DNA from: Thermosynechococcus vestitus BP-1
Lineage (GTDB): Bacteria; Cyanobacteriota; Cyanobacteriia; Thermosynechococcales; Thermosynechococcaceae
Length of the DNA stretch: 64,000 bases
Direction of reading: 5' to 3'
Assembly (NCBI RefSeq): GCF_000011345.1
Contig: NC_004113.1
Span: forward strand, 2,170,001-2,234,000
Shown: in pieces, positions 1 to 64,000 of the stretch
Layout of the letters: each line of letters opens with the position of its first letter
How positions within the stretch are numbered: position 1 is the first letter of the stretch
The notes under the pieces: generated by a model
Seen by the model: the letters and a program-made list of their open reading frames with translations, nothing else
Database searches by the model: none
What the model was told of the DNA's origin: nothing
Made by a program: the position numbers and the translations under genes

Positions 1-417
1 AAGGCAGGCAAACCGCAAGGAAAGCTGATGAGGGTGCGGGTAGAGGAGGCGGGAAAAAGCGAATGCTAGCCTGTAATGGGCTAGATAGGGATTGAGAATG
101 TTGGCAGGACATTCAACATCATCCGACTCGAAAGAGGGCAGACTTCCCGCTGGTCCCCGATTACGGGAAAACCTACAGAACCTCCCTAATGGTGACAAAG
201 CAAATGGCGGTGACCTTGAGTCACTGGTGCGGTCACCAACCTTCCACCAAACCTTCCACCAAAGGTAGAGAGGCTGTAGATGAGTATCGTAAAGGTTGTA
301 CATACAACCGGTTCCTCCTAAAAGAGGAGTCTTGGGGGGCTCGAGCCGGATGCAGGGAAACTTGCACGTCCGGTTCCTAGGGGGCTAGGGGGCAGCGATG
401 CCCCCCTGCTACCCGAC
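1..417 (+). mobile_element. Group II intron, 3' part, no reverse transcriptase ORF
   Basis: Domain V is plain at 343-376: it starts GAGCCGGATGC, has the catalytic AGC at 344-346, a GAAA tetraloop at 357-360, and closes with GCACGTCCGGTTC. Domain VI follows at 377-417, with a G-rich/C-rich stem and a candidate branch A near 411, about 7 nt from the 3' end (..CCCGAC). The next base resumes a tnpB reading frame, which fixes the junction at about 417/418. No reverse transcriptase/maturase is encoded between the window start and domain V. A 63-codon ORF at 189-380 lies where an intron-encoded protein would begin, so this looks like an ORF-deleted copy that would depend on a maturase supplied in trans (inference). 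The 5' end lies outside the window. Domain IV holds a perfect 12-bp tandem duplication (238-261). Confidence 0.85.
238..261. repeat. Perfect 12-bp tandem duplication in the intron
   Basis: The unit AACCTTCCACCA occurs at 238-249 and again at 250-261 with no spacer. It lies between the presumed intron core and domain V, a region that tolerates length change. It is one of six such short tandem duplications in this window. Confidence 0.9.
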
Positions 418-539
418 TAAATGCTGCTCGGAATATTTTGGCCGTGGGACACACGGTTACAGTCTGTGGAGCGGGTGTAAGACCTGATAGACATACGTCT
501 AGAGGGCAACTGCGAAGAAGCAGAAAGTCCCAAAAGTGA
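418..539 (+). pseudogene. tnpB: tnpB C-terminal exon (IS200/IS605-type), split by the intron
   Basis: From 420 the frame reads NAARNILAVGHTVTVCGAG... for 39 codons to TGA at 537-539. NAARNIL is the residue run that follows the third RuvC aspartate (DRDxNAARNIL) in TnpB, the RNA-guided nuclease of IS200/IS605 and IS607 elements. The aspartate codon would lie just 5' of the intron, so the intron sits inside the codons of the RuvC-III motif. The rest of tnpB is outside the window, so whether splicing restores a full ORF cannot be seen. Marked as pseudogene because the ORF is interrupted; it could still be functional after splicing. Confidence 0.8.
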
Positions 540-579
540 TTTTGGGAATCTCCCTGCTTTAGCGGGGGGAGGATGTCAA
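418..579 (+). mobile_element. IS200/IS605-type right end with presumed omegaRNA 3' part
   Basis: After the tnpB stop come two hairpins: CCCAAAA-GTGA-TTTTGGG (529-546, spanning the stop codon) and CTCCCTGC-TTTA-GCGGGGGGAG (550-572), then GATGTCAA ending near 579. This arrangement (tnpB tail, overlapping hairpin, C/G-rich hairpin near the end) is usual for cyanobacterial tnpB elements, where the 3' part of tnpB and the right end also encode the omegaRNA. The exact end and the left end cannot be set from this window. Confidence 0.6.
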
Positions 580-594
580 CCTAAAATTCTGGTC

Positions 595-963
595 TTACGA
601 CCGGTGGGACTCAGCGGGCAATAGGCTAGGAAACGAGTGGGCCAGCAGTTGCTGCAAGGCTTGACGAAAGTCCCCCTGAACAAGGGCAGGATCAAACCGC
701 TGCACCAATTCCCCGCGATCGAAAAAAAGAACGGTTGGCAAGCTCCTCAATTGAAAGTGCCGACTGAGGGCAAAGTTTTCATCGGCATTGATCCTCAGAA
801 CTTGCAACTGTTGGGGCAGCGACTGCTCCAGTTGATCCAGCAGGGGATCAATGAGGCGGCACAGGCCACACCAAGGGGCCCAAAAATGAACAATGACAGG
901 CACGGGGGCACTGCGAATTTGCCGCTGGAATCCTTCTATATTCGATTGCTGAATGCCCTTCAC
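595..963 (-). CDS. Thioredoxin-like protein with WCGLC active site (TrxC-like)
   Basis: 122 residues, a single thioredoxin fold. The redox motif is W31-C-G-L-C35 where classical thioredoxins have WCGPC; both cysteines and the cis-proline region (LRSLPTVLFF, P76) are kept, so dithiol chemistry should be possible. The Pro-to-Leu change is known from the atypical cyanobacterial TrxC group, which is why I suggest that class (moderate confidence). No signal peptide is seen, so it is probably cytosolic. The start is a GTG (961-963) with only a weak upstream purine stretch. It stands alone, 15 bp beyond the right end of the tnpB element and transcribed toward it. Confidence 0.85.
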   Translation of the reverse strand: MKGIQQSNIEGFQRQIRSAPVPVIVHFWAPWCGLCRLIDPLLDQLEQSLPQQLQVLRINADENFALSRHFQLRSLPTVLFFDRGELVQRFDPALVQGDFRQALQQLLAHSFPSLLPAESHRS

Positions 964-1086
964 GTTGTTATCTCGTTTTGTCTTGGGATCATCCTAGCAG
1001 TCAGCGGTGGGTTTGCAGCAGCCCTGGGGGGCGATCGCATGCCGTAGGATCAAAAATAGTGCATAGGATTGCGATTAACCTTTCCA

Positions 1087-1899
1087 ATGACCCCCACTCC
1101 TTCCCCCAAGTCTACCCTTTGGCAAAACCTTTTCCTCCTGCTGTTACGGGAGGCGATCGCCACGCTTCAGGGGATCATTCACCTCCTCAGCAAGGCCATG
1201 GAGCAACTTCAGGGGATGGCCACACAACAGGGGATCACCCCAGAACAGCTCAATCCCGAACGTTCATGGGTCAATCGAGGGGCAGCCCTATGGTGGCAGG
1301 GAATGGGCTGGGTACAGCAACGGCTGCCGGCTCATCTACAGCAGCGTTATAACCGTACGACATTAACGGGGATCGCGATCGCTCTCCTTTTCATTGTGCT
1401 TTGGTTGCATCCCCTCAGTTGGTTTCAAGCTCCCGCTCCGCCAGCGGCGAAAGCAACCCAGCATCCCCAAGCCAGTGTGCTGGTGCCACCTCGCCCCGCA
1501 CCCACGCCAACGGCGGCAACACCACCCCCCCTGCCCCCCCCGATGCCAAAGCCAACACCGATACCCACGCCGTCAGCAGTGGCGATCGCGCCTGCCTCCG
1601 CTGTCAGTGACAGCCTCACCGTCCGCCAGCAATTGCTGGCCATTTGCGATCGCTACAGCAACGCCCTTGATCCCACCCTAACCCTCACCCCCAGCGAGCA
1701 GCGCTTGGAACTGATGCTGGCCAACGGTTGGTATGATCTCAGTCCTGCAAAGCAAGATCAACTGGCGCAAAGCCTTTGGCAAACCGCCCATGACTTGGGG
1801 TATCAGACCGTAATGATCATGGATACCGAAGGTCACCTGCTTGTGCGTGATCCTGTGGTGGGTGACAATGCTATTGTTGTCCGTCGCAAGCTGATCTAA
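1087..1899 (+). CDS. Hypothetical membrane protein with proline-rich linker
   Basis: About 270 residues from the ATG at 1087; a TTG six codons upstream is the alternative start. Layout: N-terminal amphipathic region (1-90), one transmembrane segment around residues 95-112 (GIAIALLFIVLWL), a Pro/Ala/Thr-rich linker (about 115-172) and a C-terminal globular part of about 95 residues ending VVRRKLI. I recognise no named domain. The linker and single membrane span suggest that the C-terminal part is held away from the membrane. It lies 69 bp upstream of recA on the same strand and could share a transcript with it, but nothing links the functions. Confidence 0.7.
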   Translation: MTPTPSPKSTLWQNLFLLLLREAIATLQGIIHLLSKAMEQLQGMATQQGITPEQLNPERSWVNRGAALWWQGMGWVQQRLPAHLQQRYNRTTLTGIAIALLFIVLWLHPLSWFQAPAPPAAKATQHPQASVLVPPRPAPTPTAATPPPLPPPMPKPTPIPTPSAVAIAPASAVSDSLTVRQQLLAICDRYSNALDPTLTLTPSEQRLELMLANGWYDLSPAKQDQLAQSLWQTAHDLGYQTVMIMDTEGHLLVRDPVVGDNAIVVRRKLI

Positions 1900-1968
1900 C
1901 CCGCCCCCTTGGCGATCCGTTTCACCAATCCGCTAACTTAGAAAGGTGCCAACTTCTGCAACCTCACT

Positions 1969-3036
1969 ATGAGTGACACCACCCTTTCCCTCCTTTCCCC
2001 CGAAAAGCGCAAAGCCCTTGAGTTTGCCATCTCCCAAATTGAACGCAGCTTTGGTAAGGGCAGCATTATGCGCCTTGGAGATGCCACCAGCATGAAGGTG
2101 GAGACGATTTCCAGTGGCGCCCTCACCCTTGACCTTGCTTTGGGCGGTGGACTACCGAAGGGGCGGATCATTGAAATTTATGGGCCTGAAAGTTCAGGGA
2201 AAACCACCTTAGCCCTCCATGCCATCGCTGAAGTGCAAAAGGCAGGGGGTGTGGCGGCTTTTGTGGATGCTGAACATGCCCTTGATCCCACCTATGCCGC
2301 TGCCCTACGGGTAGATATTCAAAACTTACTGGTTGCCCAGCCAGACACTGGGGAAGCGGCTCTAGAAATTGTTGATCAACTGGTGCGCTCAACCGCTGTG
2401 GATATTATAGTGGTGGACTCCGTGGCCGCCTTAGTACCCCGTGCCGAAATTGAGGGTGACATGGGAGAGAGCCATGTGGGGCTGCAAGCCCGCCTCATGA
2501 GCCAAGCCCTGCGCAAAATTAACGGCAATATCAGTAAAACAGGTTGTACGGTGATTTTCCTGAACCAATTGCGGCAAAAAATTGGCCTCACCTACGGTAA
2601 CCCGGAAACAACGACGGGGGGAGTAGCCCTCAAGTTCTATGCCTCGGTGCGCCTAGATATTCGACGGGTGCAAACCCTGAAGAAGGGAACAGAGGAATTT
2701 GGTATTCGCGCCAAAGTCAAGGTGGCCAAAAATAAAGTGGCGCCTCCCTTTCGCATTGCGGAGTTTGACATTATTTTTGGTAAGGGTATTGCCAATCTCG
2801 GCTGTATCCTCGACATGGCTGAGGAAGTTGGTGTGATTACCCGCAAGGGGGCTTGGTATTCCTACAACGGCGAAAATCTTGCCCAAGGCCGCGACAACAC
2901 AATTAACTACATGGAGGAGAACCCCAGCTTTGCCCAAGAGATTGAACAGCAGGTGCGGCAAAGGTTTGACCAGCGGGTAGCCCTCTCCGCCAATACAGCG
3001 GCTTATACTGAGGAGGAAATTGGCGAAGGGGAATAG
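1969..3036 (+). CDS. recA: Recombinase RecA
   Basis: 355 residues, full length for the family. RecA forms ATP-dependent filaments on single-stranded DNA for strand exchange and triggers LexA self-cleavage where LexA is present. Visible features: Walker A GPESSGKT (72-79), Walker B ending in D150 (IIVVD), the L2 region with [10 protein letters not shown] and GNPETTTGG, and an acidic C-terminal tail ([10 protein letters not shown]). No LexA-type operator was recognised upstream. Its last 34 bp overlap the convergent GNAT gene. Confidence 0.98.
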
Positions 3037-3542
3037 GGGCGATCGCTCGCCAGGGACTTTCGCAGGAGCAATTTCCGCTCTCCCCAAAACGTGAAGCCCT
3101 CCTCAACCACTTCAAAGCCACAGCGGGCATATAACTGCTGCGCCGCCTGATTTTGGGCAAGGACGTGAAGATAGAGATTGGAATAGGTGGAGCAAAGGTG
3201 GGTCTCAACAGTCTCTAATAGCCGCCGGCCAATGCCCCGCCGCCGGTAATCGGGATGCACCGCCAAATTGGAGAGATAGGGAGAGGGTTGCCCCCTAAGC
3301 TCACGGAGCTGCACTTCAACACTCCCCACACAGAGAGCAGAGCCTCCCGTGCGTAGGACGGCTAACCAACAGTGGTAGTGGGGCCGCTCCCGCTGCCAGC
3401 GATCGCGCAAATCCTGCTCAATCCCTAACTGAATGAAACTGCGCCAAAGGGCTTGCCAACCGCTGCCGGGATGAAAACTCAGCGCCACCAGCTGAGCGAC
3501 ACTGGGAAGGTCAGTGATCTCTGCCGCCCGAATCTCAATCAT
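3003..3542 (-). CDS. GNAT-family N-acetyltransferase
   Basis: 179 residues. The acetyl-CoA binding motif A is visible: [18 protein letters not shown], with the pyrophosphate loop RRRGIG at about 100-105, followed by the motif B region [19 protein letters not shown] typical of RimI-like enzymes. The acceptor substrate cannot be told from the sequence. It starts 1 bp after the stop of the TPR gene on the same strand and is very probably co-transcribed with it. The 3' end overlaps recA tail to tail. Confidence 0.9.
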
Positions 3543-3543
3543 C

Positions 3544-4419
3544 CTAGGGCTGAGGAAGGGCAGATTGCTCAGGTTGGAGTTGGCTCATCAGTGCCCGCAG
3601 CGGGGGCTTGGCCAATAGGATTTGCGTATCCGCCACTAAGCGATCGCCCCAGAGGTTTTCCCGTTGAAACTCCACGGTGCCATAGCGGCTATCAAGGCGC
3701 AGGGCCTCCTCTGCCAGTTGCAGTGCTCTTGCTTCATTCCCCAGTTGCAACAGGGCTGTTGCTAGGGCTAGTTTCGGTTCACTCGCCTTGGGGTCAATGT
3801 CTGCGGCCTGTTCCCAGTTCTTAACTGCTTGGCGGATATGGCCCTGTTCATAGAGGACGAGGCCAATGTTGGTATAGGCTGGCCAAAACCGTCGATCCAA
3901 GCGCAATGAGCGGCGGTATTGCTCGATCGCCCGATCCTTCTGCCCCAATTTGAGATAGGCATTGCCCAGATTAAACCATTCCTCGGTGGCATTGGGCTTG
4001 AGTGCCAATCCCTGCTCGATCGCCCGTGCTGCGGCGTCGTAGCGCCCTAGGCGAAAATGGGCAGAGCCTAAGTTGAAATAAGCTCCTGGATTTTTGTCAT
4101 TGAGTTTCAAAGACTGCTCTAGGGCTGGCACCGCATCCTTGGGTTGATTAACTGTCAGGTAGAGTCCCCCCAGTAATGCCCAAATTTCGTGGGCTCGGGG
4201 TGCCAACTGCACTGCCAGCTTTGCCCGCACCAAAGCATCTTCAAATTGCTGGAACTGCGCCAGTTGCAGGGCTTCTTGTGCCACGACAAAACCATTTTGT
4301 TCCATCTCCTTAGCATTGAGTTCAAGGGTGCGCGGCAGCACCACTTGTGCCGTGGCTACACTGCTACTCAGGAGGACTAGACTAAGACCAAGGAGAAAGC
4401 GGGCAGTTGTTTTAAGCAC
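3544..4419 (-). CDS. Secreted TPR-repeat protein
   Basis: About 291 residues from the GTG at 4417-4419; an ATG at 4485 would add 22 residues. I prefer the GTG because it puts a typical signal peptide (LKTTARFLLGLSLVLLSSSVATA) at the N-terminus. The mature part has at least five TPR units of 34 residues, for example NPGAYFNLGSAHFRLGRYDAA, TEEWFNLGNAYLKLGQKDRA and WPAYTNIGLVLYEQGHIRQA. Such proteins act as interaction scaffolds, here probably on the periplasmic or lumenal side (inference). It precedes the GNAT gene by 1 bp. Confidence 0.85.
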   Translation of the reverse strand: MLKTTARFLLGLSLVLLSSSVATAQVVLPRTLELNAKEMEQNGFVVAQEALQLAQFQQFEDALVRAKLAVQLAPRAHEIWALLGGLYLTVNQPKDAVPALEQSLKLNDKNPGAYFNLGSAHFRLGRYDAAARAIEQGLALKPNATEEWFNLGNAYLKLGQKDRAIEQYRRSLRLDRRFWPAYTNIGLVLYEQGHIRQAVKNWEQAADIDPKASEPKLALATALLQLGNEARALQLAEEALRLDSRYGTVEFQRENLWGDRLVADTQILLAKPPLRALMSQLQPEQSALPQP

Positions 4420-4629
4420 GATGGGCGTCTCGGTGTGAACTGAGCAGGGTAGATTCTTCTTTAGTTTGCCACAACCTCTCAGCATTTGGTGTTTGCTGCC
4501 GCCACCTTTGCGCCAAGATGCTTGCTTTCTGACAAATGATGGATTAATTTAGACCTTGGTTGGGCTCTCAATTTGTATGTTTCTTCACATTTTCTAAACA
4601 AAATTAAACATGTTTTTAGGGAAGCTTAA

Positions 4630-4893
4630 ATGTCAAACAGTTCAGATCAAAACATCCCCAACTATCTTGTTCCAGCAATTCTTTCAACAATTTGTTGTTG
4701 TTTACCTTTTGGCGTTGTCGCTATTATTTTTGCTTCCCAAGTCAATTCAAGGTTAGCGGCCGGCGATCGCGCCGGGGCATTAGATGCCTCAAACAAAGCA
4801 AAGCTATTCACTTGGCTTGCCGTCATTTCAGGACTGGTGGGCAGTGCCATTTATATCATTCTGATCGTTATAGCTCAGCAAATCGGCCAATAA
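4630..4893 (+). CDS. CD225/dispanin-like small membrane protein
   Basis: 87 residues. Two hydrophobic segments (about 13-36 and 60-84) flank a short polar loop, with a cysteine cluster CCCLPFG at the first segment and the pattern FASQVNSRLAAGDRAGALDASNKAKLF. This matches the CD225/dispanin domain, best known from interferon-induced transmembrane proteins and also present in small bacterial proteins of unknown role. A GGGAAG Shine-Dalgarno lies just before the ATG. The upstream 130 bp are unusually AT-rich for this genome. The 3' end overlaps convergent nagA by 26 bp. Confidence 0.8.
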   Translation: MSNSSDQNIPNYLVPAILSTICCCLPFGVVAIIFASQVNSRLAAGDRAGALDASNKAKLFTWLAVISGLVGSAIYIILIVIAQQIGQ

Positions 4894-6010
4894 CTGGCAA
4901 TCGCTCGTAGTGGTGGGGAGAGCGCCAGCGCAGGAGATGACTCACGGGTTGCCCGACTAACTCCGTCCTCAGGCCAACGGCACGGCGGGGGTTCAGCGTT
5001 GCCAAGGCAAGAGCCGCCTCAAAGTCACACACCCCCCAATCCACCAAGCGCCCCACCATTGCCAAGAGGGGAACCGTTGTGCCACAGAGGGTACCATCCT
5101 CAAGGCGAGCGGTGCCATTTTTGACTTCAATGTGCCGTTGATCCCACGGGTAGATGCCATCCCCTAAACCCAGGGGGGCCAAGGCATCACTGACCAAAAA
5201 GAGGCGATCGCCCGCGCACTGCCACAGCAGCTTCAGCATTTGCGGATGAACATGAACCCCATCGCCAATGACCCCACACCAGACCCGTTGGTCCGTCAAA
5301 GCTGCCGCCAACAACCCCGGCTCGCGGTGATGTAGGGGGGGCATGGCATTAAAGGCATGGGTAATCATTGTTGCACCCGCATCAAAAGCCGCCTGAGCTT
5401 CCTCCACCGTGGCCAAAGAGTGACCTAAACTCACCGTGATCCCCAACTGCCGCAGATAGGGCAGCACCTCACCACTGGCATCTAATTCGGGGGCGAGGGT
5501 GAGAATCTCAATGGAATCACTGAACTCCCCTAGGACGGTTTGCACCCTTTCTAGGGTCAAGGGCTGAAGATGAGACGGGGGATGGGCACCGCGCTTCTGA
5601 GGATTGAGGAAAGGCCCCTCCAAATGCACACCCAAAATCTTGGCCTCAGATGCTTGCCCATTGGGCGCATACTCGTGGATTACCCCTAGGGCAGTGTGAA
5701 TTTCAGCGAGGGGAGCGGTCACGATGGTGGGGGCATAGGCGTCAATCCCCTGTTGCCAAAGGTAGTGGCTAATGGTTGGCAGCGGCTCGGCTGTTTTTAA
5801 CCAGGGAAAGGGAAGGCCCAAGGCACCATTAATTTGTAGATCTACGCCCCCAAGGGAGAGATAATCACCGGCAAAATCCAGAACCTCAACCGTTTCTGGT
5901 GGAATTAAGTTGGCACCAATGGCGGCCACCTTGCCATCGGCAATTTGCACCTGTTGCAGGCGATCGCTCCCCAAAAGCCGCACGCGATCCAGCCATTGCA
6001 GCACCCTCAT
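4868..6010 (-). CDS. nagA: N-acetylglucosamine-6-phosphate deacetylase
   Basis: 380 residues, normal length for NagA, an amidohydrolase that deacetylates GlcNAc-6-P to GlcN-6-P in amino-sugar recycling. Metal and catalytic positions are visible: VDLQING near 57-63 (the NagA variant of the HxH motif), HLEGPF with E131, GHS with H197, THAFNAM with H218 and VSDAL with D275 as the catalytic aspartate. The start overlaps the stop of the upstream ferredoxin gene by 4 bp (ATGA), so the two should be translationally coupled. Confidence 0.95.
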   Translation of the reverse strand: MRVLQWLDRVRLLGSDRLQQVQIADGKVAAIGANLIPPETVEVLDFAGDYLSLGGVDLQINGALGLPFPWLKTAEPLPTISHYLWQQGIDAYAPTIVTAPLAEIHTALGVIHEYAPNGQASEAKILGVHLEGPFLNPQKRGAHPPSHLQPLTLERVQTVLGEFSDSIEILTLAPELDASGEVLPYLRQLGITVSLGHSLATVEEAQAAFDAGATMITHAFNAMPPLHHREPGLLAAALTDQRVWCGVIGDGVHVHPQMLKLLWQCAGDRLFLVSDALAPLGLGDGIYPWDQRHIEVKNGTARLEDGTLCGTTVPLLAMVGRLVDWGVCDFEAALALATLNPRRAVGLRTELVGQPVSHLLRWRSPHHYERLPVIGRFAEL

Positions 6011-6234
6011 GCGGGCGTTGCCTGCAGATCAGGACGTTCTTCAGGGACAATGGCCCCCTCCACAGGACACACTTGCAGACAAATGCCGCAGTCAATACAG
6101 GTGGCAAAATCAATCCAGAACCAATCGGTCCCCTTGGCATTTTTGCCCGGCCCCGGATGAATACAGGCCACGGGACAGGCCTCAACACAATCGGCAACCC
6201 CTTCGCAGGTATTCGTGACAATGGTGTGCGCCAC
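6007..6234 (-). CDS. Two-cluster (7Fe/8Fe-type) ferredoxin
   Basis: 75 residues with eight cysteines: C10-x5-C16-x3-C20-P-x2-C24 and C46-x2-C49-x2-C52-x3-C56-P. The second set is a classical [4Fe-4S] motif with the fourth ligand CP in the first half; the wide C10/C16/C20 spacing resembles the [3Fe-4S] site of 7Fe ferredoxins. It is a small soluble electron carrier whose partner is unknown. It overlaps nagA by 4 bp downstream, a pairing without an obvious metabolic reason. Confidence 0.9.
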   Translation of the reverse strand: MAHTIVTNTCEGVADCVEACPVACIHPGPGKNAKGTDWFWIDFATCIDCGICLQVCPVEGAIVPEERPDLQATPA

Positions 6235-6301
6235 AGTGTTCTCCTCACTGAGAGTTGAAGGACATCTCGTTAGATTCAGATCTCAATTTTAAGGCTGTCG
6301 G

Positions 6302-7933
6302 CTAAATCCCTAGATCAGACTTCGCCGCTTGGGCTGCCTCCAATAGCAGGGGGGTTGGTAGCTCCTCCCAGTCGCGATCGCCCATCTCCCCATAAAAATG
6401 TTCATCATAGCTACGGGTTTGGATGACCACCGGCATGGGCACAGCGTGACCGAGCACAAGCGCCTGTTGTTTGGAATCCAGCTTGGCTAACACCGATCGC
6501 AACTGCTGCGAACCCGCGACGCCAGTAAAAATGGCCTCAATGTCCTTTTCATCGTTGAGGAGGGCGGTGATGCGCGTGCCAATTTGGGACATGATCTCGC
6601 TATCAATGCCCGAAGGCCGTTGATCAACAACCAGGAGCGTGACAAAGTACTTGCGCATCTCGCGGGCAATCGTGCCAAAAATCGTCTGTTTCACCGTCGC
6701 TGGCTCCAAGAAGCGGTGAGCCTCTTCAATGGTGATCACCAGTTGACGGGGGCGATCGCTGGGATTTTTTGTTTGCAGAAACACCTCCGACTGCTGTACG
6801 TAGGCTTGGTGAATGCGGCGGGCAATGATATTCGTTGCCAGCATATAGGAGAGCATATTCGCTTGGGAGCCAAACTCAATCACCACATGTTGACCTGCAG
6901 CTAGGGTCTCCAAAATTTGGCCAATGTAGTTCTTGCTACAGGTGTTGCGTAGGTACTTCAGTTGTTCCAGCCGCGTGAGTTTCCGTTGCAGGGCCATGAT
7001 GGAAGCCTTGCTGCCCATTTTCGTTTCACAAAACTCCTGAATCTCCTGATTGGTCATCATCAGCAGGCGAGTGATCCAGCCCTTGCCAAACTCATTGCGC
7101 AGAATCATTGCATTTTCCAGGCTGGCTTCCGAGAGGTTGAGTTCTGTCTGCACCAGCGCCAAGTCCTCGACCTCGATTTGATCAAAACCAATGTAGAGTT
7201 CCTGGGCATCGCGCACACCCCGCCGTTGGGTGGATTCAGGATCAAGGGTATAGATCTTTACTTGGCGTGGAAACAGTTGCCGCAATCCCTTCACGGTACT
7301 CAGTTGCTTGCCTTCACGGGTGGCCTCCCAGCCATACTCCGAGTGCATATCAAAAATCAGGTTCACCGCCGCCTGTTTGCGGATAATCCCCGACAACAAC
7401 AGCCGCGTCAAAAAGGACTTGCCCGTTCCCGACTTGCCAAATATGCCATTGCTGCGCTCGACAAAGCGATCTAAATCCAAACAAATGGGCACCGCCATAT
7501 CCAAGGGGGTGCCAATGGCAAAGTTGCGCCGCTGCGGATCGTCCTCCCAGCCAAAGACGGCGCGAAAGTCCCGTTCACTAGCCTCGTAGACGGGACTGAA
7601 ATGGGCAGGAATGGTTTTCACAGGGCGTAATTCCTGCTCATCGTCGAGAATCATCAGCATTGGCGCCACACTCAAGGTGGCAAAGGTGCCACTACCCGCC
7701 AGCACCTCCTGCAAAAAGCTATCTTCAAGGGCGGGGGGATTGAGGAGAATGCGGGGATTGGCAGTGCCGAGAGTAACATCCGTCAGTAGGCAAAAGAAGC
7801 GCGATCGCCGGCCTTGCACCACTAAAAATTGCCCAACCCGCAGTTCCTCCACTGAAACCTGACCACTGAGTCGCACTTCAAGGCCTTGAGTGAGGGATCC
7901 TTGGACAACGATTCCCAGTTGTTGAGCCGTCAT
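6302..7933 (-). CDS. HerA-like ATPase (HAS-barrel plus DUF87 domain)
   Basis: 543 residues from the ATG at 7933; a longer frame runs back to 8173 but would overlap the upstream gene by 238 bp and begins with unfolded-looking sequence. The N-terminal part (about 1-125) looks like a HAS beta-barrel. The ATPase has Walker A GIFGKSGTGKSFLTRL, a Walker B region LVITIEEAHRF, and VVDQRPSGIDSEIMSQIGTR, typical of HerA/FtsK-like translocases. HerA works with the NurA nuclease in archaea; no nurA is nearby, so the role here is open. It starts 2 bp after the peptidase gene. Confidence 0.88.
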   Translation of the reverse strand: MTAQQLGIVVQGSLTQGLEVRLSGQVSVEELRVGQFLVVQGRRSRFFCLLTDVTLGTANPRILLNPPALEDSFLQEVLAGSGTFATLSVAPMLMILDDEQELRPVKTIPAHFSPVYEASERDFRAVFGWEDDPQRRNFAIGTPLDMAVPICLDLDRFVERSNGIFGKSGTGKSFLTRLLLSGIIRKQAAVNLIFDMHSEYGWEATREGKQLSTVKGLRQLFPRQVKIYTLDPESTQRRGVRDAQELYIGFDQIEVEDLALVQTELNLSEASLENAMILRNEFGKGWITRLLMMTNQEIQEFCETKMGSKASIMALQRKLTRLEQLKYLRNTCSKNYIGQILETLAAGQHVVIEFGSQANMLSYMLATNIIARRIHQAYVQQSEVFLQTKNPSDRPRQLVITIEEAHRFLEPATVKQTIFGTIAREMRKYFVTLLVVDQRPSGIDSEIMSQIGTRITALLNDEKDIEAIFTGVAGSQQLRSVLAKLDSKQQALVLGHAVPMPVVIQTRSYDEHFYGEMGDRDWEELPTPLLLEAAQAAKSDLGI

Positions 7934-7935
7934 CT

Positions 7936-9183
7936 TTATTGCACTGTCACAACTTGGATGCGTTGGGGATCGCCAAAGCGGGGAGCACCTGCTGGGCTGT
8001 GGAATTCCGCCCCCGGTAGTTGACTCGGTTGCAGGGTTTGACTGAGGTGCTGCACATAACGATCCTGTGCCCGCCGAAAGCCCTCTAGGTTGCTGCCACC
8101 ATTCAAGAGGGCAAAACAGACAGTGCCGTATTGAGCCGTAGGTAAGACCCCCACTAGGGCACTCACATTCCAAAGGGAACCGGTTTTCACTAGCGTCCCC
8201 GCAGGCAATTGACGATGCTCTACCGTACCGCCATCGCGTCCCGCCATGGGTAGCACATCTGCCAAACTGTGGTTGTTCGCGGCTAACTCCTGCTGGAGGG
8301 CAAAGAGCATACCACAGGCCGCCCGCGGAGAAATTCGATTCTCCTCCCCTAGCCCTGAACCATTGATCAGTTGAATTTCAGCGGCGGGAACATTGGCTTT
8401 ACGGGCAGCCACCTGAGCCACAGTTGCAGCACCTCCTGCCATTTCTGCCAACAGTTCTGCAATCCCATTGTTGCTGTAGATATTCATTTGCCGCACAATT
8501 TCCCCTAGGGGCAGGGAGCGGTGCTCTAGGCGAATTGTGACATTGGCAGGGATCGTGCTTTGGAGGCGTGTTCCACCGGCAATACTCACTTGGGGGCGCG
8601 GTTGTTCCTTGAGGGGCTGCCCATAGGCCGCTGCAATTTCGGGGGTCCAACGGCGATGATCTAGGGCAAGTTTGAAGAGCTCTGCGCTGATCTGGGGCTC
8701 AGGGTAAAAGTTCATCATAAAGGGAGGAACGATGACTAAGTTCCCTTGCACTTGGCGAATGCCCAAGCGATTGAGGGCATTGCCGAGGGCGATCGCTTCC
8801 TCCCAAACAAAGAGGGGATCACTGCCGCCAATCAAGACTAAATCGCCCCTGAGGACACCGTTTTGTAGCCTGCCCGTCGTGCCAATGCGAGTGAGGAACT
8901 GATGGTCAAAGGGGTATTTGTCGAGAACAGCGAGGCTGGTGGCAATTTTGGTGACCGATGCCGCGGCAAGGGGGCGATCGCCCTGGTGGTTCACGAGTAA
9001 CTGCTGGGCACTTTGAATCCAAATCCCCTGTTGGCTGGGGGGGAAGCCCTCCTGAGCCAGCGTCTGCAGGTAGCGATCGCGATACTGATGCAGCGCCGCA
9101 TGATAGGGAAAGATCACCGCTTTAAGAGCCTCCAAGGGCGGCGGTCCCCAGTACCCTGCTACTGCTGCCAATAACTCCAACAT
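7936..9183 (-). CDS. dacB: D-alanyl-D-alanine carboxypeptidase/endopeptidase, PBP4 type
   Basis: 415 residues, peptidase S13 family, which trims or cleaves peptidoglycan peptides in the periplasm. The three penicillin-binding motifs are visible: SVTK (76-79, catalytic Ser and Lys), SNN in IYSNNGIAELLAE, and KTG in LVKTGSLWNVSALVG. There is a hydrophobic N-terminus but no textbook signal peptide from this ATG, so an upstream start or an anchor may exist. Located 7 bp after the DUF2839 gene and 2 bp before the HerA-like gene, so all three look like one transcript. Confidence 0.92.
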   Translation of the reverse strand: MLELLAAVAGYWGPPPLEALKAVIFPYHAALHQYRDRYLQTLAQEGFPPSQQGIWIQSAQQLLVNHQGDRPLAAASVTKIATSLAVLDKYPFDHQFLTRIGTTGRLQNGVLRGDLVLIGGSDPLFVWEEAIALGNALNRLGIRQVQGNLVIVPPFMMNFYPEPQISAELFKLALDHRRWTPEIAAAYGQPLKEQPRPQVSIAGGTRLQSTIPANVTIRLEHRSLPLGEIVRQMNIYSNNGIAELLAEMAGGAATVAQVAARKANVPAAEIQLINGSGLGEENRISPRAACGMLFALQQELAANNHSLADVLPMAGRDGGTVEHRQLPAGTLVKTGSLWNVSALVGVLPTAQYGTVCFALLNGGSNLEGFRRAQDRYVQHLSQTLQPSQLPGAEFHSPAGAPRFGDPQRIQVVTVQ

Positions 9184-9190
9184 CAGCCCT

Positions 9191-9397
9191 CTAGTTCACC
9201 GTCAATTCCCACCAGCCGAAGCTGGGGCCGATAAAACGCACTGTTAACCAAATCACCACCAGTAGGCCAATCCCCAGCCACGTTCCTCGCGTCACCCATT
9301 TCTGAATCAGCAGCAGTTGCTCCTTGTTTAGCCAGCTCCGCTTTTGTTGGCCGTAGGCCTCACCGAGGGTTTCCTTGCGCCGTTTTGCCTCACCCAT
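9191..9397 (-). CDS. DUF2839 small membrane protein
   Basis: 68 residues. The N-terminus MGEAKRRKETLGEAYGQ is the signature of the cyanobacterial DUF2839 family; one membrane span follows (about residues 38-58, GTWLGIGLLVVIWLTVRFI). Function unknown. It is the first gene of a run with the PBP4-type peptidase and the HerA-like ATPase. Confidence 0.85.
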   Translation of the reverse strand: MGEAKRRKETLGEAYGQQKRSWLNKEQLLLIQKWVTRGTWLGIGLLVVIWLTVRFIGPSFGWWELTVN

Positions 9398-9494
9398 AGT
9401 TGCTGCAAGAACAGTTACAGTCCTTATCCTAGAGCTTTTGGGGAGTAATGGTTAGCAATCTTGACAAGTCTCTGGGGCAACCGCAGCCAAGGGC

Positions 9495-12068
9495 TTACCT
9501 TGAGGACTCTAGGACAAAGTTCACCAACTTGCCCGGCACAACAATGATTTTTTTAATGGTTTTACCCGCGAGATAGCGTTGGCCAATCTCTGAGTGCTGG
9601 GCAGCTTCCTCCAGTTCGGCTTGGCTGGCAGTGGCTGGCACTTGGATCGCGCCACGGGTTTTACCCATGACCTGAATGACAAGGGTGATTTCATCGGCAA
9701 CCAGGGCAGTGGGGTCTGCTTTTGGCCAGGGCTGGCGGTGAATTGAATCAGTGCCCCCCAGTTGATGCCAGAGTTCTTCGCTGATGTGGGGGGCAAAGGG
9801 GGCAAGGAGGGTGAGTAGGGTTTGGATGCCTTCGCTATAGACCCCAGAGGTGTAGCAGTCGGCACTGCTGAGGGCGTTACTGAGTTTCATGAGTTCAGCA
9901 ACGGCCGTATTCAGTTGATAGTCACCTTCAATGTCTTCGCTGATTTCTTTAATGGCTGTGTGAATGGCCCGGCGCAGATCTTTTTCGGCTTTAGTGAGGG
10001 TTGCGGGCAGCGGTTGTCCCAGCCGACCCCCCTTGGCTTTGAACGTTTGTACCAGTCGCCAGACGCGGTTGAGGAAGCGAAACTGCCCTTCAACATCAGC
10101 ATCGTCCCATTCCAGGTCTTTTTCGGGGGGCGCTTTGAAGAGAATAAACATCCGCGCGGTGTCGGCACCGTACTGTTGGATGACATCGCCGGGGGCAACG
10201 CCGTTGTATTTCGACTTGGACATTTTCTCATAGACCACCTCTAGGGCTTCCCCTGTGTCGGGGTCAGTGGGTTGGTTGAGATCGGCAATGCGACTGGGAA
10301 TGACGTATTTACCAGTGCGTGGATTTTTGTAGGTGCGCCCTTGAACCATGCCTTGGGTGAGCAGGCGCTGAAAGGGTTCACTCACATGCACGAGCTGGCG
10401 ATCGCGCAAGACTTTGGTAAAAAAGCGCGAGTAGAGCAAATGAAGAATGGCGTGCTCAATTCCCCCCACGTACTGATCCACCGGTAACCAGTCCTTGATG
10501 GCTGCCGGGTCAAAGGGGGCTTCACTGTTGCGGGCATCAGCGTAGCGGAAGTAGTACCAAGAGGAGTCAATGAACGTATCCATAGTATCTGTTTCCCGCT
10601 GAGCTGGCCCACCACACTTCGGGCAGGGGACATCGCGCCATGCAGCCAGCTTTGCCAAGGGAGAAGGCCCACGACCGGTAAACTCCACCTCTTCAGGGAG
10701 GAGCACCGGTAACTCTGAGCGCGGCACCGGCACTGGCCCACACTGTGGACAGTGAATGATGGGAATGGGGACTCCCCAATAGCGTTGGCGGGAAATGAGC
10801 CAATCCCGTAGGCGATACTGCACGTGCTCCCGTCCCCAACCTTGAGCCGTTGCGTATTCGGTAATGGCTACTTTAGCTGCAGTGGAGTCCATCCCATCAA
10901 ATTGGCCACTATTGATCAGTTTCCCCGGCTCCGTATAGGCGGCCCTGAGGCGGGTACTGGCTTTGCCGTCTGGGGGGATGATCACTTGGCGGATGGGGAG
11001 CCTGTGGGCTTTGGCAAATTGAAAATCCCGCTCATCGTGGGCAGGTACACCCATCACGGCACCCGTCCCGTATTCGTAGAGGACATAATTAGCAATCCAA
11101 ATCGGGATTTCTTCGCCGGTAAAGGGGTTCAGGGCTTTGCCGCCGGTGGCCACCCCCCGTTTGGGGCGATCGCCCGCCGTACGTTCCAGTTCACTTTCCT
11201 GTTGCACACTGGCAATAAAGGCTTCAACAGTTTTGCGGCGGCGGCTCGTGGTCACCTTCAGCGTCAGGGGATGTTCTGGGGCCAGCACCACGTATGTGAC
11301 GCCATAGACCGTATCGGGACGGGTGGTAAAAACGCCAATTTTCTCATCACTGCCAACAATTGGGAATTCCAAATAGGCACCCCTGGACTGACCGATCCAG
11401 TTGGCCTGCATTAATTTCACCCGCTCTGGCCAGCCCGTCAGTTGTTCCAAGTCATTCAACAGTTCCTCGGCATAGGCGGTAATTTTCAGGAACCATTGCT
11501 TAAGCAGTCGCCGTTCCACTAGGGCCCCCGATCGCCAGGACCGTCCCTCACTGTCCACCTGCTCATTGGCCAAAACGGTTTGATCCACAGGATCCCAGTT
11601 CACTGCGGCCTCTTTCTGGTAGGCCAAGCCCGCCTCAAAGAATTCCAAAAACAGCCATTGTGTCCAGCGGTAGTAGTCAGGGTGACAGGTGGTCACCTCC
11701 CGTTCCCAATCGTAGGAGAGGCCAAGACGTTGCAGTTCTTGGCGCATTTGGCCAATATTCTGTTGTGTCCAGACGCGGGGATGAATTCCCCGTTCAATGG
11801 CAGCATTTTCCGCCGGCAGGCCAAAGGCATCCCAGCCCATGGGGTGGAGAACGCGATAGCCCTGCATCCGCCGACAGCGGGCAATGACATCGGTAATCGT
11901 ATAGTTGCGGACGTGCCCCATGTGCAGATTCCCTGAGGGGTAGGGGAACATTGAGAGGGCATAGAATTTGGGTTTTTGCGGATCAGTGTCGGTGCGATCC
12001 AGTTGGCGTGCAGCCCATTCCTGTTGCCACTTGGCCTCAATCACTTGGGGGTCGTAGCGATCGTCCAC
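9495..12068 (-). CDS. leuS: Leucyl-tRNA synthetase
   Basis: 857 residues, full bacterial length. Class I signature [14 protein letters not shown] near residue 48 (HIGH-type), a complete CP1 editing domain with TTRPDTVYG, zinc-type cysteine pairs (CPQCG, CPKCGG), and KMSKSKYNG as the KMSKS loop; C-terminal anticodon-binding domain ending in the LeuRS-type small domain. It charges tRNA-Leu and edits mischarged products. The start is GTG (12066-12068). Single gene, 82 bp downstream of the response regulator stop. Confidence 0.98.
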
Positions 12069-12150
12069 AACAGTTTTCCCAAAAGCACAGCTTATCTATT
12101 CTATCTGGTGTATCTGACCCCTCACCCTCCAAGATGCCGCAACGGTGGCC

Positions 12151-12849
12151 TTAGCTTTCAGGTGTAGCAACCGGACGTAGGCGATAGCCTTGACCATAGA
12201 CCGTTTGAATCAGGGAGGGCTCATCCCGATGCTCAATTTTGCGGCGTAGGAGCCGAATCTGGGCTGCCAATAGGTTGCGATTGACACAGGACTGATCCGG
12301 CCACAGTTGACTGGCAATCAATTCATGGCTGAGAAGTTCCGTCGGGTGTTTGAGGAAGAGCGCCAAAAGCGCCGTTTCCTTTTCCGAGAGGCAGATGCAC
12401 TGTTGTCCCCGGTAGAGCAAACGACCTTCAACATCTAAACGCAAATCCTGCCAGCAAAGAACGGGGGCTGTACACCCCATCGTATGCCGCCGTCGCAGCA
12501 GTGCCCGTACCCGTGCCAGCAATTCCCGTAGTTCAAAAGGCTTCACTAAATAATCATCGGCCCCGGCATCCAGACCGCATACCCGGTCATCCACGGTATC
12601 TCGAGCAGTGAGAAAGAGAACGGGGGTCTCATCACCGGCTTGGCGCCATCGTTGACAGAGTTCTAGCCCCGTGGGTGGTGGGACCATCCAATCCAAAATC
12701 AATAGGTGGTAGGGGCGCTGCGTTTGCCAGTAGGTTTGAGCTGCTTCACCATCATAGGCCACGTCAACGTGGTAGCCCTCTTGACGTAGGATGTGACCCA
12801 AGGGGTCGGCTAATTCCGTTTCGTCCTCTAATAGCAGAATGTGCTCCAC
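12151..12849 (-). CDS. OmpR-family response regulator (ManR-like)
   Basis: 232 residues. Receiver domain (1-120) with the acidic pocket LEDE, phosphoacceptor D53 in LLILDWMVP, the Thr of LFLTARDT, and K of LVKPFELRELL. The C-terminal winged helix (about 130-227) has ALLALFLKHPTELLSHELI and the wing GQGYRLRP. The receiver wording resembles cyanobacterial ManR-type regulators, but the class holds many paralogues and I would not assign the target. No histidine kinase is adjacent. The start is GTG. A hypothetical gene lies 51 bp upstream on the same strand. Confidence 0.9.
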   Translation of the reverse strand: MEHILLLEDETELADPLGHILRQEGYHVDVAYDGEAAQTYWQTQRPYHLLILDWMVPPPTGLELCQRWRQAGDETPVLFLTARDTVDDRVCGLDAGADDYLVKPFELRELLARVRALLRRRHTMGCTAPVLCWQDLRLDVEGRLLYRGQQCICLSEKETALLALFLKHPTELLSHELIASQLWPDQSCVNRNLLAAQIRLLRRKIEHRDEPSLIQTVYGQGYRLRPVATPES

Positions 12850-12900
12850 AATTCAACTGATGGCCGACGGACACCAAAATTTTAGCGAGGTCTTCTTGAG

Positions 12901-13506
12901 CTACGCCGCTGCTGGTAGCAATTGAGGGGGAACAGGAATTCCCGCTGCCATCGCCTCTGCTGGGAGCGTGGGTAAAAGGCGATAGCAGTAGAAAATAAAT
13001 TGCTCTAACCACATTTGTAACAGATCTTGCTGCTCCTCGTTGAGGTAGCGATCGGGAGCAGACACTTGCTCATTGTAAAAGGTCTCAACCCGAATGGTGC
13101 GCAGCCAAGGAGTGTTGGGGCGGGTAATCAACCAGTAGTTACGCACCAGGTCGCGGCCGAGATGATTCTGGACGATCTGACTTGCCTGCCTAAACCATGG
13201 CAGATAGTTTTGCAGCCTCTGTAGGACCGGCGGCGTCAACAAAGGGTGTCCTGTGGATGTTAGGCCAAGGAGGTTAAGGATTTCACCCTCCAGTGCCAAG
13301 AGGTAGGCCAAGTTGATGGGCAAAGACGCCTTAGTCTGGGAGTAGGACATCAGCAGTGTGACTAGAGTGTCACGGGTTGCCTCTGGGAGTCTCTCAATCA
13401 GGAGAAGAAGTTCACTTTCGGTTCCCACGGCCCTCTCAGAGAGCATTGAGGCTTGGCGTTGATAGATTTCTTGGAGCGTACTCAGCAGTAGAGGAGGTAG
13501 GAACAT
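12901..13506 (-). CDS. Hypothetical conserved-looking protein
   Basis: 201 residues, mostly alpha-helical by composition, no membrane segment, no motif that I recognise. The N-terminal half is Leu/Glu-rich (ELLLLIERLPEATRDTL); the C-terminal part has the aromatic stretch EQFIFYCYRLLP and ends with a Pro/Ala tail. It starts at an ATG and ends 51 bp before the response regulator on the same strand, so the two may be co-expressed. Codon and base use match the neighbours. Confidence 0.7.
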   Translation of the reverse strand: MFLPPLLLSTLQEIYQRQASMLSERAVGTESELLLLIERLPEATRDTLVTLLMSYSQTKASLPINLAYLLALEGEILNLLGLTSTGHPLLTPPVLQRLQNYLPWFRQASQIVQNHLGRDLVRNYWLITRPNTPWLRTIRVETFYNEQVSAPDRYLNEEQQDLLQMWLEQFIFYCYRLLPTLPAEAMAAGIPVPPQLLPAAA

Positions 13507-13767
13507 GGTTAAGGGGGTGAGTTGAACTCATGCCAAAAAAGTTTAATAATTTCTTTATAGTTACCCTCGCAGATTTTGTAAGTTAGTGCTGCTACATTTA
13601 GTCTGAGCCAAATCATTAAAATAATCTATTATTTCAATAGTATTTACCCATGGCATTGTTTCTAGAACATAGGATATCTAAAGGGATAAAATCCTCTTCA
13701 CTTGGAGCTTTTGCCGTTTTGAGCGCGTTCTACGCCCAAAAAAGGGTTGTAAATCCGCTAGCGATGC

Positions 13768-13796
13768 TTGCCAAGCCCTTAGCAATACGCTATACT
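13768..13796 (+). promoter_or_regulatory. Sigma-70-type promoter of the initiator tRNA
   Basis: TTGCCA (13768-13773), a 17-bp spacer, and TATACT (13791-13796) form a near-consensus promoter. Transcription would start about 10 bp before the tRNA at 13813. The rest of 13507-13767 is AT-rich and holds no gene that I can support. Confidence 0.85.
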
Positions 13797-13812
13797 AAAC
13801 AAGCTGAAGCAA

Positions 13813-13886
<74 letters not shown>

Positions 13887-13916
13887 TTTCAATTCTCAAA
13901 TCAATCCTAGAGTCTC

Positions 13917-16460
13917 CTAATTCCCTAGCCCTCTGTGTCCCTGGGGTGATGTGTTGGTCTCGGCCTTGATTTGGTGCACGGCAGCAAAAAGACGCTGGCG
14001 ATCGCCCGCTAGAGCTTGATCCAGTTCTGGCAAAAAGTAGTTGTCTGGCCATAGCGGTGCAAACAGGGTGACCATGGGCAAGTTGTCAATGGCAATGAAA
14101 AAGTCTGTGGGTTGAGGGCCATCAATGTGGCGGCTATTCACGCCAAAACCGGCGCGGGTATAGGTTATGGCAACGGCAGGTGCCGCAGAACGAAGCCAAT
14201 CAAGGGGAGTTGGCTGACCGGTCATGGAGCGCACCAGTTGTTCCAGTTGTTCTGGGCTACCGGACCAAATGGAGGCCAAGAGGTCACGGCGGTTGTTGGG
14301 GGCATCCCACGCCTTGAGAAAGACTTCCAGTGTTGCGGGAGCTTTTAGTGTGGTCCCCCCGGGGTTGGCTAAGGGTCGCAGCCATACAGCGAGGGGGTCG
14401 GCTGCCGAGGGCAATTCCCCTTGCCACCAGTGCAGTAGGGTTGACACTTGACGCACATAGTGTCCGGCGGGGCGATCGCTGGGAATCGCCTGCTCGAGCT
14501 GACGATAGCGCTCTGTGACTGCCTTCAAAACTGGTTGATAAAAGGGTGCTAAAGGCGCCCCTCGCCAAGCCGGACTGGTGATGAAGATAGGATGGCGCAG
14601 CACCTCAAGGGTGAGGGCTTCGGTGGCAAGTTGCGGTTGATCAGCACCAATGAGGGCTAGGCCCAGTCCCAGGAAATTTCCCCGTTTAGCGGGTACTAAT
14701 TGAGCCGCTTTCACAAAGGCAGGAATTGCTGCTGCAAAATTGCCACTGCGCCAGTAAAGCCATGCCAAGTTGCTATACCCAAACTCCAGGTGGGGAGAGA
14801 GGGCAATGCCTTTCTCAAACTCGACAATGGCAGTACGCAAAAGGCTCCTCTGGGCTGCGGCCTCATCGGTCATGATGGCTCGTTGACCATAGTTCCATCC
14901 CAGTTGCAGGGGATAGTAGGGTTCCCAAGGGGCAAGTTCCTGGGCATGGAAGAGCTTTTCGGTAAATTGATTCCAGTCGGGGGGGCGCGTCAAAAGGGCT
15001 AGGAAGCCTTCGCTGCTGCTGCTCCAAGCGCGATGGATGGGGGTGAGCCAAGCCGCCATTGCCACGGTGATCCCCAGACCAGCAGCCACCAGGGAGAGTG
15101 CCCAGCGGGTTCGTAACCGTTTGGGAGGGATTTGACCTTGACCGCTGCGAATCAGGGTGGTGAGGAGTGTTAGTTCAATCAGAAGGAGACCACCAATACC
15201 GACGTTATCGAGTTGAAAATCTGTGAGACTGAGAACCCCATAGCCCCAAAGGGCGAGGTAGAGGGCGATCGCCAGCCGTTGTTCCCGCTCTTCTAAGTTT
15301 GGCCACCAGCGACGGTAGCGGCTGGCCCAATAGACGAGGAGCCCTACCCCTAAAGCCAAGGCGGCTATCCCACCGATCCCCAGCTCTGCCCACAGTTGCA
15401 CAGGAGTACTGTGGAGCTGATAAATCCACTCCGCTTCGCCGCCAGCCCAGCTCGGACGATAGTGCTGATACCAGAGGGGCACACTGCCTAAACCATTGCC
15501 CCTCAGAGGGTGGGCAGCTCCCATGCGCCAGCCAACAATACTGGTAATCCAGCGGTAGGTCAGTTCGCTCCCTGGTCCTCCCTGAAAAAGAGCTGCTAAG
15601 CTGCGTCGTAGGCGATCGTTGGCCAGAGCAACCACCCCTAAGCCCACCAAAGCCAAGAATCCCCACCAAGAGCGACGCTGGCGGCGACAGTACCGAATCC
15701 AACCGATGCCAAGGGGAATCACCATTGCCAGCAAGCCGAGGCCGCCCCCCCGTGAAAATGTGGTGTAGAGGGTTACTAGACCCAAAAGCAGCACGGCAAT
15801 CCAAAATGGGCGCGATCGCCACCACGGTTCACTGGCTTCTGCTTCAATGGCCAAGAGTCCCACCAAAGGTAACCCTAGCAGCAGATAGCCCGCCACATAA
15901 TTTTGGTGGCCAAAGGGTGCCCAGTTGCGGAGTTCCAAAGTGTCCCCATTGAGGTGGGGGGTGAGTCCTTGGGGGGTATCGAAAACTGCCGTGGCGATCG
16001 TTGTGCCCAACCAAAGGCTTAAACTGACAAGGATCACGAGGGCAGTGAGATAGCCTTGAAAGTGCACGATTTGCCAGCGTCGGTCTGGAGTGCGCAACCA
16101 AGCCCCTAGGGGATAAAGGACAGCGATTCCCCCCAACAGTGCCCAGCCATACCAGCGAGCCTGATTGGGAAAGGCACTCAAGGTTCCGGAAATCCCCAAT
16201 GCCAACAGGAGTAACAGCACCACGCCATCAAAGCCATTTCCCAAGGGCTGCACCCGCCGTTGATAGGCCAACACCTGCAAAAACCAAAGGAGGGGAACCC
16301 CCACTGTCGCTTGCCACAGGAGTACCCAAGGCCAAGCCACCATGAGACTGTGACTGTCCGGCAGCAGAGTAAAAAGGGCATAGCCGGTTGCGCTGAGGAG
16401 CCCCAGCAATATCCCTTCTTGCCTAGCGGCTTTTTCCTGCCAGCTTTCCCCCTGGCTCAT
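13917..16460 (-). CDS. O-antigen ligase-like membrane protein with TPR tail
   Basis: 847 residues. The first 470 or so hold about 12 membrane segments with the large periplasmic loop of the O-antigen ligase/Wzy (WaaL) fold, including the HxxY/F-like area around GAAHPLRGNGLGSVPLWYQHYRP. The C-terminal part is soluble and has TPR-like repeats (YSNLAWLYWRSGNFAAAIPAF, LGLGLALIGADQPQLATEAL). Such proteins polymerise or transfer surface glycans; cyanobacteria also carry relatives of unknown substrate. It lies 9 bp after dapL on the same strand. Confidence 0.85.
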   Translation of the reverse strand: MSQGESWQEKAARQEGILLGLLSATGYALFTLLPDSHSLMVAWPWVLLWQATVGVPLLWFLQVLAYQRRVQPLGNGFDGVVLLLLLALGISGTLSAFPNQARWYGWALLGGIAVLYPLGAWLRTPDRRWQIVHFQGYLTALVILVSLSLWLGTTIATAVFDTPQGLTPHLNGDTLELRNWAPFGHQNYVAGYLLLGLPLVGLLAIEAEASEPWWRSRPFWIAVLLLGLVTLYTTFSRGGGLGLLAMVIPLGIGWIRYCRRQRRSWWGFLALVGLGVVALANDRLRRSLAALFQGGPGSELTYRWITSIVGWRMGAAHPLRGNGLGSVPLWYQHYRPSWAGGEAEWIYQLHSTPVQLWAELGIGGIAALALGVGLLVYWASRYRRWWPNLEEREQRLAIALYLALWGYGVLSLTDFQLDNVGIGGLLLIELTLLTTLIRSGQGQIPPKRLRTRWALSLVAAGLGITVAMAAWLTPIHRAWSSSSEGFLALLTRPPDWNQFTEKLFHAQELAPWEPYYPLQLGWNYGQRAIMTDEAAAQRSLLRTAIVEFEKGIALSPHLEFGYSNLAWLYWRSGNFAAAIPAFVKAAQLVPAKRGNFLGLGLALIGADQPQLATEALTLEVLRHPIFITSPAWRGAPLAPFYQPVLKAVTERYRQLEQAIPSDRPAGHYVRQVSTLLHWWQGELPSAADPLAVWLRPLANPGGTTLKAPATLEVFLKAWDAPNNRRDLLASIWSGSPEQLEQLVRSMTGQPTPLDWLRSAAPAVAITYTRAGFGVNSRHIDGPQPTDFFIAIDNLPMVTLFAPLWPDNYFLPELDQALAGDRQRLFAAVHQIKAETNTSPQGHRGLGN

Positions 16461-16469
16461 CCAGTTTCC

Positions 16470-17702
16470 TCAAGCAAAGGCCGTCACGACACGGTCCATG
16501 GCCTCAACCACGTTCTCGCGGCTATTGAAGGCTGAAAGACGCAAATAGCCCTCACCCGCTGCCCCAAAGCCAGCACCGGGGGTGCCCACCACAAAGCAGG
16601 TGTGCAGCAATTTATCGAAGAAGTCCCAACTACCCATACCGGCAGGTGTCTTCAGCCAAACGTAGGGGGCATTGACACCACCATAGACCTCAAAGCCTGC
16701 TTGGGTAAGTTTTTCGCGGATCAGACGGGCATTTTCCATATAAAAGGTCACCAATTCCCGTACTTGCGCTTGACCGGCTTCAGAATAGACGGCTTCGGCA
16801 CCCCGCTGCACAATGTAGGACACCCCATTAAACTTCGTGGATTGCCGCCGTTGCCACAGCGACCAGAGTTCGACCGCGTCACCACTGGGGGTTTGCCCCT
16901 TGAGACCCTTGGGCACCACGGTAAAGGCACAGCGCGTTCCCGTAAAGCCGGCATTTTTGGAGAAGGAACGGAATTCAATGGCGCACTCGCGGGCACCGGG
17001 GATTTCATAGATCGAGTGGGGAATCGCTGGATCGGTAATAAAGGCTTCGTAGGCCGCATCGAAGAAGAGGATTGCTTTGTGGGCACGGGCATAGTCTACC
17101 CAGGCCTGCAAATGCTCCCGCGAGGCCACTGCCCCCGTGGGATTGTTGGGAAAGCAGAGGTAGATTAAGTCCACCGGTTCACTGGGCAGCGTGGCGGTGA
17201 AGTGGTTTTCAGCGGTAATGGGCAAATAGACCAGTCCAGCATACTCGCCGCGTTCGTTAGCTTCACCCGTATGGCCGGCCATGACATTGGTATCCACATA
17301 GACGGGATAGACGGGGTCTGTAACGGCAATGCGGTTGCTGTCGCCAAAAATATCCAGAATATTCCCTGTATCGCACTTGGAGCCATCGGAGATAAAAATT
17401 TCACTGGCATCAATGTCACAGCCCCGCGCTTGGAAGTCGTGAGCAGCAATTTTTTCCCGCAGCCAAGGATATCCCTGCTCAGGGCCATAGCCTTTGAAGG
17501 TGGCGCGATCGCCCATTTCTTCGACGGCTTTGATCATCGCTTCCCGGCAGGCCGCCGGCAGCGGTTCAGTGACATCACCAATCCCCAGTCGGATGAGGGG
17601 GGCGTCGGGATGGGCTTGCAAAAATTGATTGACGCGGCGGGCAATTTCTGGAAAGAGATACCCTGCCTTGAGTTTGAGGTAGTTTGCGTTAACAAAGGCC
17701 AT
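16470..17702 (-). CDS. dapL: LL-diaminopimelate aminotransferase
   Basis: 410 residues. PLP-dependent class I/II aminotransferase that converts tetrahydrodipicolinate directly to LL-DAP, the lysine and peptidoglycan route used by plants and cyanobacteria. Seen: the conserved N-terminus [41 protein letters not shown], the PLP-aspartate region [11 protein letters not shown], and the Schiff-base lysine in [14 protein letters not shown]. It follows alaS by 33 bp and precedes the O-antigen ligase-like gene by 9 bp, all on the minus strand. Confidence 0.96.
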
Positions 17703-17735
17703 AGTGCGCTTGAGTGAGAACAGAAGGTCAATATA

Positions 17736-20411
17736 TCAGGATTCGAGAATCTCTTTCAGGCGAGAGTGCGCCAATTCCAGCGCCTCGGCCAATTTTGCCG
17801 GTTGAGATCCCCCCGCTTGGGCAAAGTTGGGACGCCCCCCGCCGCGCCCGCCACAGACTTGGGCGAGTGCCGCCACGAGTTGACCGGCATGCACACCCCG
17901 CTGCACAACATCCTGACTGGCAGCGACTAGGAGGTTCACTTTGTCAGCAGCCGGTTGGGTAGCCAAGACCACAGCACCACTACCTAATTTATTCAGCAGC
18001 CATTCGGCGGCGGTTTTTAGCCCTTGGGGATCGACCCCTGCTAAGGAGGCAATGAGAACGTGGCTATTCCCAACGGGTTTGGCCTGTTCTAGGAGGGCCT
18101 GAGTTTTGGCAAGGGCCAGTTCCGCCTTTAGGTGCTCCAGCGCCTTTTGCTGGGCTTTGAGATCTGCTTGTAGTTGGCTAATGCGATCCAGAATCTCTTC
18201 CGGTTTGGCTTTGAAGCGATCGCACAGCTCGCGGACAATGCTATCGCGCTGCTGCAAATAGTCCCGCACCGCCGCTCCAGCAATGGCTTCAATGCGACGA
18301 ATTCCAGCGGCCACTCCACTTTCACTAATAATCTTAAAGAGGCCAATTTCAGCGGTGTTGTGCACATGGGTGCCACCACAGAGTTCCATAGACACCCCCG
18401 GAATATCAAGAACCCGCACCTGCTCACCATATTTTTCGCCAAACATGGCGATCGCCCCCTTGGCCTTGGCTTCGCTGAGGGCCATGATATAGGTGTGGGT
18501 GGTGTGGCTTTCGCTGATCCAAGCGTTAATTTGATCTTCGATCTGCTGCAGTTCCTCACGGGTCAGGGGACGGGGACAGTTAAAGTCAAAGCGCAGCCGA
18601 TCAAAGGCCACCAATGACCCTGCTTGGGAAATGTTCTCGTCAATCAGCTTTTTCAAGGCTGCCTGCAGGAGGTGCGTTGCCGTGTGGTGCGCCTGTACCC
18701 GCCGCCGACAACTGAGATCAATTTGTGCGCTCACGCGATCCCCCACCTTTAGGCTGCCGCGCTCCACTTTGCCGTAGTGAACAAACAATTCCTTTTGCTT
18801 TTGTACATCGTGAATGTGCACCAGGGCATCACTGCTGGCTAAGTACCCGCGATCGCCAATTTGACCGCCCGATTCAGCATAAAAGGGGGTTGCCTCAAGG
18901 ATCACCTGCACTTCCGTTCCTGCCGTTGCCGTTGTGGCCGGATGACCCGCCACCAAAATCGCCGTTACCGTCGTTGTCAAACTCAACTCCTCATAGCCAC
19001 GAAACTGCGTAGGATGCAGTTGATCCCCTAGGGAATCAATCCCCTCCTGAACGGTCACATCAATAGTTTCGTGGGCTGCTTGGGAACGTTGTCGCTGCTC
19101 GGCCATACAGGCTTCAAACTCAGCCACATCCACACCAATACCTTGCTCTGCAGCAATCTCTTGGGTCAACTCCAAGGGGAAGCCGTAGGTATCAAACAGC
19201 ACAAAGGCATCGCGCCCTGCCAGTTGCGGTTGACTGCGTTTTTTGCCCTTAGCCTTCTTCAGGGGAGACAGCATCTCCGCCAAGAGCTTCTCACCCCGAT
19301 CCAAGGTTTTGAGAAACTGTTCCTCCTCCCGCTGCAGCTCGCTGAGAATAACTGCCTGCCGCTCGCGGACATTGGGATAGACATTGGCAGCCAGATCGAT
19401 TGCCACTTGAGCAAGATCAGGGGTGACCAGCCCATTGATCCCCAACAGCCGGCTATGGCGCACAATGCGCCGAATCAACCGCCGCAGGACATAGCCACGC
19501 CCCACATTACTGGCGGTGACACCATCGGCAATGAGATGAACCACTGCCCGGGTGTGATCGCCAATCACCTTGAGGGAGGTTTGGGTGCTGGCATTGGCTT
19601 TCTGGTACTGAATCCCAGCTCGCTGCGCGGCTGCCTCAATAATTGGAAAAATTAAGTCCGTTTCGTAGTTGTTGGGCACCCCTTGGAGAACCTGTGCCAT
19701 CCGCTCCAAGCCCATACCGGTATCAATGTTTTTCGCCTTGAGGGGGGTACGGTGACCTTGGTCGTCTTGGTTCAACTCCATGAACACTAGGTTGTAGAGT
19801 TCGATGAAGCGGCCATCGTCATCGAGATCAACGTTAGCTAGCCCCTTTTCTGGATAGAAGTCGTAGTAAATCTCAGAACAAGGACCACAGGGACCCGTCG
19901 GCCCCGCCGTCCAAAAGTTGCTCTCCTCGCCCATGCGCTGGATGCGCTCCTTGGGCAAGCCCACCTGGCGATGCCAAATGTCATAGGCCTCATCGTCATT
20001 TTCAAAGACGCTCACCAAGAGCCGTTCCGGGGGTAAACCATAAACCGTGGTCATCAGCTCCCATGCCCAAGCAATGGCCTCCCCCTTGAAGTAGTCGCCA
20101 AAGCTAAAGTTGCCCAGCATTTCAAAGAACGTGTGGTGGCGAGCGGTGCGGCCCACATTTTCAATGTCATTGGTGCGCAGACATTTTTGAGCGGTGGTGG
20201 CGCGGGGCACCTTCGGCGCTTCTTGACCGAGGAAAATCGGCTTGAAAGGGAGCATGCCAGCGATCGTCAGCAGCACCGTTGGATCATCAGGAATCAGGGA
20301 CGCACTGGGTAAGATGGTGTGTCCTTTGGCGGCATAGAAATCGAGGAATTTCTGGCGAATTTGATCACCGGTGAGAGCAGTCATTGCCGACGCAGAGGGG
20401 GATGAGGTCAT
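17736..20411 (-). CDS. alaS: Alanyl-tRNA synthetase
   Basis: 891 residues from the first ATG; a second ATG nine codons in (20384) gives a start closer to the family norm. Class II catalytic core with [19 protein letters not shown] and [18 protein letters not shown], the editing domain with [11 protein letters not shown] and the zinc motif CGGTH, then a coiled-coil and DHHA1 C-terminus ([15 protein letters not shown]). Its upstream region is only about 125 bp long before an IS481-type remnant oriented the same way, so its promoter must lie in that stretch or in the IS. Confidence 0.97.
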
Positions 20412-20534
20412 TGGAGCAAAGTCTCAACGGAGCGTAACAAACGGCAAAAATACTATTCCATCATACTGGATTGTCTTAGATGTGAAATCCGTGGGCGATC
20501 GCCCGCTTGCAGTCCCTACATCCCTGGCATCAGC

Positions 20535-21218
20535 CTAGGTGTCAAGACCCGTGACATTATCTACCCTTGAAACGAAGAGGTCTGGTCGCTCAGTTTGCCA
20601 CCATCGCAGTTTCTCAATGGGAGTCATGTGGCCCAAAACGCGTTGGGGAATGCGGTGATTGTACGCCCAAAGGTATCGCGTGAGCGTCTCTTGCAAGTCG
20701 GCTGCCGAGACAAAGCGTTCAGCGCGCAGAATCTGGGCAATGCGGCCGTTGAAGCGTTCCACCATCCCGTTGGTTTGCGGATGGCGGGGTTGGATGAGCC
20801 GATGGGCGATGCGCTTTTCACGACAGAGCTGATCAAACGGATGACGTCCCGTGGGTTGGCGTTCGCCTGCGGAGGAGAAACGGTCGGTAAACTCCTTGCC
20901 GTTATCGGTCAGCACCGTACGCACCACGAAAGGAGCGTTGGCAAGGACATTTGCAAGAAAGCGCGTTGCCGATTCTGCGCTCTTATTCTCGTGGATTGCC
21001 AAATAGACCCAGCGCGTTGCCCGATCAATCGCGACAAAGAGGTAGCGGCGCTGCTCCTCATCCGGCATTTGTGGCAGGTATTTGACGTCGATGGGGATGA
21101 ACCCGGGTGCGTACGCTTTGAACTGCCGCGTGGTGCTTTTGGGACTGCCTCCGAGGCTTTCGCGTTCCTGTTTAGTTACGCTCCATTGTTCAATGCTTTC
21201 CGGCCTTGGAACAAGCAC
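20535..21218 (-). pseudogene. IS481-type transposase lacking the HTH domain
   Basis: An open frame of 227 codons that keeps the DDE catalytic core (DVKYLPQMPDEEQRRYLF, TVLTDNGKEF, NGMVERFNGRI) but has lost the first 118 codons or so of the full copy, including its ATG and the helix-turn-helix. The remaining upstream starts are TTG/GTG in former terminal sequence, so expression is doubtful. The stop codon TAG is not in the IS: it comes from the CCTAGG flank (20535-20537). Probably dead, though an in-frame core protein cannot be excluded. Confidence 0.85.
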
Positions 21219-21286
21219 TCAAGGAGCCGGTACGCTTCGAGGAGTTTAGCACGGCTTCTGGGAATATAATGATGCGGGACCTGACA
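20540..21286 (-). mobile_element. IS481-type element, internally deleted copy
   Basis: 747 bp, near-identical to the 1101-bp copy at 50512-51612 apart from a missing 354-bp block. The ends are imperfect inverted repeats beginning TGTCAAGACCCG (20540) and, read from the other end, TGTCAGGTCCCG (21286). The flanks are CCTAGG on the left and ACTAGC on the right: a shared CTAG core but not a clean 6-bp duplication. The element separates alaS from a truncated DUF928 gene. Confidence 0.85.
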
Positions 21287-21662
21287 ACTAGCAACAATGG
21301 TAGTGAATTTACCCGCTGCACCGGGGATTCTGGCACTGAAGCCCAATGGGCAACTCCAACCCGGCCAAGACGACCGCTGGACCTTTACCCTGCGGTGTGG
21401 TGCTGATGCCGATGATCCCTCCGCGTTTATCTCTGTCAGTGGGGCGATCTCCCGGGTGCAGCCCGCTACGAATTTAGCAAAGAAACTTGGGAGCGATCGC
21501 CTGCAGGCAGCGGTTGAGGCGGGCCTTTGGTACGACACCTTGGCGATTTTGTCTGAGCTGCAGGGGAATGAAGCCACAGCAAACCTAGCCCGCAGCGAAT
21601 GGGTCGCTCTATTATCCGCCGTTGGTCTCGGGAGTATTGCCCAAGCGCCCCTAGTACAATAA
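21287..21662 (+). pseudogene. DUF928 protein, C-terminal remnant
   Basis: From the ATG at 21297, 121 codons match the C-terminal half of cyanobacterial DUF928 proteins: PAAPGILALKPNGQL, WTFTLRCGADADDPSAF, SGAISRV, then EAGLWYDTLAILSEL and ALLSAVGLGSIAQAPL. The N-terminal half, with the signal peptide and the usual FWFYVPY-type stretch, is absent. The frame begins exactly at the IS481-type end, and no matching sequence is found on the other side of the IS. The gene was therefore truncated by an IS-associated deletion. Its stop lies inside the rnpB promoter repeat. Confidence 0.75.
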
Positions 21663-21677
21663 AACGTACAATAAAAC
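21654..21677 (+). promoter_or_regulatory. Tandemly duplicated -10 region of rnpB
   Basis: GTACAATAAAAC occurs at 21654-21665 and again at 21666-21677 without a spacer. Each copy holds TACAAT, a good -10 hexamer. The second TACAAT (21667-21672) lies 8 bp before the expected rnpB 5' end (21681); the first would give a transcript 12 nt longer. No good -35 box is seen for either. The first copy also contains the TAA stop (21660-21662) of the DUF928 remnant. Confidence 0.7.
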
Positions 21678-21680
21678 TGA

Positions 21681-22043
21681 ATGAGTTAGCGTGGTGGTTG
21701 CGGGAGTCTGCCACTCCTGAGGAAAGTCCGGGCTTCCGAAAGACCAAGCTTGCTGGGTAACGCCCAGTGCGGGTGACCGCGAGGAAAGTGCCACAGAAAT
21801 AAACCGCCGATGGAGGGAAACCTCACAGGCAAGGGTGCAACGGTGCGGTAAGAGCGCACCAGCAACATCGAGAGATGTTGGCTCGGTAAACCCCGGCTGG
21901 AAGCAAGGTGTGCTAGCGCTAAGGAACCAGGGTTGGTCTTTTCCCCAGTTCTTTGCTAGCCAGAGCCGCTAGAGGCACTTGGTAACAAGTGTCCCAGATA
22001 GATAACCACCCTTTGAACAGAACCCGGCTTACGTCTAACTCAT
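21681..22043 (+). ncRNA. rnpB: RNase P RNA
   Basis: The catalytic RNA of RNase P, which matures tRNA 5' ends. Diagnostic conserved blocks: GAGGAAAGTCCGGGC near the 5' side, CCACAGAAA, GGGTGCAACGGTGCGGTAAGAGCGCACC, and at the 3' side ATAACCACCCTTTGAACAGAACCCGGCTTAC (written here in overlapping parts: ATAACCACCC, GAACAGAACCCGGCTTAC). P1 pairs ATGAGTTAG (21681-21689) with CTAACTCAT (22035-22043), which sets both ends. Length about 363 nt, type A architecture. Confidence 0.97.
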
Positions 22044-22127
22044 TCATTGATTCTTTCAACTCGGATCTTGAGAATTCCCTTGTGAGGATGCGCCCTTGAG
22101 TCTTTGCCCCTCTGGTCTCGATCATCT

Positions 22128-22976
22128 ATGGTGAGGCTGGGTTATCTTGGCCCAGTGGGCACCTATAGTGAAGAAGCGGCTCAAAGCTACGCCCAATGGC
22201 ACCGGGGAGAAGCCCTAACATTAGTTCCCGTGACGACGATCGCTGGCTGTCTTGAGGCCTTGGCGGCGGGCGAGCTCGATTTAGCCCTGGTGCCCAGCGA
22301 AAACTCTGTGGAGGGCAGCGTCAACATTACCTTGGATTCCCTGTGGCGATTGGATACACTCCACATTCAGTATGCCTTCATCCGCCCCATTGTCCATGCC
22401 TTCATTGCCCAAACCACAGATTTAGCCGAAATTGAAGCGGTCTATTCCCATCCCCAAGCCCTAGGGCAGTGCCAGGGCTGGTTGCAAGCCTATCTTCCCC
22501 AGGCTCGCCAGTGTCCCGTGACCTCCACCGCCGAAGGGCTGCAATATGTGGCACAGTCGGATCGGGTGGGGGCGATCGCCAGCGTGCGGGCAGCCCAACT
22601 CCATCACTTGCCCATTATCGCCACCGAAATCCAGGACATTCCCGACAACTGCACGCGGTTTTGGGTGGTGAGTCGCCAACAGGGGGAGGGTTGGCCCCAG
22701 CCGGGGGATACCCACACCTCCATTGCCTTTAGCCTCAAGGCCAATGCCCCCGGTGCCCTGCTCAAGGTGCTGCAACTCTTTAGCGATCGCCAGATTAACC
22801 TCAGCCGCATTGAATCGCGTCCCAGCAAACGGGCGTTGGGGGATTATCTTTTCTTTGTTGACCTGGAGGTGAATGGTCGCCCCGATGTCGTGGCCGATTG
22901 TCTGGTGGCACTCAAGGAAGCGACAGATGTCTTGAAAGTCTTTGGTAGTTATCAATTTCTAGACCTCGGAGAATAG
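22128..22976 (+). CDS. pheA: Prephenate dehydratase
   Basis: 282 residues from ATG 22128 (MVRLGYLGPVGTYSEEAA is the usual family start; a longer frame begins at 22104). It converts prephenate to phenylpyruvate in phenylalanine synthesis. The dehydratase domain has GPVGTYSEEA, VPSENSVEGSV and the TRFWVVS motif (NCTRFWVV); a C-terminal ACT domain (HTSIAFSLKANAPGALLKVL, NLSRIESRPSK) binds phenylalanine for feedback control. Monofunctional, with no chorismate mutase part. It ends 7 bp before ald. Confidence 0.95.
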   Translation: MVRLGYLGPVGTYSEEAAQSYAQWHRGEALTLVPVTTIAGCLEALAAGELDLALVPSENSVEGSVNITLDSLWRLDTLHIQYAFIRPIVHAFIAQTTDLAEIEAVYSHPQALGQCQGWLQAYLPQARQCPVTSTAEGLQYVAQSDRVGAIASVRAAQLHHLPIIATEIQDIPDNCTRFWVVSRQQGEGWPQPGDTHTSIAFSLKANAPGALLKVLQLFSDRQINLSRIESRPSKRALGDYLFFVDLEVNGRPDVVADCLVALKEATDVLKVFGSYQFLDLGE

Positions 22977-22983
22977 ATTGGCC

Positions 22984-24075
22984 ATGCGCATTGGTGTCCC
23001 TAAGGAAATTAAGGATCAAGAATTCCGCGTCGGTCTAACGCCAGCAGGCGTGCAAAGTCTGCGGGAGCGCGGCCATGAAGTTCTCATTGAAAGTGGCGCC
23101 GGAGTGGGGTCAGGCTTCCTCGATGAGGCCTATGTTGCCGCAGGTGCCCAAATTGTGCCTACGGCTCAAGCCGCTTGGGATGCCCAACTGGTGGTCAAGG
23201 TCAAGGAACCCTTGCCCTCGGAGTATCGCTATTTGCGTTCTGGCCAATTCCTCTTTACCTACTTGCACCTTGCCGCCAGTCGCGAGCTAACGGTGGCGCT
23301 TCTGGAATCGGGGACAACCGCGATCGCCTACGAAAGTGTGGAAGAAACGCACCATGACCAACGCAGCTTCCCGCTGCTAACCCCCATGAGCATGATTGCC
23401 GGTCGCTTGGCGGTGCAGTTTGGTGCTCGCTTCCTAGAGCGTACCCAAGGGGGGCGGGGGGTCCTCCTCAGTGGTGTTCCGGGGGTGCGGCCGGGGCGAG
23501 TGGTCATTTTGGGGGGCGGTGTCGTCGGCACAGAAGCTGCCCGCATGGCGGTAGGCTTGGGAGCACAGGTGAGCATTCTCGATATCAATATCGAGCGCCT
23601 CAAATACCTAGAAACCCTCTTTGGCGCACGGGTAGAGTACCTCTACAGCAGCTCTCACGTGATTGCTGAGCGGTTGCCCGAAGCGGACTTAGTGATTGGT
23701 GCCGTTCTGGTGCCGGGTCGGCGTCCTCCCTGTTTGGTACCCAAGTCCCTTGTGCAAAGGATGCAGCCCGGAGCCGTCATTATTGATGTGGCAGTGGATC
23801 AGGGGGGCTGTGTGGAAACACTGCGACCCACCACCCATTCCAACCCCACCTATACCGCCTTTGGTGTCGTGCACTATGGCGTGCCCAATATGCCGGGGGC
23901 GGTGCCTTGGACAGCGACCCAAGCCCTGACAAATAGCACCTTGCCCTATATCCTTTGCCTCGCCGATCATGGCGATCGCGCCCTCGAGATCTCCCCTGCC
24001 CTTGCCAAGGGCTTAGTGGTCAAGCAGCACCATTTAGTCCATCCCGATGTGCGGGTTGTCTTTCCTGATCTGTAG
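22984..24075 (+). CDS. ald: Alanine dehydrogenase
   Basis: 363 residues from ATG 22984, with GGAG about 13 nt upstream. It interconverts alanine and pyruvate plus ammonia with NAD+. Signature features: MRIGVPKEIKDQEFRVGLTP, KVKEPL with the catalytic lysine, FTYLHLAA with the catalytic histidine, the Rossmann loop ILGGGVVGTEAARMA, and AVDQGGCVET near the C-terminus. Tightly spaced behind pheA, so probably co-transcribed. Confidence 0.97.
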   Translation: MRIGVPKEIKDQEFRVGLTPAGVQSLRERGHEVLIESGAGVGSGFLDEAYVAAGAQIVPTAQAAWDAQLVVKVKEPLPSEYRYLRSGQFLFTYLHLAASRELTVALLESGTTAIAYESVEETHHDQRSFPLLTPMSMIAGRLAVQFGARFLERTQGGRGVLLSGVPGVRPGRVVILGGGVVGTEAARMAVGLGAQVSILDINIERLKYLETLFGARVEYLYSSSHVIAERLPEADLVIGAVLVPGRRPPCLVPKSLVQRMQPGAVIIDVAVDQGGCVETLRPTTHSNPTYTAFGVVHYGVPNMPGAVPWTATQALTNSTLPYILCLADHGDRALEISPALAKGLVVKQHHLVHPDVRVVFPDL

Positions 24076-24448
24076 GAAGGGGATCAAGCACCTCTACCTC
24101 TGGATTCAAATCTGGATTCAAATATTCTCCTAGCTCAAGAATTTTCCCTAATCCAGACACCATCAGCCTTAGAAGCATTTCTATCAGATTTGGAGGTGCT
24201 TGAATTTTCTGGAAACCCACTCCTAGAGAGAGATTGCGCCCCTAGGCAGCCGCAGATCTAAAAATTTTACAAAAATAAAATAATGATCAGGACTAGATGC
24301 TTGAAAATAGGTTGTGCTATAGTCGCTCCAGAGCACCTCCTGAGGGGGGTCAATGCTGGGAGTCTCTCACAGCCGAATCAATGGAAACGTGATATGCACA
24401 AAAGGGGGCTCGAGGGGCCCCCTGTGCTATGAGTCTGTCCCAGGTGAA
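24076..24448. other. Intergenic region with a tandem repeat and a strong hairpin
   Basis: 373 bp between ald and convergent cdsA with no gene that I can support. It holds the 12-bp tandem duplication at 24100-24123, an AT-rich stretch (24260-24300), and a hairpin about 24395-24426 (GCAC..AGGGGGC / GGCCCCCTGTGC) that could end transcription from either side. A 66-codon minus-strand frame (24020-24220) overlaps ald and matches nothing I know. Confidence 0.6.
24100..24123. repeat. Perfect 12-bp tandem duplication
   Basis: CTGGATTCAAAT at 24100-24111 is repeated at 24112-24123 without a spacer, in the ald-cdsA intergenic region. Confidence 0.9.
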
Positions 24449-25324
24449 TTAATCCAAACCGGTTCGAGTGGCGAAGATAGGCAAGAGCAGCGTTACAAAA
24501 TAAAAGACCAAGGGTGCTGTGAATACGTAGCTATCGGCGCGGTCTAAAATGCCGCCATGGCCCGGAATCAACTGCCCAGAATCTTTGACGCCGGCATCCC
24601 GTTTCATCATTGACTCGGTTAAATCGCCCAAGAGGCTGGCAATCCCAATCATCAGACCAAACAGGGCTCCCGCAAACCAAGGGAGCGGCCAGGTGAGGGA
24701 ATAGGCCCCCCAAAGGGCGATGCCTAAACTTGCCAAGACGCCAAACACCGCTCCTTCGACGGTTTTCTTGGGACTGATGTGAGAGAGGCGGGTGCGGCCA
24801 AAGAGCTTCCCAACCGCATAGGCACCAATATCTGCCGCCCAAATACAGGCAAAGGCCAACAGCGTCACCTGCAATCCCAAGGGAAAGTCGCTCAGTTGCA
24901 GCCGTTCTGGCCAGAAGCCCCCCAAGGGCAGAGTTGACTGCTGTTCTAGTCCCCGCAGCCGCACCCAATAGCTGGGCAAATAGCCGCCATAAAACAAGCC
25001 CATAATGGAGGTGGAAATATCGGCGATCGAGGCCAGCTTAGGTTGAAACAGCAGGTAAAAACAAATAAAGGTACCCGCAACCGGAAAGACAGCATCCGCA
25101 AGGTCAGGCCGCAGGAGGGAAGTGATCAGCAGCACTTGACTGACGACGAGGGTTGTTTTAGCAGCCGGTGCACTCCCTTTCGCGCGGGCTAGTTCAAAAT
25201 ATTCCAGTTGCCCCAGATAAATCAGCGCCCCAATCCCCAGACAAAAATACCAACCGCCCAGGAAGGTCATTAGCAGCGCGAGGGCGATCGCGACAAGTCC
25301 ACTAGCAATGCGGATCCAGAGCAT
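24449..25324 (-). CDS. cdsA: Phosphatidate cytidylyltransferase
   Basis: 291 residues, about eight membrane segments. It makes CDP-diacylglycerol from phosphatidic acid and CTP for phosphatidylglycerol synthesis in the membrane. The C-terminal family signature is complete: SLLGDLTESMMKRDAGVKDSG then LIPGHGGILDRADS (signature in two parts). The start ATG is at 25324; about 260 bp separate it from the divergent sigma factor gene. Confidence 0.95.
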   Translation of the reverse strand: MLWIRIASGLVAIALALLMTFLGGWYFCLGIGALIYLGQLEYFELARAKGSAPAAKTTLVVSQVLLITSLLRPDLADAVFPVAGTFICFYLLFQPKLASIADISTSIMGLFYGGYLPSYWVRLRGLEQQSTLPLGGFWPERLQLSDFPLGLQVTLLAFACIWAADIGAYAVGKLFGRTRLSHISPKKTVEGAVFGVLASLGIALWGAYSLTWPLPWFAGALFGLMIGIASLLGDLTESMMKRDAGVKDSGQLIPGHGGILDRADSYVFTAPLVFYFVTLLLPIFATRTGLD

Positions 25325-25400
25325 AGGGGTCAGGGGCGGTGATAAAGGGTTACATTGAGCCGCGCGTTGGGTGTTGGTGTAGCGCGTCCAAAGAGCGATC

Positions 25401-25428
25401 GCCGCTACAGTAAAGCCGCTACAGTAAA
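25401..25428. repeat. Perfect 14-bp tandem duplication upstream of cdsA and sigG
   Basis: GCCGCTACAGTAAA at 25401-25414 is repeated at 25415-25428 directly, in the shared upstream region of cdsA and the sigma factor. Each unit contains TACAGT, a possible -10-like hexamer on the plus strand. The first copy starts within a HIP1 octamer (GCGATCGC, 25396-25403). Confidence 0.9.
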
Positions 25429-25585
25429 GAGTTTAATCTAAATTCACTAACGTTAAGGAAACATTAACAGACTCCTCGCGAAAACAGAACCGATGGAAAT
25501 GTCCTTGGCAAGCTATAACGGATCAAGGAACATCCTAGGGGCAAGGGCGTCATGAAAAGCAATTGGTCTGAGGTCGATTGTATCC

Positions 25586-26245
25586 ATGACATCCAGTCTT
25601 CCCCTTGCTTGGACACGCGGTGAGGAGACCAGTGCGCGGGTGACGGTGCCACTGACAAAACTGACAGCCCAAGAGTTGGTTGCGCGCTGTCAAGCCGGCA
25701 GAACCCCAGATCGGGCTGCCTTTACTGAATTGTTGCGGCGATACCAATCCCATGTGGAGCGAATGATCTATCACCTTGCGCCCGACTGGGACGATCGCGC
25801 CGACCTGGTGCAAGAAGTCTGGATTCGAGTCTATCGCAACATTCACAAATTGCAAGACACCAGCAAATTTCAGGGTTGGCTCAGTCGCATTGCCACGAAC
25901 TTGTTTTACGATGAGTTGCGTAAACGTAAACGCCATCACCCCCCCCTTTCACTGGATGCGCCCCTGAAAACCCAAGAGGGTGAAATGAACTGGGAACTTG
26001 CCACCAGTGAGGCCAGTCCCGATGACCGGTTGCGTACCGATGAATTCTACGATCAATTACGGCGAGCGATCGCCAACCTACCGGAAACCTTTCGGACAAC
26101 GATTGTCCTCCGGGAAATTGAAGGCCTCTCCTACGAGGAAATTGCCCAAATCACCGGGGCTTCCCTCGGAACTGTAAAGTCGCGAATTGCCCGGGCCCGA
26201 CAGCGACTCCAACTCGAACTCCAACCGTACTTGGACCTCCCTTGA
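25586..26245 (+). CDS. sigG: ECF-type sigma factor (SigG-like)
   Basis: 219 residues. Region 2 is seen as RYQSHVERMIYHLAPDWDDRADLVQEVWIRVYRNI and FQGWLSRIATNLFYDELRKRK (each in part), region 4 as LPETFRTTIVLREIEGLSYEEIA with the HTH ITGASLGTVKSRIARARQRL. Extracytoplasmic-function sigma factors direct RNA polymerase to stress promoters and are held by a cognate anti-sigma factor; the next gene fits that role. The order sigma then anti-sigma and the sequence style suggest cyanobacterial SigG, though other group 3 sigmas are possible. Confidence 0.88.
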   Translation: MTSSLPLAWTRGEETSARVTVPLTKLTAQELVARCQAGRTPDRAAFTELLRRYQSHVERMIYHLAPDWDDRADLVQEVWIRVYRNIHKLQDTSKFQGWLSRIATNLFYDELRKRKRHHPPLSLDAPLKTQEGEMNWELATSEASPDDRLRTDEFYDQLRRAIANLPETFRTTIVLREIEGLSYEEIAQITGASLGTVKSRIARARQRLQLELQPYLDLP

Positions 26246-26292
26246 ACCGAAGGCGAATCACCCCTACCCTTTTCCTGCAAGGACAGACCTCT

Positions 26293-26823
26293 ATGATGGA
26301 CGAACTTGATCACTGCAAACGCGATACCTTTGAACGCCTGAGCGCCTACCTTGATGGTGAAGTGACCGCTGCAGAACGGCAACAGGTGGAAGCATGGCTG
26401 GCTACCGATTCTGAAGCACAACGCCTCTATCAGCGACTCCTGAACCTCAGGCAGCAGATGCAGGAATTGCCCGTGCCCTTGACCCCCTGCCCGGCGGATC
26501 AGTTAGCCGCCCAAGTCATTGCTCAGGCCAATCGCCGCCGTCGCATTTGGGTCCTAGGGAGTGCCGGAGCAACCCTAGCGGCATCCTTCGTGGCAATGCT
26601 GAGCGGCCTCATTCCCAATCCCTTTTCCAGTCTGCCGGTGGCTATCACCAGTCCTGCCCGCCTTGAGCCAGAGGTCTCTCCTCCACCGGTTGAGCCAACG
26701 GCAGTCGGTTTGATGCTCCGTCTTGACCGTCCCCCCGTGCCCATCCCCGTCAGCGAAACCGCGCCTGCTGCCTTAGGGGAACCCAGCTCAGAACCGACGC
26801 CGAAAACTATTGTCCAGGAATAA
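26293..26823 (+). CDS. Anti-sigma factor, membrane anchored
   Basis: About 176 residues from ATG 26293 (a second ATG follows directly; a TTG at 26242 would overlap the sigma gene). The N-terminal part DELDHCKRDTFERLSAYLDGEVTAAERQQVEAWL resembles the zinc-finger anti-sigma domain (ZAS-like; quoted in two overlapping halves of the same motif), although the CxxC pair is not evident. One membrane span about 93-115 (VLGSAGATLAASFVAMLSGLI) is followed by a Pro-rich outer region. It should sequester the upstream sigma factor at the membrane. The 3' end overlaps convergent gpsA by 17 bp. Confidence 0.8.
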   Translation: MMDELDHCKRDTFERLSAYLDGEVTAAERQQVEAWLATDSEAQRLYQRLLNLRQQMQELPVPLTPCPADQLAAQVIAQANRRRRIWVLGSAGATLAASFVAMLSGLIPNPFSSLPVAITSPARLEPEVSPPPVEPTAVGLMLRLDRPPVPIPVSETAPAALGEPSSEPTPKTIVQE

Positions 26824-27733
26824 CCTCAGGCTTGAAGGGACGCTCTAAAAGACAATGGAGGGCAGCCTGAGGCGTGAGAGAGCCACACAGGACCGCATTC
26901 ACCATTGCAGTAATCGGAATATCTAATTGATGCTGCTGAGCATAGGTGCACAGCACCCGAGCAGTGTTCACCCCTTCAGCAGTGCCCTTGGTTAAGGCTA
27001 GGGCTTGGGAGAGGGACTTACCCTGGGCAAGATGCCACCCCACTTGATAATTGCGACTGAGGGCGCTCGTACAGGTGGCAAGCAGATCCCCTAATCCTGA
27101 AAGGCCGTAGAAGGTTTCCACTTGTCCGCCCCAGTGGGTACCTACCCGCACCATTTCCACGAGTCCTCGGGTAATCAGGGCAGAGCGGGCATTAACGCCA
27201 AGACCGAGGCCATCATTGACGCCACAGGCGATCGCAATCACATTTTTGAAGATGCCCCCCATTTCAACACCCCGCCGGTCCTCATTACTATAGAGGCGAA
27301 ACGTGGGACTGCCCAAACAATCCTGAACCTGCTTGGTGGCTGCCAGATTGCCCCCCACCACCGCTGCTGCCGGCAATCCCTGCTGGATTTCACTGGCTAG
27401 GTTGGGTCCCGAAAGCACCACCAGATCGTGATGGGGACAGTAAGTTTGCCAAATATCCGCCGCTGTGGCAAAGGTTTCCGATTCTAGGCCCTTTGTGGCA
27501 CTCACAAGAATGATTCCTAAGGGGGGGTGAAGGCGGGTGACTTGGGCAGCCACTTCGCGCACCGCTTTGATAGGGAGAGCCGAAACCAGTAAATGAATGT
27601 CTTGGAAAAGAGCAGCCGAGAGTGCCCCCTGCGATCGCCCCCAGGAGGAAACTGTGCAACCCCGTTGCTCAAATAGGTATGCCAGTGTTTGTCCCCAATG
27701 ACCTAAGCCCAAAATCAATACCCTTGGGGACAT
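26807..27733 (-). CDS. gpsA: Glycerol-3-phosphate dehydrogenase (NAD(P)+)
   Basis: 308 residues. It reduces dihydroxyacetone phosphate to sn-glycerol-3-phosphate, the head of phospholipid synthesis. NAD-binding loop ILGLGHWGQTLAYLF at the N-terminus, SATKGLE, VVLSGPNLASEI, the catalytic lysine region GGIFKNVIAIACGVNDGLGLG, and the substrate site ARSALITRGLVEM and GLSGLGDLLATCTS. A small secreted protein gene lies 12 bp upstream on the same strand. Confidence 0.96.
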   Translation of the reverse strand: MSPRVLILGLGHWGQTLAYLFEQRGCTVSSWGRSQGALSAALFQDIHLLVSALPIKAVREVAAQVTRLHPPLGIILVSATKGLESETFATAADIWQTYCPHHDLVVLSGPNLASEIQQGLPAAAVVGGNLAATKQVQDCLGSPTFRLYSNEDRRGVEMGGIFKNVIAIACGVNDGLGLGVNARSALITRGLVEMVRVGTHWGGQVETFYGLSGLGDLLATCTSALSRNYQVGWHLAQGKSLSQALALTKGTAEGVNTARVLCTYAQQHQLDIPITAMVNAVLCGSLTPQAALHCLLERPFKPEVIPGQ

Positions 27734-27745
27734 CGCAGCCCCGTC

Positions 27746-28066
27746 CTAGGGCGTCAGCGTTAGATTTTGGAATTGTTGCTGCTGCCGTTTGCGAAAGGCC
27801 TCCGCTTCAGCAGTGAGATTTTCCATTTGATCGGTCACCACTTCGTTGGGGTCACGACCATCCATCAAACGCAGCCGATTCATGAGTCCGGGCAGGGAAA
27901 AGTTGCCATTCTGAGGATTAAGAAGGGTGCCTAGATCGTTAGCACTGCCGTTTTGTTGCCAGCCCTCCATTGGATTGCTCGTGTTTGCCGTCTGGGCAAA
28001 GGCCATACTCCCAAGATTGAGAGTGAGGGCAGCAAGGGCAAGACTGGTGAGATGGCGAGGTCTCAT
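27746..28066 (-). CDS. Small secreted hypothetical protein
   Basis: 106 residues with a clear signal peptide (HLTSLALAALTLNLGSMAFA, cleavage expected after AFA). The mature part is polar, Asn/Gln-rich and helical near the end (EAEAFRKRQQQQFQNL). No domain recognised. It is 12 bp upstream of gpsA and probably in the same transcript. Confidence 0.7.
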   Translation of the reverse strand: MRPRHLTSLALAALTLNLGSMAFAQTANTSNPMEGWQQNGSANDLGTLLNPQNGNFSLPGLMNRLRLMDGRDPNEVVTDQMENLTAEAEAFRKRQQQQFQNLTLTP

Positions 28067-28171
28067 GGATCACTCCTCAAAAATGCGCTAGGAATGCAGA
28101 CGATGGGAGGGCTCAATCGGTGCCGCAACAGAAGAGACTGTACAGGAATTATACCAAGTCTTTGTCTTTGC

Positions 28172-29026
28172 CTAGGGATTGCAGAAGTAGCATTGACTGG
28201 GATCGGCAACGGTTTCAGGGACAGGTACTGTGAGCTCGTACAAACAGTGTTGACAGAGGTAACGGCTCGCTTTGATTGCACCTGTGGGTGCCCCACACAA
28301 TTCACAGGGTAGCCCCGGCAGGTGCTCACAAGCCACAAACCCCGGCCAACCACACTGGGGACAGCCCTGGGCCATTGCTTGAACCAGCTCGGCTGCCGCT
28401 TGAGCAATCACCCGCATGCGCGTGGGGTTCATGTGGGCACGCATATCGGTTTCAAGGTGAAGGGTGGCATGATTGGTCTGCAGGGTGGCGATCGCCCTTT
28501 GCAACTGTTCTTCGCTTTGAATGCCTTTGAAAATAGGCGTATTGGGCAGAGGATCAGCCTGGGCCATCGCAATTAAACCATGGGATGGAAAGCCTACCCG
28601 TGCTCCAAAGGCCAAAGCCTCTTCAAGATGACTGACGGTGGCATGGCTAAAGTTAGTGTCTAGGGAGAGGACCTCCCCCCGCAATACCAGATCATGGCGG
28701 CGATCTACAAGAAGGATGAGTTCGCGATCGCTCGGGAGCATCGGAAATTGAGGATGGGGGCCAAAGCTCCCCTCACTGGCAATGACTAGGTCGGCACCCG
28801 TTTGCGCCAGCACCGCTTCTGCCTTGGCAAGAGCCGCCTCCTCTTGGGTGCCACAGCGGGGAATTTCACGGCTAAAGGTACCAAAGCGATCGCTATCAAA
28901 GTCACTGGCAACCACAACCGTCACCCCGAGACGGGCAAGGGCAGGGGCAATCACCTGTTCTTTACCGTGCTTCGTGGCCAGAATGGCCATTCGGCCTTGG
29001 AAATAGGACTCTGTTGACTTAAACAT
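28172..29026 (-). CDS. DUF6671 family protein with C-terminal zinc ribbon
   Basis: 284 residues from ATG 29026. The body matches the DUF6671 pattern: MAILATKHGKEQVIAP, DFDSDRFGTFSREIPR, LVIASEGSFGPHPQFP and DTNFSHATVSHLEEAL. The last 60 residues carry cysteine pairs (CPQCGWPG, CELCGAP, CQHC, CYFCNP) that look like two zinc ribbons. Enzymatic role unknown. Its start overlaps the end of the LivG-like gene by 8 bp, so translation is likely coupled. Confidence 0.8.
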   Translation of the reverse strand: MFKSTESYFQGRMAILATKHGKEQVIAPALARLGVTVVVASDFDSDRFGTFSREIPRCGTQEEAALAKAEAVLAQTGADLVIASEGSFGPHPQFPMLPSDRELILLVDRRHDLVLRGEVLSLDTNFSHATVSHLEEALAFGARVGFPSHGLIAMAQADPLPNTPIFKGIQSEEQLQRAIATLQTNHATLHLETDMRAHMNPTRMRVIAQAAAELVQAMAQGCPQCGWPGFVACEHLPGLPCELCGAPTGAIKASRYLCQHCLYELTVPVPETVADPSQCYFCNP

Positions 29027-29789
29027 CAGCGCCAAGATAGGCCTCAATCACCTTAGGATCATTTTTCACCGTCAGAGGATCGCCGAGGGCAATGAGTTGA
29101 CCAAAGTCCAATACGGCCAAGCGATCGCACAAACTCATCACCAGGGGCACATGATGCTCAATGAGAATGACCGTCAGTTCAAAGGTTGCCTTGAGGCGGC
29201 GAATCAACTCACAGAGCTCTTGCTTTTCCTTGGGATTCATGCCCGCAGCCGGTTCATCCAACAAGAGCAGGCGGGGTTGCAGTGCCAAGGCACGCGCCAG
29301 TTCAAGGCGGCGTTGTTCCCCATAGGGTAAGTTGCCTGCTCGCTCGTGGCGCCGCTCGTAGAGATTGACCCAGTAGAGGAGTTCCTTGGCGCGATTCTCC
29401 AAGCGCTCCTGAGCATAACGTACGGAGGGCGCCCCCCAAAGGTTCGCCCAAAAACTGGCAGGGGCATGGAGATGCTGTCCCAGGCGAACATTCTCCCAAA
29501 CACTCATCTCTGGAAAGAGGCGAATATTTTGAAACGTGCGGGCAATCCCCAAAGCAGCAATCTGGTGAGGCTTCAGCCGGTGCAAAGGCTGCTGCTGAAA
29601 GAGAATTTTCCCTGCAGTCAGAGGAATTAACCCCGTCAGTAGGTTAAAAAGGGTGGTTTTACCGGCACCATTCGGGCCAATAATGCCAAAGATCTCCCCC
29701 GCTTCAACGCTAAAGGAGACCCGCTCAACGGCCTTAAGACCGCCAAAGTAGCGGCACACATTCTCTAGTGTCAGGAGTGGCTGCACCAT
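29019..29789 (-). CDS. LivG/NatA-like ABC transporter ATPase
   Basis: 256 residues. A full ABC ATPase: Walker [11 protein letters not shown]-loop region [19 protein letters not shown], a degenerate signature [15 protein letters not shown], Walker [14 protein letters not shown], and the H-loop [11 protein letters not shown]. Wording is of the branched-chain/neutral amino acid (LivG, NatA) branch. No LivF, permease or binding protein is next to it, as is common for scattered Nat transporter genes in cyanobacteria. The signature motif YGEQRR lacks the usual LSGGQ wording but this is normal for LivG. Confidence 0.9.
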
Positions 29790-29795
29790 CTAAGG

Positions 29796-30842
29796 CTAAG
29801 GCGGCGAAAGTTTCTCAAAGGCCTGGTAAACCATCCGCGAGACCTGGCGAATGAGTTCACTCCCTCGGGGATCATTGTAGGGGCGTTTCACCATCATGGC
29901 GGCTACATAGCGTTGGCCATTGGGCATATCTACCATGCCAGCATCACCGACCACAATACCAATATCTCCCGTTTTGTGGGCAATGGTGGCCCCTTTGCCA
30001 AGACCGGCGGGCAAGAGGGTATTAGTAACCGTGCGCCGCATGATGTCCAGCAGGCGATCGCGACTACGGGGCGAGAGAATTTCTCCCTGACCAATTTTGA
30101 GCATCAGCGTTGCCAAATCCCGGGGACTGGTGGTGTTGGTGCCCTTCATATCCGGCAGCGGATTGTTAATCACCGTATTTTCTAAGCCCCATTCCTGAAA
30201 CTGTTGGTTCAGCTCAGCGGCGCCCCCAAGGCGATCGATGATCATATTCGTTGCCGTGTTGTCGCTAATTGTAATCATTAACTCTGCCACCTCAAGGGCG
30301 GCGTACTGGGAGTTGGGCTTTTGGTATTGCAATGTGCCAGCCTCAGGGGCTATGAGATCAGGGCGCATGGTGAGGCGTTCCTGGAGCGTGACTCGTCCCT
30401 CATCCACCGCCTTGAAAAAGGCAACAAGAATGGGAAACTTAATCGTAGAGGCGGCAGGAAAAACCTGATCGCCGCCGACATTGAGGGAAGCACCGGAATC
30501 TAAATTAAAAAAGTACAGCCCCGCCGTCAGATTGGGTTGGCGGCTAACCAGTTGTTGAATTTGCTGTTGCAGGTTGGTTAGGGGACGTTCGGGGGGTAAG
30601 GTTGACGTTGGTGCCTCAGGAGCGGGAGCGATCGCCTGCACCGCTGTGTTCTTTAGGGACAAATCCTGAGGGTGCACCACAGAGAGGAGTGTGCCCACCA
30701 TCGCAGCAAGGGCCACCCCACTGACGCCACAGCGAAAAGTAATTAAGAACAAATTGGGACGGGGTGGCGGCGGAGGTGTTGCTGGACGAGGGAGTGAGGA
30801 AAGACCGGAGGACTGAACCATTGAACGAGACTGAGCAACCAT
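29796..30842 (-). CDS. Class A beta-lactamase-fold serine hydrolase, membrane anchored
   Basis: 348 residues from ATG 30842; the frame extends to 30902 but that would overlap the upstream gene. Near the N-terminus are a Pro-rich stretch and one membrane segment (LFLITFRCGVSGVALAAMVG). The periplasmic domain has STIK (SxxK), SDN in ITISDNTATNM, and KTG in IAHKTGDIG. The omega-loop Glu of class A beta-lactamases is not evident: the segment ENTVINNPLPDMKGTNTTSP lacks an ExxLN. It may be a peptidoglycan-active or acyl-accepting relative rather than a true beta-lactamase (inference). Confidence 0.85.
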   Translation of the reverse strand: MVAQSRSMVQSSGLSSLPRPATPPPPPRPNLFLITFRCGVSGVALAAMVGTLLSVVHPQDLSLKNTAVQAIAPAPEAPTSTLPPERPLTNLQQQIQQLVSRQPNLTAGLYFFNLDSGASLNVGGDQVFPAASTIKFPILVAFFKAVDEGRVTLQERLTMRPDLIAPEAGTLQYQKPNSQYAALEVAELMITISDNTATNMIIDRLGGAAELNQQFQEWGLENTVINNPLPDMKGTNTTSPRDLATLMLKIGQGEILSPRSRDRLLDIMRRTVTNTLLPAGLGKGATIAHKTGDIGIVVGDAGMVDMPNGQRYVAAMMVKRPYNDPRGSELIRQVSRMVYQAFEKLSPP

Positions 30843-30847
30843 GCCAT

Positions 30848-31618
30848 CTACTTTAGAGGAAAGGTCTCTGAAGAAATCATGGCTGCGTGCTGAATCGCCC
30901 ACTCCACCTGACGAACCATACCCCGCAATAGGGCCACTTCGGCCTCCGTGGGGTAGGCGCGCCCGAGGAGCGATCGCACCTTGGCCATACGACTGGCAGC
31001 GGTATGGGGATACAAAAAACCAATCTGGAGCAGCACCTGCTCTAAATGGTCATAAAAGCCCTGCAACCGCTCAAAGGGGACGGCATCCCCTTGGGGAAAA
31101 GTTTCCCCACTGTCGCAGGCCGTCAACCACAACTCATAGCAGCATACGGCAACAGCTTGCGCCAGATTCAAAGATGGGTAGGTATTGGCCGTAGGAATTT
31201 TCACCAAACCATGGGCACACTCCAATTCTGCATTCGTGAGCCCCCGATCCTCGCGACCAAACACCAGTGCCGACTGCACTACAGCCAATAGTTGCGGTGC
31301 TGCCTGACGGGGTGTCCAACAGGGTAAGGCCAAATCCGCCACATCTCGCCCCACGGTGGCAAAAACCCGCTGACAATCCGCTAGCGCTGCCTCAAGGGAA
31401 TCGGTCACGTTTGCTTGCTGGAGCACATCCTCTGCATGAACTGCCCAGCGCTGGGCTAGCTCTCCCTTCGGATCACAGCGGGGACTGACCATCCACAACT
31501 GCTGTAACCCCATATTTTTCATGACGCGGGCAACGCTGCCGATATTGATCTCCCCTTGGGGTTCAACGAGGACAATCCGCACTGCAGGAAGGGTATCCAC
31601 GCTTGCTAGCTGAGCCAA
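30848..31618 (-). CDS. SpoU/TrmJ-family RNA 2'-O-methyltransferase
   Basis: 256 residues from a TTG at 31616-31618 (a GTG six codons in is the alternative). SPOUT fold: RIVLVEPQGEINIGSVARVMKNMG (motif 1, shown in part), ALVFGREDRGLTNAELECAH (motif 2) and IPTANTYPSLNLAQAVAVCCYEL (motif 3). This pattern is that of TrmJ, which methylates position 32 of tRNAs, but the target cannot be proven from sequence. It lies 5 bp before the beta-lactamase-fold gene on the same strand. Confidence 0.85.
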   Translation of the reverse strand: MAQLASVDTLPAVRIVLVEPQGEINIGSVARVMKNMGLQQLWMVSPRCDPKGELAQRWAVHAEDVLQQANVTDSLEAALADCQRVFATVGRDVADLALPCWTPRQAAPQLLAVVQSALVFGREDRGLTNAELECAHGLVKIPTANTYPSLNLAQAVAVCCYELWLTACDSGETFPQGDAVPFERLQGFYDHLEQVLLQIGFLYPHTAASRMAKVRSLLGRAYPTEAEVALLRGMVRQVEWAIQHAAMISSETFPLK

Positions 31619-32016
31619 AATAAAAAACCATTAAGATTTTTTAGATAATTTTAGAAGACTTCCTTAATCTTTCTCAAGTCCTTGCAAATTCAGGACTTTG
31701 ACCCATATTTAATAAATTTAAATTTAACAACTGTAACACTCTCCGTCGGCTTCTTAGGGCAATCAGTAAAATTGAGAATAACTTTTTAGGTGTGACCCCT
31801 CCTCCCATGCCCATTTGCCGCACCTAGGGAGTTCTCAAGGGATTTCCTAGGTACAGTGTTTTAAAAGGTGGGCTAACCAAAGGGGAGGTGCTTCACTCCT
31901 CTAGAGACTTTCACGACCTCGACTGTGTTCCATCCCTGGGAAAAGGGCGGGGGTTTGAGTTGGCAGCAGGGGTCTGGATGGATTGTAGTCTGGTTCTGCA
32001 AATGAGGAGTCAACCC
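31619..32016. other. Intergenic region with a CCTAGG inverted pair
   Basis: 398 bp, very AT-rich in the first 150 bp. ACCTAGG (31822-31828) and CCTAGGT (31846-31852) form an inverted repeat with a 17-bp spacer. A -10-like TACAGT follows at 31852-31857. I see no gene here; an upstream frame from 31888 joins the next ORF but has no supporting start signal. Confidence 0.45.
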
Positions 32017-32196
32017 ATGTGGCGTTTTATAAGCTTGCATTGGCCAAAACTCAGTACTGTTTGCCTCTTGTACTGTGGTCTAGCTGCTGGCTTAGGTTAT
32101 CTTACGAACCTGCAACTGGATGCCATGCAACGTCAAGCACAAAATCAGCTCGTTCCCGTGGAATTCTCCTATGGGCTGAGTGCTCTCAATCCCTGA
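32017..32196 (+). CDS. Small single-span membrane protein
   Basis: 59 residues from the ATG at 32017, chosen because AGGAG (32005-32009) lies 7 nt upstream; the open frame extends to 31888. One membrane segment, about residues 12-30 (VCLLYCGLAAGLGYLTNL), then a polar tail ending YGLSALNP. Function unknown. It converges on the GntR regulator gene with 1 bp between them. Confidence 0.55.
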   Translation: MWRFISLHWPKLSTVCLLYCGLAAGLGYLTNLQLDAMQRQAQNQLVPVEFSYGLSALNP

Positions 32197-32197
32197 G

Positions 32198-33205
32198 TCA
32201 AGAGGCTTTGGCTTCGAGGGGAAGATCCTCTGTCAGACCAATTTCCCGTTTCAGCAGTTCCACCGACTGTGGGTCAATATAGCTTTCGCAGCAAATGAGA
32301 CGGGGAATGCGAATCAACTCATGGCGAGCCGCCGCAATGGCTGCTTTGACCCGTTCGCCACTGGCGCGATCGCTAATGATCGTATGGGCGCGGTGGACAA
32401 CGGCATTGAGCTTATAGCTATCGTTGGCCTGGGCGGTCACTAAGAGGAGCTCATCTCCTCGCAGGCTGTGGATCATGACCTCTGCGACACCAAGGGTACC
32501 GGAACTGAGACTGACCAGGCCCAAGCAGGAGCCTTTTGGCAATTGCCGTACCACTTCCAGTTCCCGCTGGTAGTTGTAAATATCGATGAAAAATACCCGG
32601 ACGTCCCTATTGCGGGTGACGGCCTCTGTCATGCTGGCAAAATAGCGCACCGTAACCACGGTTGCCGAGGTGTCACCATCGAGAACTGCTGCCAAATCCT
32701 CAAGAAAAACCAGTTCCACAGGAATCGGCAGAAGTTGTTGCAATTCCTGAACAATCAGCTCACCAGCCCCTTGATCGTGGCGGGGCACTGTCACCAAAAC
32801 CCTTACCCCAGCTTTCTGGCGGGCATCAATCTCAGCAAGGAATAACTCACGAATTTGACTTAGGGAATAGCCCATTTCCAGGAGGGTGTCCACACTGTCT
32901 TGAACAATGCGGTGTACAGGCACAACGGCAGGCCGGCGTTGGCGGGGACGGGTTTCCTCTTGACCAAGGGCACGGACATAGATACCAGACCCCACTTGGG
33001 GCACGACTAAACCAGCGGCTTCAAGGCGTTCGTAAACTTTGCTGATCGTGTTGCGGTGCAACCCGGTTTGCATGGCGAGCTGCCGCGTACTGGGCAAACG
33101 ATAGCCTGGGGGAAATTGCCGTGCAGCGATCGCAAAACTAATTTGATTAAAGAGCTGAGTTGAAGCAGGAATTTCGCTATCTGGTTGGATGTGGAACTGA
33201 ACCAT
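32198..33205 (-). CDS. plmA: GntR-family regulator, PlmA type
   Basis: 335 residues from ATG 33205; a longer frame to 33301 starts in unlikely sequence. The N-terminal winged helix is clear: STQLFNQISFAIAARQFPPG, YRLPSTRQLAMQTGLHRNTISKVYERLEAAGLV (shown in part) and GSGIYV. The effector domain of about 220 residues is the cyanobacterial type without aminotransferase similarity. The wording fits PlmA, which in other cyanobacteria binds PII-PipX and affects carbon/nitrogen balance and plasmid maintenance; that link is from family knowledge. Single gene. Confidence 0.82.
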   Translation of the reverse strand: MVQFHIQPDSEIPASTQLFNQISFAIAARQFPPGYRLPSTRQLAMQTGLHRNTISKVYERLEAAGLVVPQVGSGIYVRALGQEETRPRQRRPAVVPVHRIVQDSVDTLLEMGYSLSQIRELFLAEIDARQKAGVRVLVTVPRHDQGAGELIVQELQQLLPIPVELVFLEDLAAVLDGDTSATVVTVRYFASMTEAVTRNRDVRVFFIDIYNYQRELEVVRQLPKGSCLGLVSLSSGTLGVAEVMIHSLRGDELLLVTAQANDSYKLNAVVHRAHTIISDRASGERVKAAIAAARHELIRIPRLICCESYIDPQSVELLKREIGLTEDLPLEAKAS

Positions 33206-33363
33206 ACTTTTTCCGCCAATCAGGTACTGTCTTAATACGCCTTCCTTGGTGGGGCTATGCCAGATGCAAAACCTACCCCCAATCGCTGCATAAACGGTCA
33301 CAGTTGGTAAGTAATTTTACCGCACCTGCTGCCTATCGTCCTTTTCAGCGCAACTGAACCAGG

Positions 33364-34473
33364 TTACAGGGTCACCACTAGGTTGTCACGGTGGACAATT
33401 GTATCGGCACCGGCATAGCCGAGGATGTTGGCCAATTCCGTAGATTGTTGCCCTTGGACACGACGAATTTCTTCACTGTTGTAGTTGACAAGGCCACGGG
33501 CAATTTCGGCTCCTGTGGGGTCACAGAGCTTCACAGCATCTTGAGCCTGAAACTCCCCTTCCACACGGGTAATGCCTGCTGCTAAGAGGGACTTGCCACC
33601 CACGGTGATTGCCTTAACGGCACCCTCATCTAGCCATAACTCGCCTTTGGGAATGAGGGCACGGGCAATCCAGCGTTTACGGGCATTGATGGTTTTGGGA
33701 CGAGGTTCAAAGTGGGTGCCCAAGGCTTCACCCCCAAGGATTTTCAGGAGGTTGGTGGGCGATCGCCCATCGGTAATGACGGTGCGCACGCCGGCTTCTG
33801 TGGCAATTTCCGCAGCCCGAATTTTGGTGGCCATGCCGCCGGTGCCCCAAGGGGAGCCAGCAGACCCAACTTGAATGGTTTGTGCTAACTCGGCCAAGGA
33901 GACGACCCGCTCAATGGGAACAGCGGTCTTATCAATGCGTGGATCGGCTGAATAGAGGCGATCGACATCTGTGAGCAAAAATAACCAATCGGCTTCGACA
34001 AGACTTGCCACAAGGGCTGAGAGGGTATCATTGTCACCAAACTTGAGTTCATCCACCGCCACTGTATCGTTCTCATTGACAATGGGGATGACCCCCAATT
34101 CAAACAGTGCTTGGAACGTGTTGTAGATATTCAAGTAGCTCTGGCGATCGACAAAATTTTGCCGTGTCACCAGGATTTGGGCAATGGGCTGACGCAGGAC
34201 CGCAAAGAGATCATCGTACATCCGCATCAGGTGTCCTTGACCCACTGCTGCCACTGCTTGTTTTTGGGCTAATTGTTGGGGACGTTCTGTCAGGCCCAAG
34301 CGCATAGCACCCACGCCCACCGCCCCAGAGGAGACGAGCACCACGCGATCGCCCCGCCGTTGACAGTGACACAGCACCTCCACCAGTTGGGCAATGGTGG
34401 CCAAGGCTAGGTTTCCTTCTTTGCCCCCCGCTAAGCTCGATGTGCCAATTTTGACGACCAGTGTTTGTGCCAT
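33364..34473 (-). CDS. proB: Glutamate 5-kinase
   Basis: 369 residues, amino-acid kinase domain plus C-terminal PUA domain. It phosphorylates glutamate as the first step of proline synthesis. Seen: [51 protein letters not shown] (in part), [24 protein letters not shown] and the PUA part from about residue 275. No proA adjacent. Start ATG 34473. Confidence 0.96.
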
Positions 34474-34547
34474 GGGGAGTCAGGACGAAGATGGCCAAGT
34501 GGGTATAGGATCAGACGTGCTCATTGTATCGTGGTGGGAGACAGCCA

Positions 34548-35351
34548 ATGAACTCAGGGTTTTGGTCTGAGGTGCTGGAGACCTGTCAACAGATTCAACA
34601 GGTGGTTGCCCCCCGTTTGCTGGAGTGGGCAGGGCAGTCCCCCAGCGATCGCAAAGCCGATGGCAGCCTTGTTACCCGCGCCGACCTTTGGGCCGATCAG
34701 AAAATCACTGCGATGCTGCAACAGCAGTTTCCCCACCATGGCTGTTTGAGCGAAGAGGGAAACCATACCTACGGTGGTGAACAGTGGTGTTGGATTATTG
34801 ATCCCATTGATGGCACGACCAACTATAGCCATGGTCTGCCCATTTGGTGTATTGCCCTCAGTTTGCTCTACCAAGGCACACCCGTATTTGGCTATGTGCA
34901 CGTTCCCGGCTTGCAGCAAACGTTTCATGGCTTCTATCAAGCGCCTGACCATGCCAACGGTGCCTATTTGAATGGAAAGCCGATTCACGTTAAGGCCAGT
35001 GAGCCAAATTTGCAGACGTTTTTTAGCCTTTGTGCCCGCAGTACCGATGTGCTCAAGCGTTCCTTTCCTTGCAAAATTCGCATGTTGGGATCCGCCAGTT
35101 ACAATTTGCTGACCGTGGCCGCTGGTTATACCCTCGGGGCCGTTGAGCGCACACCTCGCATTTGGGATGTTGCCCCCGCTTGGCCGATTGTCCATGCGGC
35201 CGGTAGTCATTGGCAATGGTTGGACTCACCAGAAGCGTGGCAAAGCATGTTTCCCCTGCAGCCGGGACACGAGGCCGGGAGCCGTACCTTTCATACACTG
35301 GTGAGTGCCAGTCCCAGTTTGGGGCAATTTTTTGCAGCCTACATTGTTTGA
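34548..35351 (+). CDS. Inositol monophosphatase-family phosphatase
   Basis: 267 residues from ATG 34548, preceded by GGGAG. Metal sites of the family are visible: E of LSEEGNHTYGG, the WIIDPIDGTTNYSHG motif, and the second aspartate in RIWDVAPAWPIVHAAG. These Mg2+-dependent enzymes act on inositol phosphate, histidinol phosphate, PAP or fructose bisphosphate; the substrate cannot be fixed here, but the wording resembles the SuhB/histidinol-phosphatase side of the family. Confidence 0.9.
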   Translation: MNSGFWSEVLETCQQIQQVVAPRLLEWAGQSPSDRKADGSLVTRADLWADQKITAMLQQQFPHHGCLSEEGNHTYGGEQWCWIIDPIDGTTNYSHGLPIWCIALSLLYQGTPVFGYVHVPGLQQTFHGFYQAPDHANGAYLNGKPIHVKASEPNLQTFFSLCARSTDVLKRSFPCKIRMLGSASYNLLTVAAGYTLGAVERTPRIWDVAPAWPIVHAAGSHWQWLDSPEAWQSMFPLQPGHEAGSRTFHTLVSASPSLGQFFAAYIV

Positions 35352-35437
35352 TGCGCCAATAAATGTGATCAAAAATAAATGTGATAAATTCAAATTCAAA
35401 CAAATACAAAATAAATAAATTCATATAATAAAAAATC

Positions 35438-35922
35438 ATGCAAAGAAATTTCTATGAAACCGATTTTTCCACCTGGACACTCCCGTGGGCGCAAAGGCAG
35501 GAGACTTTGGCCACCTTGATATTGCCCACTTCGTTGAGGAAATTAAAACCTTGGCACGGCAGAAGCATCGAGAGCTAGAGAATTGCCTAGGAGAATTGCC
35601 TAGGAGTCTGGATTGGGCATCTCCTAAAGGGGGACTACCAGCCTGAAAAACGCCGTAAAAGCTGGCGAGCAACTATTGGCGAACAACGGCAGCCGTGGAG
35701 AAATTGATCCATCCAAACCCAAGCCTTCAGACCTACCGGGCGCAGGCGATCGCTAAGGCCTATAAGTCTGGCCAAGATTTAGGGGTTCGTGAAACTCCCT
35801 TGGACTACCCAGATCTCCCCGAAACCTGCCCCTACACCTTGGAGAAAGTCTTAGATAGCCAGTTTCCTTGCCCACAGAGACAAACTTCAGCCTCATCTAA
35901 GGGGAGGCTATACTGGCAGTGA
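35438..35922 (+). pseudogene. DUF29 family gene broken by frameshifts
   Basis: Read across three frames the plus strand gives the DUF29 pattern: MQRNFYETDFSTWT, then DFGHLDIAHFVEEIKTLARQ, then HLLKGDYQPEKRRKSWRATI, then LIHPNPSLQTYRAQAI and PETCPYTLEKVLDSQFP. DUF29 is a cyanobacteria-rich family of unknown function. The second shift is caused by the 13-bp tandem duplication at 35578-35603: deleting one copy restores the frame ..ENCLGVWIGHLLKGDYQ. The other two breaks (near 35490 and near 35690) look like single-base indels. An AT-rich 86-bp stretch with two AATAAATGTGAT copies lies just upstream. Confidence 0.85.
35578..35603. repeat. 13-bp tandem duplication that frameshifts the DUF29 gene
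   Basis: GAGAATTGCCTAG at 35578-35590 is repeated at 35591-35603. Because 13 is not a multiple of three, the insertion shifts the reading frame; removing one copy joins the DUF29 N-terminal and middle segments in frame. Confidence 0.92.
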
Positions 35923-35940
35923 CAACGTGGAGTCGCAGTC

Positions 35941-36126
35941 ATGGACACCGCCCAAATTAAAGCTTTAGTGGAAAAAGCCCTAGAAGATAAAATTCTTACC
36001 CTCGAAGAACATGGCCAAATTATTGACGCCGTGCTTTCCGATGGCCAAATTTCTGAGGAGGAGGAAAAAATTCTACAGGAACTCCTCGAACGGGTTGCCT
36101 CTGGGGAAATTGATTCCCAATACTAG
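35941..36126 (+). CDS. Small acidic hypothetical protein
   Basis: 61 residues, almost wholly helical and acidic (KALEDKILTLEEHGQIIDAV, ISEEEEKILQELLERV), no Cys, no membrane segment. GGAG lies about 10 nt before the ATG. The two helices with DGQISEEEE give an EF-hand-like or TerB-like look, but no domain can be assigned. It ends overlapping the convergent YrdC gene by 4 bp. Confidence 0.65.
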   Translation: MDTAQIKALVEKALEDKILTLEEHGQIIDAVLSDGQISEEEEKILQELLERVASGEIDSQY

Positions 36127-36707
36127 GGGGGTTCAATCTGCACTCGCCCTTGGCGCAGGATGTGCCACTGCCCCGATTGCCATTGCACCACGGTTGAGGG
36201 TTGCGGGGGGCTAGGGGGTAACTGCCAAGGGTGGAGCGTTAAAACTTGGGGAAATTCGCGGGCGATCGCCCCCAATTCAATGAGTGGCGGCTGACCTGAG
36301 CGGTTAATACTGGTGGTGGCCAACGGTCCTGTTTGTTGGAGGAGGGCTTGGGCAGGCGGCCAGTCAGGAACTCGTAAGCCAATTGTGCCTGTACCTAGGG
36401 GGTTCAAACCCGGCGGCAGTTCAGCAGCGGGCAAGACTAAGGTCACTGCCCCCGGCCAATAACGTGCCGCCATTGCAGACCACTGCTCCCATTCAGCAGC
36501 ACTGCCGCGCACAAAGGGCCAGAGTTGCTCAGGATTGGCGCCCATGAGGATCAAGGGCTTATCCGGTTGACGTTCCTTGGCAGTATAGATCAATTCCCCG
36601 CGATCGCAACGACTGGCCAGGGCGGGCACTGTATCTGTGGGAAAACTAATCAACCAATTGCCTGTACGCACTGCGGCCACCAAGGCGGCCATGCTGACCT
36701 GTGCCAT
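36123..36707 (-). CDS. YrdC/Sua5-family protein (threonylcarbamoyl-AMP synthase type)
   Basis: 194 residues from ATG 36707, preceded by GTGAGGACG. The YrdC fold is seen as LISFPTDTVPALASR, TAKERQPDKPLILMG, RYWPGAVTLVLPA, GTGTIGLRVPDW and TTSINRSGQPP. Members make threonylcarbamoyl-AMP for the t6A37 modification of ANN-decoding tRNAs. The short length (no Sua5 C-terminal domain) fits TsaC/YrdC. Single gene. Confidence 0.88.
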   Translation of the reverse strand: MAQVSMAALVAAVRTGNWLISFPTDTVPALASRCDRGELIYTAKERQPDKPLILMGANPEQLWPFVRGSAAEWEQWSAMAARYWPGAVTLVLPAAELPPGLNPLGTGTIGLRVPDWPPAQALLQQTGPLATTSINRSGQPPLIELGAIAREFPQVLTLHPWQLPPSPPQPSTVVQWQSGQWHILRQGRVQIEPP

Positions 36708-37051
36708 CGTCCTCACCTACCAACACAATGGCGGCAGCACCTTCCCCTCGAGGATCGGCTGCCCCTTCCAATTCTCCATGATTTAAGGGGCAAATTCAGC
36801 TGGTGTTGCCCCCTGCCTTTGCTGCTGTGGGTTGAGCTGCTGTACTATTCCCCGCTGGCTCCTCCTTGAAGCTGGGGCGGGTGGGAAAACGTGTAACCAC
36901 GAGGGCGATCGCTCCCAGTGCTTGAACTTCCCTAGGGTACATTCTTGCCCCACGCTTGATGGGCTGAAAACTGCTGCGGAACCCCAGCCTGTAAAATACA
37001 CGAAGAGAGCATTATTGCAAACGTCCTCAACCCCTAAGGTTCATTTTTGCC
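36708..37051 (+). promoter_or_regulatory. Upstream region of ndhF3
   Basis: 344 bp between the divergent YrdC gene and ndhF3 with no supportable gene. It should hold the control region of the CO2-uptake operon, which in other cyanobacteria answers to NdhR/CcmR. I did not find a clear copy of the published NdhR-type inverted repeat. TAAAAT at 36992-36997 is a possible -10 without a good -35. Confidence 0.4.
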
Positions 37052-38881
37052 ATGCCAAATTCACTGTTAGAAACCAGTTGGTGGGTACCCTGTTATGGTT
37101 TAGTGGGAGCAGCCCTGACCTTGCCTTGGGCGACAGGTTATGTGCGGCGCACAGGGCCTCGACCCGCAGCCTATTTCAACCTGCTAATGACGGTTGTTGC
37201 CTTTGGGCATGGTTTTTTCCTATTGCAACAAACTCGCAGTGGTGCCACCGCAACGATTGTTTGGCATTGGCTACAGGCGCCGGGACTCGATCTCTCGTTT
37301 TCATTACTCATCAACAGTGTCACCACCGGTGCCATGGAATTGGTCACAGGCCTGAGTATCCTCGCCCAGATTTTTGCCTTGGGTTATCTCGAAAAGGATT
37401 GGGGCATGGCCCGCTTCTTTGCCTTAATGGGCTTTTTTGAGGCGGCTCTCAGTGGCATTGCGATTAGTGACTCGCTGCTTCTGAGCTATGGCCTGTTGGA
37501 GATGCTGACCCTCTCTACTTATTTACTGATTGGCTTCTGGTATGCCCAGCCCCTGGTGGTCAAAGCAGCAAGGGATGCCTTTCTCACCAAACGGGTGGGG
37601 GATATTCTGCTGCTGATGGGGGTGGTGGCGCTTGGCAGCCTGGCGGGGAGTTATGATTTTCCCCATCTCTATGAATGGGCAGAGCAGGCCAATTTGCCAG
37701 ACGGTTGGGGCTTTTTACTGGGCCTGGCCTTGATTGCAGGGCCCACCGGTAAATGTGCTCAAGTGCCTTTGCATCTGTGGCTCGATGAAGCCATGGAGGG
37801 ACCCAACCCCGCCTCCATTATGCGCAACTCGGTAGTGGTGGCTGCGGGAGCATATATTCTCATTAAGCTCCAACCGATTCTGGTAGCCTGCCCAGGGGCC
37901 AATATTGCTTTGATTGCGATCGGGACAGTCACCGCCATCAGTGAATCGCTGGTCTCGATCGCCCAAATTGACATTAAACGGGCACTGTCCCACTCAACGA
38001 GTGTCTATCTAGGACTGGTGTTTATTGGTGTTGGCACGAATTGGACAGATTTCGCCCTGTTTGTATTGCTCACCCATGCCATCGCGAAGGCACTGCTGTT
38101 TATGAGTATTGGCAGTGTGATTATGACCACCAACTCTCAGGATTTGACGGAATTGGGAGGGTTAGGCGAACGGATGCCGGCCACGAGTTCGGCCTTTGTT
38201 ATCGGCGGTCTATCCCTCATTGGCTGTCTGCCCTTGGGGGCCTTTTGGTCGTTTTATCGCGGTATTAGCTACTACTGGCAAACAATGCCTTGGTTGGTGG
38301 GTTTGATTTTAGTCGTCAATCTGCTGACGGCTGTGAATCTCACCCGGGTCTTTCGCCTGGTCTTCCTAGGGCCTGCTCAACCTAAAACCCGCCGGGCCCC
38401 TGAAGTGACCTGGCCTCTGGCAGTGCCGATGGTGACTTTGAGTATTTTGAATATGCTGGTGCCTTTTATCTTGCAGCGGGTGCAGTTGTTACCAGAGACC
38501 ATCGATTGGACCATTGTGGCTCTGCTTGTGGTCTCGGGATTGGCGGGTATTCTTTTGGGGGGCTTTGTTACCCTCAAACGCAGTTGGACACGCCCCATCA
38601 AGGTACCGTTGCGCTTTGTGCAGGATCTGCTGGCCTACGATTTTTACATTGAGGAGCTGTATCGCTATACGGTTGTCTGGGCCGTGCGATCGCTCTCCCA
38701 GTTGAGCGCTTGGGTGGATCGCCACATTGTGGATCGGATTGTGAATACAACGGGGGCGGCCTCCCTCGTTGGGGGTGAATTGCTGAAGTACAGTGCCAGC
38801 GGTCAGTCCCAAGCCTACCTACTGCTGGTGTTTATTGGTGTGGCGATTCTTGGGGGGGCGATCGCGTGGCTACTGCTGTAA
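37052..38881 (+). CDS. ndhF3: NDH-1 subunit NdhF3 (inducible CO2 uptake)
   Basis: 609 residues, about 16 membrane segments, proton-antiporter-like subunit of the NDH-1MS complex in the thylakoid membrane. Seen: LEMLTLSTYLLIGFWY, AGPTGKCAQVPLHLWLDEAMEGP (in part) with NPASIMRNS, the broken helix with KRALSHSTSVYLGL, and HAIAKALLFMSIGSV. NdhF3 partners NdhD3 and CupA for high-affinity, low-CO2-induced CO2 hydration. The downstream ndhD3 and cupA confirm the F3 rather than F1 or F4 type. It overlaps ndhD3 by TAATG. Confidence 0.95.
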   Translation: MPNSLLETSWWVPCYGLVGAALTLPWATGYVRRTGPRPAAYFNLLMTVVAFGHGFFLLQQTRSGATATIVWHWLQAPGLDLSFSLLINSVTTGAMELVTGLSILAQIFALGYLEKDWGMARFFALMGFFEAALSGIAISDSLLLSYGLLEMLTLSTYLLIGFWYAQPLVVKAARDAFLTKRVGDILLLMGVVALGSLAGSYDFPHLYEWAEQANLPDGWGFLLGLALIAGPTGKCAQVPLHLWLDEAMEGPNPASIMRNSVVVAAGAYILIKLQPILVACPGANIALIAIGTVTAISESLVSIAQIDIKRALSHSTSVYLGLVFIGVGTNWTDFALFVLLTHAIAKALLFMSIGSVIMTTNSQDLTELGGLGERMPATSSAFVIGGLSLIGCLPLGAFWSFYRGISYYWQTMPWLVGLILVVNLLTAVNLTRVFRLVFLGPAQPKTRRAPEVTWPLAVPMVTLSILNMLVPFILQRVQLLPETIDWTIVALLVVSGLAGILLGGFVTLKRSWTRPIKVPLRFVQDLLAYDFYIEELYRYTVVWAVRSLSQLSAWVDRHIVDRIVNTTGAASLVGGELLKYSASGQSQAYLLLVFIGVAILGGAIAWLLL

Positions 38882-40362
38882 TGCCGCTGTTGAGTTTTCT
38901 CCTTTGGGTGCCGCTGTTGGGTGCCCTTGGCCTCAGCCTGTTGCCCGCTGGGAGTTTAGGGCGCACGTACCGCAGTTTAGCCGCTGTGGTGATGGCGATC
39001 GCCCTGGTGGTCAGTCTCGCGATCGCCCGTCTATTCGATCCCGGCAACGCAGCCCCACAACTAACCGAGGTGATTCCTTGGCTAGAGCCATTGGGCTTGA
39101 GCTATCGCCTGAGCGTGGATGGCCTGTCGCTGCCGCTATTGGTCTTAAATAATTTCCTGACGCTGATTGCCCTATTGGCCACTTCTGTCAACTTGCCCCG
39201 TCCTCGGTTGTATTACCCACTGGTACTGCTGTTGAATGCGGGTGTCAGTGGCGCCTTTTTAGCCGACAATTTGCTGCTGTTTTTCCTCTTCTATGAATTA
39301 GAGTTGATTCCCCTCTATCTTTTGATTGCCATTTGGGGTGGGTCGCGGCGAAGTTATGCGGCCACCAAGTTTCTAATTTACACAGCGATTTCGGGGGTTC
39401 TGCTGTTGGCGGGGTTTCTAGGACTAGTGTGGTTAGCCGATGCCCCCTCCTTTGACTTTGACCCCCAATTATCCACCCTCTTACCCTTAAGCTCACAACT
39501 GGTTCTGCTGGGGCTGATTTTGGTGGGCTTTGGCATCAAGATTCCCCTAGTGCCCTTCCATACTTGGCTACCGGATGCCCACGTCGAAGCCTCCACTCCC
39601 ATTTCGGTGCTGCTGGCAGGGGTGCTCCTGAAACTAGGTACCTATGGGTTAGTGCGCTTTGGGGTGCAATTATTCCCGCAGGCATGGCAGGTCTTGGCGC
39701 CCGGGTTGGCCACTTGGGCGGTGATCAGTGTTCTCTACGGTTCTCTGATGGCGATCGCCCAAACGGATATGAAAAAAATGGTGGCCTACAGTTCCATTGG
39801 CCACATGGGGTTTGTCCTCTTAGCCACTGCCACGGCCACACCGCTGAGTATTTTGGCTGCTATTGCCCAAATGATGAGCCACGGGTTAATTTCTGCCCTT
39901 CTCTTTTTGCTGGTGGGGGTTGTCTATGAAAAAACTGGCAGCCGCAACATTGAGGTACTGCGGGGATTGCTCAACCCTGAGCGGGGGCTGCCCCTCATTG
40001 GCAGTCTGATGATTGTTGGGGTCATGGCCAGTGGCGGTATCCCCGGCATGGTGGGCTTTGTGGCGGAGTTCCTGATCTTCCGCAGTAGTTTTCCCACATT
40101 CCCAGTGCAAACGCTCCTCTGTATGGTGGGTACGGGCTTAACGTCAGTGTATTTTCTCCTGCTGGTGAACCGCGTCTTTTTTGGTCGTCTGCCCAATGAG
40201 TTGATAGATTTGCCGCCCGTTGCTTGGGGCGATCGCCTCCCCAGCCTCCTATTAGCCACGCTAATCTTGATCTTAGGGATTGTTCCCAACTGGCTGATCC
40301 ATTGGAGTCACACCACGGTTAGCCTTCTTGTTACTGCTGTTGCGACGCTGCCCCCACCATGA
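38881..40362 (+). CDS. ndhD3: NDH-1 subunit NdhD3
   Basis: 493 residues from ATG 38881 (GTG at 38866 is a longer option); the ATG overlaps the ndhF3 stop as TAATG. NuoM/NdhD-type antiporter subunit: ELELIPLYLLIAIWGG with the key glutamate, KFLIYTAISG, KIPLVPFHTWLPDAHVEASTP, KKMVAYSSIGHMGFVLL and HGLISALLFLLVG. Works with NdhF3 in the CO2-uptake NDH-1MS complex. It overlaps cupA by 4 bp, so the three genes are translationally coupled. Confidence 0.95.
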   Translation: MPLLSFLLWVPLLGALGLSLLPAGSLGRTYRSLAAVVMAIALVVSLAIARLFDPGNAAPQLTEVIPWLEPLGLSYRLSVDGLSLPLLVLNNFLTLIALLATSVNLPRPRLYYPLVLLLNAGVSGAFLADNLLLFFLFYELELIPLYLLIAIWGGSRRSYAATKFLIYTAISGVLLLAGFLGLVWLADAPSFDFDPQLSTLLPLSSQLVLLGLILVGFGIKIPLVPFHTWLPDAHVEASTPISVLLAGVLLKLGTYGLVRFGVQLFPQAWQVLAPGLATWAVISVLYGSLMAIAQTDMKKMVAYSSIGHMGFVLLATATATPLSILAAIAQMMSHGLISALLFLLVGVVYEKTGSRNIEVLRGLLNPERGLPLIGSLMIVGVMASGGIPGMVGFVAEFLIFRSSFPTFPVQTLLCMVGTGLTSVYFLLLVNRVFFGRLPNELIDLPPVAWGDRLPSLLLATLILILGIVPNWLIHWSHTTVSLLVTAVATLPPP

Positions 40363-41501
40363 CCCTGACTACCGCTACCCCAAGCTCCCTACATCAAGAA
40401 CTGCGTACCACCATCCTAGAGCGGTTGCTCCACGGTCAAGCCCTGTTACCGGACACGCCAACCCATGTGATGGAAGTGGTGGGTATCCTCAAAAGCTATG
40501 GGGTCGTGCTCAAGGCCTATGCAGAAAATCTTTGCGACATTAGTGAGCGGCAGTTTCTTGTTCTTTTTCCCTTTTTCAAGTACTTCAACGGCGAGATTAC
40601 CATTCCCAAGCTGCTGCGCCACTGGTGGCACGATCGCATGAACTATGAATATGCTGAATACTGTATGCGTGCCATGATGTGGCATGGGGGTGGCGGTCTT
40701 GATGCCTTCCTAGATTCAGCAGAATTTCGCCAATTGGCCGGCAAGGCGATCGCTGCCAAACTGTGGGGCAACCCCTTGATGCAACTGCTAAACCGGCTTT
40801 TTCCGGAGTTTTTGCTGGAAACAGTGCGGATGCTCTGCTACTACAGTGGCTTGGGGCAGTTTTGGTCGGTAATGTATCCCATCTTTTTGACGTTGAGCGA
40901 TCGCTACGATGGGGGTGATATCCGCAGCATTCCCGATGTCGTAGATCACATTCGTGCGGGTTTGATTGCCGCCGCCGATCGCCCCATTACCTACAGCGTC
41001 ACCATCCGCGGCCAAACCTACGCAATTCTCCCCGCCAGTGCTGGCCTCACCTTCTTGCCAGACACGGCAATTCCCTATGTCGAAGCAGTCTTCCTGCGGG
41101 GCACCCCCTTCTTTGGCTTGGTTTCCTTCAATGCCCAAGCCCAACAAATTTCCCGCGATCAAGCGGAGTTTCGCTATGGTGCCCTCTTCGCCGATCCCAT
41201 TCCCACGGGCGCAGCTGGTATTCCCCCGACACTGCTCATGCAGGATATGCGCCACTATCTCCCCCCCTATCTTTTGGAGTTCTATCGTCGCCAAGGCCGA
41301 GGTGAAGACGATCTGCGAGTAAAAATTTGCCAGACCTTCCAAAAATCAATGTTTTGCGTCACTACGGCGGCAATCACTGCCCTGGCTCCCTATCCTTGGA
41401 CAACCACAGACCCCCAAGAGCAGGCGGCCAATCGTGCCTTTTACGAAACATGGCTTGACCGCTTAGAAACCTCTCGCCTCTGGAATGTTCAACTTAGCTA
41501 G
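40359..41501 (+). CDS. cupA: CO2 hydration protein CupA (ChpY)
   Basis: 380 residues. Peripheral subunit of NDH-1MS proposed to act as a redox-driven, carbonic-anhydrase-like CO2 hydration module on the cytosolic side of the distal membrane arm. Family landmarks: HVMEVVGILKSYGVVLKAYAENL, LFPFFKYFNGE, LRHWWHDRMNYEYAEYCMRAMMWHGGGGLD (each in part) and RYDGGDIRSIPDVVDHIRAGL. Position after ndhF3-ndhD3 marks it as CupA rather than CupB. The small partner cupS is not the next gene; glyA follows 134 bp later. Confidence 0.94.
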   Translation: MTLTTATPSSLHQELRTTILERLLHGQALLPDTPTHVMEVVGILKSYGVVLKAYAENLCDISERQFLVLFPFFKYFNGEITIPKLLRHWWHDRMNYEYAEYCMRAMMWHGGGGLDAFLDSAEFRQLAGKAIAAKLWGNPLMQLLNRLFPEFLLETVRMLCYYSGLGQFWSVMYPIFLTLSDRYDGGDIRSIPDVVDHIRAGLIAAADRPITYSVTIRGQTYAILPASAGLTFLPDTAIPYVEAVFLRGTPFFGLVSFNAQAQQISRDQAEFRYGALFADPIPTGAAGIPPTLLMQDMRHYLPPYLLEFYRRQGRGEDDLRVKICQTFQKSMFCVTTAAITALAPYPWTTTDPQEQAANRAFYETWLDRLETSRLWNVQLS

Positions 41502-41635
41502 GGGACTCTTTTAGCCCTTGAGGAGAACCAGCAATCCCCCCACTGGAAAACTATCTGCGTGCCCTAAAGAGGAATCAAAGGTCTGACCGCGATAAGATAG
41601 TAAGGCAGTTCATCTTCCTTCACCCTGACAATACA

Positions 41636-42913
41636 ATGACCCATATTGATTGGCTTGTGCAAACGGATCCGTTGGTCGCTGAAATGGTACAGCGGGAAGT
41701 CCAGCGGCAGCAGCAACACCTCGAACTGATTGCCAGTGAAAACTTTACTTCCCCTGCGGTGATGGCCGCTCAAGGGACAGTTCTCACCAATAAATACGCC
41801 GAGGGATTGCCGGGCAAACGCTACTACGGTGGCTGCGAGTTTGTGGATGAAGTGGAGCAACTGGCCATCGATCGCGCCAAGGAACTCTTTGGTGCTGCCC
41901 ACGCCAACGTTCAGCCTCACTCCGGTGCCCAAGCCAATTTTGCCGTCTTTTTGGCCCTCCTCAATCCCGGGGACACGATTATGGGGATGGATTTGTCCCA
42001 CGGTGGCCATCTAACCCACGGTTCCCCCGTCAACGTTTCCGGTAAATGGTTTAACGTCGTTCACTATGGTGTTCATCCTGAAACGGAACGCCTCGATATG
42101 GATCAGGTGCGGGATTTAGCACGGCAGCACCGTCCCAAGCTAATTATCTGTGGCTATTCCGCCTATCCTCGCGTCATTCCCTTTGCTGAGTTTCGCCAAA
42201 TTGCCGATGAAGTGGGTGCCTATCTCATGGCTGATATTGCCCACATTGCCGGTTTAGTCGCCAGTGGTTACCATCCCAATCCCGTCCCCCTCTGCGATGT
42301 CGTGACAACCACCACCCATAAAACCCTGCGCGGTCCTCGCGGCGGCCTGATTCTGACCCGTGATGAAGACTTAGGCAAAAAGTTGGATAAAGCGGTTTTT
42401 CCCGGTACCCAAGGGGGGCCACTGGAGCATGTGATTGCCGCTAAGGCCGTGGCCTTTGGTGAGGCTCTCAAACCAGAATTCAAAGCCTATTGTGGGCAAG
42501 TGATTCGCAACGCCCAAGCCCTCGCTGCGGGGCTGCAAGCGCGGCAACTGCGCCTTGTTTCAGGAGGCACCGATAACCATTTGATGCTCATTGACCTGCG
42601 ATCGGTGAATCTAACGGGCAAAGAGGCCGATCGCCTTATGGGGGAAATCCATATCACCACCAATAAAAACACCATTCCCTTTGACCCCGCCTCCCCTTTT
42701 GTTACCAGTGGTCTGCGTTTGGGAACGCCAGCCTTGACAACCCGTGGCTTCACAGAAGTCGAGTTTGCAGAAGTAGCTGAAATCATTAGCGATCGCCTGC
42801 ATGCCCCAGAGGATGAAGCCATCAAAAATCGCTGCCGCGAGCGGGTGGCTGCCCTCTGCGCTCAATTTCCCCTCTATCCCCACTTGCAATTCCCGCAACC
42901 AGTGCTAGCCTAA
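41636..42913 (+). CDS. glyA: Serine hydroxymethyltransferase
   Basis: 425 residues, full length. PLP enzyme that converts serine and tetrahydrofolate to glycine and methylene-THF; in cyanobacteria it also touches photorespiratory glycine. Seen: [36 protein letters not shown] (in part), [13 protein letters not shown], the aspartate DIAHIAGLV, and the PLP lysine in [16 protein letters not shown]. It has its own upstream gap of 134 bp behind cupA. Confidence 0.97.
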
Positions 42914-42941
42914 AAGGGGATCCTGCCAATACCCTGAGCAG

Positions 42942-43988
42942 ATGCTGTACCACCTGATTGCCTTCCTTGCTGCCATTGCCGTTGTCCTGTTGGTCACCCC
43001 CATTGTCAATGACCTTGGACATAAAGCAGGGTTTGTGGATCAGCCCAATGAACGCAAGATTCATACCCGTCCCATGGTGCGCTTGGGGGGCGTCTCTATT
43101 TTTTTGGGCAATCTGGTGGGGCTACTGATTGTTTGGAATGCGGGGGGCTTTGGTGTTCTGCCTCAGCCGGCGGAGTATGAAATTTGGGGGGTCACCTTAG
43201 GAGGGGTGGCCTTTTTTCTCATTGGCCTCGCTGATGATCTATTGACTTTGCCAGCACTCCTGCGCCTTGTCCTGCAATTTCTAGTGGCGGCAATTGTTTG
43301 GGCCGTGGGCGTCAAAATTCGCATTATCACTGTGCCCTTTGGCGGCACCGTAGACTTAGGGTGGCTAAGTTTGCCCCTCACCACTGTCTGGCTTGTCGGC
43401 ATTGCCAATGCCATTAACTTTATTGATGGTGTGGATGGCCTAGCCGCAGGGGTATCCGGCATTGCTGCCTTGGCCATGTTTTTTGTGTGTATGCTCATGG
43501 GGGAGCCAGAGGCGGGACTATTGGCTGCAGCCCTGGCAGGGGGTGCCTTAGGATTTCTGCGCTATAACTTCAATCCAGCCCAAATTTTCATGGGCGATGG
43601 CGGTGCCTACTTCATGGGCTTTACCCTGGCTGGCTTGGGGATCATTGGCCTGGTTAAGGCCTACACAGCAGTGGCGATTCTCCTGCCCCTATTGATTCTA
43701 GCGGTGCCCATTGTGGATACCTCAACGGTGATTTTTAGCCGGCTGCGGCGGGGGCAATCTCCCTTTGCAGCGGATAAGAGACACTTGCACCATCGCCTTC
43801 TCAAGGCGGGGCTGTCGCAGCGGGTGACGGTACTCTTTATCTATTGCTTAACCCTGTGGGTGGGCAGTCTTGCTTTAGCTTTGGCGGGTTTACCGGGAGG
43901 ATGGGGCTATGCCGTGGCAGCGTCTCTGCTGATGGGCTTTGCCGCGTGGTATGTCTGGCAACGGGTGCGCAGCAGCGAAAATGACTGA
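42942..43988 (+). CDS. WecA/MraY-family undecaprenyl-P sugar-1-P transferase
   Basis: 348 residues, about 11 membrane segments. It should transfer GlcNAc-1-P or a related sugar-1-P to undecaprenyl phosphate to start a surface glycan. Motifs: FVDQPNERKIHTRPMVRLGGV, LIGLADDLLTLP (DDxxD-type), INFIDGVDGLAAGVS, FMGDGGAYFMGF, and the C-terminal RRGQSPFAADKRHLHHRLL typical of WecA. It overlaps or abuts cinA. Confidence 0.9.
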   Translation: MLYHLIAFLAAIAVVLLVTPIVNDLGHKAGFVDQPNERKIHTRPMVRLGGVSIFLGNLVGLLIVWNAGGFGVLPQPAEYEIWGVTLGGVAFFLIGLADDLLTLPALLRLVLQFLVAAIVWAVGVKIRIITVPFGGTVDLGWLSLPLTTVWLVGIANAINFIDGVDGLAAGVSGIAALAMFFVCMLMGEPEAGLLAAALAGGALGFLRYNFNPAQIFMGDGGAYFMGFTLAGLGIIGLVKAYTAVAILLPLLILAVPIVDTSTVIFSRLRRGQSPFAADKRHLHHRLLKAGLSQRVTVLFIYCLTLWVGSLALALAGLPGGWGYAVAASLLMGFAAWYVWQRVRSSEND

Positions 43989-43992
43989 AACA

Positions 43993-45243
43993 ATGAGTGC
44001 AGAAATTATTTGCGTAGGAACAGAATTGCTGCTGGGGGAGATTCTCAACAGTAATGCCCAATTTTTGGCCCAGCAACTAGCCAGCTTGGGGATTCCCCAC
44101 TACTACCAAACAGTGGTCGGCGACAATCCGACTCGCATTAAAAAGGTGGTGGCCATTGCCTGCGATCGCGCCCGCCTCCTCATCTTTACCGGTGGCCTTG
44201 GCCCCACCCCCGATGATCTCACCACCGAGACCCTAGCGGATTTCTTTGCAACCCCCCTCGAAGAACGTCCCGAAATTCTTGCCGATTTAGAGCGCAAATA
44301 TGCCCATCGGGGCGGCTTTAGTCCTAGTAACCGCAAGCAGGCTCTCCTGCCTGTGGGTGCCCAAATTCTCCCGAACCCCTTGGGGACTGCCCCCGGCATG
44401 ATCTGGCAGCCGCGCACTGGCTTAACGATTCTCACCTTTCCCGGTGTCCCCGCTGAAATGAAGCAGATGTGGCACGAAACTGCCGTGCCTTTTTTGTGTT
44501 CCCAAGGGTGGGGCAAGGAAGTCATTTACAGCCGTGTACTGCGTTTCTGGGGCATTCCAGAATCCATGCTTGCAGAAAAAGTGGCCGCCCAAATTGCCCG
44601 CGAGCATCCCACTGTGGCTCCCTATGCCAGCAATGGCGAAGCCCGTCTGCGCATTACCGTACGTGCCAAGGATGAAGCAGAAGCCCAACAATTGATTCAA
44701 CCCGTTGAAGCAGAAATTCGCCAAATTATTGGTTTAGATTGCTACGGTGCCGATGAGGATACCCTTGCTGGTGTAGTGGCACGACTGCTGCAAGAACGAC
44801 AGCAAACAGTGGCGGTGGCAGAGTCCTGTACGGGTGGTGGCCTTGGGGAAATGCTGACACGACTGCCGGGGAGTTCCCTCTATTTCAAAGGGGGCGTCAT
44901 TGCCTACGCCAACGAGATCAAGGTGACTCTTTTGGGGGTCAACCCCGAGGAGCTGGAGCGAGAGGGGGCGGTGAGTGCTGCGGTGGCTGCCCAAATGGCC
45001 CTGGGGGTCAAGACGCGCTTGGCCAGTGATTGGGGTGTGAGCATTACGGGGATTGCTGGTCCCGGCGGCGCAACCCTCAGGAAGCCAGTGGGACTGGTGT
45101 ATATTGGGGTGGCCTTGCCCAATGGCGAGGTTATCAGCCGTGAGTTTCGCTTCAGTGGTCAGCGGGGACGCGATTGGGTACGCTATCTGAGCACGATGAA
45201 TGCCCTAGATCTCCTGCGGCGACAGTTGTTGGTAAATCCATGA
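43993..45243 (+). CDS. cinA: CinA-like protein (competence/damage-inducible)
   Basis: 416 residues from ATG 43993 (MSAEIICVGTELLLGEI is the family N-terminus; ATG 43981 would overlap the upstream gene by 8 bp). The N-terminal COG1058/MoaB-like domain has FTGGLGPTPDDLT, the C-terminal PncC/CinA domain has TVAVAESCTGGGLGEMLT and SITGIAGPGGAT. CinA proteins hydrolyse ADP-ribose and deamidate NMN in pyridine nucleotide recycling. It overlaps the next small gene by ATGA. Confidence 0.93.
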   Translation: MSAEIICVGTELLLGEILNSNAQFLAQQLASLGIPHYYQTVVGDNPTRIKKVVAIACDRARLLIFTGGLGPTPDDLTTETLADFFATPLEERPEILADLERKYAHRGGFSPSNRKQALLPVGAQILPNPLGTAPGMIWQPRTGLTILTFPGVPAEMKQMWHETAVPFLCSQGWGKEVIYSRVLRFWGIPESMLAEKVAAQIAREHPTVAPYASNGEARLRITVRAKDEAEAQQLIQPVEAEIRQIIGLDCYGADEDTLAGVVARLLQERQQTVAVAESCTGGGLGEMLTRLPGSSLYFKGGVIAYANEIKVTLLGVNPEELEREGAVSAAVAAQMALGVKTRLASDWGVSITGIAGPGGATLRKPVGLVYIGVALPNGEVISREFRFSGQRGRDWVRYLSTMNALDLLRRQLLVNP

Positions 45244-45668
45244 ATCACGGTCTGCTCTGGTTACCCCTATTGGCAGTTTTTATTGTGCTGGTAGGGTTGG
45301 GTTGGGTTGAGTACCGCAAGCTGGAACACTACCGCCAGTGGGCACAGCAATTTGAAGCCAGTAAGTATGATATTGCTGCTGTTGTTGGTCAGCAGGGCGA
45401 TCGCCTGACGTGGGGAAAACCAACACCCAAGGGCATTGTTCATCTGCAAACCTGTAACTTATCAAAAGTTCAGAGCATTTGGGTCGAGAGGGGTAACCAG
45501 CGGCTTGAGACAGAAGCAACACCTGCCAAAGGCAGAGTTTATCTTGTGCTGCAAACCTACACAGGGGAGCACTATCCCATTCCCTTTACGGAACTGCCCC
45601 TGGCCTTGGCGTGGCGCGATCGCCTGCAACCACAACTGACCAATACAACTGAAGGCGAGTCTACATAA
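45240..45668 (+). CDS. Membrane-anchored hypothetical protein
   Basis: 142 residues; the ATG overlaps the cinA stop (ATGA), which decides the start over a longer frame from 45174. One membrane segment at residues 5-22 (LLWLPLLAVFIVLVGLGWVE) then a soluble domain with a short beta-rich pattern (GIVHLQTCNLSKVQSIWVER). No domain recognised. Coupled to cinA. Confidence 0.75.
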   Translation: MNHGLLWLPLLAVFIVLVGLGWVEYRKLEHYRQWAQQFEASKYDIAAVVGQQGDRLTWGKPTPKGIVHLQTCNLSKVQSIWVERGNQRLETEATPAKGRVYLVLQTYTGEHYPIPFTELPLALAWRDRLQPQLTNTTEGEST

Positions 45669-45953
45669 GTTCTAAAGCTCAGTCAACCTGTGCCTAATCT
45701 GGGCAACGGCTACATAACCTTATTACACATACACATAAAAGCTAGCTAATATAAAAAATTAAAAATTGATACCATTGTAAATCAATTATGCTACCCTATT
45801 GCAAGGCCCATAGAGCTGATTGGCAAAAAGCTAGTCTTTCTAAAAAACCTTCAGTCGTTCCAAAGAACGGTGGCTCGACGGTTCATCACCAGGGCTTTAT
45901 AGCGCCGATAGCTGACCATCTTGACTAAATCACGTTTGAGAGGCTTGACCATC

Positions 45954-47312
45954 ATGATATCAAAAAGACTACTTCCCCTTTCCGCTCTTTTAGTGACCAC
46001 AGCGGTGCAGGTCATTGTGGATGGCCGCCCAGCCCTGTCTCAAAAAACTACTCGAGACTGTGGAAATCCAAGCGGTTCTTTCTTCGCTTCTACTGGTGGT
46101 ACAGTGGACGATAATTTAATTTGTGGCTCTCAAAATAATCTTCTTACCAGCTTGACACAGTCTATTGCCGTCGGCATTCAGAACACGGTAACTGCCAACA
46201 ATGCCACCGCTGTGGGCTTCTTGAACCAAGCGACTAACGCTAACGCCACCGCTGTGGGCCAAGGTAACTTCGCTCAAGGCGACGACAGCACCGCCATGGG
46301 CTCAAATAACCAAGCGACGAACACCAACGCCACCGCTGTGGGCTTCCAGAACAACACTCAAGGCCTCGACAGCACCACCATGGGCTGAGGGAACCAAGCT
46401 TTGGGGGCTCGGAGTATTGCAGTTGGCCACCAAAGTGTTGCCAATCCAGCGGATAGTGTTGCCATTGGCCAGAGTGCTCAAGTGGCTGCCGGTGCTAATG
46501 ATGGCGTAGCTATTGGCAAAAATGCTTTGGCCAACCAACCCAACAGTGTGGCTATTGGGGCGAATTCTGTGACAACAGCGCCAAATGCCGTATCTGTTGG
46601 TAACGTTGGTGCTGAACGCAAAATTGTCAATGTTGCTCCCGGACTCATTGCACCAACCAGTACAGATGCCATTAATGGAAGTCAGCTCTCCGCTCTCATC
46701 AACCAACTATTTGCCACAGGGATTTGTTCGATCACTGGCGCAACAGTCACCTGTGGCAATATTGCCCTAGGAAGTGCTGCAACTCCCACAGGTGCTAACA
46801 GCATTGCTATTGGTAACAACTCAATTGCAAATGCTCCCAATGCCATTGCTTTTGGACCAGGAGCACAGGCAATCCATCCCAACAGTGTGGCTATTGGGGC
46901 GGGTTCTGTGACAACGGCTCCCAACACCGTTTCTGTGGGCGCTCCAGGCGCAGAACGTCGTATTACCAATGTCGCTACCCCAATCAACCCGACGGATGCT
47001 GTGAATAAAGCCTATGTTGATGGTATAGGCGCGGCGGCATTAGGAGCAGCCAATGCCTACACCGACTCTCAAATCAATCAGTTACGGGGAGAGGCCTTTG
47101 CAGGTATCGCCTCAGTTTCAGCGTTACTGCCAGTTGTGCCCGCACGTTCTGGCCAAGCTACATTTAATGTGGGATTTGCAACCTACGGCGGATATAGTGC
47201 GGCAGGGATAGCAATGGCCTACCAAATAGGAGCTGTAGTTATTAATGGAGGGGCGAGTTTTTCTAGTGCAGGTTATCCCCTTGGGCGCATTGGTATCGGC
47301 ATCCGTTTCTAG
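45954..47312 (+). pseudogene. YadA-like trimeric adhesin gene with in-frame TGA
   Basis: A signal peptide (KRLLPLSALLVTTAVQVIVDG) is followed by a stalk/head of 14-residue YadA head repeats (NATAVG.., DSTAMG.., NSVAIG..) and a C-terminal membrane anchor (neck-like NPTDAVNKAYVDG, then a barrel ending GRIGIGIRF). The frame is intact for 452 codons except one TGA at 46386-46388, in the fifth repeat after DSTTMG. The matching codon in the third repeat is TCA, so a single C-to-G change explains it. Without read-through the exported part has no anchor. The upstream 285 bp are AT-rich with no gene. Confidence 0.85.
46200..46409 (+). repeat. Five 42-bp units coding 14-residue head repeats
   Basis: Units start at 46200, 46242, 46284, 46326 and 46368. 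Units 1, 2 and 4 begin AAT/AAC-GCC-ACC-GCT-GTG-GGC, units 3 and 5 GAC-AGC-ACC-RCC-ATG-GGC. Nucleotide identity is high between units, so slippage or recombination could change the number. More diverged repeats continue to about 46590. Confidence 0.85.
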
Positions 47313-47758
47313 AAAACAGCAGAGAGCCAGGGGGGTCATCCGCTAACTTCACGGAGGCTGCTCCTACCTGTGGTCAAGATGCCACGGAGTAGCCTCATCC
47401 TTAGAACTGATGGGAAACCTAGACAGCGCTCGAAATTGTTGTGAGGTCAGCCTAGAGGAGTTCACTTTGTTCTTCTCTGCTGCCCCAAGGTGTAGAGCGC
47501 TCTTAACCCCGCTAGGGAGAATGCCCCCATGGAGGGACCTCAAGCGACATCCTTCTGGAGTTGCCGTGTGCCGTTGCATCCAGTGTCTTTTAGTCTCCTA
47601 CGCCCAGTCATTGCTAGGAGCATTGCCCCGGTTTCTTGGCAGAAAGGGAGAACAAGACCCTTAAGACAACACCGGCAAGCCAAAGGCAGCACCAGGCAAC
47701 CAGAGGCGAACACAAGCCTTAGGATGGATTCAGGGCTTGCTCCTGTGGGAGGTTGTTG
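47313..47758. other. 446-bp intergenic region, structured, no clear gene
   Basis: Besides the hairpin at 47354-47396 I see a purine-rich second half with no supportable ORF; the 84-codon frame at 47410-47664 lacks a ribosome-binding site and matches nothing. The region could hold a long 5' leader of the glycosyltransferase gene or a small RNA. Confidence 0.4.
47354..47396 (+). terminator. Long hairpin after the adhesin gene
   Basis: GAGGCTGCTCC (47354-47364) pairs with GGAGTAGCCTC (47386-47396) over 11 bp with one G-T pair, and an inner stem GTGG/CCAC extends it. It lies 42 bp after the adhesin stop and could end transcription, but no T-run follows, so an RNA-structure role is also possible. 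Confidence 0.55.
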
Positions 47759-48721
47759 ATGAAAAATATCGTGGCACTGGTACCCGGCGGCATTGGTGAT
47801 CAAATCTTATTTTTTCCCACCCTTGATGATCTCAAAGCCCATTTTCCAGAGGCGCAGTTGGATGTGGTGGTTGAACCCCGGGCCATGGCTGCCTACCAAC
47901 TCAGTGGCAGCGTTCACCAAGTCATTCCCTTTGACTTCAAAGACCGCAATGCCCTGGCGGATTGGGCAAACCTGATTGGCAGGCTGCGGGAGGGGGAGTA
48001 CGACGCCATTCTTTCCCTAGGGCGGAGTAAAGCGGTGCGCTTTCTACTGTGGCTGACGGGGATTCCCAAGCGAGTCGGCTTTGCCAAACTCAATCCCTTG
48101 GGATTTCTCACCGATGCCATCCCTGTCAACCTTGAGCAGTACAGTGCCGCCACCTACCACGATTTACTCAAAGCCTTTGGGATCACTAGCCCCTGTCCCT
48201 TGCCCAAGGCAGTGATTACCGCTGAAGATCGGCAGTGGGCAACTGCGGAGCAGCAACGCTTAGGCCTTTCCAGTGGGTATCGCCTCTTGCACGGCGGCTC
48301 TAGTCAAATGGCTCTCAGCAAGGGGATTAACAAAATTTACCCCCCCACCCGTTGGGTTGAGGTTATCCAGACACTGGCACAGGAGGAGCCGCATCTGCCC
48401 TTTATTGTGGTCTGTGGGCCTGAGGATCAAGCATGGGTGAGGGCGCTGACGCAGGCGCTACCCGACATTAAAATTAGCTATCCTCCAGATTTGCGCAAAC
48501 TGGCGGCGCTGATGCAACAGGCACAACAGATGCTCTGTACCGACAGTGGCCCAATGCATATTGGGGTAGCCGTGGGGACTCCCCTTGTGGCGCTTTTTGG
48601 CCCTACGGATCCCGCCAAGCTCCTGCCAGCGGATCCGCGCTTTCGCGCTGTCAAATCCCCTACTGGGAATATCGGTGATATTCCTGTGTCCGCTGTGATT
48701 GAGGTGGCTCGCCATGCCTAG
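47759..48721 (+). CDS. Glycosyltransferase family 9 (heptosyltransferase-like)
   Basis: 320 residues from ATG 47759, which has GGGAGG 6 nt upstream. GT9 features: N-terminal VALVPGGIGDQILFFPTLDDL, the nucleotide-sugar side VVCGPEDQAW, LCTDSGPMHIGVAVGTPLVALFGPTDPAKLLP (in part). GT9 enzymes transfer heptose or related sugars to lipopolysaccharide cores. The 3' end overlaps the HAD phosphatase gene by 8 bp; that neighbour resembles GmhB of the heptose pathway, which supports a surface-glycan role. Confidence 0.88.
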   Translation: MKNIVALVPGGIGDQILFFPTLDDLKAHFPEAQLDVVVEPRAMAAYQLSGSVHQVIPFDFKDRNALADWANLIGRLREGEYDAILSLGRSKAVRFLLWLTGIPKRVGFAKLNPLGFLTDAIPVNLEQYSAATYHDLLKAFGITSPCPLPKAVITAEDRQWATAEQQRLGLSSGYRLLHGGSSQMALSKGINKIYPPTRWVEVIQTLAQEEPHLPFIVVCGPEDQAWVRALTQALPDIKISYPPDLRKLAALMQQAQQMLCTDSGPMHIGVAVGTPLVALFGPTDPAKLLPADPRFRAVKSPTGNIGDIPVSAVIEVARHA

Positions 48722-49304
48722 ACCGGCTGTCTTTCTTGATCGCGATGGTGTGCTGAACCAAGAGGTGGGCTATATTCACCGCCTTGAGGACTTGCAGTTA
48801 ATTCCCGGTGTTGCCCAGGCAGTACGGCGGCTCAATGATGCGGGGTGGTTTTGCTGCTTAGCTTCTAATCAGTCGGGTCCGGCGCGGGATTATTACAGCA
48901 TCGATCACGTCCATGCTCTGCACCACAGACTTCAGGAGTTGCTAGCCGCAAGTGCCGGTGCGGTGTTAGATGCGGTTTATTTTTGTCCTGATCTCAGCCG
49001 TCCCGAAGGGGGAGTAGTTGCCGACTATGCGGGCTGGACAACCTGGCGCAAACCCAATACGGGAATGCTGGTGGCGGCGGCTTGGGATCATGATTTAGAT
49101 CTCAGCCGCAGTGTGATGGTGGGCGACAAAGCCACTGATATTGATCTGGCGCGGAATGCCGGCTGCTATGGCATTTTGGTACAAACAGGGTTTGGCGATC
49201 GCGTCCTTGAGGGCAGTTATCAGCACGCCAGTCAACCCGATTACATTGCAGAGGACTTAGCCGCTGCCGTAGAGTGGATTTGTACTCACCTTGCTCCCCG
49301 TTAG
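48714..49304 (+). CDS. HAD phosphatase, GmhB/HisB-N type
   Basis: 196 residues from ATG 48714. HAD motif I is FLDRDGVLN, motif II SNQSG, motif III around the lysine of WRKPNTGMLVAAA, motif IV MVGDKATDIDLARNAG. This is the layout of D-glycero-D-manno-heptose-1,7-bisphosphate 7-phosphatase. The family zinc cysteines are only partly present (YFCPDLSRPEGG), so the exact substrate is uncertain. It overlaps the upstream GT9 gene. Confidence 0.87.
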   Translation: MPRPAVFLDRDGVLNQEVGYIHRLEDLQLIPGVAQAVRRLNDAGWFCCLASNQSGPARDYYSIDHVHALHHRLQELLAASAGAVLDAVYFCPDLSRPEGGVVADYAGWTTWRKPNTGMLVAAAWDHDLDLSRSVMVGDKATDIDLARNAGCYGILVQTGFGDRVLEGSYQHASQPDYIAEDLAAAVEWICTHLAPR

Positions 49305-49306
49305 GA

Positions 49307-49810
49307 ATGACTTCATCGCCAGACTATACTAAATTTCCCCTTGCCCTACTGTTGCTAGTGGTTCTAGGCTACGTACTTGTGGGCTGGTATTTGTCTGCCT
49401 ACCCTTGGATGTGGTCGGCCTATGCTTCTTTTTTTGCAGCTATTCTAACAGTGTTTCTCGTGGGTGGCACCTCTAGCCTCTTGCGATCGCGCCAGAGCAA
49501 CCCTAGAAATATCTTTAGCAGCTTAATGATGCGCGTGGGCACCCCCAGTCTCTTTACAGTGCTGGTGCTGAGTACCGCTGTGACCCTTGCCATTATTGCC
49601 TTTCGGGTCTTTAGCGTGATTGCTATTCTCATTGGTACGGAAATTCTCGTGCGGATTGAAATGAAAGCCGCTGGCTACAAGAACTGGCAAATTATGCTAG
49701 GGCTGATTCAAATGGCGATTTTAGGGGTGTTCATTGGCTGGAGTATTGGGCACTACCTACCATCCTCTCCAGAGCAATCATTATCCTTGCTAGTCCTAAA
49801 TCCTTGCTAG
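49307..49810 (+). CDS. Membrane protein of unknown function
   Basis: 167 residues from ATG 49307, with TAGGA close upstream and 2 bp after the HAD gene stop. Four membrane segments (about 10-28, 36-52, 82-106, 124-146). No domain recognised. Its last codons are altered by the 17-bp tandem duplication at 49784-49817: with one copy the protein would end LSLLVLKE, as it stands it ends LSLLVLNPC. The stop lies 2 bp from the convergent Crp/Fnr gene. Confidence 0.7.
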   Translation: MTSSPDYTKFPLALLLLVVLGYVLVGWYLSAYPWMWSAYASFFAAILTVFLVGGTSSLLRSRQSNPRNIFSSLMMRVGTPSLFTVLVLSTAVTLAIIAFRVFSVIAILIGTEILVRIEMKAAGYKNWQIMLGLIQMAILGVFIGWSIGHYLPSSPEQSLSLLVLNPC

Positions 49811-49817
49811 TCCTAAA
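49784..49817. repeat. Perfect 17-bp tandem duplication at a gene end
   Basis: TCCTTGCTAGTCCTAAA at 49784-49800 is repeated at 49801-49817, spanning the stop of the membrane protein gene and the last codons of the convergent regulator gene. It is the longest of the six tandem duplications. Confidence 0.92.
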
Positions 49818-50529
49818 GGAGTAAGTTTTCTAGGGCCCGCAAATTAGTAATGCACAAGCAGTCTTGAGTGCGGCGAATAATCCCCTTGCGCTCCAGTTTC
49901 CCCAGCACCCGTGTCACCGTTTCCCGCGCCATGCCACTGAGACTACTTAATTCACGGTGGGGCAGATTGGGAATTTCTAAGCCATCGGCTCCCTGTCGCC
50001 CTTGACCATCTGCCAAAAACAGCAGAATATCCGCCACCCGTGACGTACTATCGGATTCCCGCAGCCGCAGCCGCCGATTCACTTGCCGTAGCCGTCGTGC
50101 CATTAACTTGGCGAGGCGTATTCCTGCCTGGGGTTCAGTATTGACGAGATTGACAAAATCCGTCGCGGGCATGTTGGCGACAACGGCTGGTGTTAGGGTA
50201 ATCACATCCGTTGAACGGGGCACTTCCTCTAGGGGGGCCATTTCGCCAAAGAGTTCCCCAGGGCCAAGGATATTCAGGGTGACCTCTTTGCCATCCATGT
50301 TGTAGGTGCGAATTTTGACCCAGCCACTGAGAATAAAGTAAACCGATGTGCCCCAGTCATTCTCCAGCAGGATCACTCGGTTGGCAGGATGCTGACGTGT
50401 CACCACATGGGCCAGGGCTTTCTCTACCACTGCCTGCGGTAAATCCCGAAAAAAGGGCGTATTTTGCAACGATAATTCAGGTGCAGGAGAACTACGCCGT
50501 TGTTGCATAGGTGTCAAGACCCGTGACAT
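49813..50529 (-). CDS. Crp/Fnr-family transcription regulator
   Basis: 238 residues from ATG 50529, which lies in the IS element; the native ATG is 50508 (MQQRRSS..). A cyclic-nucleotide-type beta-barrel (GWVKIRTYNMDGKEVTLNIL, GPGELFGEMAPLEEVPRST, keeping GE and RS of the phosphate cassette) is followed by a long dimer helix and the HTH LPHRELSSLSGMARETVTRVLGKLERKG (in part). The ligand is unknown. The IS end supplies AAGGG 6 nt before ATG 50529 and reads in frame as MSRVLTP into the regulator, while the gene's own leader now lies beyond the IS at 51613 and upward. Confidence 0.9.
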   Translation of the reverse strand: MSRVLTPMQQRRSSPAPELSLQNTPFFRDLPQAVVEKALAHVVTRQHPANRVILLENDWGTSVYFILSGWVKIRTYNMDGKEVTLNILGPGELFGEMAPLEEVPRSTDVITLTPAVVANMPATDFVNLVNTEPQAGIRLAKLMARRLRQVNRRLRLRESDSTSRVADILLFLADGQGRQGADGLEIPNLPHRELSSLSGMARETVTRVLGKLERKGIIRRTQDCLCITNLRALENLLL

Positions 50530-51499
50530 TATCTACCCTTGAAACGAAGAGGTCTGGTCGCTCAGTTTGCCACCATCGCAGTTTCTCAATGGGAGTCATG
50601 TGGCCCAAAACGCGTTGGGGAATGCGGTGATTGTACGCCCAAAGGTATCGCGTGAGCGTCTCTTGCAAGTCGGCTGCCGAGACAAAGCGTTCAGCGCGCA
50701 GAATCTCCGCAATGCGGCCGTTGAAGCGTTCCACCATCCCGTTGGTTTGCGGATGGCGGGGTTGGATGAGCCGATGGGTGATGCGCTTTTCACGACAGAG
50801 CTGATCAAACGGATGGTGTCCCGTGGGTTGGCGTTCGCCTGCGGAGGAGAAACGGTCGGTAAACTCCTTGCCGTTATCAGTCAGCACCGTACGCACCACG
50901 AAAGGAGCGTTGGCAAGGACATTTGCAAGAAAGCGCGTTGCCGATTCTGCGCTCTTCTCCTCGTGGATTGCCAAATAGACCCAGCGCGTTGCCCGATCAA
51001 TCGCGACAAAGAGGTAGCGGCGCTGCTCCTCATCCGGCATTTGTGGCAGGTATTTGACGTCGATGTGGATGAACCCAGGTGCGTACGCTTTGAACTGCCG
51101 CGTGGTGCTTTTGGGACTGCCTTCGAGGCTTTCGCGTTCCTTTTGCAGTATCCTGAGGTTCGAGACTCCGTGGCGACGCAGGCAGCGATCCAGCGCTGAG
51201 CGGCTCAGATTGGGGTTGAGGAACGTCCGGGCAAGAACGAGAAGGTCATCAAGAGGCAGCAAAAGGAGCTTACGCACCTCAACGATCACAAGCTCTTGCG
51301 CTTCCGTAAGCGTCGTTTGCAGGCGGTGCGGGCGGGTGCTTTTGTCTTCAACGGTTGCGCGCTTACGCCATTTCGCTACCGTGTGCCGGTGGATCCCGTA
51401 ACGTCTGGCAAGCTCGCGATGACTGATCGAAGCCGGTGCTTGTTGGATTTCACGGCGAATTCGGGGTGTCGTTCGGGCGTTGGCATGAATACGTGGCAT
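50492..51499 (-). CDS. IS481-type transposase, full length
   Basis: 335 residues from ATG 51499 (GGAG upstream). N-terminal HTH (ISHRELARRYGIHRHTVAKWRKR) with a second DNA-binding stretch LSRSALDRCLRRHGVSNLR, then the integrase core with DDE residues in HIDVKYLP, TVLTDNGKEF and NGMVERFNGRI. Promotes cut-and-paste or copy movement of the element. The reading frame has no stop inside the IS: it crosses the left end and stops at 50492-50494 in host sequence, overlapping the Crp/Fnr start in another frame. Confidence 0.93.
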   Translation of the reverse strand: MPRIHANARTTPRIRREIQQAPASISHRELARRYGIHRHTVAKWRKRATVEDKSTRPHRLQTTLTEAQELVIVEVRKLLLLPLDDLLVLARTFLNPNLSRSALDRCLRRHGVSNLRILQKERESLEGSPKSTTRQFKAYAPGFIHIDVKYLPQMPDEEQRRYLFVAIDRATRWVYLAIHEEKSAESATRFLANVLANAPFVVRTVLTDNGKEFTDRFSSAGERQPTGHHPFDQLCREKRITHRLIQPRHPQTNGMVERFNGRIAEILRAERFVSAADLQETLTRYLWAYNHRIPQRVLGHMTPIEKLRWWQTERPDLFVSRVDNVTGLDTYATTA

Positions 51500-51612
51500 G
51501 GTGATACTCCATCGTTGAACGCTTTCCGACCTTGGAACAAGCACTCAAGGAGCCGGTACGCTTCGAAGAGTTTAGCACGACTTCTGGGAATATAATGATG
51601 CGGGACCTGACA
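50512..51612 (-). mobile_element. IS481-type insertion sequence, intact
   Basis: 1101 bp. Imperfect terminal inverted repeats of about 23 bp (17 matches) start TGTCAAGACCCG at 50512 and, from the other end, TGTCAGGTCCCG at 51612. A perfect 6-bp target duplication CATAGG flanks it (50506-50511 and 51613-51618). On the minus strand that target reads CCTATG and contains the start codon of the Crp/Fnr gene. Clean ends and a perfect duplication suggest a recent insertion. Confidence 0.95.
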
Positions 51613-51618
51613 CATAGG

Positions 51619-52042
51619 TCAAGGCCGAAAGGACGAGATCAGGGGTTTAGCAGACAGGTCGTCAGATATTGCTGGAAATGAATACCTGTAATCTTAGCAC
51701 TGCTATCTATAATCACAGTAAATGTATCTGTAACGTTAGAAAACGCTACCTTGGTCCAATACCGACGACTGTTGATCTGAACTGTGGGAACACGCTGCCC
51801 CTCCCTACCCTCCAAGCCACCTGTACATATCTCTTATTAATCCCTGAGGCAGAGAAAGCTCTATAGATTGCCCTATATATCTGTTTTTCTCAAGGTCTTA
51901 GGGAAACGACTGCGGAATGTAAAGTTTATTAAAGACCTTGACTCCTTTGGTTAGCCTTCGTCACAATGAGTTCCATAGGTTAGGATTTGAATTTTATCCT
52001 TGTCAGCGGTTTGTCATAACTGCGAGTGAGTAGGTTGTGCCA
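51619..52042. other. Displaced leader of the regulator gene and upstream region of DUF2997
   Basis: 424 bp with no gene. On the minus strand the first part should be the former promoter and leader of the Crp/Fnr gene. It contains a near-perfect inverted repeat, GTAACGTT-AGAA-AACGCTAC (51730-51749), a possible operator. The second part precedes the DUF2997 gene on the plus strand. Confidence 0.5.
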
Positions 52043-52252
52043 ATGCTAGAAACCCTTGAATTTGTTATTTATCCCGATGGCCGCGTCGTTGAAACGGTGA
52101 CGGGAATTTCTGGGGCATCCTGTGCTGAGGTGACTGCTGCCATTGAAGCACAACTCGGATGTGTCATTAGCCAACAGCCCACCGCAGAATATTACGCTTC
52201 CCAAGAGGAAGCAAATCAATTGGTTGTTCAATCTGTCCCCTCCCAGTGGTAA
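52043..52252 (+). CDS. DUF2997 family protein
   Basis: 69 residues from ATG 52043 (a GTG two codons earlier is possible). Pattern LEFVIYPDGRVVETVTGISGASC and a C-terminal acidic helix match DUF2997, a small cyanobacterial/plastid-lineage family of unknown function. First gene of a three-gene run with ycf35 (20-bp gap) and a ferredoxin (12-bp gap), an order that recurs in cyanobacteria. Confidence 0.85.
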   Translation: MLETLEFVIYPDGRVVETVTGISGASCAEVTAAIEAQLGCVISQQPTAEYYASQEEANQLVVQSVPSQW

Positions 52253-52272
52253 TCGTTGAGGATTGGTGATCC

Positions 52273-52659
52273 ATGTCGCACTTCAGCCAAATCAAAACCC
52301 AAATTCGGAGTTTACCTGCTCTGCAAGCTGCCCTAACGGACTTGGGCTTACCGTGGCAATCTGGCTCTCAAGAAGTGCGCGGGTTTCGCGGTCAAACCCA
52401 AACCGCTCAAGTGGTTGTTCCCCAAGAGAATGGCTATGACATTGGCTTTCGCTGGAATGGCACTGAGTACGAGCTAGTGGCAGATTTGGAGTTCTGGCAG
52501 CAGGCATGGTCAGTGGATCGCTTTTTGAATAAAGTTACCCAACGCTATGCCTACCATGCGGTGTTGCAATCGGCAACGGAACAGGGCTTTCAAGTGCAGA
52601 CCACAGAACAGCAGGCCGATGGTAGTGTCAAAGTCGTGCTCCAACGCTGGCGTTCCTAG
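52273..52659 (+). CDS. ycf35: Ycf35 (DUF1257) protein
   Basis: 128 residues. MSHFSQIKTQIRSLPALQAAL and VRGFRGQTQTAQVVV then GYDIGFRWNGTEYELVADL are typical of Ycf35/DUF1257, present in cyanobacteria and red-lineage plastids; function unknown. Sits between DUF2997 and a one-cluster ferredoxin in a tight run, which suggests a shared electron-transfer or maturation role (inference). Confidence 0.92.
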   Translation: MSHFSQIKTQIRSLPALQAALTDLGLPWQSGSQEVRGFRGQTQTAQVVVPQENGYDIGFRWNGTEYELVADLEFWQQAWSVDRFLNKVTQRYAYHAVLQSATEQGFQVQTTEQQADGSVKVVLQRWRS

Positions 52660-52671
52660 CCTCTCACGCAA

Positions 52672-53094
52672 ATGGATAAGCAGATGGGTCAGCCCCTTGG
52701 TTTAGAACCAGAGCTTGGGGGTCAGCTGCGCCAAAGTGAAGCTCGCAGTGGCTATGAACCTGAGCTAGGGGGAGCCCATCGCCAACGCGGTGTCTATGTC
52801 GATGAAATTACCTGTATTGGCTGCAAACACTGTGCCCATGTGGCGCGAAATACATTTTATATAGAGCCTAACTACGGGCGATCGCGGGTCGTGCGCCAGG
52901 ATGGTGACCCCCTTGAACTGATTCAAGAAGCCATTGATACTTGTCCTGTCGATTGTATCCACTGGGTAGACTACACGGAATTAAAACGGCTGGAAAAAGA
53001 GCGTCTCGACCAGGTTGTTCCCCTGGCCGGTCTTCCCGTTGATCCAGCCACCACACGCCGTAGAAAACGACGATCGCCCCCTAGGGCCGAATAG
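52672..53094 (+). CDS. One-cluster ferredoxin-like protein
   Basis: 140 residues from ATG 52672 (ATG 52684 also possible). The [4Fe-4S] ligands are CIGCKHC (residues about 44-50) and CPVDC (about 87-91), with the second ferredoxin cluster absent. There is an N-terminal Gly/Glu-rich repeat (LGLEPELGGQLRQ, GYEPELGGAHRQ) and a basic C-terminal tail (RRRKRRSPPR). The same family is fused to J-domains in plants. It closes the DUF2997-ycf35 run and overlaps convergent nfeD-like by 14 bp. Confidence 0.9.
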   Translation: MDKQMGQPLGLEPELGGQLRQSEARSGYEPELGGAHRQRGVYVDEITCIGCKHCAHVARNTFYIEPNYGRSRVVRQDGDPLELIQEAIDTCPVDCIHWVDYTELKRLEKERLDQVVPLAGLPVDPATTRRRKRRSPPRAE

Positions 53095-53512
53095 CATCTT
53101 CAGGCATCACAATGAGCGTTGTTCCCTGACGGTCAATGACAATCACCCGCCGATGTTCAGGAATGGTCAAGTGGGGATCGCCACAGCGCGCCTGCCAAGA
53201 AGTCCCTTCGTAGAGGACTCGCCCCGTCTCGCCAGCGGGAATTGTCGTAATTGTTTCGGCCTCGGCGGCTTCCTTGAGCACTGGCGGAACTTGCTTCGGT
53301 TGATAGCGCCGCAGGAGAAAGACCACAACGATCGAGAACACTATCCAAAGGAAAATTTGTAGTGAAAAGCTGGGAATCAGAAACGAGAGAAATGCAACCA
53401 TCAGGGCACCGAGGCCGAAGGTGGCTTCCATAAAAGCCGTCGGCAAAACCAGCTCCATCACAAAAAAGGTGAGGGCAACAATTAACCAAATCCAAAAGGG
53501 AGACAGCGGCAT
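53081..53512 (-). CDS. NfeD-like membrane protein
   Basis: 143 residues from ATG 53512. Three membrane segments in the first 75 residues (FWIWLIVALTFFVMELVLPT, FGLGALMVAFLSFLIPSF, LQIFLWIVFSIVVVFLLRR), then an OB-fold C-terminal domain (ETGRVLYEGTSWQARC, VIVIDRQGTTLIV). This is the short NfeD form that usually partners a stomatin-like protein; none is adjacent. Confidence 0.85.
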   Translation of the reverse strand: MPLSPFWIWLIVALTFFVMELVLPTAFMEATFGLGALMVAFLSFLIPSFSLQIFLWIVFSIVVVFLLRRYQPKQVPPVLKEAAEAETITTIPAGETGRVLYEGTSWQARCGDPHLTIPEHRRVIVIDRQGTTLIVMPEDAIRP

Positions 53513-53716
53513 TGCTCTTATCACCCAAGGTGGCTACTTCAACGATAGCTTAAACTTCGCTGCTCCAGCGAGGGGATTTCACTGGTTTGAATGCTTCAAT
53601 GCTTGCCAAAAGAGTGCTACTGGAACTTACAAGAGTGACCCTGCGTCAGGGGAGCTAGCACTCAAAAAAGACTCCTCCAATTCCGTACAGTGATGAATTC
53701 AATGAGGCAAACAACC

Positions 53717-53893
53717 ATGATAGATCTATTTATCCCGCTGCTGGTGGGACTCTTCACCCTTGGACTGTTGACCAGTTGGCTATGGCAACCGACAGGAACG
53801 CCGATTTCCCATGCTGAGCAGGCCAATACTCCTAATTTTGTTGCCGATGCCCCACCGCCGGATGATGAAGGTACACCCCCACGCCGTGAATAG
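53717..53893 (+). CDS. Small single-span membrane protein
   Basis: 58 residues from ATG 53717; in-frame ATGs at 53693 and 53702 are alternatives, with GAGG at 53704-53707 favouring the last. One membrane segment (LFIPLLVGLFTLGLLTSWLW) and a Pro/Asp-rich tail. Function unknown. It precedes the EI24 gene by 36 bp. Confidence 0.55.
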   Translation: MIDLFIPLLVGLFTLGLLTSWLWQPTGTPISHAEQANTPNFVADAPPPDDEGTPPRRE

Positions 53894-53929
53894 GCTAGGA
53901 TTTCCCTAGGAGATTCTAGAACTGGCTCA

Positions 53930-54697
53930 TTGAGTATCAAGCAGCTTTGGTCAGCAGGACAGCAGTTTCAGGCGGGTTTCTTTGCCTTTGGTCGTGGTCT
54001 TTTTTTTATAGCCCGTTATCATCTTTGGGCCTATGTACTGTTACCTGCCTTCTTGAGCCTCGTTCTGGGGGTAACGCTCATCACTGCTGCTTTCTGGGCT
54101 GTTCAAGTGGCTGGCGATTATTGGTTTGTTCCTGAAGAATGGCAGTGGCTCTACCAAGGGTTCATTGATATTTTGGCAACCCTGATGGCTGTCTTTTTAG
54201 CCCTGATTGGCTATCAAACCCTGATTCCCCTTGTGGTAATTCCTTTCCTTGGCCCTCTGCTTAACCGTGTTGAAAAAATTACCACGGGACAAACAATAGA
54301 GGTGGGATGGCGGCGTGATGTGTTGAATGCTATGGTCGGTGGCTGGTTTGCGCTGCGGGATGCGGTGGTGCAAGTGATCCTGCTGCTGCTTTCATGGCTA
54401 ACGGGGCCACTACAACCTATCGTGATGGCGATCGTCAACAGTTTCTTCCTAGGGCGAGGCAGTTTTGATTACCTCCTTGAAAAACACAGCACTTCTTTCG
54501 GGGAGCGCAAACTTTTGACCCGTGCCTATAGACCCCAGATCTATGGCCTTGGTTTAGCACAGTTTTTGGGGCTGTTGATCCCCTTAGTTGGTTTGGTGCT
54601 GGTACCGGCAGTGGGGGTGGTGGCGGCGGCTTTGCTCATTCAAGATTATCCACCGCAACAACAGTTGATGGCAGCGAATGCGGTTTCTCGGCGTTGA
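53930..54697 (+). CDS. EI24 domain (CysZ-like) membrane protein
   Basis: 255 residues, four to five membrane segments: AYVLLPAFLSLVLGVTLITA, ILATLMAVFLALIGYQTLIP, VILLLLSWLTGP, LGLLIPLVGLVLVPAVGVVA. The spacing and FGRGLFFIARYH start match the EI24/CysZ family, some members of which move sulfate. The start appears to be TTG (53930), with no ribosome-binding site near. It overlaps the next gene by 20 bp. Confidence 0.8.
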   Translation: MSIKQLWSAGQQFQAGFFAFGRGLFFIARYHLWAYVLLPAFLSLVLGVTLITAAFWAVQVAGDYWFVPEEWQWLYQGFIDILATLMAVFLALIGYQTLIPLVVIPFLGPLLNRVEKITTGQTIEVGWRRDVLNAMVGGWFALRDAVVQVILLLLSWLTGPLQPIVMAIVNSFFLGRGSFDYLLEKHSTSFGERKLLTRAYRPQIYGLGLAQFLGLLIPLVGLVLVPAVGVVAAALLIQDYPPQQQLMAANAVSRR

Positions 54698-55433
54698 TCT
54701 GGCTTGGCAAGGAGGGGCATCAGGGTACTGCTGTTTGCAGTGGCAAGGGCAAGATTTGGTGGTGGTTGCCCTCGATCGCGCCTGTGATACACAGGAACTC
54801 TTGGCATGGATTGATCGCGATGCCCCCTCTGCCCAAGCAGCAATGGTGGCGGTGGATGCGCCCCTAATTATTCCCAATTTCAGGGGAATGCGCTCCTGCG
54901 ATCGCCAGTCCCATCAAGTCCTGGGGCGGTACCATGCTGGCTGTTATCCTGCGAATCAGCAGTCGCCCTTTGCAAGCCACACCACGGGTTTTAGTCAAGC
55001 CCTCAGCCAACGGGGCTTTCACCATGCCCCTACCATCCGGCCGCAGCAATCGGGACGGTTTCAAATTGAAGTCTTCCCCCATGCCACGGCGATCGCCCTC
55101 TTTCAGCTTGATCAAATCATCAAGTACAAAAAAGGCCGTCTTACAGAGCGACGCCGGGGGTTAGCTCGTCTTCGAGAGTTAATGACAACCCACCTTTGCC
55201 ACTGTGAGCCGCCCCTAAGGTTGCAGTTCCCGGAAGCACTGCCCACCACTGGGCGCGATCTCAAAGTGCTGGAAGATCAACTGGATGCCATTCTCTGTGC
55301 CTATACCGGCGCTTCCTGGTGGTACTGGGGGAGCGATCGCCACTGGGTGTTAGGCAGCGAGTCATTTTCACCAGCGCCAGCAACCACCGATGCCTACCTT
55401 AAAACGGGATATATCGTTGTTCCCCGTCGCTAA
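54678..55433 (+). CDS. DUF429 family protein (RNase H-like fold)
   Basis: 251 residues. MRFLGVDLAWQGG opens a predicted RNase H-like nuclease fold; the second acidic site is in AAMVAVDAPLIIPN and the third region LEDQLDAILCAYTG. This matches DUF429, a family of putative nucleases without a known substrate. It overlaps the EI24 gene by 20 bp in another frame, so the two are expressed together, and its stop meets a convergent gene. Confidence 0.85.
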   Translation: MRFLGVDLAWQGGASGYCCLQWQGQDLVVVALDRACDTQELLAWIDRDAPSAQAAMVAVDAPLIIPNFRGMRSCDRQSHQVLGRYHAGCYPANQQSPFASHTTGFSQALSQRGFHHAPTIRPQQSGRFQIEVFPHATAIALFQLDQIIKYKKGRLTERRRGLARLRELMTTHLCHCEPPLRLQFPEALPTTGRDLKVLEDQLDAILCAYTGASWWYWGSDRHWVLGSESFSPAPATTDAYLKTGYIVVPRR

Positions 55434-55729
55434 CTTTCACGATTGCGGTAGCGTTGCAGTTCCGTGCGTAGGGCCGCAATTTCAGCGCGCAAATCATCAA
55501 TCAGAGCTTGCCAATCGACGCGTTGGCTCCCCCGCGGCACCACCATTTCAGCTTCTTGGCGGGCACGAGTCTGTACCTCTTCCATGAATTCATGGAGGCG
55601 CTGCCGCTGTTCGGCATCAAATCGGCCCACTTGGCTCAGGAATTCGACAAACAGATGCTGCGCCTGATCACGCAGGAGCGTTGCGGTCGCTCGACCAAGG
55701 AAAAAGGCCTCCAGCGGAGATTGACTCAT
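55430..55729 (-). CDS. Conserved cyanobacterial protein, DUF6825-like
   Basis: 99 residues from ATG 55729 (in-frame ATGs at 55747 and 55756). SPLEAFFLGRATATLLRDQ, then GRFDAEQRQRLHEFMEEV, then a C-terminal coiled coil (LIDDLRAEIAALRTELQRYR). The wording resembles the DUF6825 family found in cyanobacteria and plastids; the assignment is tentative. No membrane segment. Confidence 0.72.
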   Translation of the reverse strand: MSQSPLEAFFLGRATATLLRDQAQHLFVEFLSQVGRFDAEQRQRLHEFMEEVQTRARQEAEMVVPRGSQRVDWQALIDDLRAEIAALRTELQRYRNRES

Positions 55730-56023
55730 AGGAGTGTCGTTCCTCATAGGTTGCATCTCTCAATCCCTGAGTGTAACAAAATTTTACAGTGCACAGGCCT
55801 TGCCTTGTCCCCATTCTCCCGCTTTTTTCTATAGCAGAGATAAGAAACTCTTTGGGATTGTACTAGACGAGTTGTTCCCAGAAAAGCATAGAATTAATTC
55901 AATTGAATCTTCTCTTATCATAGCTATAAGCAAGGCATAAGGGGACTCCCTCAGGGCGAGGGGTTCCCCCCAATCAGGCTCTAGCTATGAAACCCTTTCT
56001 AAAATTCGCCAAAAGGGGCAGAA

Positions 56024-57709
56024 ATGTTAAGCAATTTAGTTAATCGAGTTCACTTTCGCTATTGGCGTGGCGATCTCTTTGGGGGGCTAACTGCCGCCAT
56101 TGTCGCCTTGCCAATGGCCTTGGCCTTTGGGGTCACCTCTGGGGCTGGCGCCACGGCGGGACTTTACTGCGTCATCTTTCTTGGCTTTTTTGCGGCTCTT
56201 TTTGGGGGCACGCCAACACTCATTTCCAATCCCACAGGACCGATGACCGTCGTGATTACAGCAGTGATCACCCGACTGACCAGTGAATACCCCGAACAGG
56301 GGTTATACATGGCCTTTACGGTGGTGATGCTGGCGGGCTGTTTTCAAATCCTCTTTGGCCTGTTGCGGTTGGGCAAATACATCACCCTCATGCCCTACAC
56401 CGTGATTTCTGGTTTTATGTCGGGGATTGGCCTGATCATGATCCTGCTGCAAATTGGCCCACTGTTGGGGCACAGCAGTAAAGGGGGAGTCTTGGGGGCA
56501 GTGCAAAACTTGCCAGAGTGGATTCAAACATTGAACCCAGCTGCCCTTACTTTGGGCTTATTCACCCTCGGACTCATCTATTTCACACCCCAGAACATTC
56601 GTCGGCTTGTGCCACCCCAGCTCCTCGCCTTGGTTTTGGGCACGATTCTGTCAATGGTCTTTTTTGCGGATGCCGGTTTGGCACGCATTGGCACGATTCC
56701 CACTGGCCTGCCAGAGTTTGTGCCGCCGACCTTTACACTGCCCGCTCTGAAAACGATGATTGTGGACGGGGCAATGCTGGGGATGCTCGGCTGTATTGAT
56801 TCGCTCCTTACTTCGGTGATTGCCGATAGCATTACCCGTACCCAGCACGATTCCAATAAGGAACTGATTGGCCAAGGTATTGGTAACCTGCTGTCCGGCT
56901 TGTTTGGTGGTCTGCCCGGTGCCGGTGCCACGATGGGCACAGTGGTCAATATTCAAGCGGGGGGACGCACCTGCTTATCGGGTATGATCCACGCCGTGAT
57001 TCTGCTGATGGTGGTGCTGTGGGCTGCACCGCTGACGGAACCGATTCCCAATGCCGTCTTGGCGGGGATTCTCATCAAGGTGGGGATTGACATCATTGAC
57101 TGGAATTTTCTCAAACGCGCCCATCTCCTGTCGCTGCGGGCAGCGTTCATTATGTATGGCGTGATGCTGCTGACTGTCTTTGTGGATTTGATTGTGGCTG
57201 TGGGGGTTGGCGTCTTTATTGCCAATATGCTGACGATCAAGCGCTTGGCGGATCTGCAATCGGAGGAGGTAAAGGCGATTACCCACGCCGATGATCAAAC
57301 GCCCCTGACCCCTGAGGAAAAAGAACTCTTCGGCGAAGCCAAGGGTCAACTGTTGCTCCTGCACCTTGGGGGCCCGATGAGTTTTGGCTCTGCTTGGGCA
57401 ATTTCCCAGCGGCAGGCGATCATGGCGGACTATAGGGTGCTGATTCTGGATGTCAGCAGTGTGCCGCTGTTGGGGGTGACAGCAACGTTGGCCATTGAGT
57501 CACTTATTCAAGAGGCGCAAAAGCATGGTTTAGGGATTTTTCTGGTGAATGGTTCGGCAGATAAGGTGCAACAGCGGCTCCAACGCTTCCGCATTTTGGA
57601 TCGGTTGCCCGCTGAGCATGTGGTGAGCGATCGCCGCCAAGCCCTCGAAAAGGCTATCCAGTTGCTTCGCCAACCCAAGGAATCCCTGGAGCTGACAACG
57701 GGTAGCTAG
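56024..57709 (+). CDS. bicA: SulP-family bicarbonate transporter BicA
   Basis: 561 residues: a SulP/SLC26 transmembrane domain of about 14 segments (1-410) and a cytoplasmic STAS domain (about 440-545). Na+-dependent, high-flux HCO3- uptake at the plasma membrane. Wording close to characterised BicA: RGDLFGGLTAAIVALPMALAFG, FFAALFGGTPTLIS.PTGPMTVV, MPYTVISGFMSGIG, LGMLGCIDSLLTSVIADS and GNLLSGLFGG.PGAGATMGT. A hairpin-forming stretch (GGGGACTCCC ... GGGTTCCCCC, 55941-55970) lies in its leader. Converges on the glycosylase gene with 4 bp overlap. Confidence 0.92.
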   Translation: MLSNLVNRVHFRYWRGDLFGGLTAAIVALPMALAFGVTSGAGATAGLYCVIFLGFFAALFGGTPTLISNPTGPMTVVITAVITRLTSEYPEQGLYMAFTVVMLAGCFQILFGLLRLGKYITLMPYTVISGFMSGIGLIMILLQIGPLLGHSSKGGVLGAVQNLPEWIQTLNPAALTLGLFTLGLIYFTPQNIRRLVPPQLLALVLGTILSMVFFADAGLARIGTIPTGLPEFVPPTFTLPALKTMIVDGAMLGMLGCIDSLLTSVIADSITRTQHDSNKELIGQGIGNLLSGLFGGLPGAGATMGTVVNIQAGGRTCLSGMIHAVILLMVVLWAAPLTEPIPNAVLAGILIKVGIDIIDWNFLKRAHLLSLRAAFIMYGVMLLTVFVDLIVAVGVGVFIANMLTIKRLADLQSEEVKAITHADDQTPLTPEEKELFGEAKGQLLLLHLGGPMSFGSAWAISQRQAIMADYRVLILDVSSVPLLGVTATLAIESLIQEAQKHGLGIFLVNGSADKVQQRLQRFRILDRLPAEHVVSDRRQALEKAIQLLRQPKESLELTTGS

Positions 57710-58284
57710 CAATAGCGGGAGACGGCAGGGTTTCCCTGCACATACCACCGCCACGGAATCTCCTGCCCCTGAGCAATGCCAATGCGGGTGGTCTGCACCA
57801 CAGGGTCTGTCAGGGGCTGGGGTGGTCTTTCTAACCAGAGACCGCTCTCTTTCCCTAGCATCAGACCCGAAAGCCGGCGATCGATCCCCAGGACGCGGCA
57901 CAGTTTTCCCGGACCAGCGGCGCTAGAGGGCGGCAAGGGCGGGCTGAGCATCTCTAGGGCACGAATGAGAACAGCACTGGCAAAATTTGGGCGATCGCTA
58001 GCGATATTCAAACAGTGGTGAATGCCATAGATTTGATAGACATAGATGGTGCCCGGTGCCGCAAACATGGGAGCATTGCGAGCAGTTTGGCGACGGTAGC
58101 CATGGCAAGCGGGATCCCCTGCCATATACGCCTCGGTTTCGACAATGCGGCCACGGTAGAGCTGACCATTGGCCTGTTGGCGCACGAGAATACACCCCAG
58201 CAATTCTTCAGCGACCACTGGGGCAGGACGAGCAAACCAATCAAGGGGCAGACACTGATCTTGCTCAATGGAAGCCCTGTTCAA
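57706..58284 (-). CDS. 3-methyladenine DNA glycosylase (AAG/Mpg type)
   Basis: 192 residues. Base-excision repair enzyme that removes alkylated purines. Seen: WFARPAPVVAEELLGCILV, the catalytic glutamate in RIVETEAYMAGDPACHGY, MFAAPGTIYVYQIYGIHHCLNI, RALEMLSPP and GPGKLCRVLGIDRRLSG. The start appears to be TTG (58284), inside the end of the acyl-CoA dehydrogenase-like gene (20-bp overlap), so the two are translationally linked. Confidence 0.92.
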   Translation of the reverse strand: MNRASIEQDQCLPLDWFARPAPVVAEELLGCILVRQQANGQLYRGRIVETEAYMAGDPACHGYRRQTARNAPMFAAPGTIYVYQIYGIHHCLNIASDRPNFASAVLIRALEMLSPPLPPSSAAGPGKLCRVLGIDRRLSGLMLGKESGLWLERPPQPLTDPVVQTTRIGIAQGQEIPWRWYVQGNPAVSRYC

Positions 58285-59350
58285 ACCACAAATCCTCCAT
58301 CAAGGCATGGCGTAGCGGCCCATTCAAGCCAGAGACGGTGTAGAGCATTGCTTCGCGATAGAGACGCTGGACCGTGTGACTCAGCATTAAGGCACTGCCA
58401 CCCGTCGTAATCAGGGCAGCTTGAGCCGCTTGGACAGCAAGGTGAATGGCGGCGGCGCGCAATTGGGCATGGTAGGGGGGATTGACCTCCTCTAGCTCCC
58501 TTTGAATCTGGTCGTAAAGGCGGTGCCAGCGATCGCTCAAGGCGTGATAGAGGTCTTTGGCGTCGACACTCTCGGCTAGAATCTGCAAGCTAGCGCGGGC
58601 ACAGCCCATGGGAGCGGCACTGCCCCGCAGTAACTGCTGGCGATCGCGAACAGCCAGCCAATCTGCCCCAGCGATACCCACCACATCTGCCGGCGGCACA
58701 AACCAATCCACCAGCTCTGCCTGCACCGTTTGAGTTGAGGGTACAGTCGCTAGAGGTAGGGGCAACGAGAGGTGCAAAATGCCGCCGCTGGCCTGTTGGG
58801 CATTGATAAAGGGCATGAGGGCAAAGAGAATACGCTGATCTGGTAGGGGAGCGGCGGCAACAAACATCCTCATGTGCTGAAAGCCACTGAGCCAAGGCAA
58901 TGTTCCCCGCAGGAGATAGCCCCCACTGGTGGGTTGAGCTTGCAGAGCCACTGGGTTGCAGCGCAGATGGGAAAAGCTGATGCCCACCAACACCTGCCCC
59001 TTCATTAAGTCCGCCAAGTAGGCTTGGGCAACGCTCCCTTCAGGGTGTTCGAGAATGATTCCCAAGGCGGATTGATGTTGTGCCACCAAAAAGGCAAGGG
59101 CACCGGAGGTTTGTGCCAGTTGTAAGCTCAAATGCCACAGCGTACGGCGATCGCACGCCAAGCCCCCTACTGCCTTGGGTACCCCCAATCGAAAAATGCC
59201 CAAGTTCCCTAAGGTTTGCAGGCTCTCCGATAAAAGGGAGCTTTGCTGATCAATGCGGTTGGCAATGGGGGCAACAACGCGAGTGAGGTATGTCTGAATG
59301 TCCTTTAGAAGGGGCTGCGCGGCCAAATCAGCAAAAGCTAGAGCATCCAT
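58265..59350 (-). CDS. Acyl-CoA dehydrogenase-like flavoprotein
   Basis: 361 residues with the three-part ACAD layout: N-terminal helices (IDQQSSLLSESLQTLGNLGIF), a middle beta domain (VLVGISFSHLRCNPVALQAQ), and a C-terminal helical domain (HLAVQAAQAALITTGGSALM). The FAD loop of the middle domain differs from typical ACADs (no TEP.AGSD), and the catalytic glutamate is not obvious. Cyanobacteria generally lack beta-oxidation, so it may act as a monooxygenase/DszC-like member or on another substrate (inference). Confidence 0.8.
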   Translation of the reverse strand: MDALAFADLAAQPLLKDIQTYLTRVVAPIANRIDQQSSLLSESLQTLGNLGIFRLGVPKAVGGLACDRRTLWHLSLQLAQTSGALAFLVAQHQSALGIILEHPEGSVAQAYLADLMKGQVLVGISFSHLRCNPVALQAQPTSGGYLLRGTLPWLSGFQHMRMFVAAAPLPDQRILFALMPFINAQQASGGILHLSLPLPLATVPSTQTVQAELVDWFVPPADVVGIAGADWLAVRDRQQLLRGSAAPMGCARASLQILAESVDAKDLYHALSDRWHRLYDQIQRELEEVNPPYHAQLRAAAIHLAVQAAQAALITTGGSALMLSHTVQRLYREAMLYTVSGLNGPLRHALMEDLWFEQGFH

Positions 59351-59353
59351 CGC

Positions 59354-60334
59354 TTAGGAGTACGCCAGATGGGCACGGGGGTTATAGGACTCAATGGCCT
59401 GAAGCTGCCGGTAGAGATCCCGTTCGGCATCGCTCAGTTGGGGCGGCAGCGTAATGACAATTTCCACCAGTTGGTCACCGCGATCGCCATCGGGGCGGGG
59501 ATAGCCTTTGCCCGCCAGTCGCAAACGTTGGCCTGTCCGTACCCCTGCTGGAACCATCATTTTTACCCAACCATCGAGGGTGGGAGCTTCAATTTGCCCC
59601 CCAAGGGCAGCCTCACTGGGGGTCACGGGCAGTTCACAGACAATGTCATAGTCCTCCAGGCGAAAGAGGGGATGGGGAGTGACTTGAATTTTTAGATAAA
59701 GATCACCGCCGCCAGTGCCTTGACCCCGCAGCCGAATCCGCTGACCCGTAACCATCCCCGGTGGCAGCGTCACTTCTAGGGAGCGCCCATCCCCAAGGCG
59801 AATTCGCTCCCGTCCTCCTTCGTAGGCTTTTTCGAGGGGGATTTCTAGGGTGGCTTCAGCGTCGCGACGACTCACAGCGGTGTAGGCGGTTTTGACGGTG
59901 CCGGGGCGAAAGTAGTCTGTCTCTATGGTAGGCGAGCGACGGGGGGGATCCACAGAAACCGTAGACGTGCGGGGCGATCGCCGACCCAACAGTTGATCCA
60001 AAAACTCTTGAAAATTATCTTCACTGAGGTCGGGTTCTTCCCTAACACTCGTACCATTGCGACGAGCCATCGGGGTGCGTTGGGAAGGGCGAGTGCGGAA
60101 GCCGGGCTGTGACCAATATTCACCGTAGCGATCGTATTGCTCACGGCGCGCCGGATCGCTGAGGACTTGGTAGGCTTCACTAATATCTTTGAATGTCTCT
60201 TCAGCGGCGCGATCGCCGGGATTGAGATCGGGATGATACCGCCGAGCCAGCCGGCGATAGGCGCGCTTAATCTCCTCAAGGCTGGCACCGCGATCCACGC
60301 CCAAAAGCTGGTAGTAATCTCGAAAATTACGCAT
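59354..60334 (-). CDS. dnaJ: DnaJ-type co-chaperone without zinc finger
   Basis: 326 residues from ATG 60334 (a longer frame to 60412 is disfavoured). J-domain at residues 5-70 with [10 protein letters not shown] giving the HPD motif, a Gly-poor Arg/Ser-rich linker, then C-terminal domains I and II ([42 protein letters not shown] in part). The Cys-rich zinc region is absent, so it is a type II J-protein. It lies 50 bp after dnaK on the same strand, the usual dnaK3-dnaJ pair of cyanobacteria. Confidence 0.93.
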
Positions 60335-60384
60335 CGACAGTCCTAATCTACACTCACAGTTGCCGCAAAGAATGCCAAAAAGCC

Positions 60385-62406
60385 CTACCAGTCGTCGTCC
60401 CAATCGTCCCACGGGGCTGAATCAGCGCGCTGGGAGTAGCTGCGGGAACGCCGTGTCCGGGGCGGCTCAGCCCACTCATCCTCATCATCATCGCGCCGCC
60501 GCTCTCGACCCCGCACCACATCCAGACCTTTATTCACCGCTTCCCGCAGGTTGGGCAGCTTAAAGACCTCTTCATCGTCTTCCGCCTCCTCTTCCCGCAG
60601 GCGCAGTTGACGGATAAAGTCGTAGAGCCGCTCTTCAAGGGCAGCATAGGTGAGGTCAATCTGGCGATCGTCCTCATTGCGAATGGCCTCCTGCAATTGC
60701 CGCACTAGGGCCTCAATACCACGGCGCTGCTCAGCGGCAAACTGATAGCCAAATTCCTGAGCCGCTTCCCGCAATTGGCGTTCGGCTCGGTTAATCAAAT
60801 CCTGGGAACGGTTGCGCTTCTCAATGCGTGCCCGCCGCTGGCGATCGCCCGCTGCATTGGATTCAGCATCCAAGAGCATCTGCTGAATTTCCTCTTCACT
60901 CAGGGTTGATGCCCCCTGAATGACCACACTTTGCTCACGACCGCTAAAGCGATCCAAGGCCACCACTTGGAGCAGGCCATTGGCATCCAAGTCAAAGGAC
61001 ACTTGAATCTGGGGCACCCCCCGAGGCGCGGGCGGAATTCCCGTTAACTTAAAGCGTCCCAAGGATTTATTGTGTGCTGCCAGTTCCCGCTCCCCCTGAA
61101 CCACGTGGATTTCCACTTGGCTTTGGTTATTTTCTGAGGTTGAGAAAATATCGGAGCGACGCACCGGAATCGTTGTATTGCGGGGAATCAGCACCTTAGT
61201 CACGCCGCCAATGGTTTCCACCCCTAAGGAAAGGGGCGTTACATCCAAAAGCAGGATATCTTTCACATCCCCTGCGAGAATCCCCGCTTGAATCGCGGCA
61301 CCGACGGCCACCACTTCATCTGGGTTGACATTTTGTTTGGGCTCACGGCCAATCATCTGCCGCACGAGATCCTGCACCATGGGCATCCGCGTCGCACCCC
61401 CCACCAGAACCACGGCATCAATTTGACTGGGGGTTAAATGGGCGTCCATGAGGGCCTGCTCGACCGGATAGCGCAGCCGTTGCAGTAGGCCTTGGCTAAG
61501 GTCTTCAAATTGACGACGACTGAGGGTGGTTTCAATGTGTTTTGGCCCCTCTGCCGTGGCGGTGACAAAGGGCAGATCGATATTGGTTTCCAGGAGGCCA
61601 GAAAGTTCAATTTTGGCTTTTTCGGCAGCATCAGTAAGCCGCTGCAGCGACTGGCGATCGCGCCGTAAATCAATGCCCTCCTTAGCGAGGAAATCTTCGG
61701 CTAGCCAATCGACAATCAACTTATCAAAGTCATTGCCCCCCAGTTGGGTATCGCCGCTGGTGGCCTTCACTTCAAAGACGCCATCACCGACCTCGAGAAT
61801 GGAAACATCAAAGGTACCACCGCCCAGGTCAAAAACAAGAATCGTCTGTTCCTGCTGGCGATCGAGACCATAGGCTAGGGCGGCCGCGGTGGGTTCATTG
61901 ATAATCCGCCGCACATTGAGACCCGCAATACGTCCAGCATCACGGGTGGCTTGCCGCTGCGAGTCATTAAAGTAGGCGGGGACAGTAATCACCGCATCAG
62001 TGACGGGTTCCCCTAGGTAGCGGCTGGCATCCTCCACCAGCTTGCGCAAGACCATGGCTGAAATTTCTTCGGGGGCAAATTCCCGTTGCAGCCGTGGGCA
62101 CTTGATACGCACTTTTCCCGATTCATCGCGGCGAATCGTATAGGGTACCCGCTTGGATTCAGCCGTAAGTTCACTATACTCACGGCCAATAAAGCGCTTC
62201 ACGGCATAGAACGTGTTTTGGGGATTGAGCACCGCCTGTCGCCGTGCCAACTGCCCCACAAGGCGCTCGCCATCTTTGCCAAAGGCCACCACAGAGGGGG
62301 TGGTGCGGGAGCCTTCTGCATTGGCAATCACAACGGGTTTTCCCCCTTCCAACACAGCAATGACGGAATTGGTTGTCCCCAGATCAATGCCAACAATTTT
62401 GCCCAT
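60385..62406 (-). CDS. dnaK3: Hsp70 chaperone, DnaK3-like
   Basis: 673 residues from ATG 62406. ATPase domain with [51 protein letters not shown] and [13 protein letters not shown]; substrate domain with [19 protein letters not shown]. The long C-terminal tail is acidic and Arg-rich and ends [12 protein letters not shown], unlike DnaK2. The neighbouring dnaJ and this tail suggest the DnaK3 paralogue, which associates with thylakoid membranes in other species; DnaK1 is the alternative. Confidence 0.85.
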
Positions 62407-62694
62407 GCCGTTTGAACGACTCCGCACTGGTTAGAATAAATGAATAGCGTTATAGTAACGGATTATTTACCCTTTGTTACGCTTATTCGATTGTACGAGA
62501 TCTGCCCCAGACCGTCAGAATCCCTCTTTCCCCTGTGCTGCGCGATCGCTACACCGAGATGGACACCCTCAGTCCCCCCGCCTCACCTTTACCGCTGCTC
62601 ATCTCGTGGATTCTAGCGGTAAGATGACAGGCAAGAGGTTGCAGCACAGCTTATTAACTGTTGCTACGCCCAATTCCGAGAAGGAGACCGCTCT

Positions 62695-63009
62695 ATGTTA
62701 CACCGCAAGCTTTATCAACTCTATACCGACGGCCAAGAAGTCTGGATTTACTTGCGGGATCAACAACGCCTGATTGACCGAGCACGCATTGTGGACATCG
62801 AAGGGAATGTGGTTACCATCCGCTACGAAACGGAGGAAGACGACGAAGTGTGTGCTTGGGAAGAGATCGTCAATATCGAAAGTATTGGCTCCATTTCACG
62901 GCGGCTCGCAGCAGTTCCCCGAGGCTATGCAGAGCTAGCCATTGCCGATGAATGTCCAGAGGCGGAGCAACTGCCGAAGCATTCCTCGGAAACCGAACAC
63001 GAACGTTAA
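62695..63009 (+). CDS. DUF6679 family protein
   Basis: 104 residues; GAGAAGGAGA lies just before the ATG. LHRKLYQLYTDGQEVWIYLRDQQRLIDRARIVD, VVTIRYETEEDDEVCAWEEIV and NIESIGSISRRLAAVP (segments) fit the small cyanobacterial DUF6679 family, probably an SH3-like barrel; function unknown. Divergent from dnaK3 across 288 bp of intergenic DNA. ribD starts 9 bp after its stop. Confidence 0.82.
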   Translation: MLHRKLYQLYTDGQEVWIYLRDQQRLIDRARIVDIEGNVVTIRYETEEDDEVCAWEEIVNIESIGSISRRLAAVPRGYAELAIADECPEAEQLPKHSSETEHER

Positions 63010-63018
63010 TTCTTGCTG

Positions 63019-64000
63019 ATGCGCTCAGCCCCCGTTGTGGAGGAAATAGCCACGATTGATGCCCAGTATATGGGGCGCTGCCTTGAGTTAGCGGCTCGGG
63101 CCAAAGGCCGTACGGCTCCGAATCCCCTCGTCGGCTGTGTGATTGTGGCGGAGGGACGGGTCATTGGGGAGGGATTTCATCCCAAGGCGGGGGAACCCCA
63201 TGCCGAGGTCTTTGCCCTGCGCAGTGTCAGCGAGAGCGATCGCCCCCTCCTGAGCAAGGCCACCCTCTACGTCAACCTTGAGCCCTGCAACCACTATGGC
63301 CGCACTCCCCCCTGCACTGAGGCAATTCTTGCCGCGGGTATTCCCAAGGTGGTGGTGGGCATGATTGATCCGAATCCCCAAGTGGCCGGAGCAGGGGTAG
63401 AGCGGCTGCGCTCAGCGGGCATAGAAGTCACTGTTGGCGTGCGGGAAGCAGACTGTCAACGCCTGAACGAAGCGTTTGTCCATCGGGTGCGCTACCAGCG
63501 TCCCTTTGGCATTTTGAAGTACGCCATGACCCTCGACGGCAAAATTGCCTCCAGGGCGGGTCATAGTCTCTGGGTGAGTGGCGAAGCCGCACGCGCCATG
63601 GTGCATCAACTGCGCTCTGAATGCGATGCTGTCATTGTGGGGGGCAATACCGTGCGTCTAGATAATCCCCTCTTGACCTCACGCCATGGGCACAATCCCC
63701 TACGGGTGGTCATGAGCCGTACCCTTGATCTGCCACCGGATGCCTCTTTGTGGGACACAACCGCAGCGGCGACCTTGGTGGTTACTTCCGCTTCGCCCCA
63801 GCATCCCCTCATTCCCCAATTGCAGGCACGGGGTGTGGAGGTGGTCCACCGCGAGCCCCTAACACCGACTGCCGTTATGGCACTGCTTCATCAACGGGGC
63901 ATCATGACAGCGCTTTGGGAGTGTGGCGGTTCCCTCGCAGCGGCAGCGATCGCCGAAGGCATGGTACAGAAGGTGTGGGCATTTATTGCGCCAAAAATTA
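63019..64000 (+). CDS. ribD: Riboflavin biosynthesis protein RibD, N-terminal part (runs off the window)
   Basis: 327 codons are present from ATG 63019 and the frame is open at the window edge. Bifunctional diaminohydroxyphosphoribosylaminopyrimidine deaminase and reductase. The deaminase zinc motifs are HAEVFAL and PCNHYGRTPPC; the reductase half starts around RPFGILKYAMTLDGKIASR with WVSGEAARAMVHQLRSECDAVIVGGNTV (in part). It follows the DUF6679 gene by 9 bp. A TTG two codons earlier is the alternative start. Confidence 0.95.
   Translation, partial: MRSAPVVEEIATIDAQYMGRCLELAARAKGRTAPNPLVGCVIVAEGRVIGEGFHPKAGEPHAEVFALRSVSESDRPLLSKATLYVNLEPCNHYGRTPPCTEAILAAGIPKVVVGMIDPNPQVAGAGVERLRSAGIEVTVGVREADCQRLNEAFVHRVRYQRPFGILKYAMTLDGKIASRAGHSLWVSGEAARAMVHQLRSECDAVIVGGNTVRLDNPLLTSRHGHNPLRVVMSRTLDLPPDASLWDTTAAATLVVTSASPQHPLIPQLQARGVEVVHREPLTPTAVMALLHQRGIMTALWECGGSLAAAAIAEGMVQKVWAFIAPKI

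Follow-up and report, generated by a model that had tools for sequence, protein, structure and literature searches.

Short tandem duplications can arise by replication slippage, and a perfect 13-bp duplication of this form lies within the remnant of a DUF29 gene in the genome of the hot-spring cyanobacterium Thermosynechococcus vestitus BP-1. A literature search joining Thermosynechococcus, pseudogenes and tandem duplication returned nothing, and no paper came up for the whole word DUF29. Counts of pseudogenes, in turn, are available for several genomes of the genus: in the accessible part of PMC7005997, Table 1 gives 84 for CL-1, 944 for PKUAC-SCTE542, 70 for NIES-2134, 112 for NK55 and 0 for BP-1. 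The same paper puts NIES-2134 at 99.0% ANI to BP-1. Given the count of 0, pseudogenes seem simply to be unmarked in the BP-1 record as that table presents it, which suggests that the DUF29 remnant is likewise not marked as a pseudogene there. A link between DUF29 and HEPN toxins was considered and dropped; the main text of the candidate paper, in its accessible part, is without the whole word DUF29, and the passage in question has DUF294.

The window, that is, the whole stretch of 64,000 nucleotides that was analysed, comprises bases 2170001-2234000 of the 2,593,857-bp BP-1 genome (G000 in the genome comparisons), and positions are given in window coordinates unless genome coordinates are stated. 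The remnant and its surroundings comprise the following features:

34524-35351, plus strand: upstream neighbour, an open gene of the inositol monophosphatase family (PF00459)
35438-35922, plus strand: DUF29 (PF01724) pseudogene remnant, counted from the conserved ATG up to the point where the read-through ends, with Pfam matches in alternating frames and an alignment with nine other rows
35486-35488, plus strand: codon 17, TGG in BP-1, TAG in G003 and G008, CAG in seven of the seven other rows
35493-35494, plus strand: junction of a frame-shifting 7-base gap, from the alignment against G003, G008, G005 and the intact copies
35576-35578, plus strand: first stop (TAG) from the ATG at 35438, its last base being the first base of the repeat
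35578-35590, plus strand: copy 1 of the 13-bp unit, GAGAATTGCCTAG, read from the sequence
35591-35603, plus strand: copy 2 of the 13-bp unit, identical; two copies are present in no other aligned row, and G002 is without sequence here
35604-35606, plus strand: GAG, a 3-bp partial third copy and a short homology that slippage could have used
35691-35692, plus strand: junction of a frame-shifting 1-base gap, from the alignment
35875-35877, plus strand: lost stop, CAG where G003 has TAG, the frame continuing to a TGA at 35920
35941-36126, plus strand: downstream neighbour, a 61-aa ORF that no Pfam family matches, conserved around its start in G002, G003, G004, G005 and G008

The identity of the gene holds, as PF01724 is matched above its cut-off of 22.5 bits in pieces, at 63.4 and 28.0 bits in two frames. 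No single open frame spans the DUF29 domain in BP-1; instead, the domain is read in frames 2, 1, 2 and 1 in turn, with stops in each, and it is because of the 7-base gap that reading from the ATG meets its first stop at 35576-35578. Six reference translations were used in the comparison of frames. The original prediction had listed two single-base breaks in addition to the duplication. One of them is the 1-base gap at 35691/35692, but the other is the 7-base gap at 35493/35494, to which the lost stop at 35875-35877 has to be added. Both gaps are, like the duplication, private to BP-1 in the alignment. A single full product from the remnant was also considered and is refuted by the in-frame stops.

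The surroundings of the remnant show features of their own. The region before the ATG (35352-35437) is A+T-rich in BP-1, G003 and G008 and of different length there, and the first copies of G002, G004, G005, G006, G007 and G010 have a common shorter, different sequence in its place. On the other side, GAGGCTATACTGGCAGTGAC, upstream of the 61-aa ORF, is the same letter for letter in G002, G003, G005 and G008, with one letter changed in G004.

The duplication itself is as first described: two perfect head-to-tail copies of the unit at 35578-35603, followed by the GAG at 35604-35606, form an array of 29 bases with a period of 13, and the extra copy shifts the DUF29 frame by +1. Specifically, frame 1 gives DUF29-like residues ahead of the repeat (..HRELENCLG), frame 2 gives them past it (ENCLGVWIGHLLKGDYQPEKRRKSW), and G003, which has a single copy of the 13-bp unit, reads through the repeat site in one frame (ELKNCLGVWIGHLLKGNYQPEKRRKSW / ELKNCLGVWIGHLLKGNYQ). 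The claim that removing one copy joins two halves of the DUF29 reading frame is thereby borne out. Chance is not a fair account of the repeat, since 20 Markov shuffles of the window contained no array of period 12-20. The 26-letter duplicated sequence occurs in one of 11 genus genomes, BP-1 (up to three mismatches allowed), and the duplication is private to this genome. Perfect adjacent copies are combined with a single copy in relatives, as is typical of slippage-type duplications. Most simply, the duplication would have arisen when replication slipped from one GAG triplet to another 13 bases away; both triplets are found in the single-copy stretch of G006, but the left one is absent from G003 and G008, and a chance match of 3 bp is possible.

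Nine genomes of the genus have a DUF29 gene or remnant next to this upstream gene, whereas the two neighbours are widely separated in G001 and G009. As originally proposed, the remnant can be compared with intact homologues at the locus, two in G004 and one in G007, all of which are without the duplication. In G004 two DUF29 genes, A and B, lie in tandem and are both intact; G007 carries an intact A copy, with the downstream neighbour about 8 kb further on. All three genes are stop-free over 137 of 138 positions, with G004B and G004A scoring 181 and 178 bits over 137 of the 138 PF01724 positions. In G002 the single copy contains an in-frame internal gap of 43 residues. Six of the nine loci (BP-1, G003, G008, G005, G006 and G010) are broken by stops or frame shifts, the G003 copy by one TGA, two TAG stops and a frame shift and the G008 copy by TAG stops and a frame shift. 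The single copies of BP-1, G003, G008, G005 and G002 have in common an A-like start and a B-like body, which suggests that these single copies may stem from a collapse of the A/B pair by recombination. At codon 13 (35474-35476), BP-1 and the intact copies have the tryptophan codon TGG and G003, G005 and G006 have TGA, the same nonsense change; these three TGA carriers are broken copies and form no clade in the flank tree.

The original prediction further saw in the repeat a direct test of the order of events. This test can be run with the sister genomes, and, as far as it goes, its answer is the opposite of what had been claimed. The genomes nearest to BP-1, G003 and G008, are both without the duplication, and their copies are both broken. 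In a tree of the flanks, BP-1, G003 and G008 form a clade at 100%, the inside of which is resolved at only 55% and in conflict with the site counts: G003 and G008 share 181 sites and the other pairings 60 and 51, counted within the jointly covered portion of the 64-kb block with overlapping BLAST pieces skipped and 27-39 kb covered per genome. These counts make G003 and G008 apparent sisters, with BP-1 next to them.

Codon 17 and the distribution of shared changes over codon positions bear on the state of the gene before these three genomes parted. BP-1, G003 and G008 alone have T at position 1 of codon 17. By a count made by eye, a stop in their common ancestor requires two changes and a CAG ancestor three, and the shared T is most simply read as the trace of a stop that would predate the repeat, a reading ahead by one step. 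Changes common to the three genomes occupy 34 of 329 usable sites in DUF29 versus 14 of 676 in the neighbouring gene, and 19 of the 34, versus 3 of the 14, fall at codon positions 1 and 2 (unfiltered, Fisher p 0.054; codon-position and pair counts use only alignment columns present in G004B). Some other DUF29 copy matches 21 of the 34 shared changes; among the 13 that are unmatched, 10 are at codon positions 1 or 2, with p 0.007 versus the neighbouring gene (3/14) and p 0.012 versus the intact pair, both obtained with a filter that was picked afterwards.

Differences by codon position tell of the same loss of constraint: they number 16/15/20 between G000 and G003, versus 10/5/27 between the intact pair G004A and G007A (Fisher p 0.022). 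Coding constraint has been lost, and relatives hold an intact homologue at the locus, as is characteristic of a pseudogene. A second TAG is common to G003 and G008 and absent in BP-1 (CGG TAG GAG versus CGG CAG AAG), which indicates that part of their decay is their own. On the whole, the alignments favour a decay that would have begun before the three-genome split and hence before the duplication. A/B recombination can blur which of the changes are shared by descent, and within BP-1 nothing places the duplication before or after the private 7-base and 1-base gaps.

The explanation that we regard as very probable is that of a DUF29 pseudogene in which the duplication is one undated lesion, the gene being most likely dead already when it was struck. 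Under this explanation, the A/B pair would have collapsed by recombination into one copy whose start is A-like and whose body is B-like, and in the ancestor of BP-1, G003 and G008 this copy was probably under relaxed selection, perhaps with the stop at codon 17. Each lineage would then have gained its own stops or frame shifts, which are themselves plain in the sequences, and in BP-1 one of these lesions was the 13-bp tandem duplication, in a gene most likely already dead. As such, the duplication is probably one of several breaks and not the first. That it was instead the inactivating hit, with the other lesions following later and the G003 and G008 copies lost independently, we consider unlikely. 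The duplication is frame-shifting and private to BP-1, its two 13-bp units are still identical, and the second TAG of G003 and G008, absent in BP-1, places part of their decay after the split, all of which agrees with such a course. Identity of the units, however, is a poor guide to age, given that no change in 26 sites has a probability of 0.2 at an assumed 0.06 changes per site. Against this course, and against the original claim that the duplication inactivated the gene, stand the T at codon 17 in all three genomes, the shared changes, distributed over codon positions in the manner of a decaying gene, the two other frame-shifting gaps in the remnant, each of them sufficient, and the copies of G003 and G008, which are broken without the duplication.

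It is far less probable still that the remnant is a working coding sequence, for instance one in which +13 and -7 cancel and bring 35604-35690 back into the ATG frame. The -7 and the +13 do add up to +6, which returns the reading past the repeat to the frame of the ATG at 35438, and a 75-codon frame at 35695-35922 matches the final third of DUF29 at 40.6 bits. However, TAG triplets at 35576 and 35588 lie in the ATG frame ahead of the rejoined part, the 1-base gap shifts the rejoined frame again, and the differences from G003 show little third-position bias (16/15/20). Hardly any weight can be given, either, to an error in the genome record as the source of the extra 13 bases. The species is represented by a single record, and tandem repeats are a usual place for errors, but G003 and G004 have perfect short duplications about as often, which marks the class as natural, and the other lesions would remain in any case.

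Since the nearest genomes are without the duplication and yet have dead copies, the repeat can neither be used as a clock nor prove that a mutator is at work. Perfect arrays of period 12-20 number 17 in 800 kb of BP-1 (6 and 11 in two 400-kb samples), 10 in 400 kb of G003 (9 of them two-copy only) and 12 in 399 kb of G004 (7 two-copy only). A burst of short duplications specific to BP-1 was not supported by these figures, the sampled arrays being no commoner than in G003 or G004, and with a similar frequency in relatives no special mutator is needed. The window holds five arrays of period 12-20 (six unfiltered) versus 1.4 predicted from the 17 in 800 kb, an excess with Poisson p 0.013 for five and 0.003 for six, uncorrected for the repeats having been noticed first.

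Other perfect tandem duplications of 12-17 bp in the window are located at 21654-21677, 24099-24123, 25401-25429 and 49783-49817. The duplications at 21654, 24099, 25401, 35578 and 49783 were not found in two copies in the blocks of G003, G008, G004 and G002 (up to three substitutions allowed), G008 being aligned only from 24471 on, such that its block may miss the places 21654 and 24099. Across the 64-kb block, private tandem duplications of at least 12 bp number five in BP-1, none in G003 and two in G008, numbers that are too small to establish different rates, and none emerge from the larger samples. G003 also has shorter tandem insertions, one of 9 and one of 7.

Decay is not confined to this locus, as the other three DUF29 loci of BP-1 are all broken or truncated, each in a different way (genome coordinates):

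564871-565170: DUF29 locus with stops and a gap
2342411-2342841: DUF29 locus with stops and a frame shift
2410795-2411004: truncated DUF29 locus, second half only, with a 99-aa open frame

The counterpart of the last of these in G008 is free of stops, and BP-1 is missing about 0.9 kb of the locus. Across the genus, DUF29 matches that are free of stops and span 130 or more of the 138 positions number five each in G001, G004 and G007, four in G009, three in G002, one each in G005 and G008, and zero in BP-1, G003, G006 and G010, with the assemblies of G005, G006 and G010 consisting of 80-220 contigs. The repeated independent breakage at the locus and the lack of a stop-free full-length copy in BP-1 or G003 lead to the idea that this branch of the genus might be losing its DUF29 genes as a set, as though some partner or common need of the family had gone; we offer it tentatively and as a rather doubtful one. 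Family-wide decay of DUF29 could help to find its function, by directing attention to what else has been lost in the same lineages.

Among solved structures a single relative of the DUF29 family was found, 3fcn, described as alpha-helical and of unknown function (Pfam01724), which is matched by a profile of six intact DUF29 members with an E-value of 1.7e-5; a structure search with a single sequence returned no relative at 0.001. As best supported, the intact DUF29 protein is small and mainly helical, and this lineage manages without it. With slippage duplications the repeat shares its perfect adjacent copies, its 3-bp partial third copy and the single copy in relatives, and no difference from them was seen, the mechanism itself being unreadable from sequence. 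The repeat illustrates that a striking lesion is easily taken for the cause of a gene's death. Finally, other Thermosynechococcus genomes have 70-944 annotated pseudogenes per genome, versus 0 listed for BP-1 in the accessible part of the published table, and the DUF29 remnant is an ordinary pseudogene.
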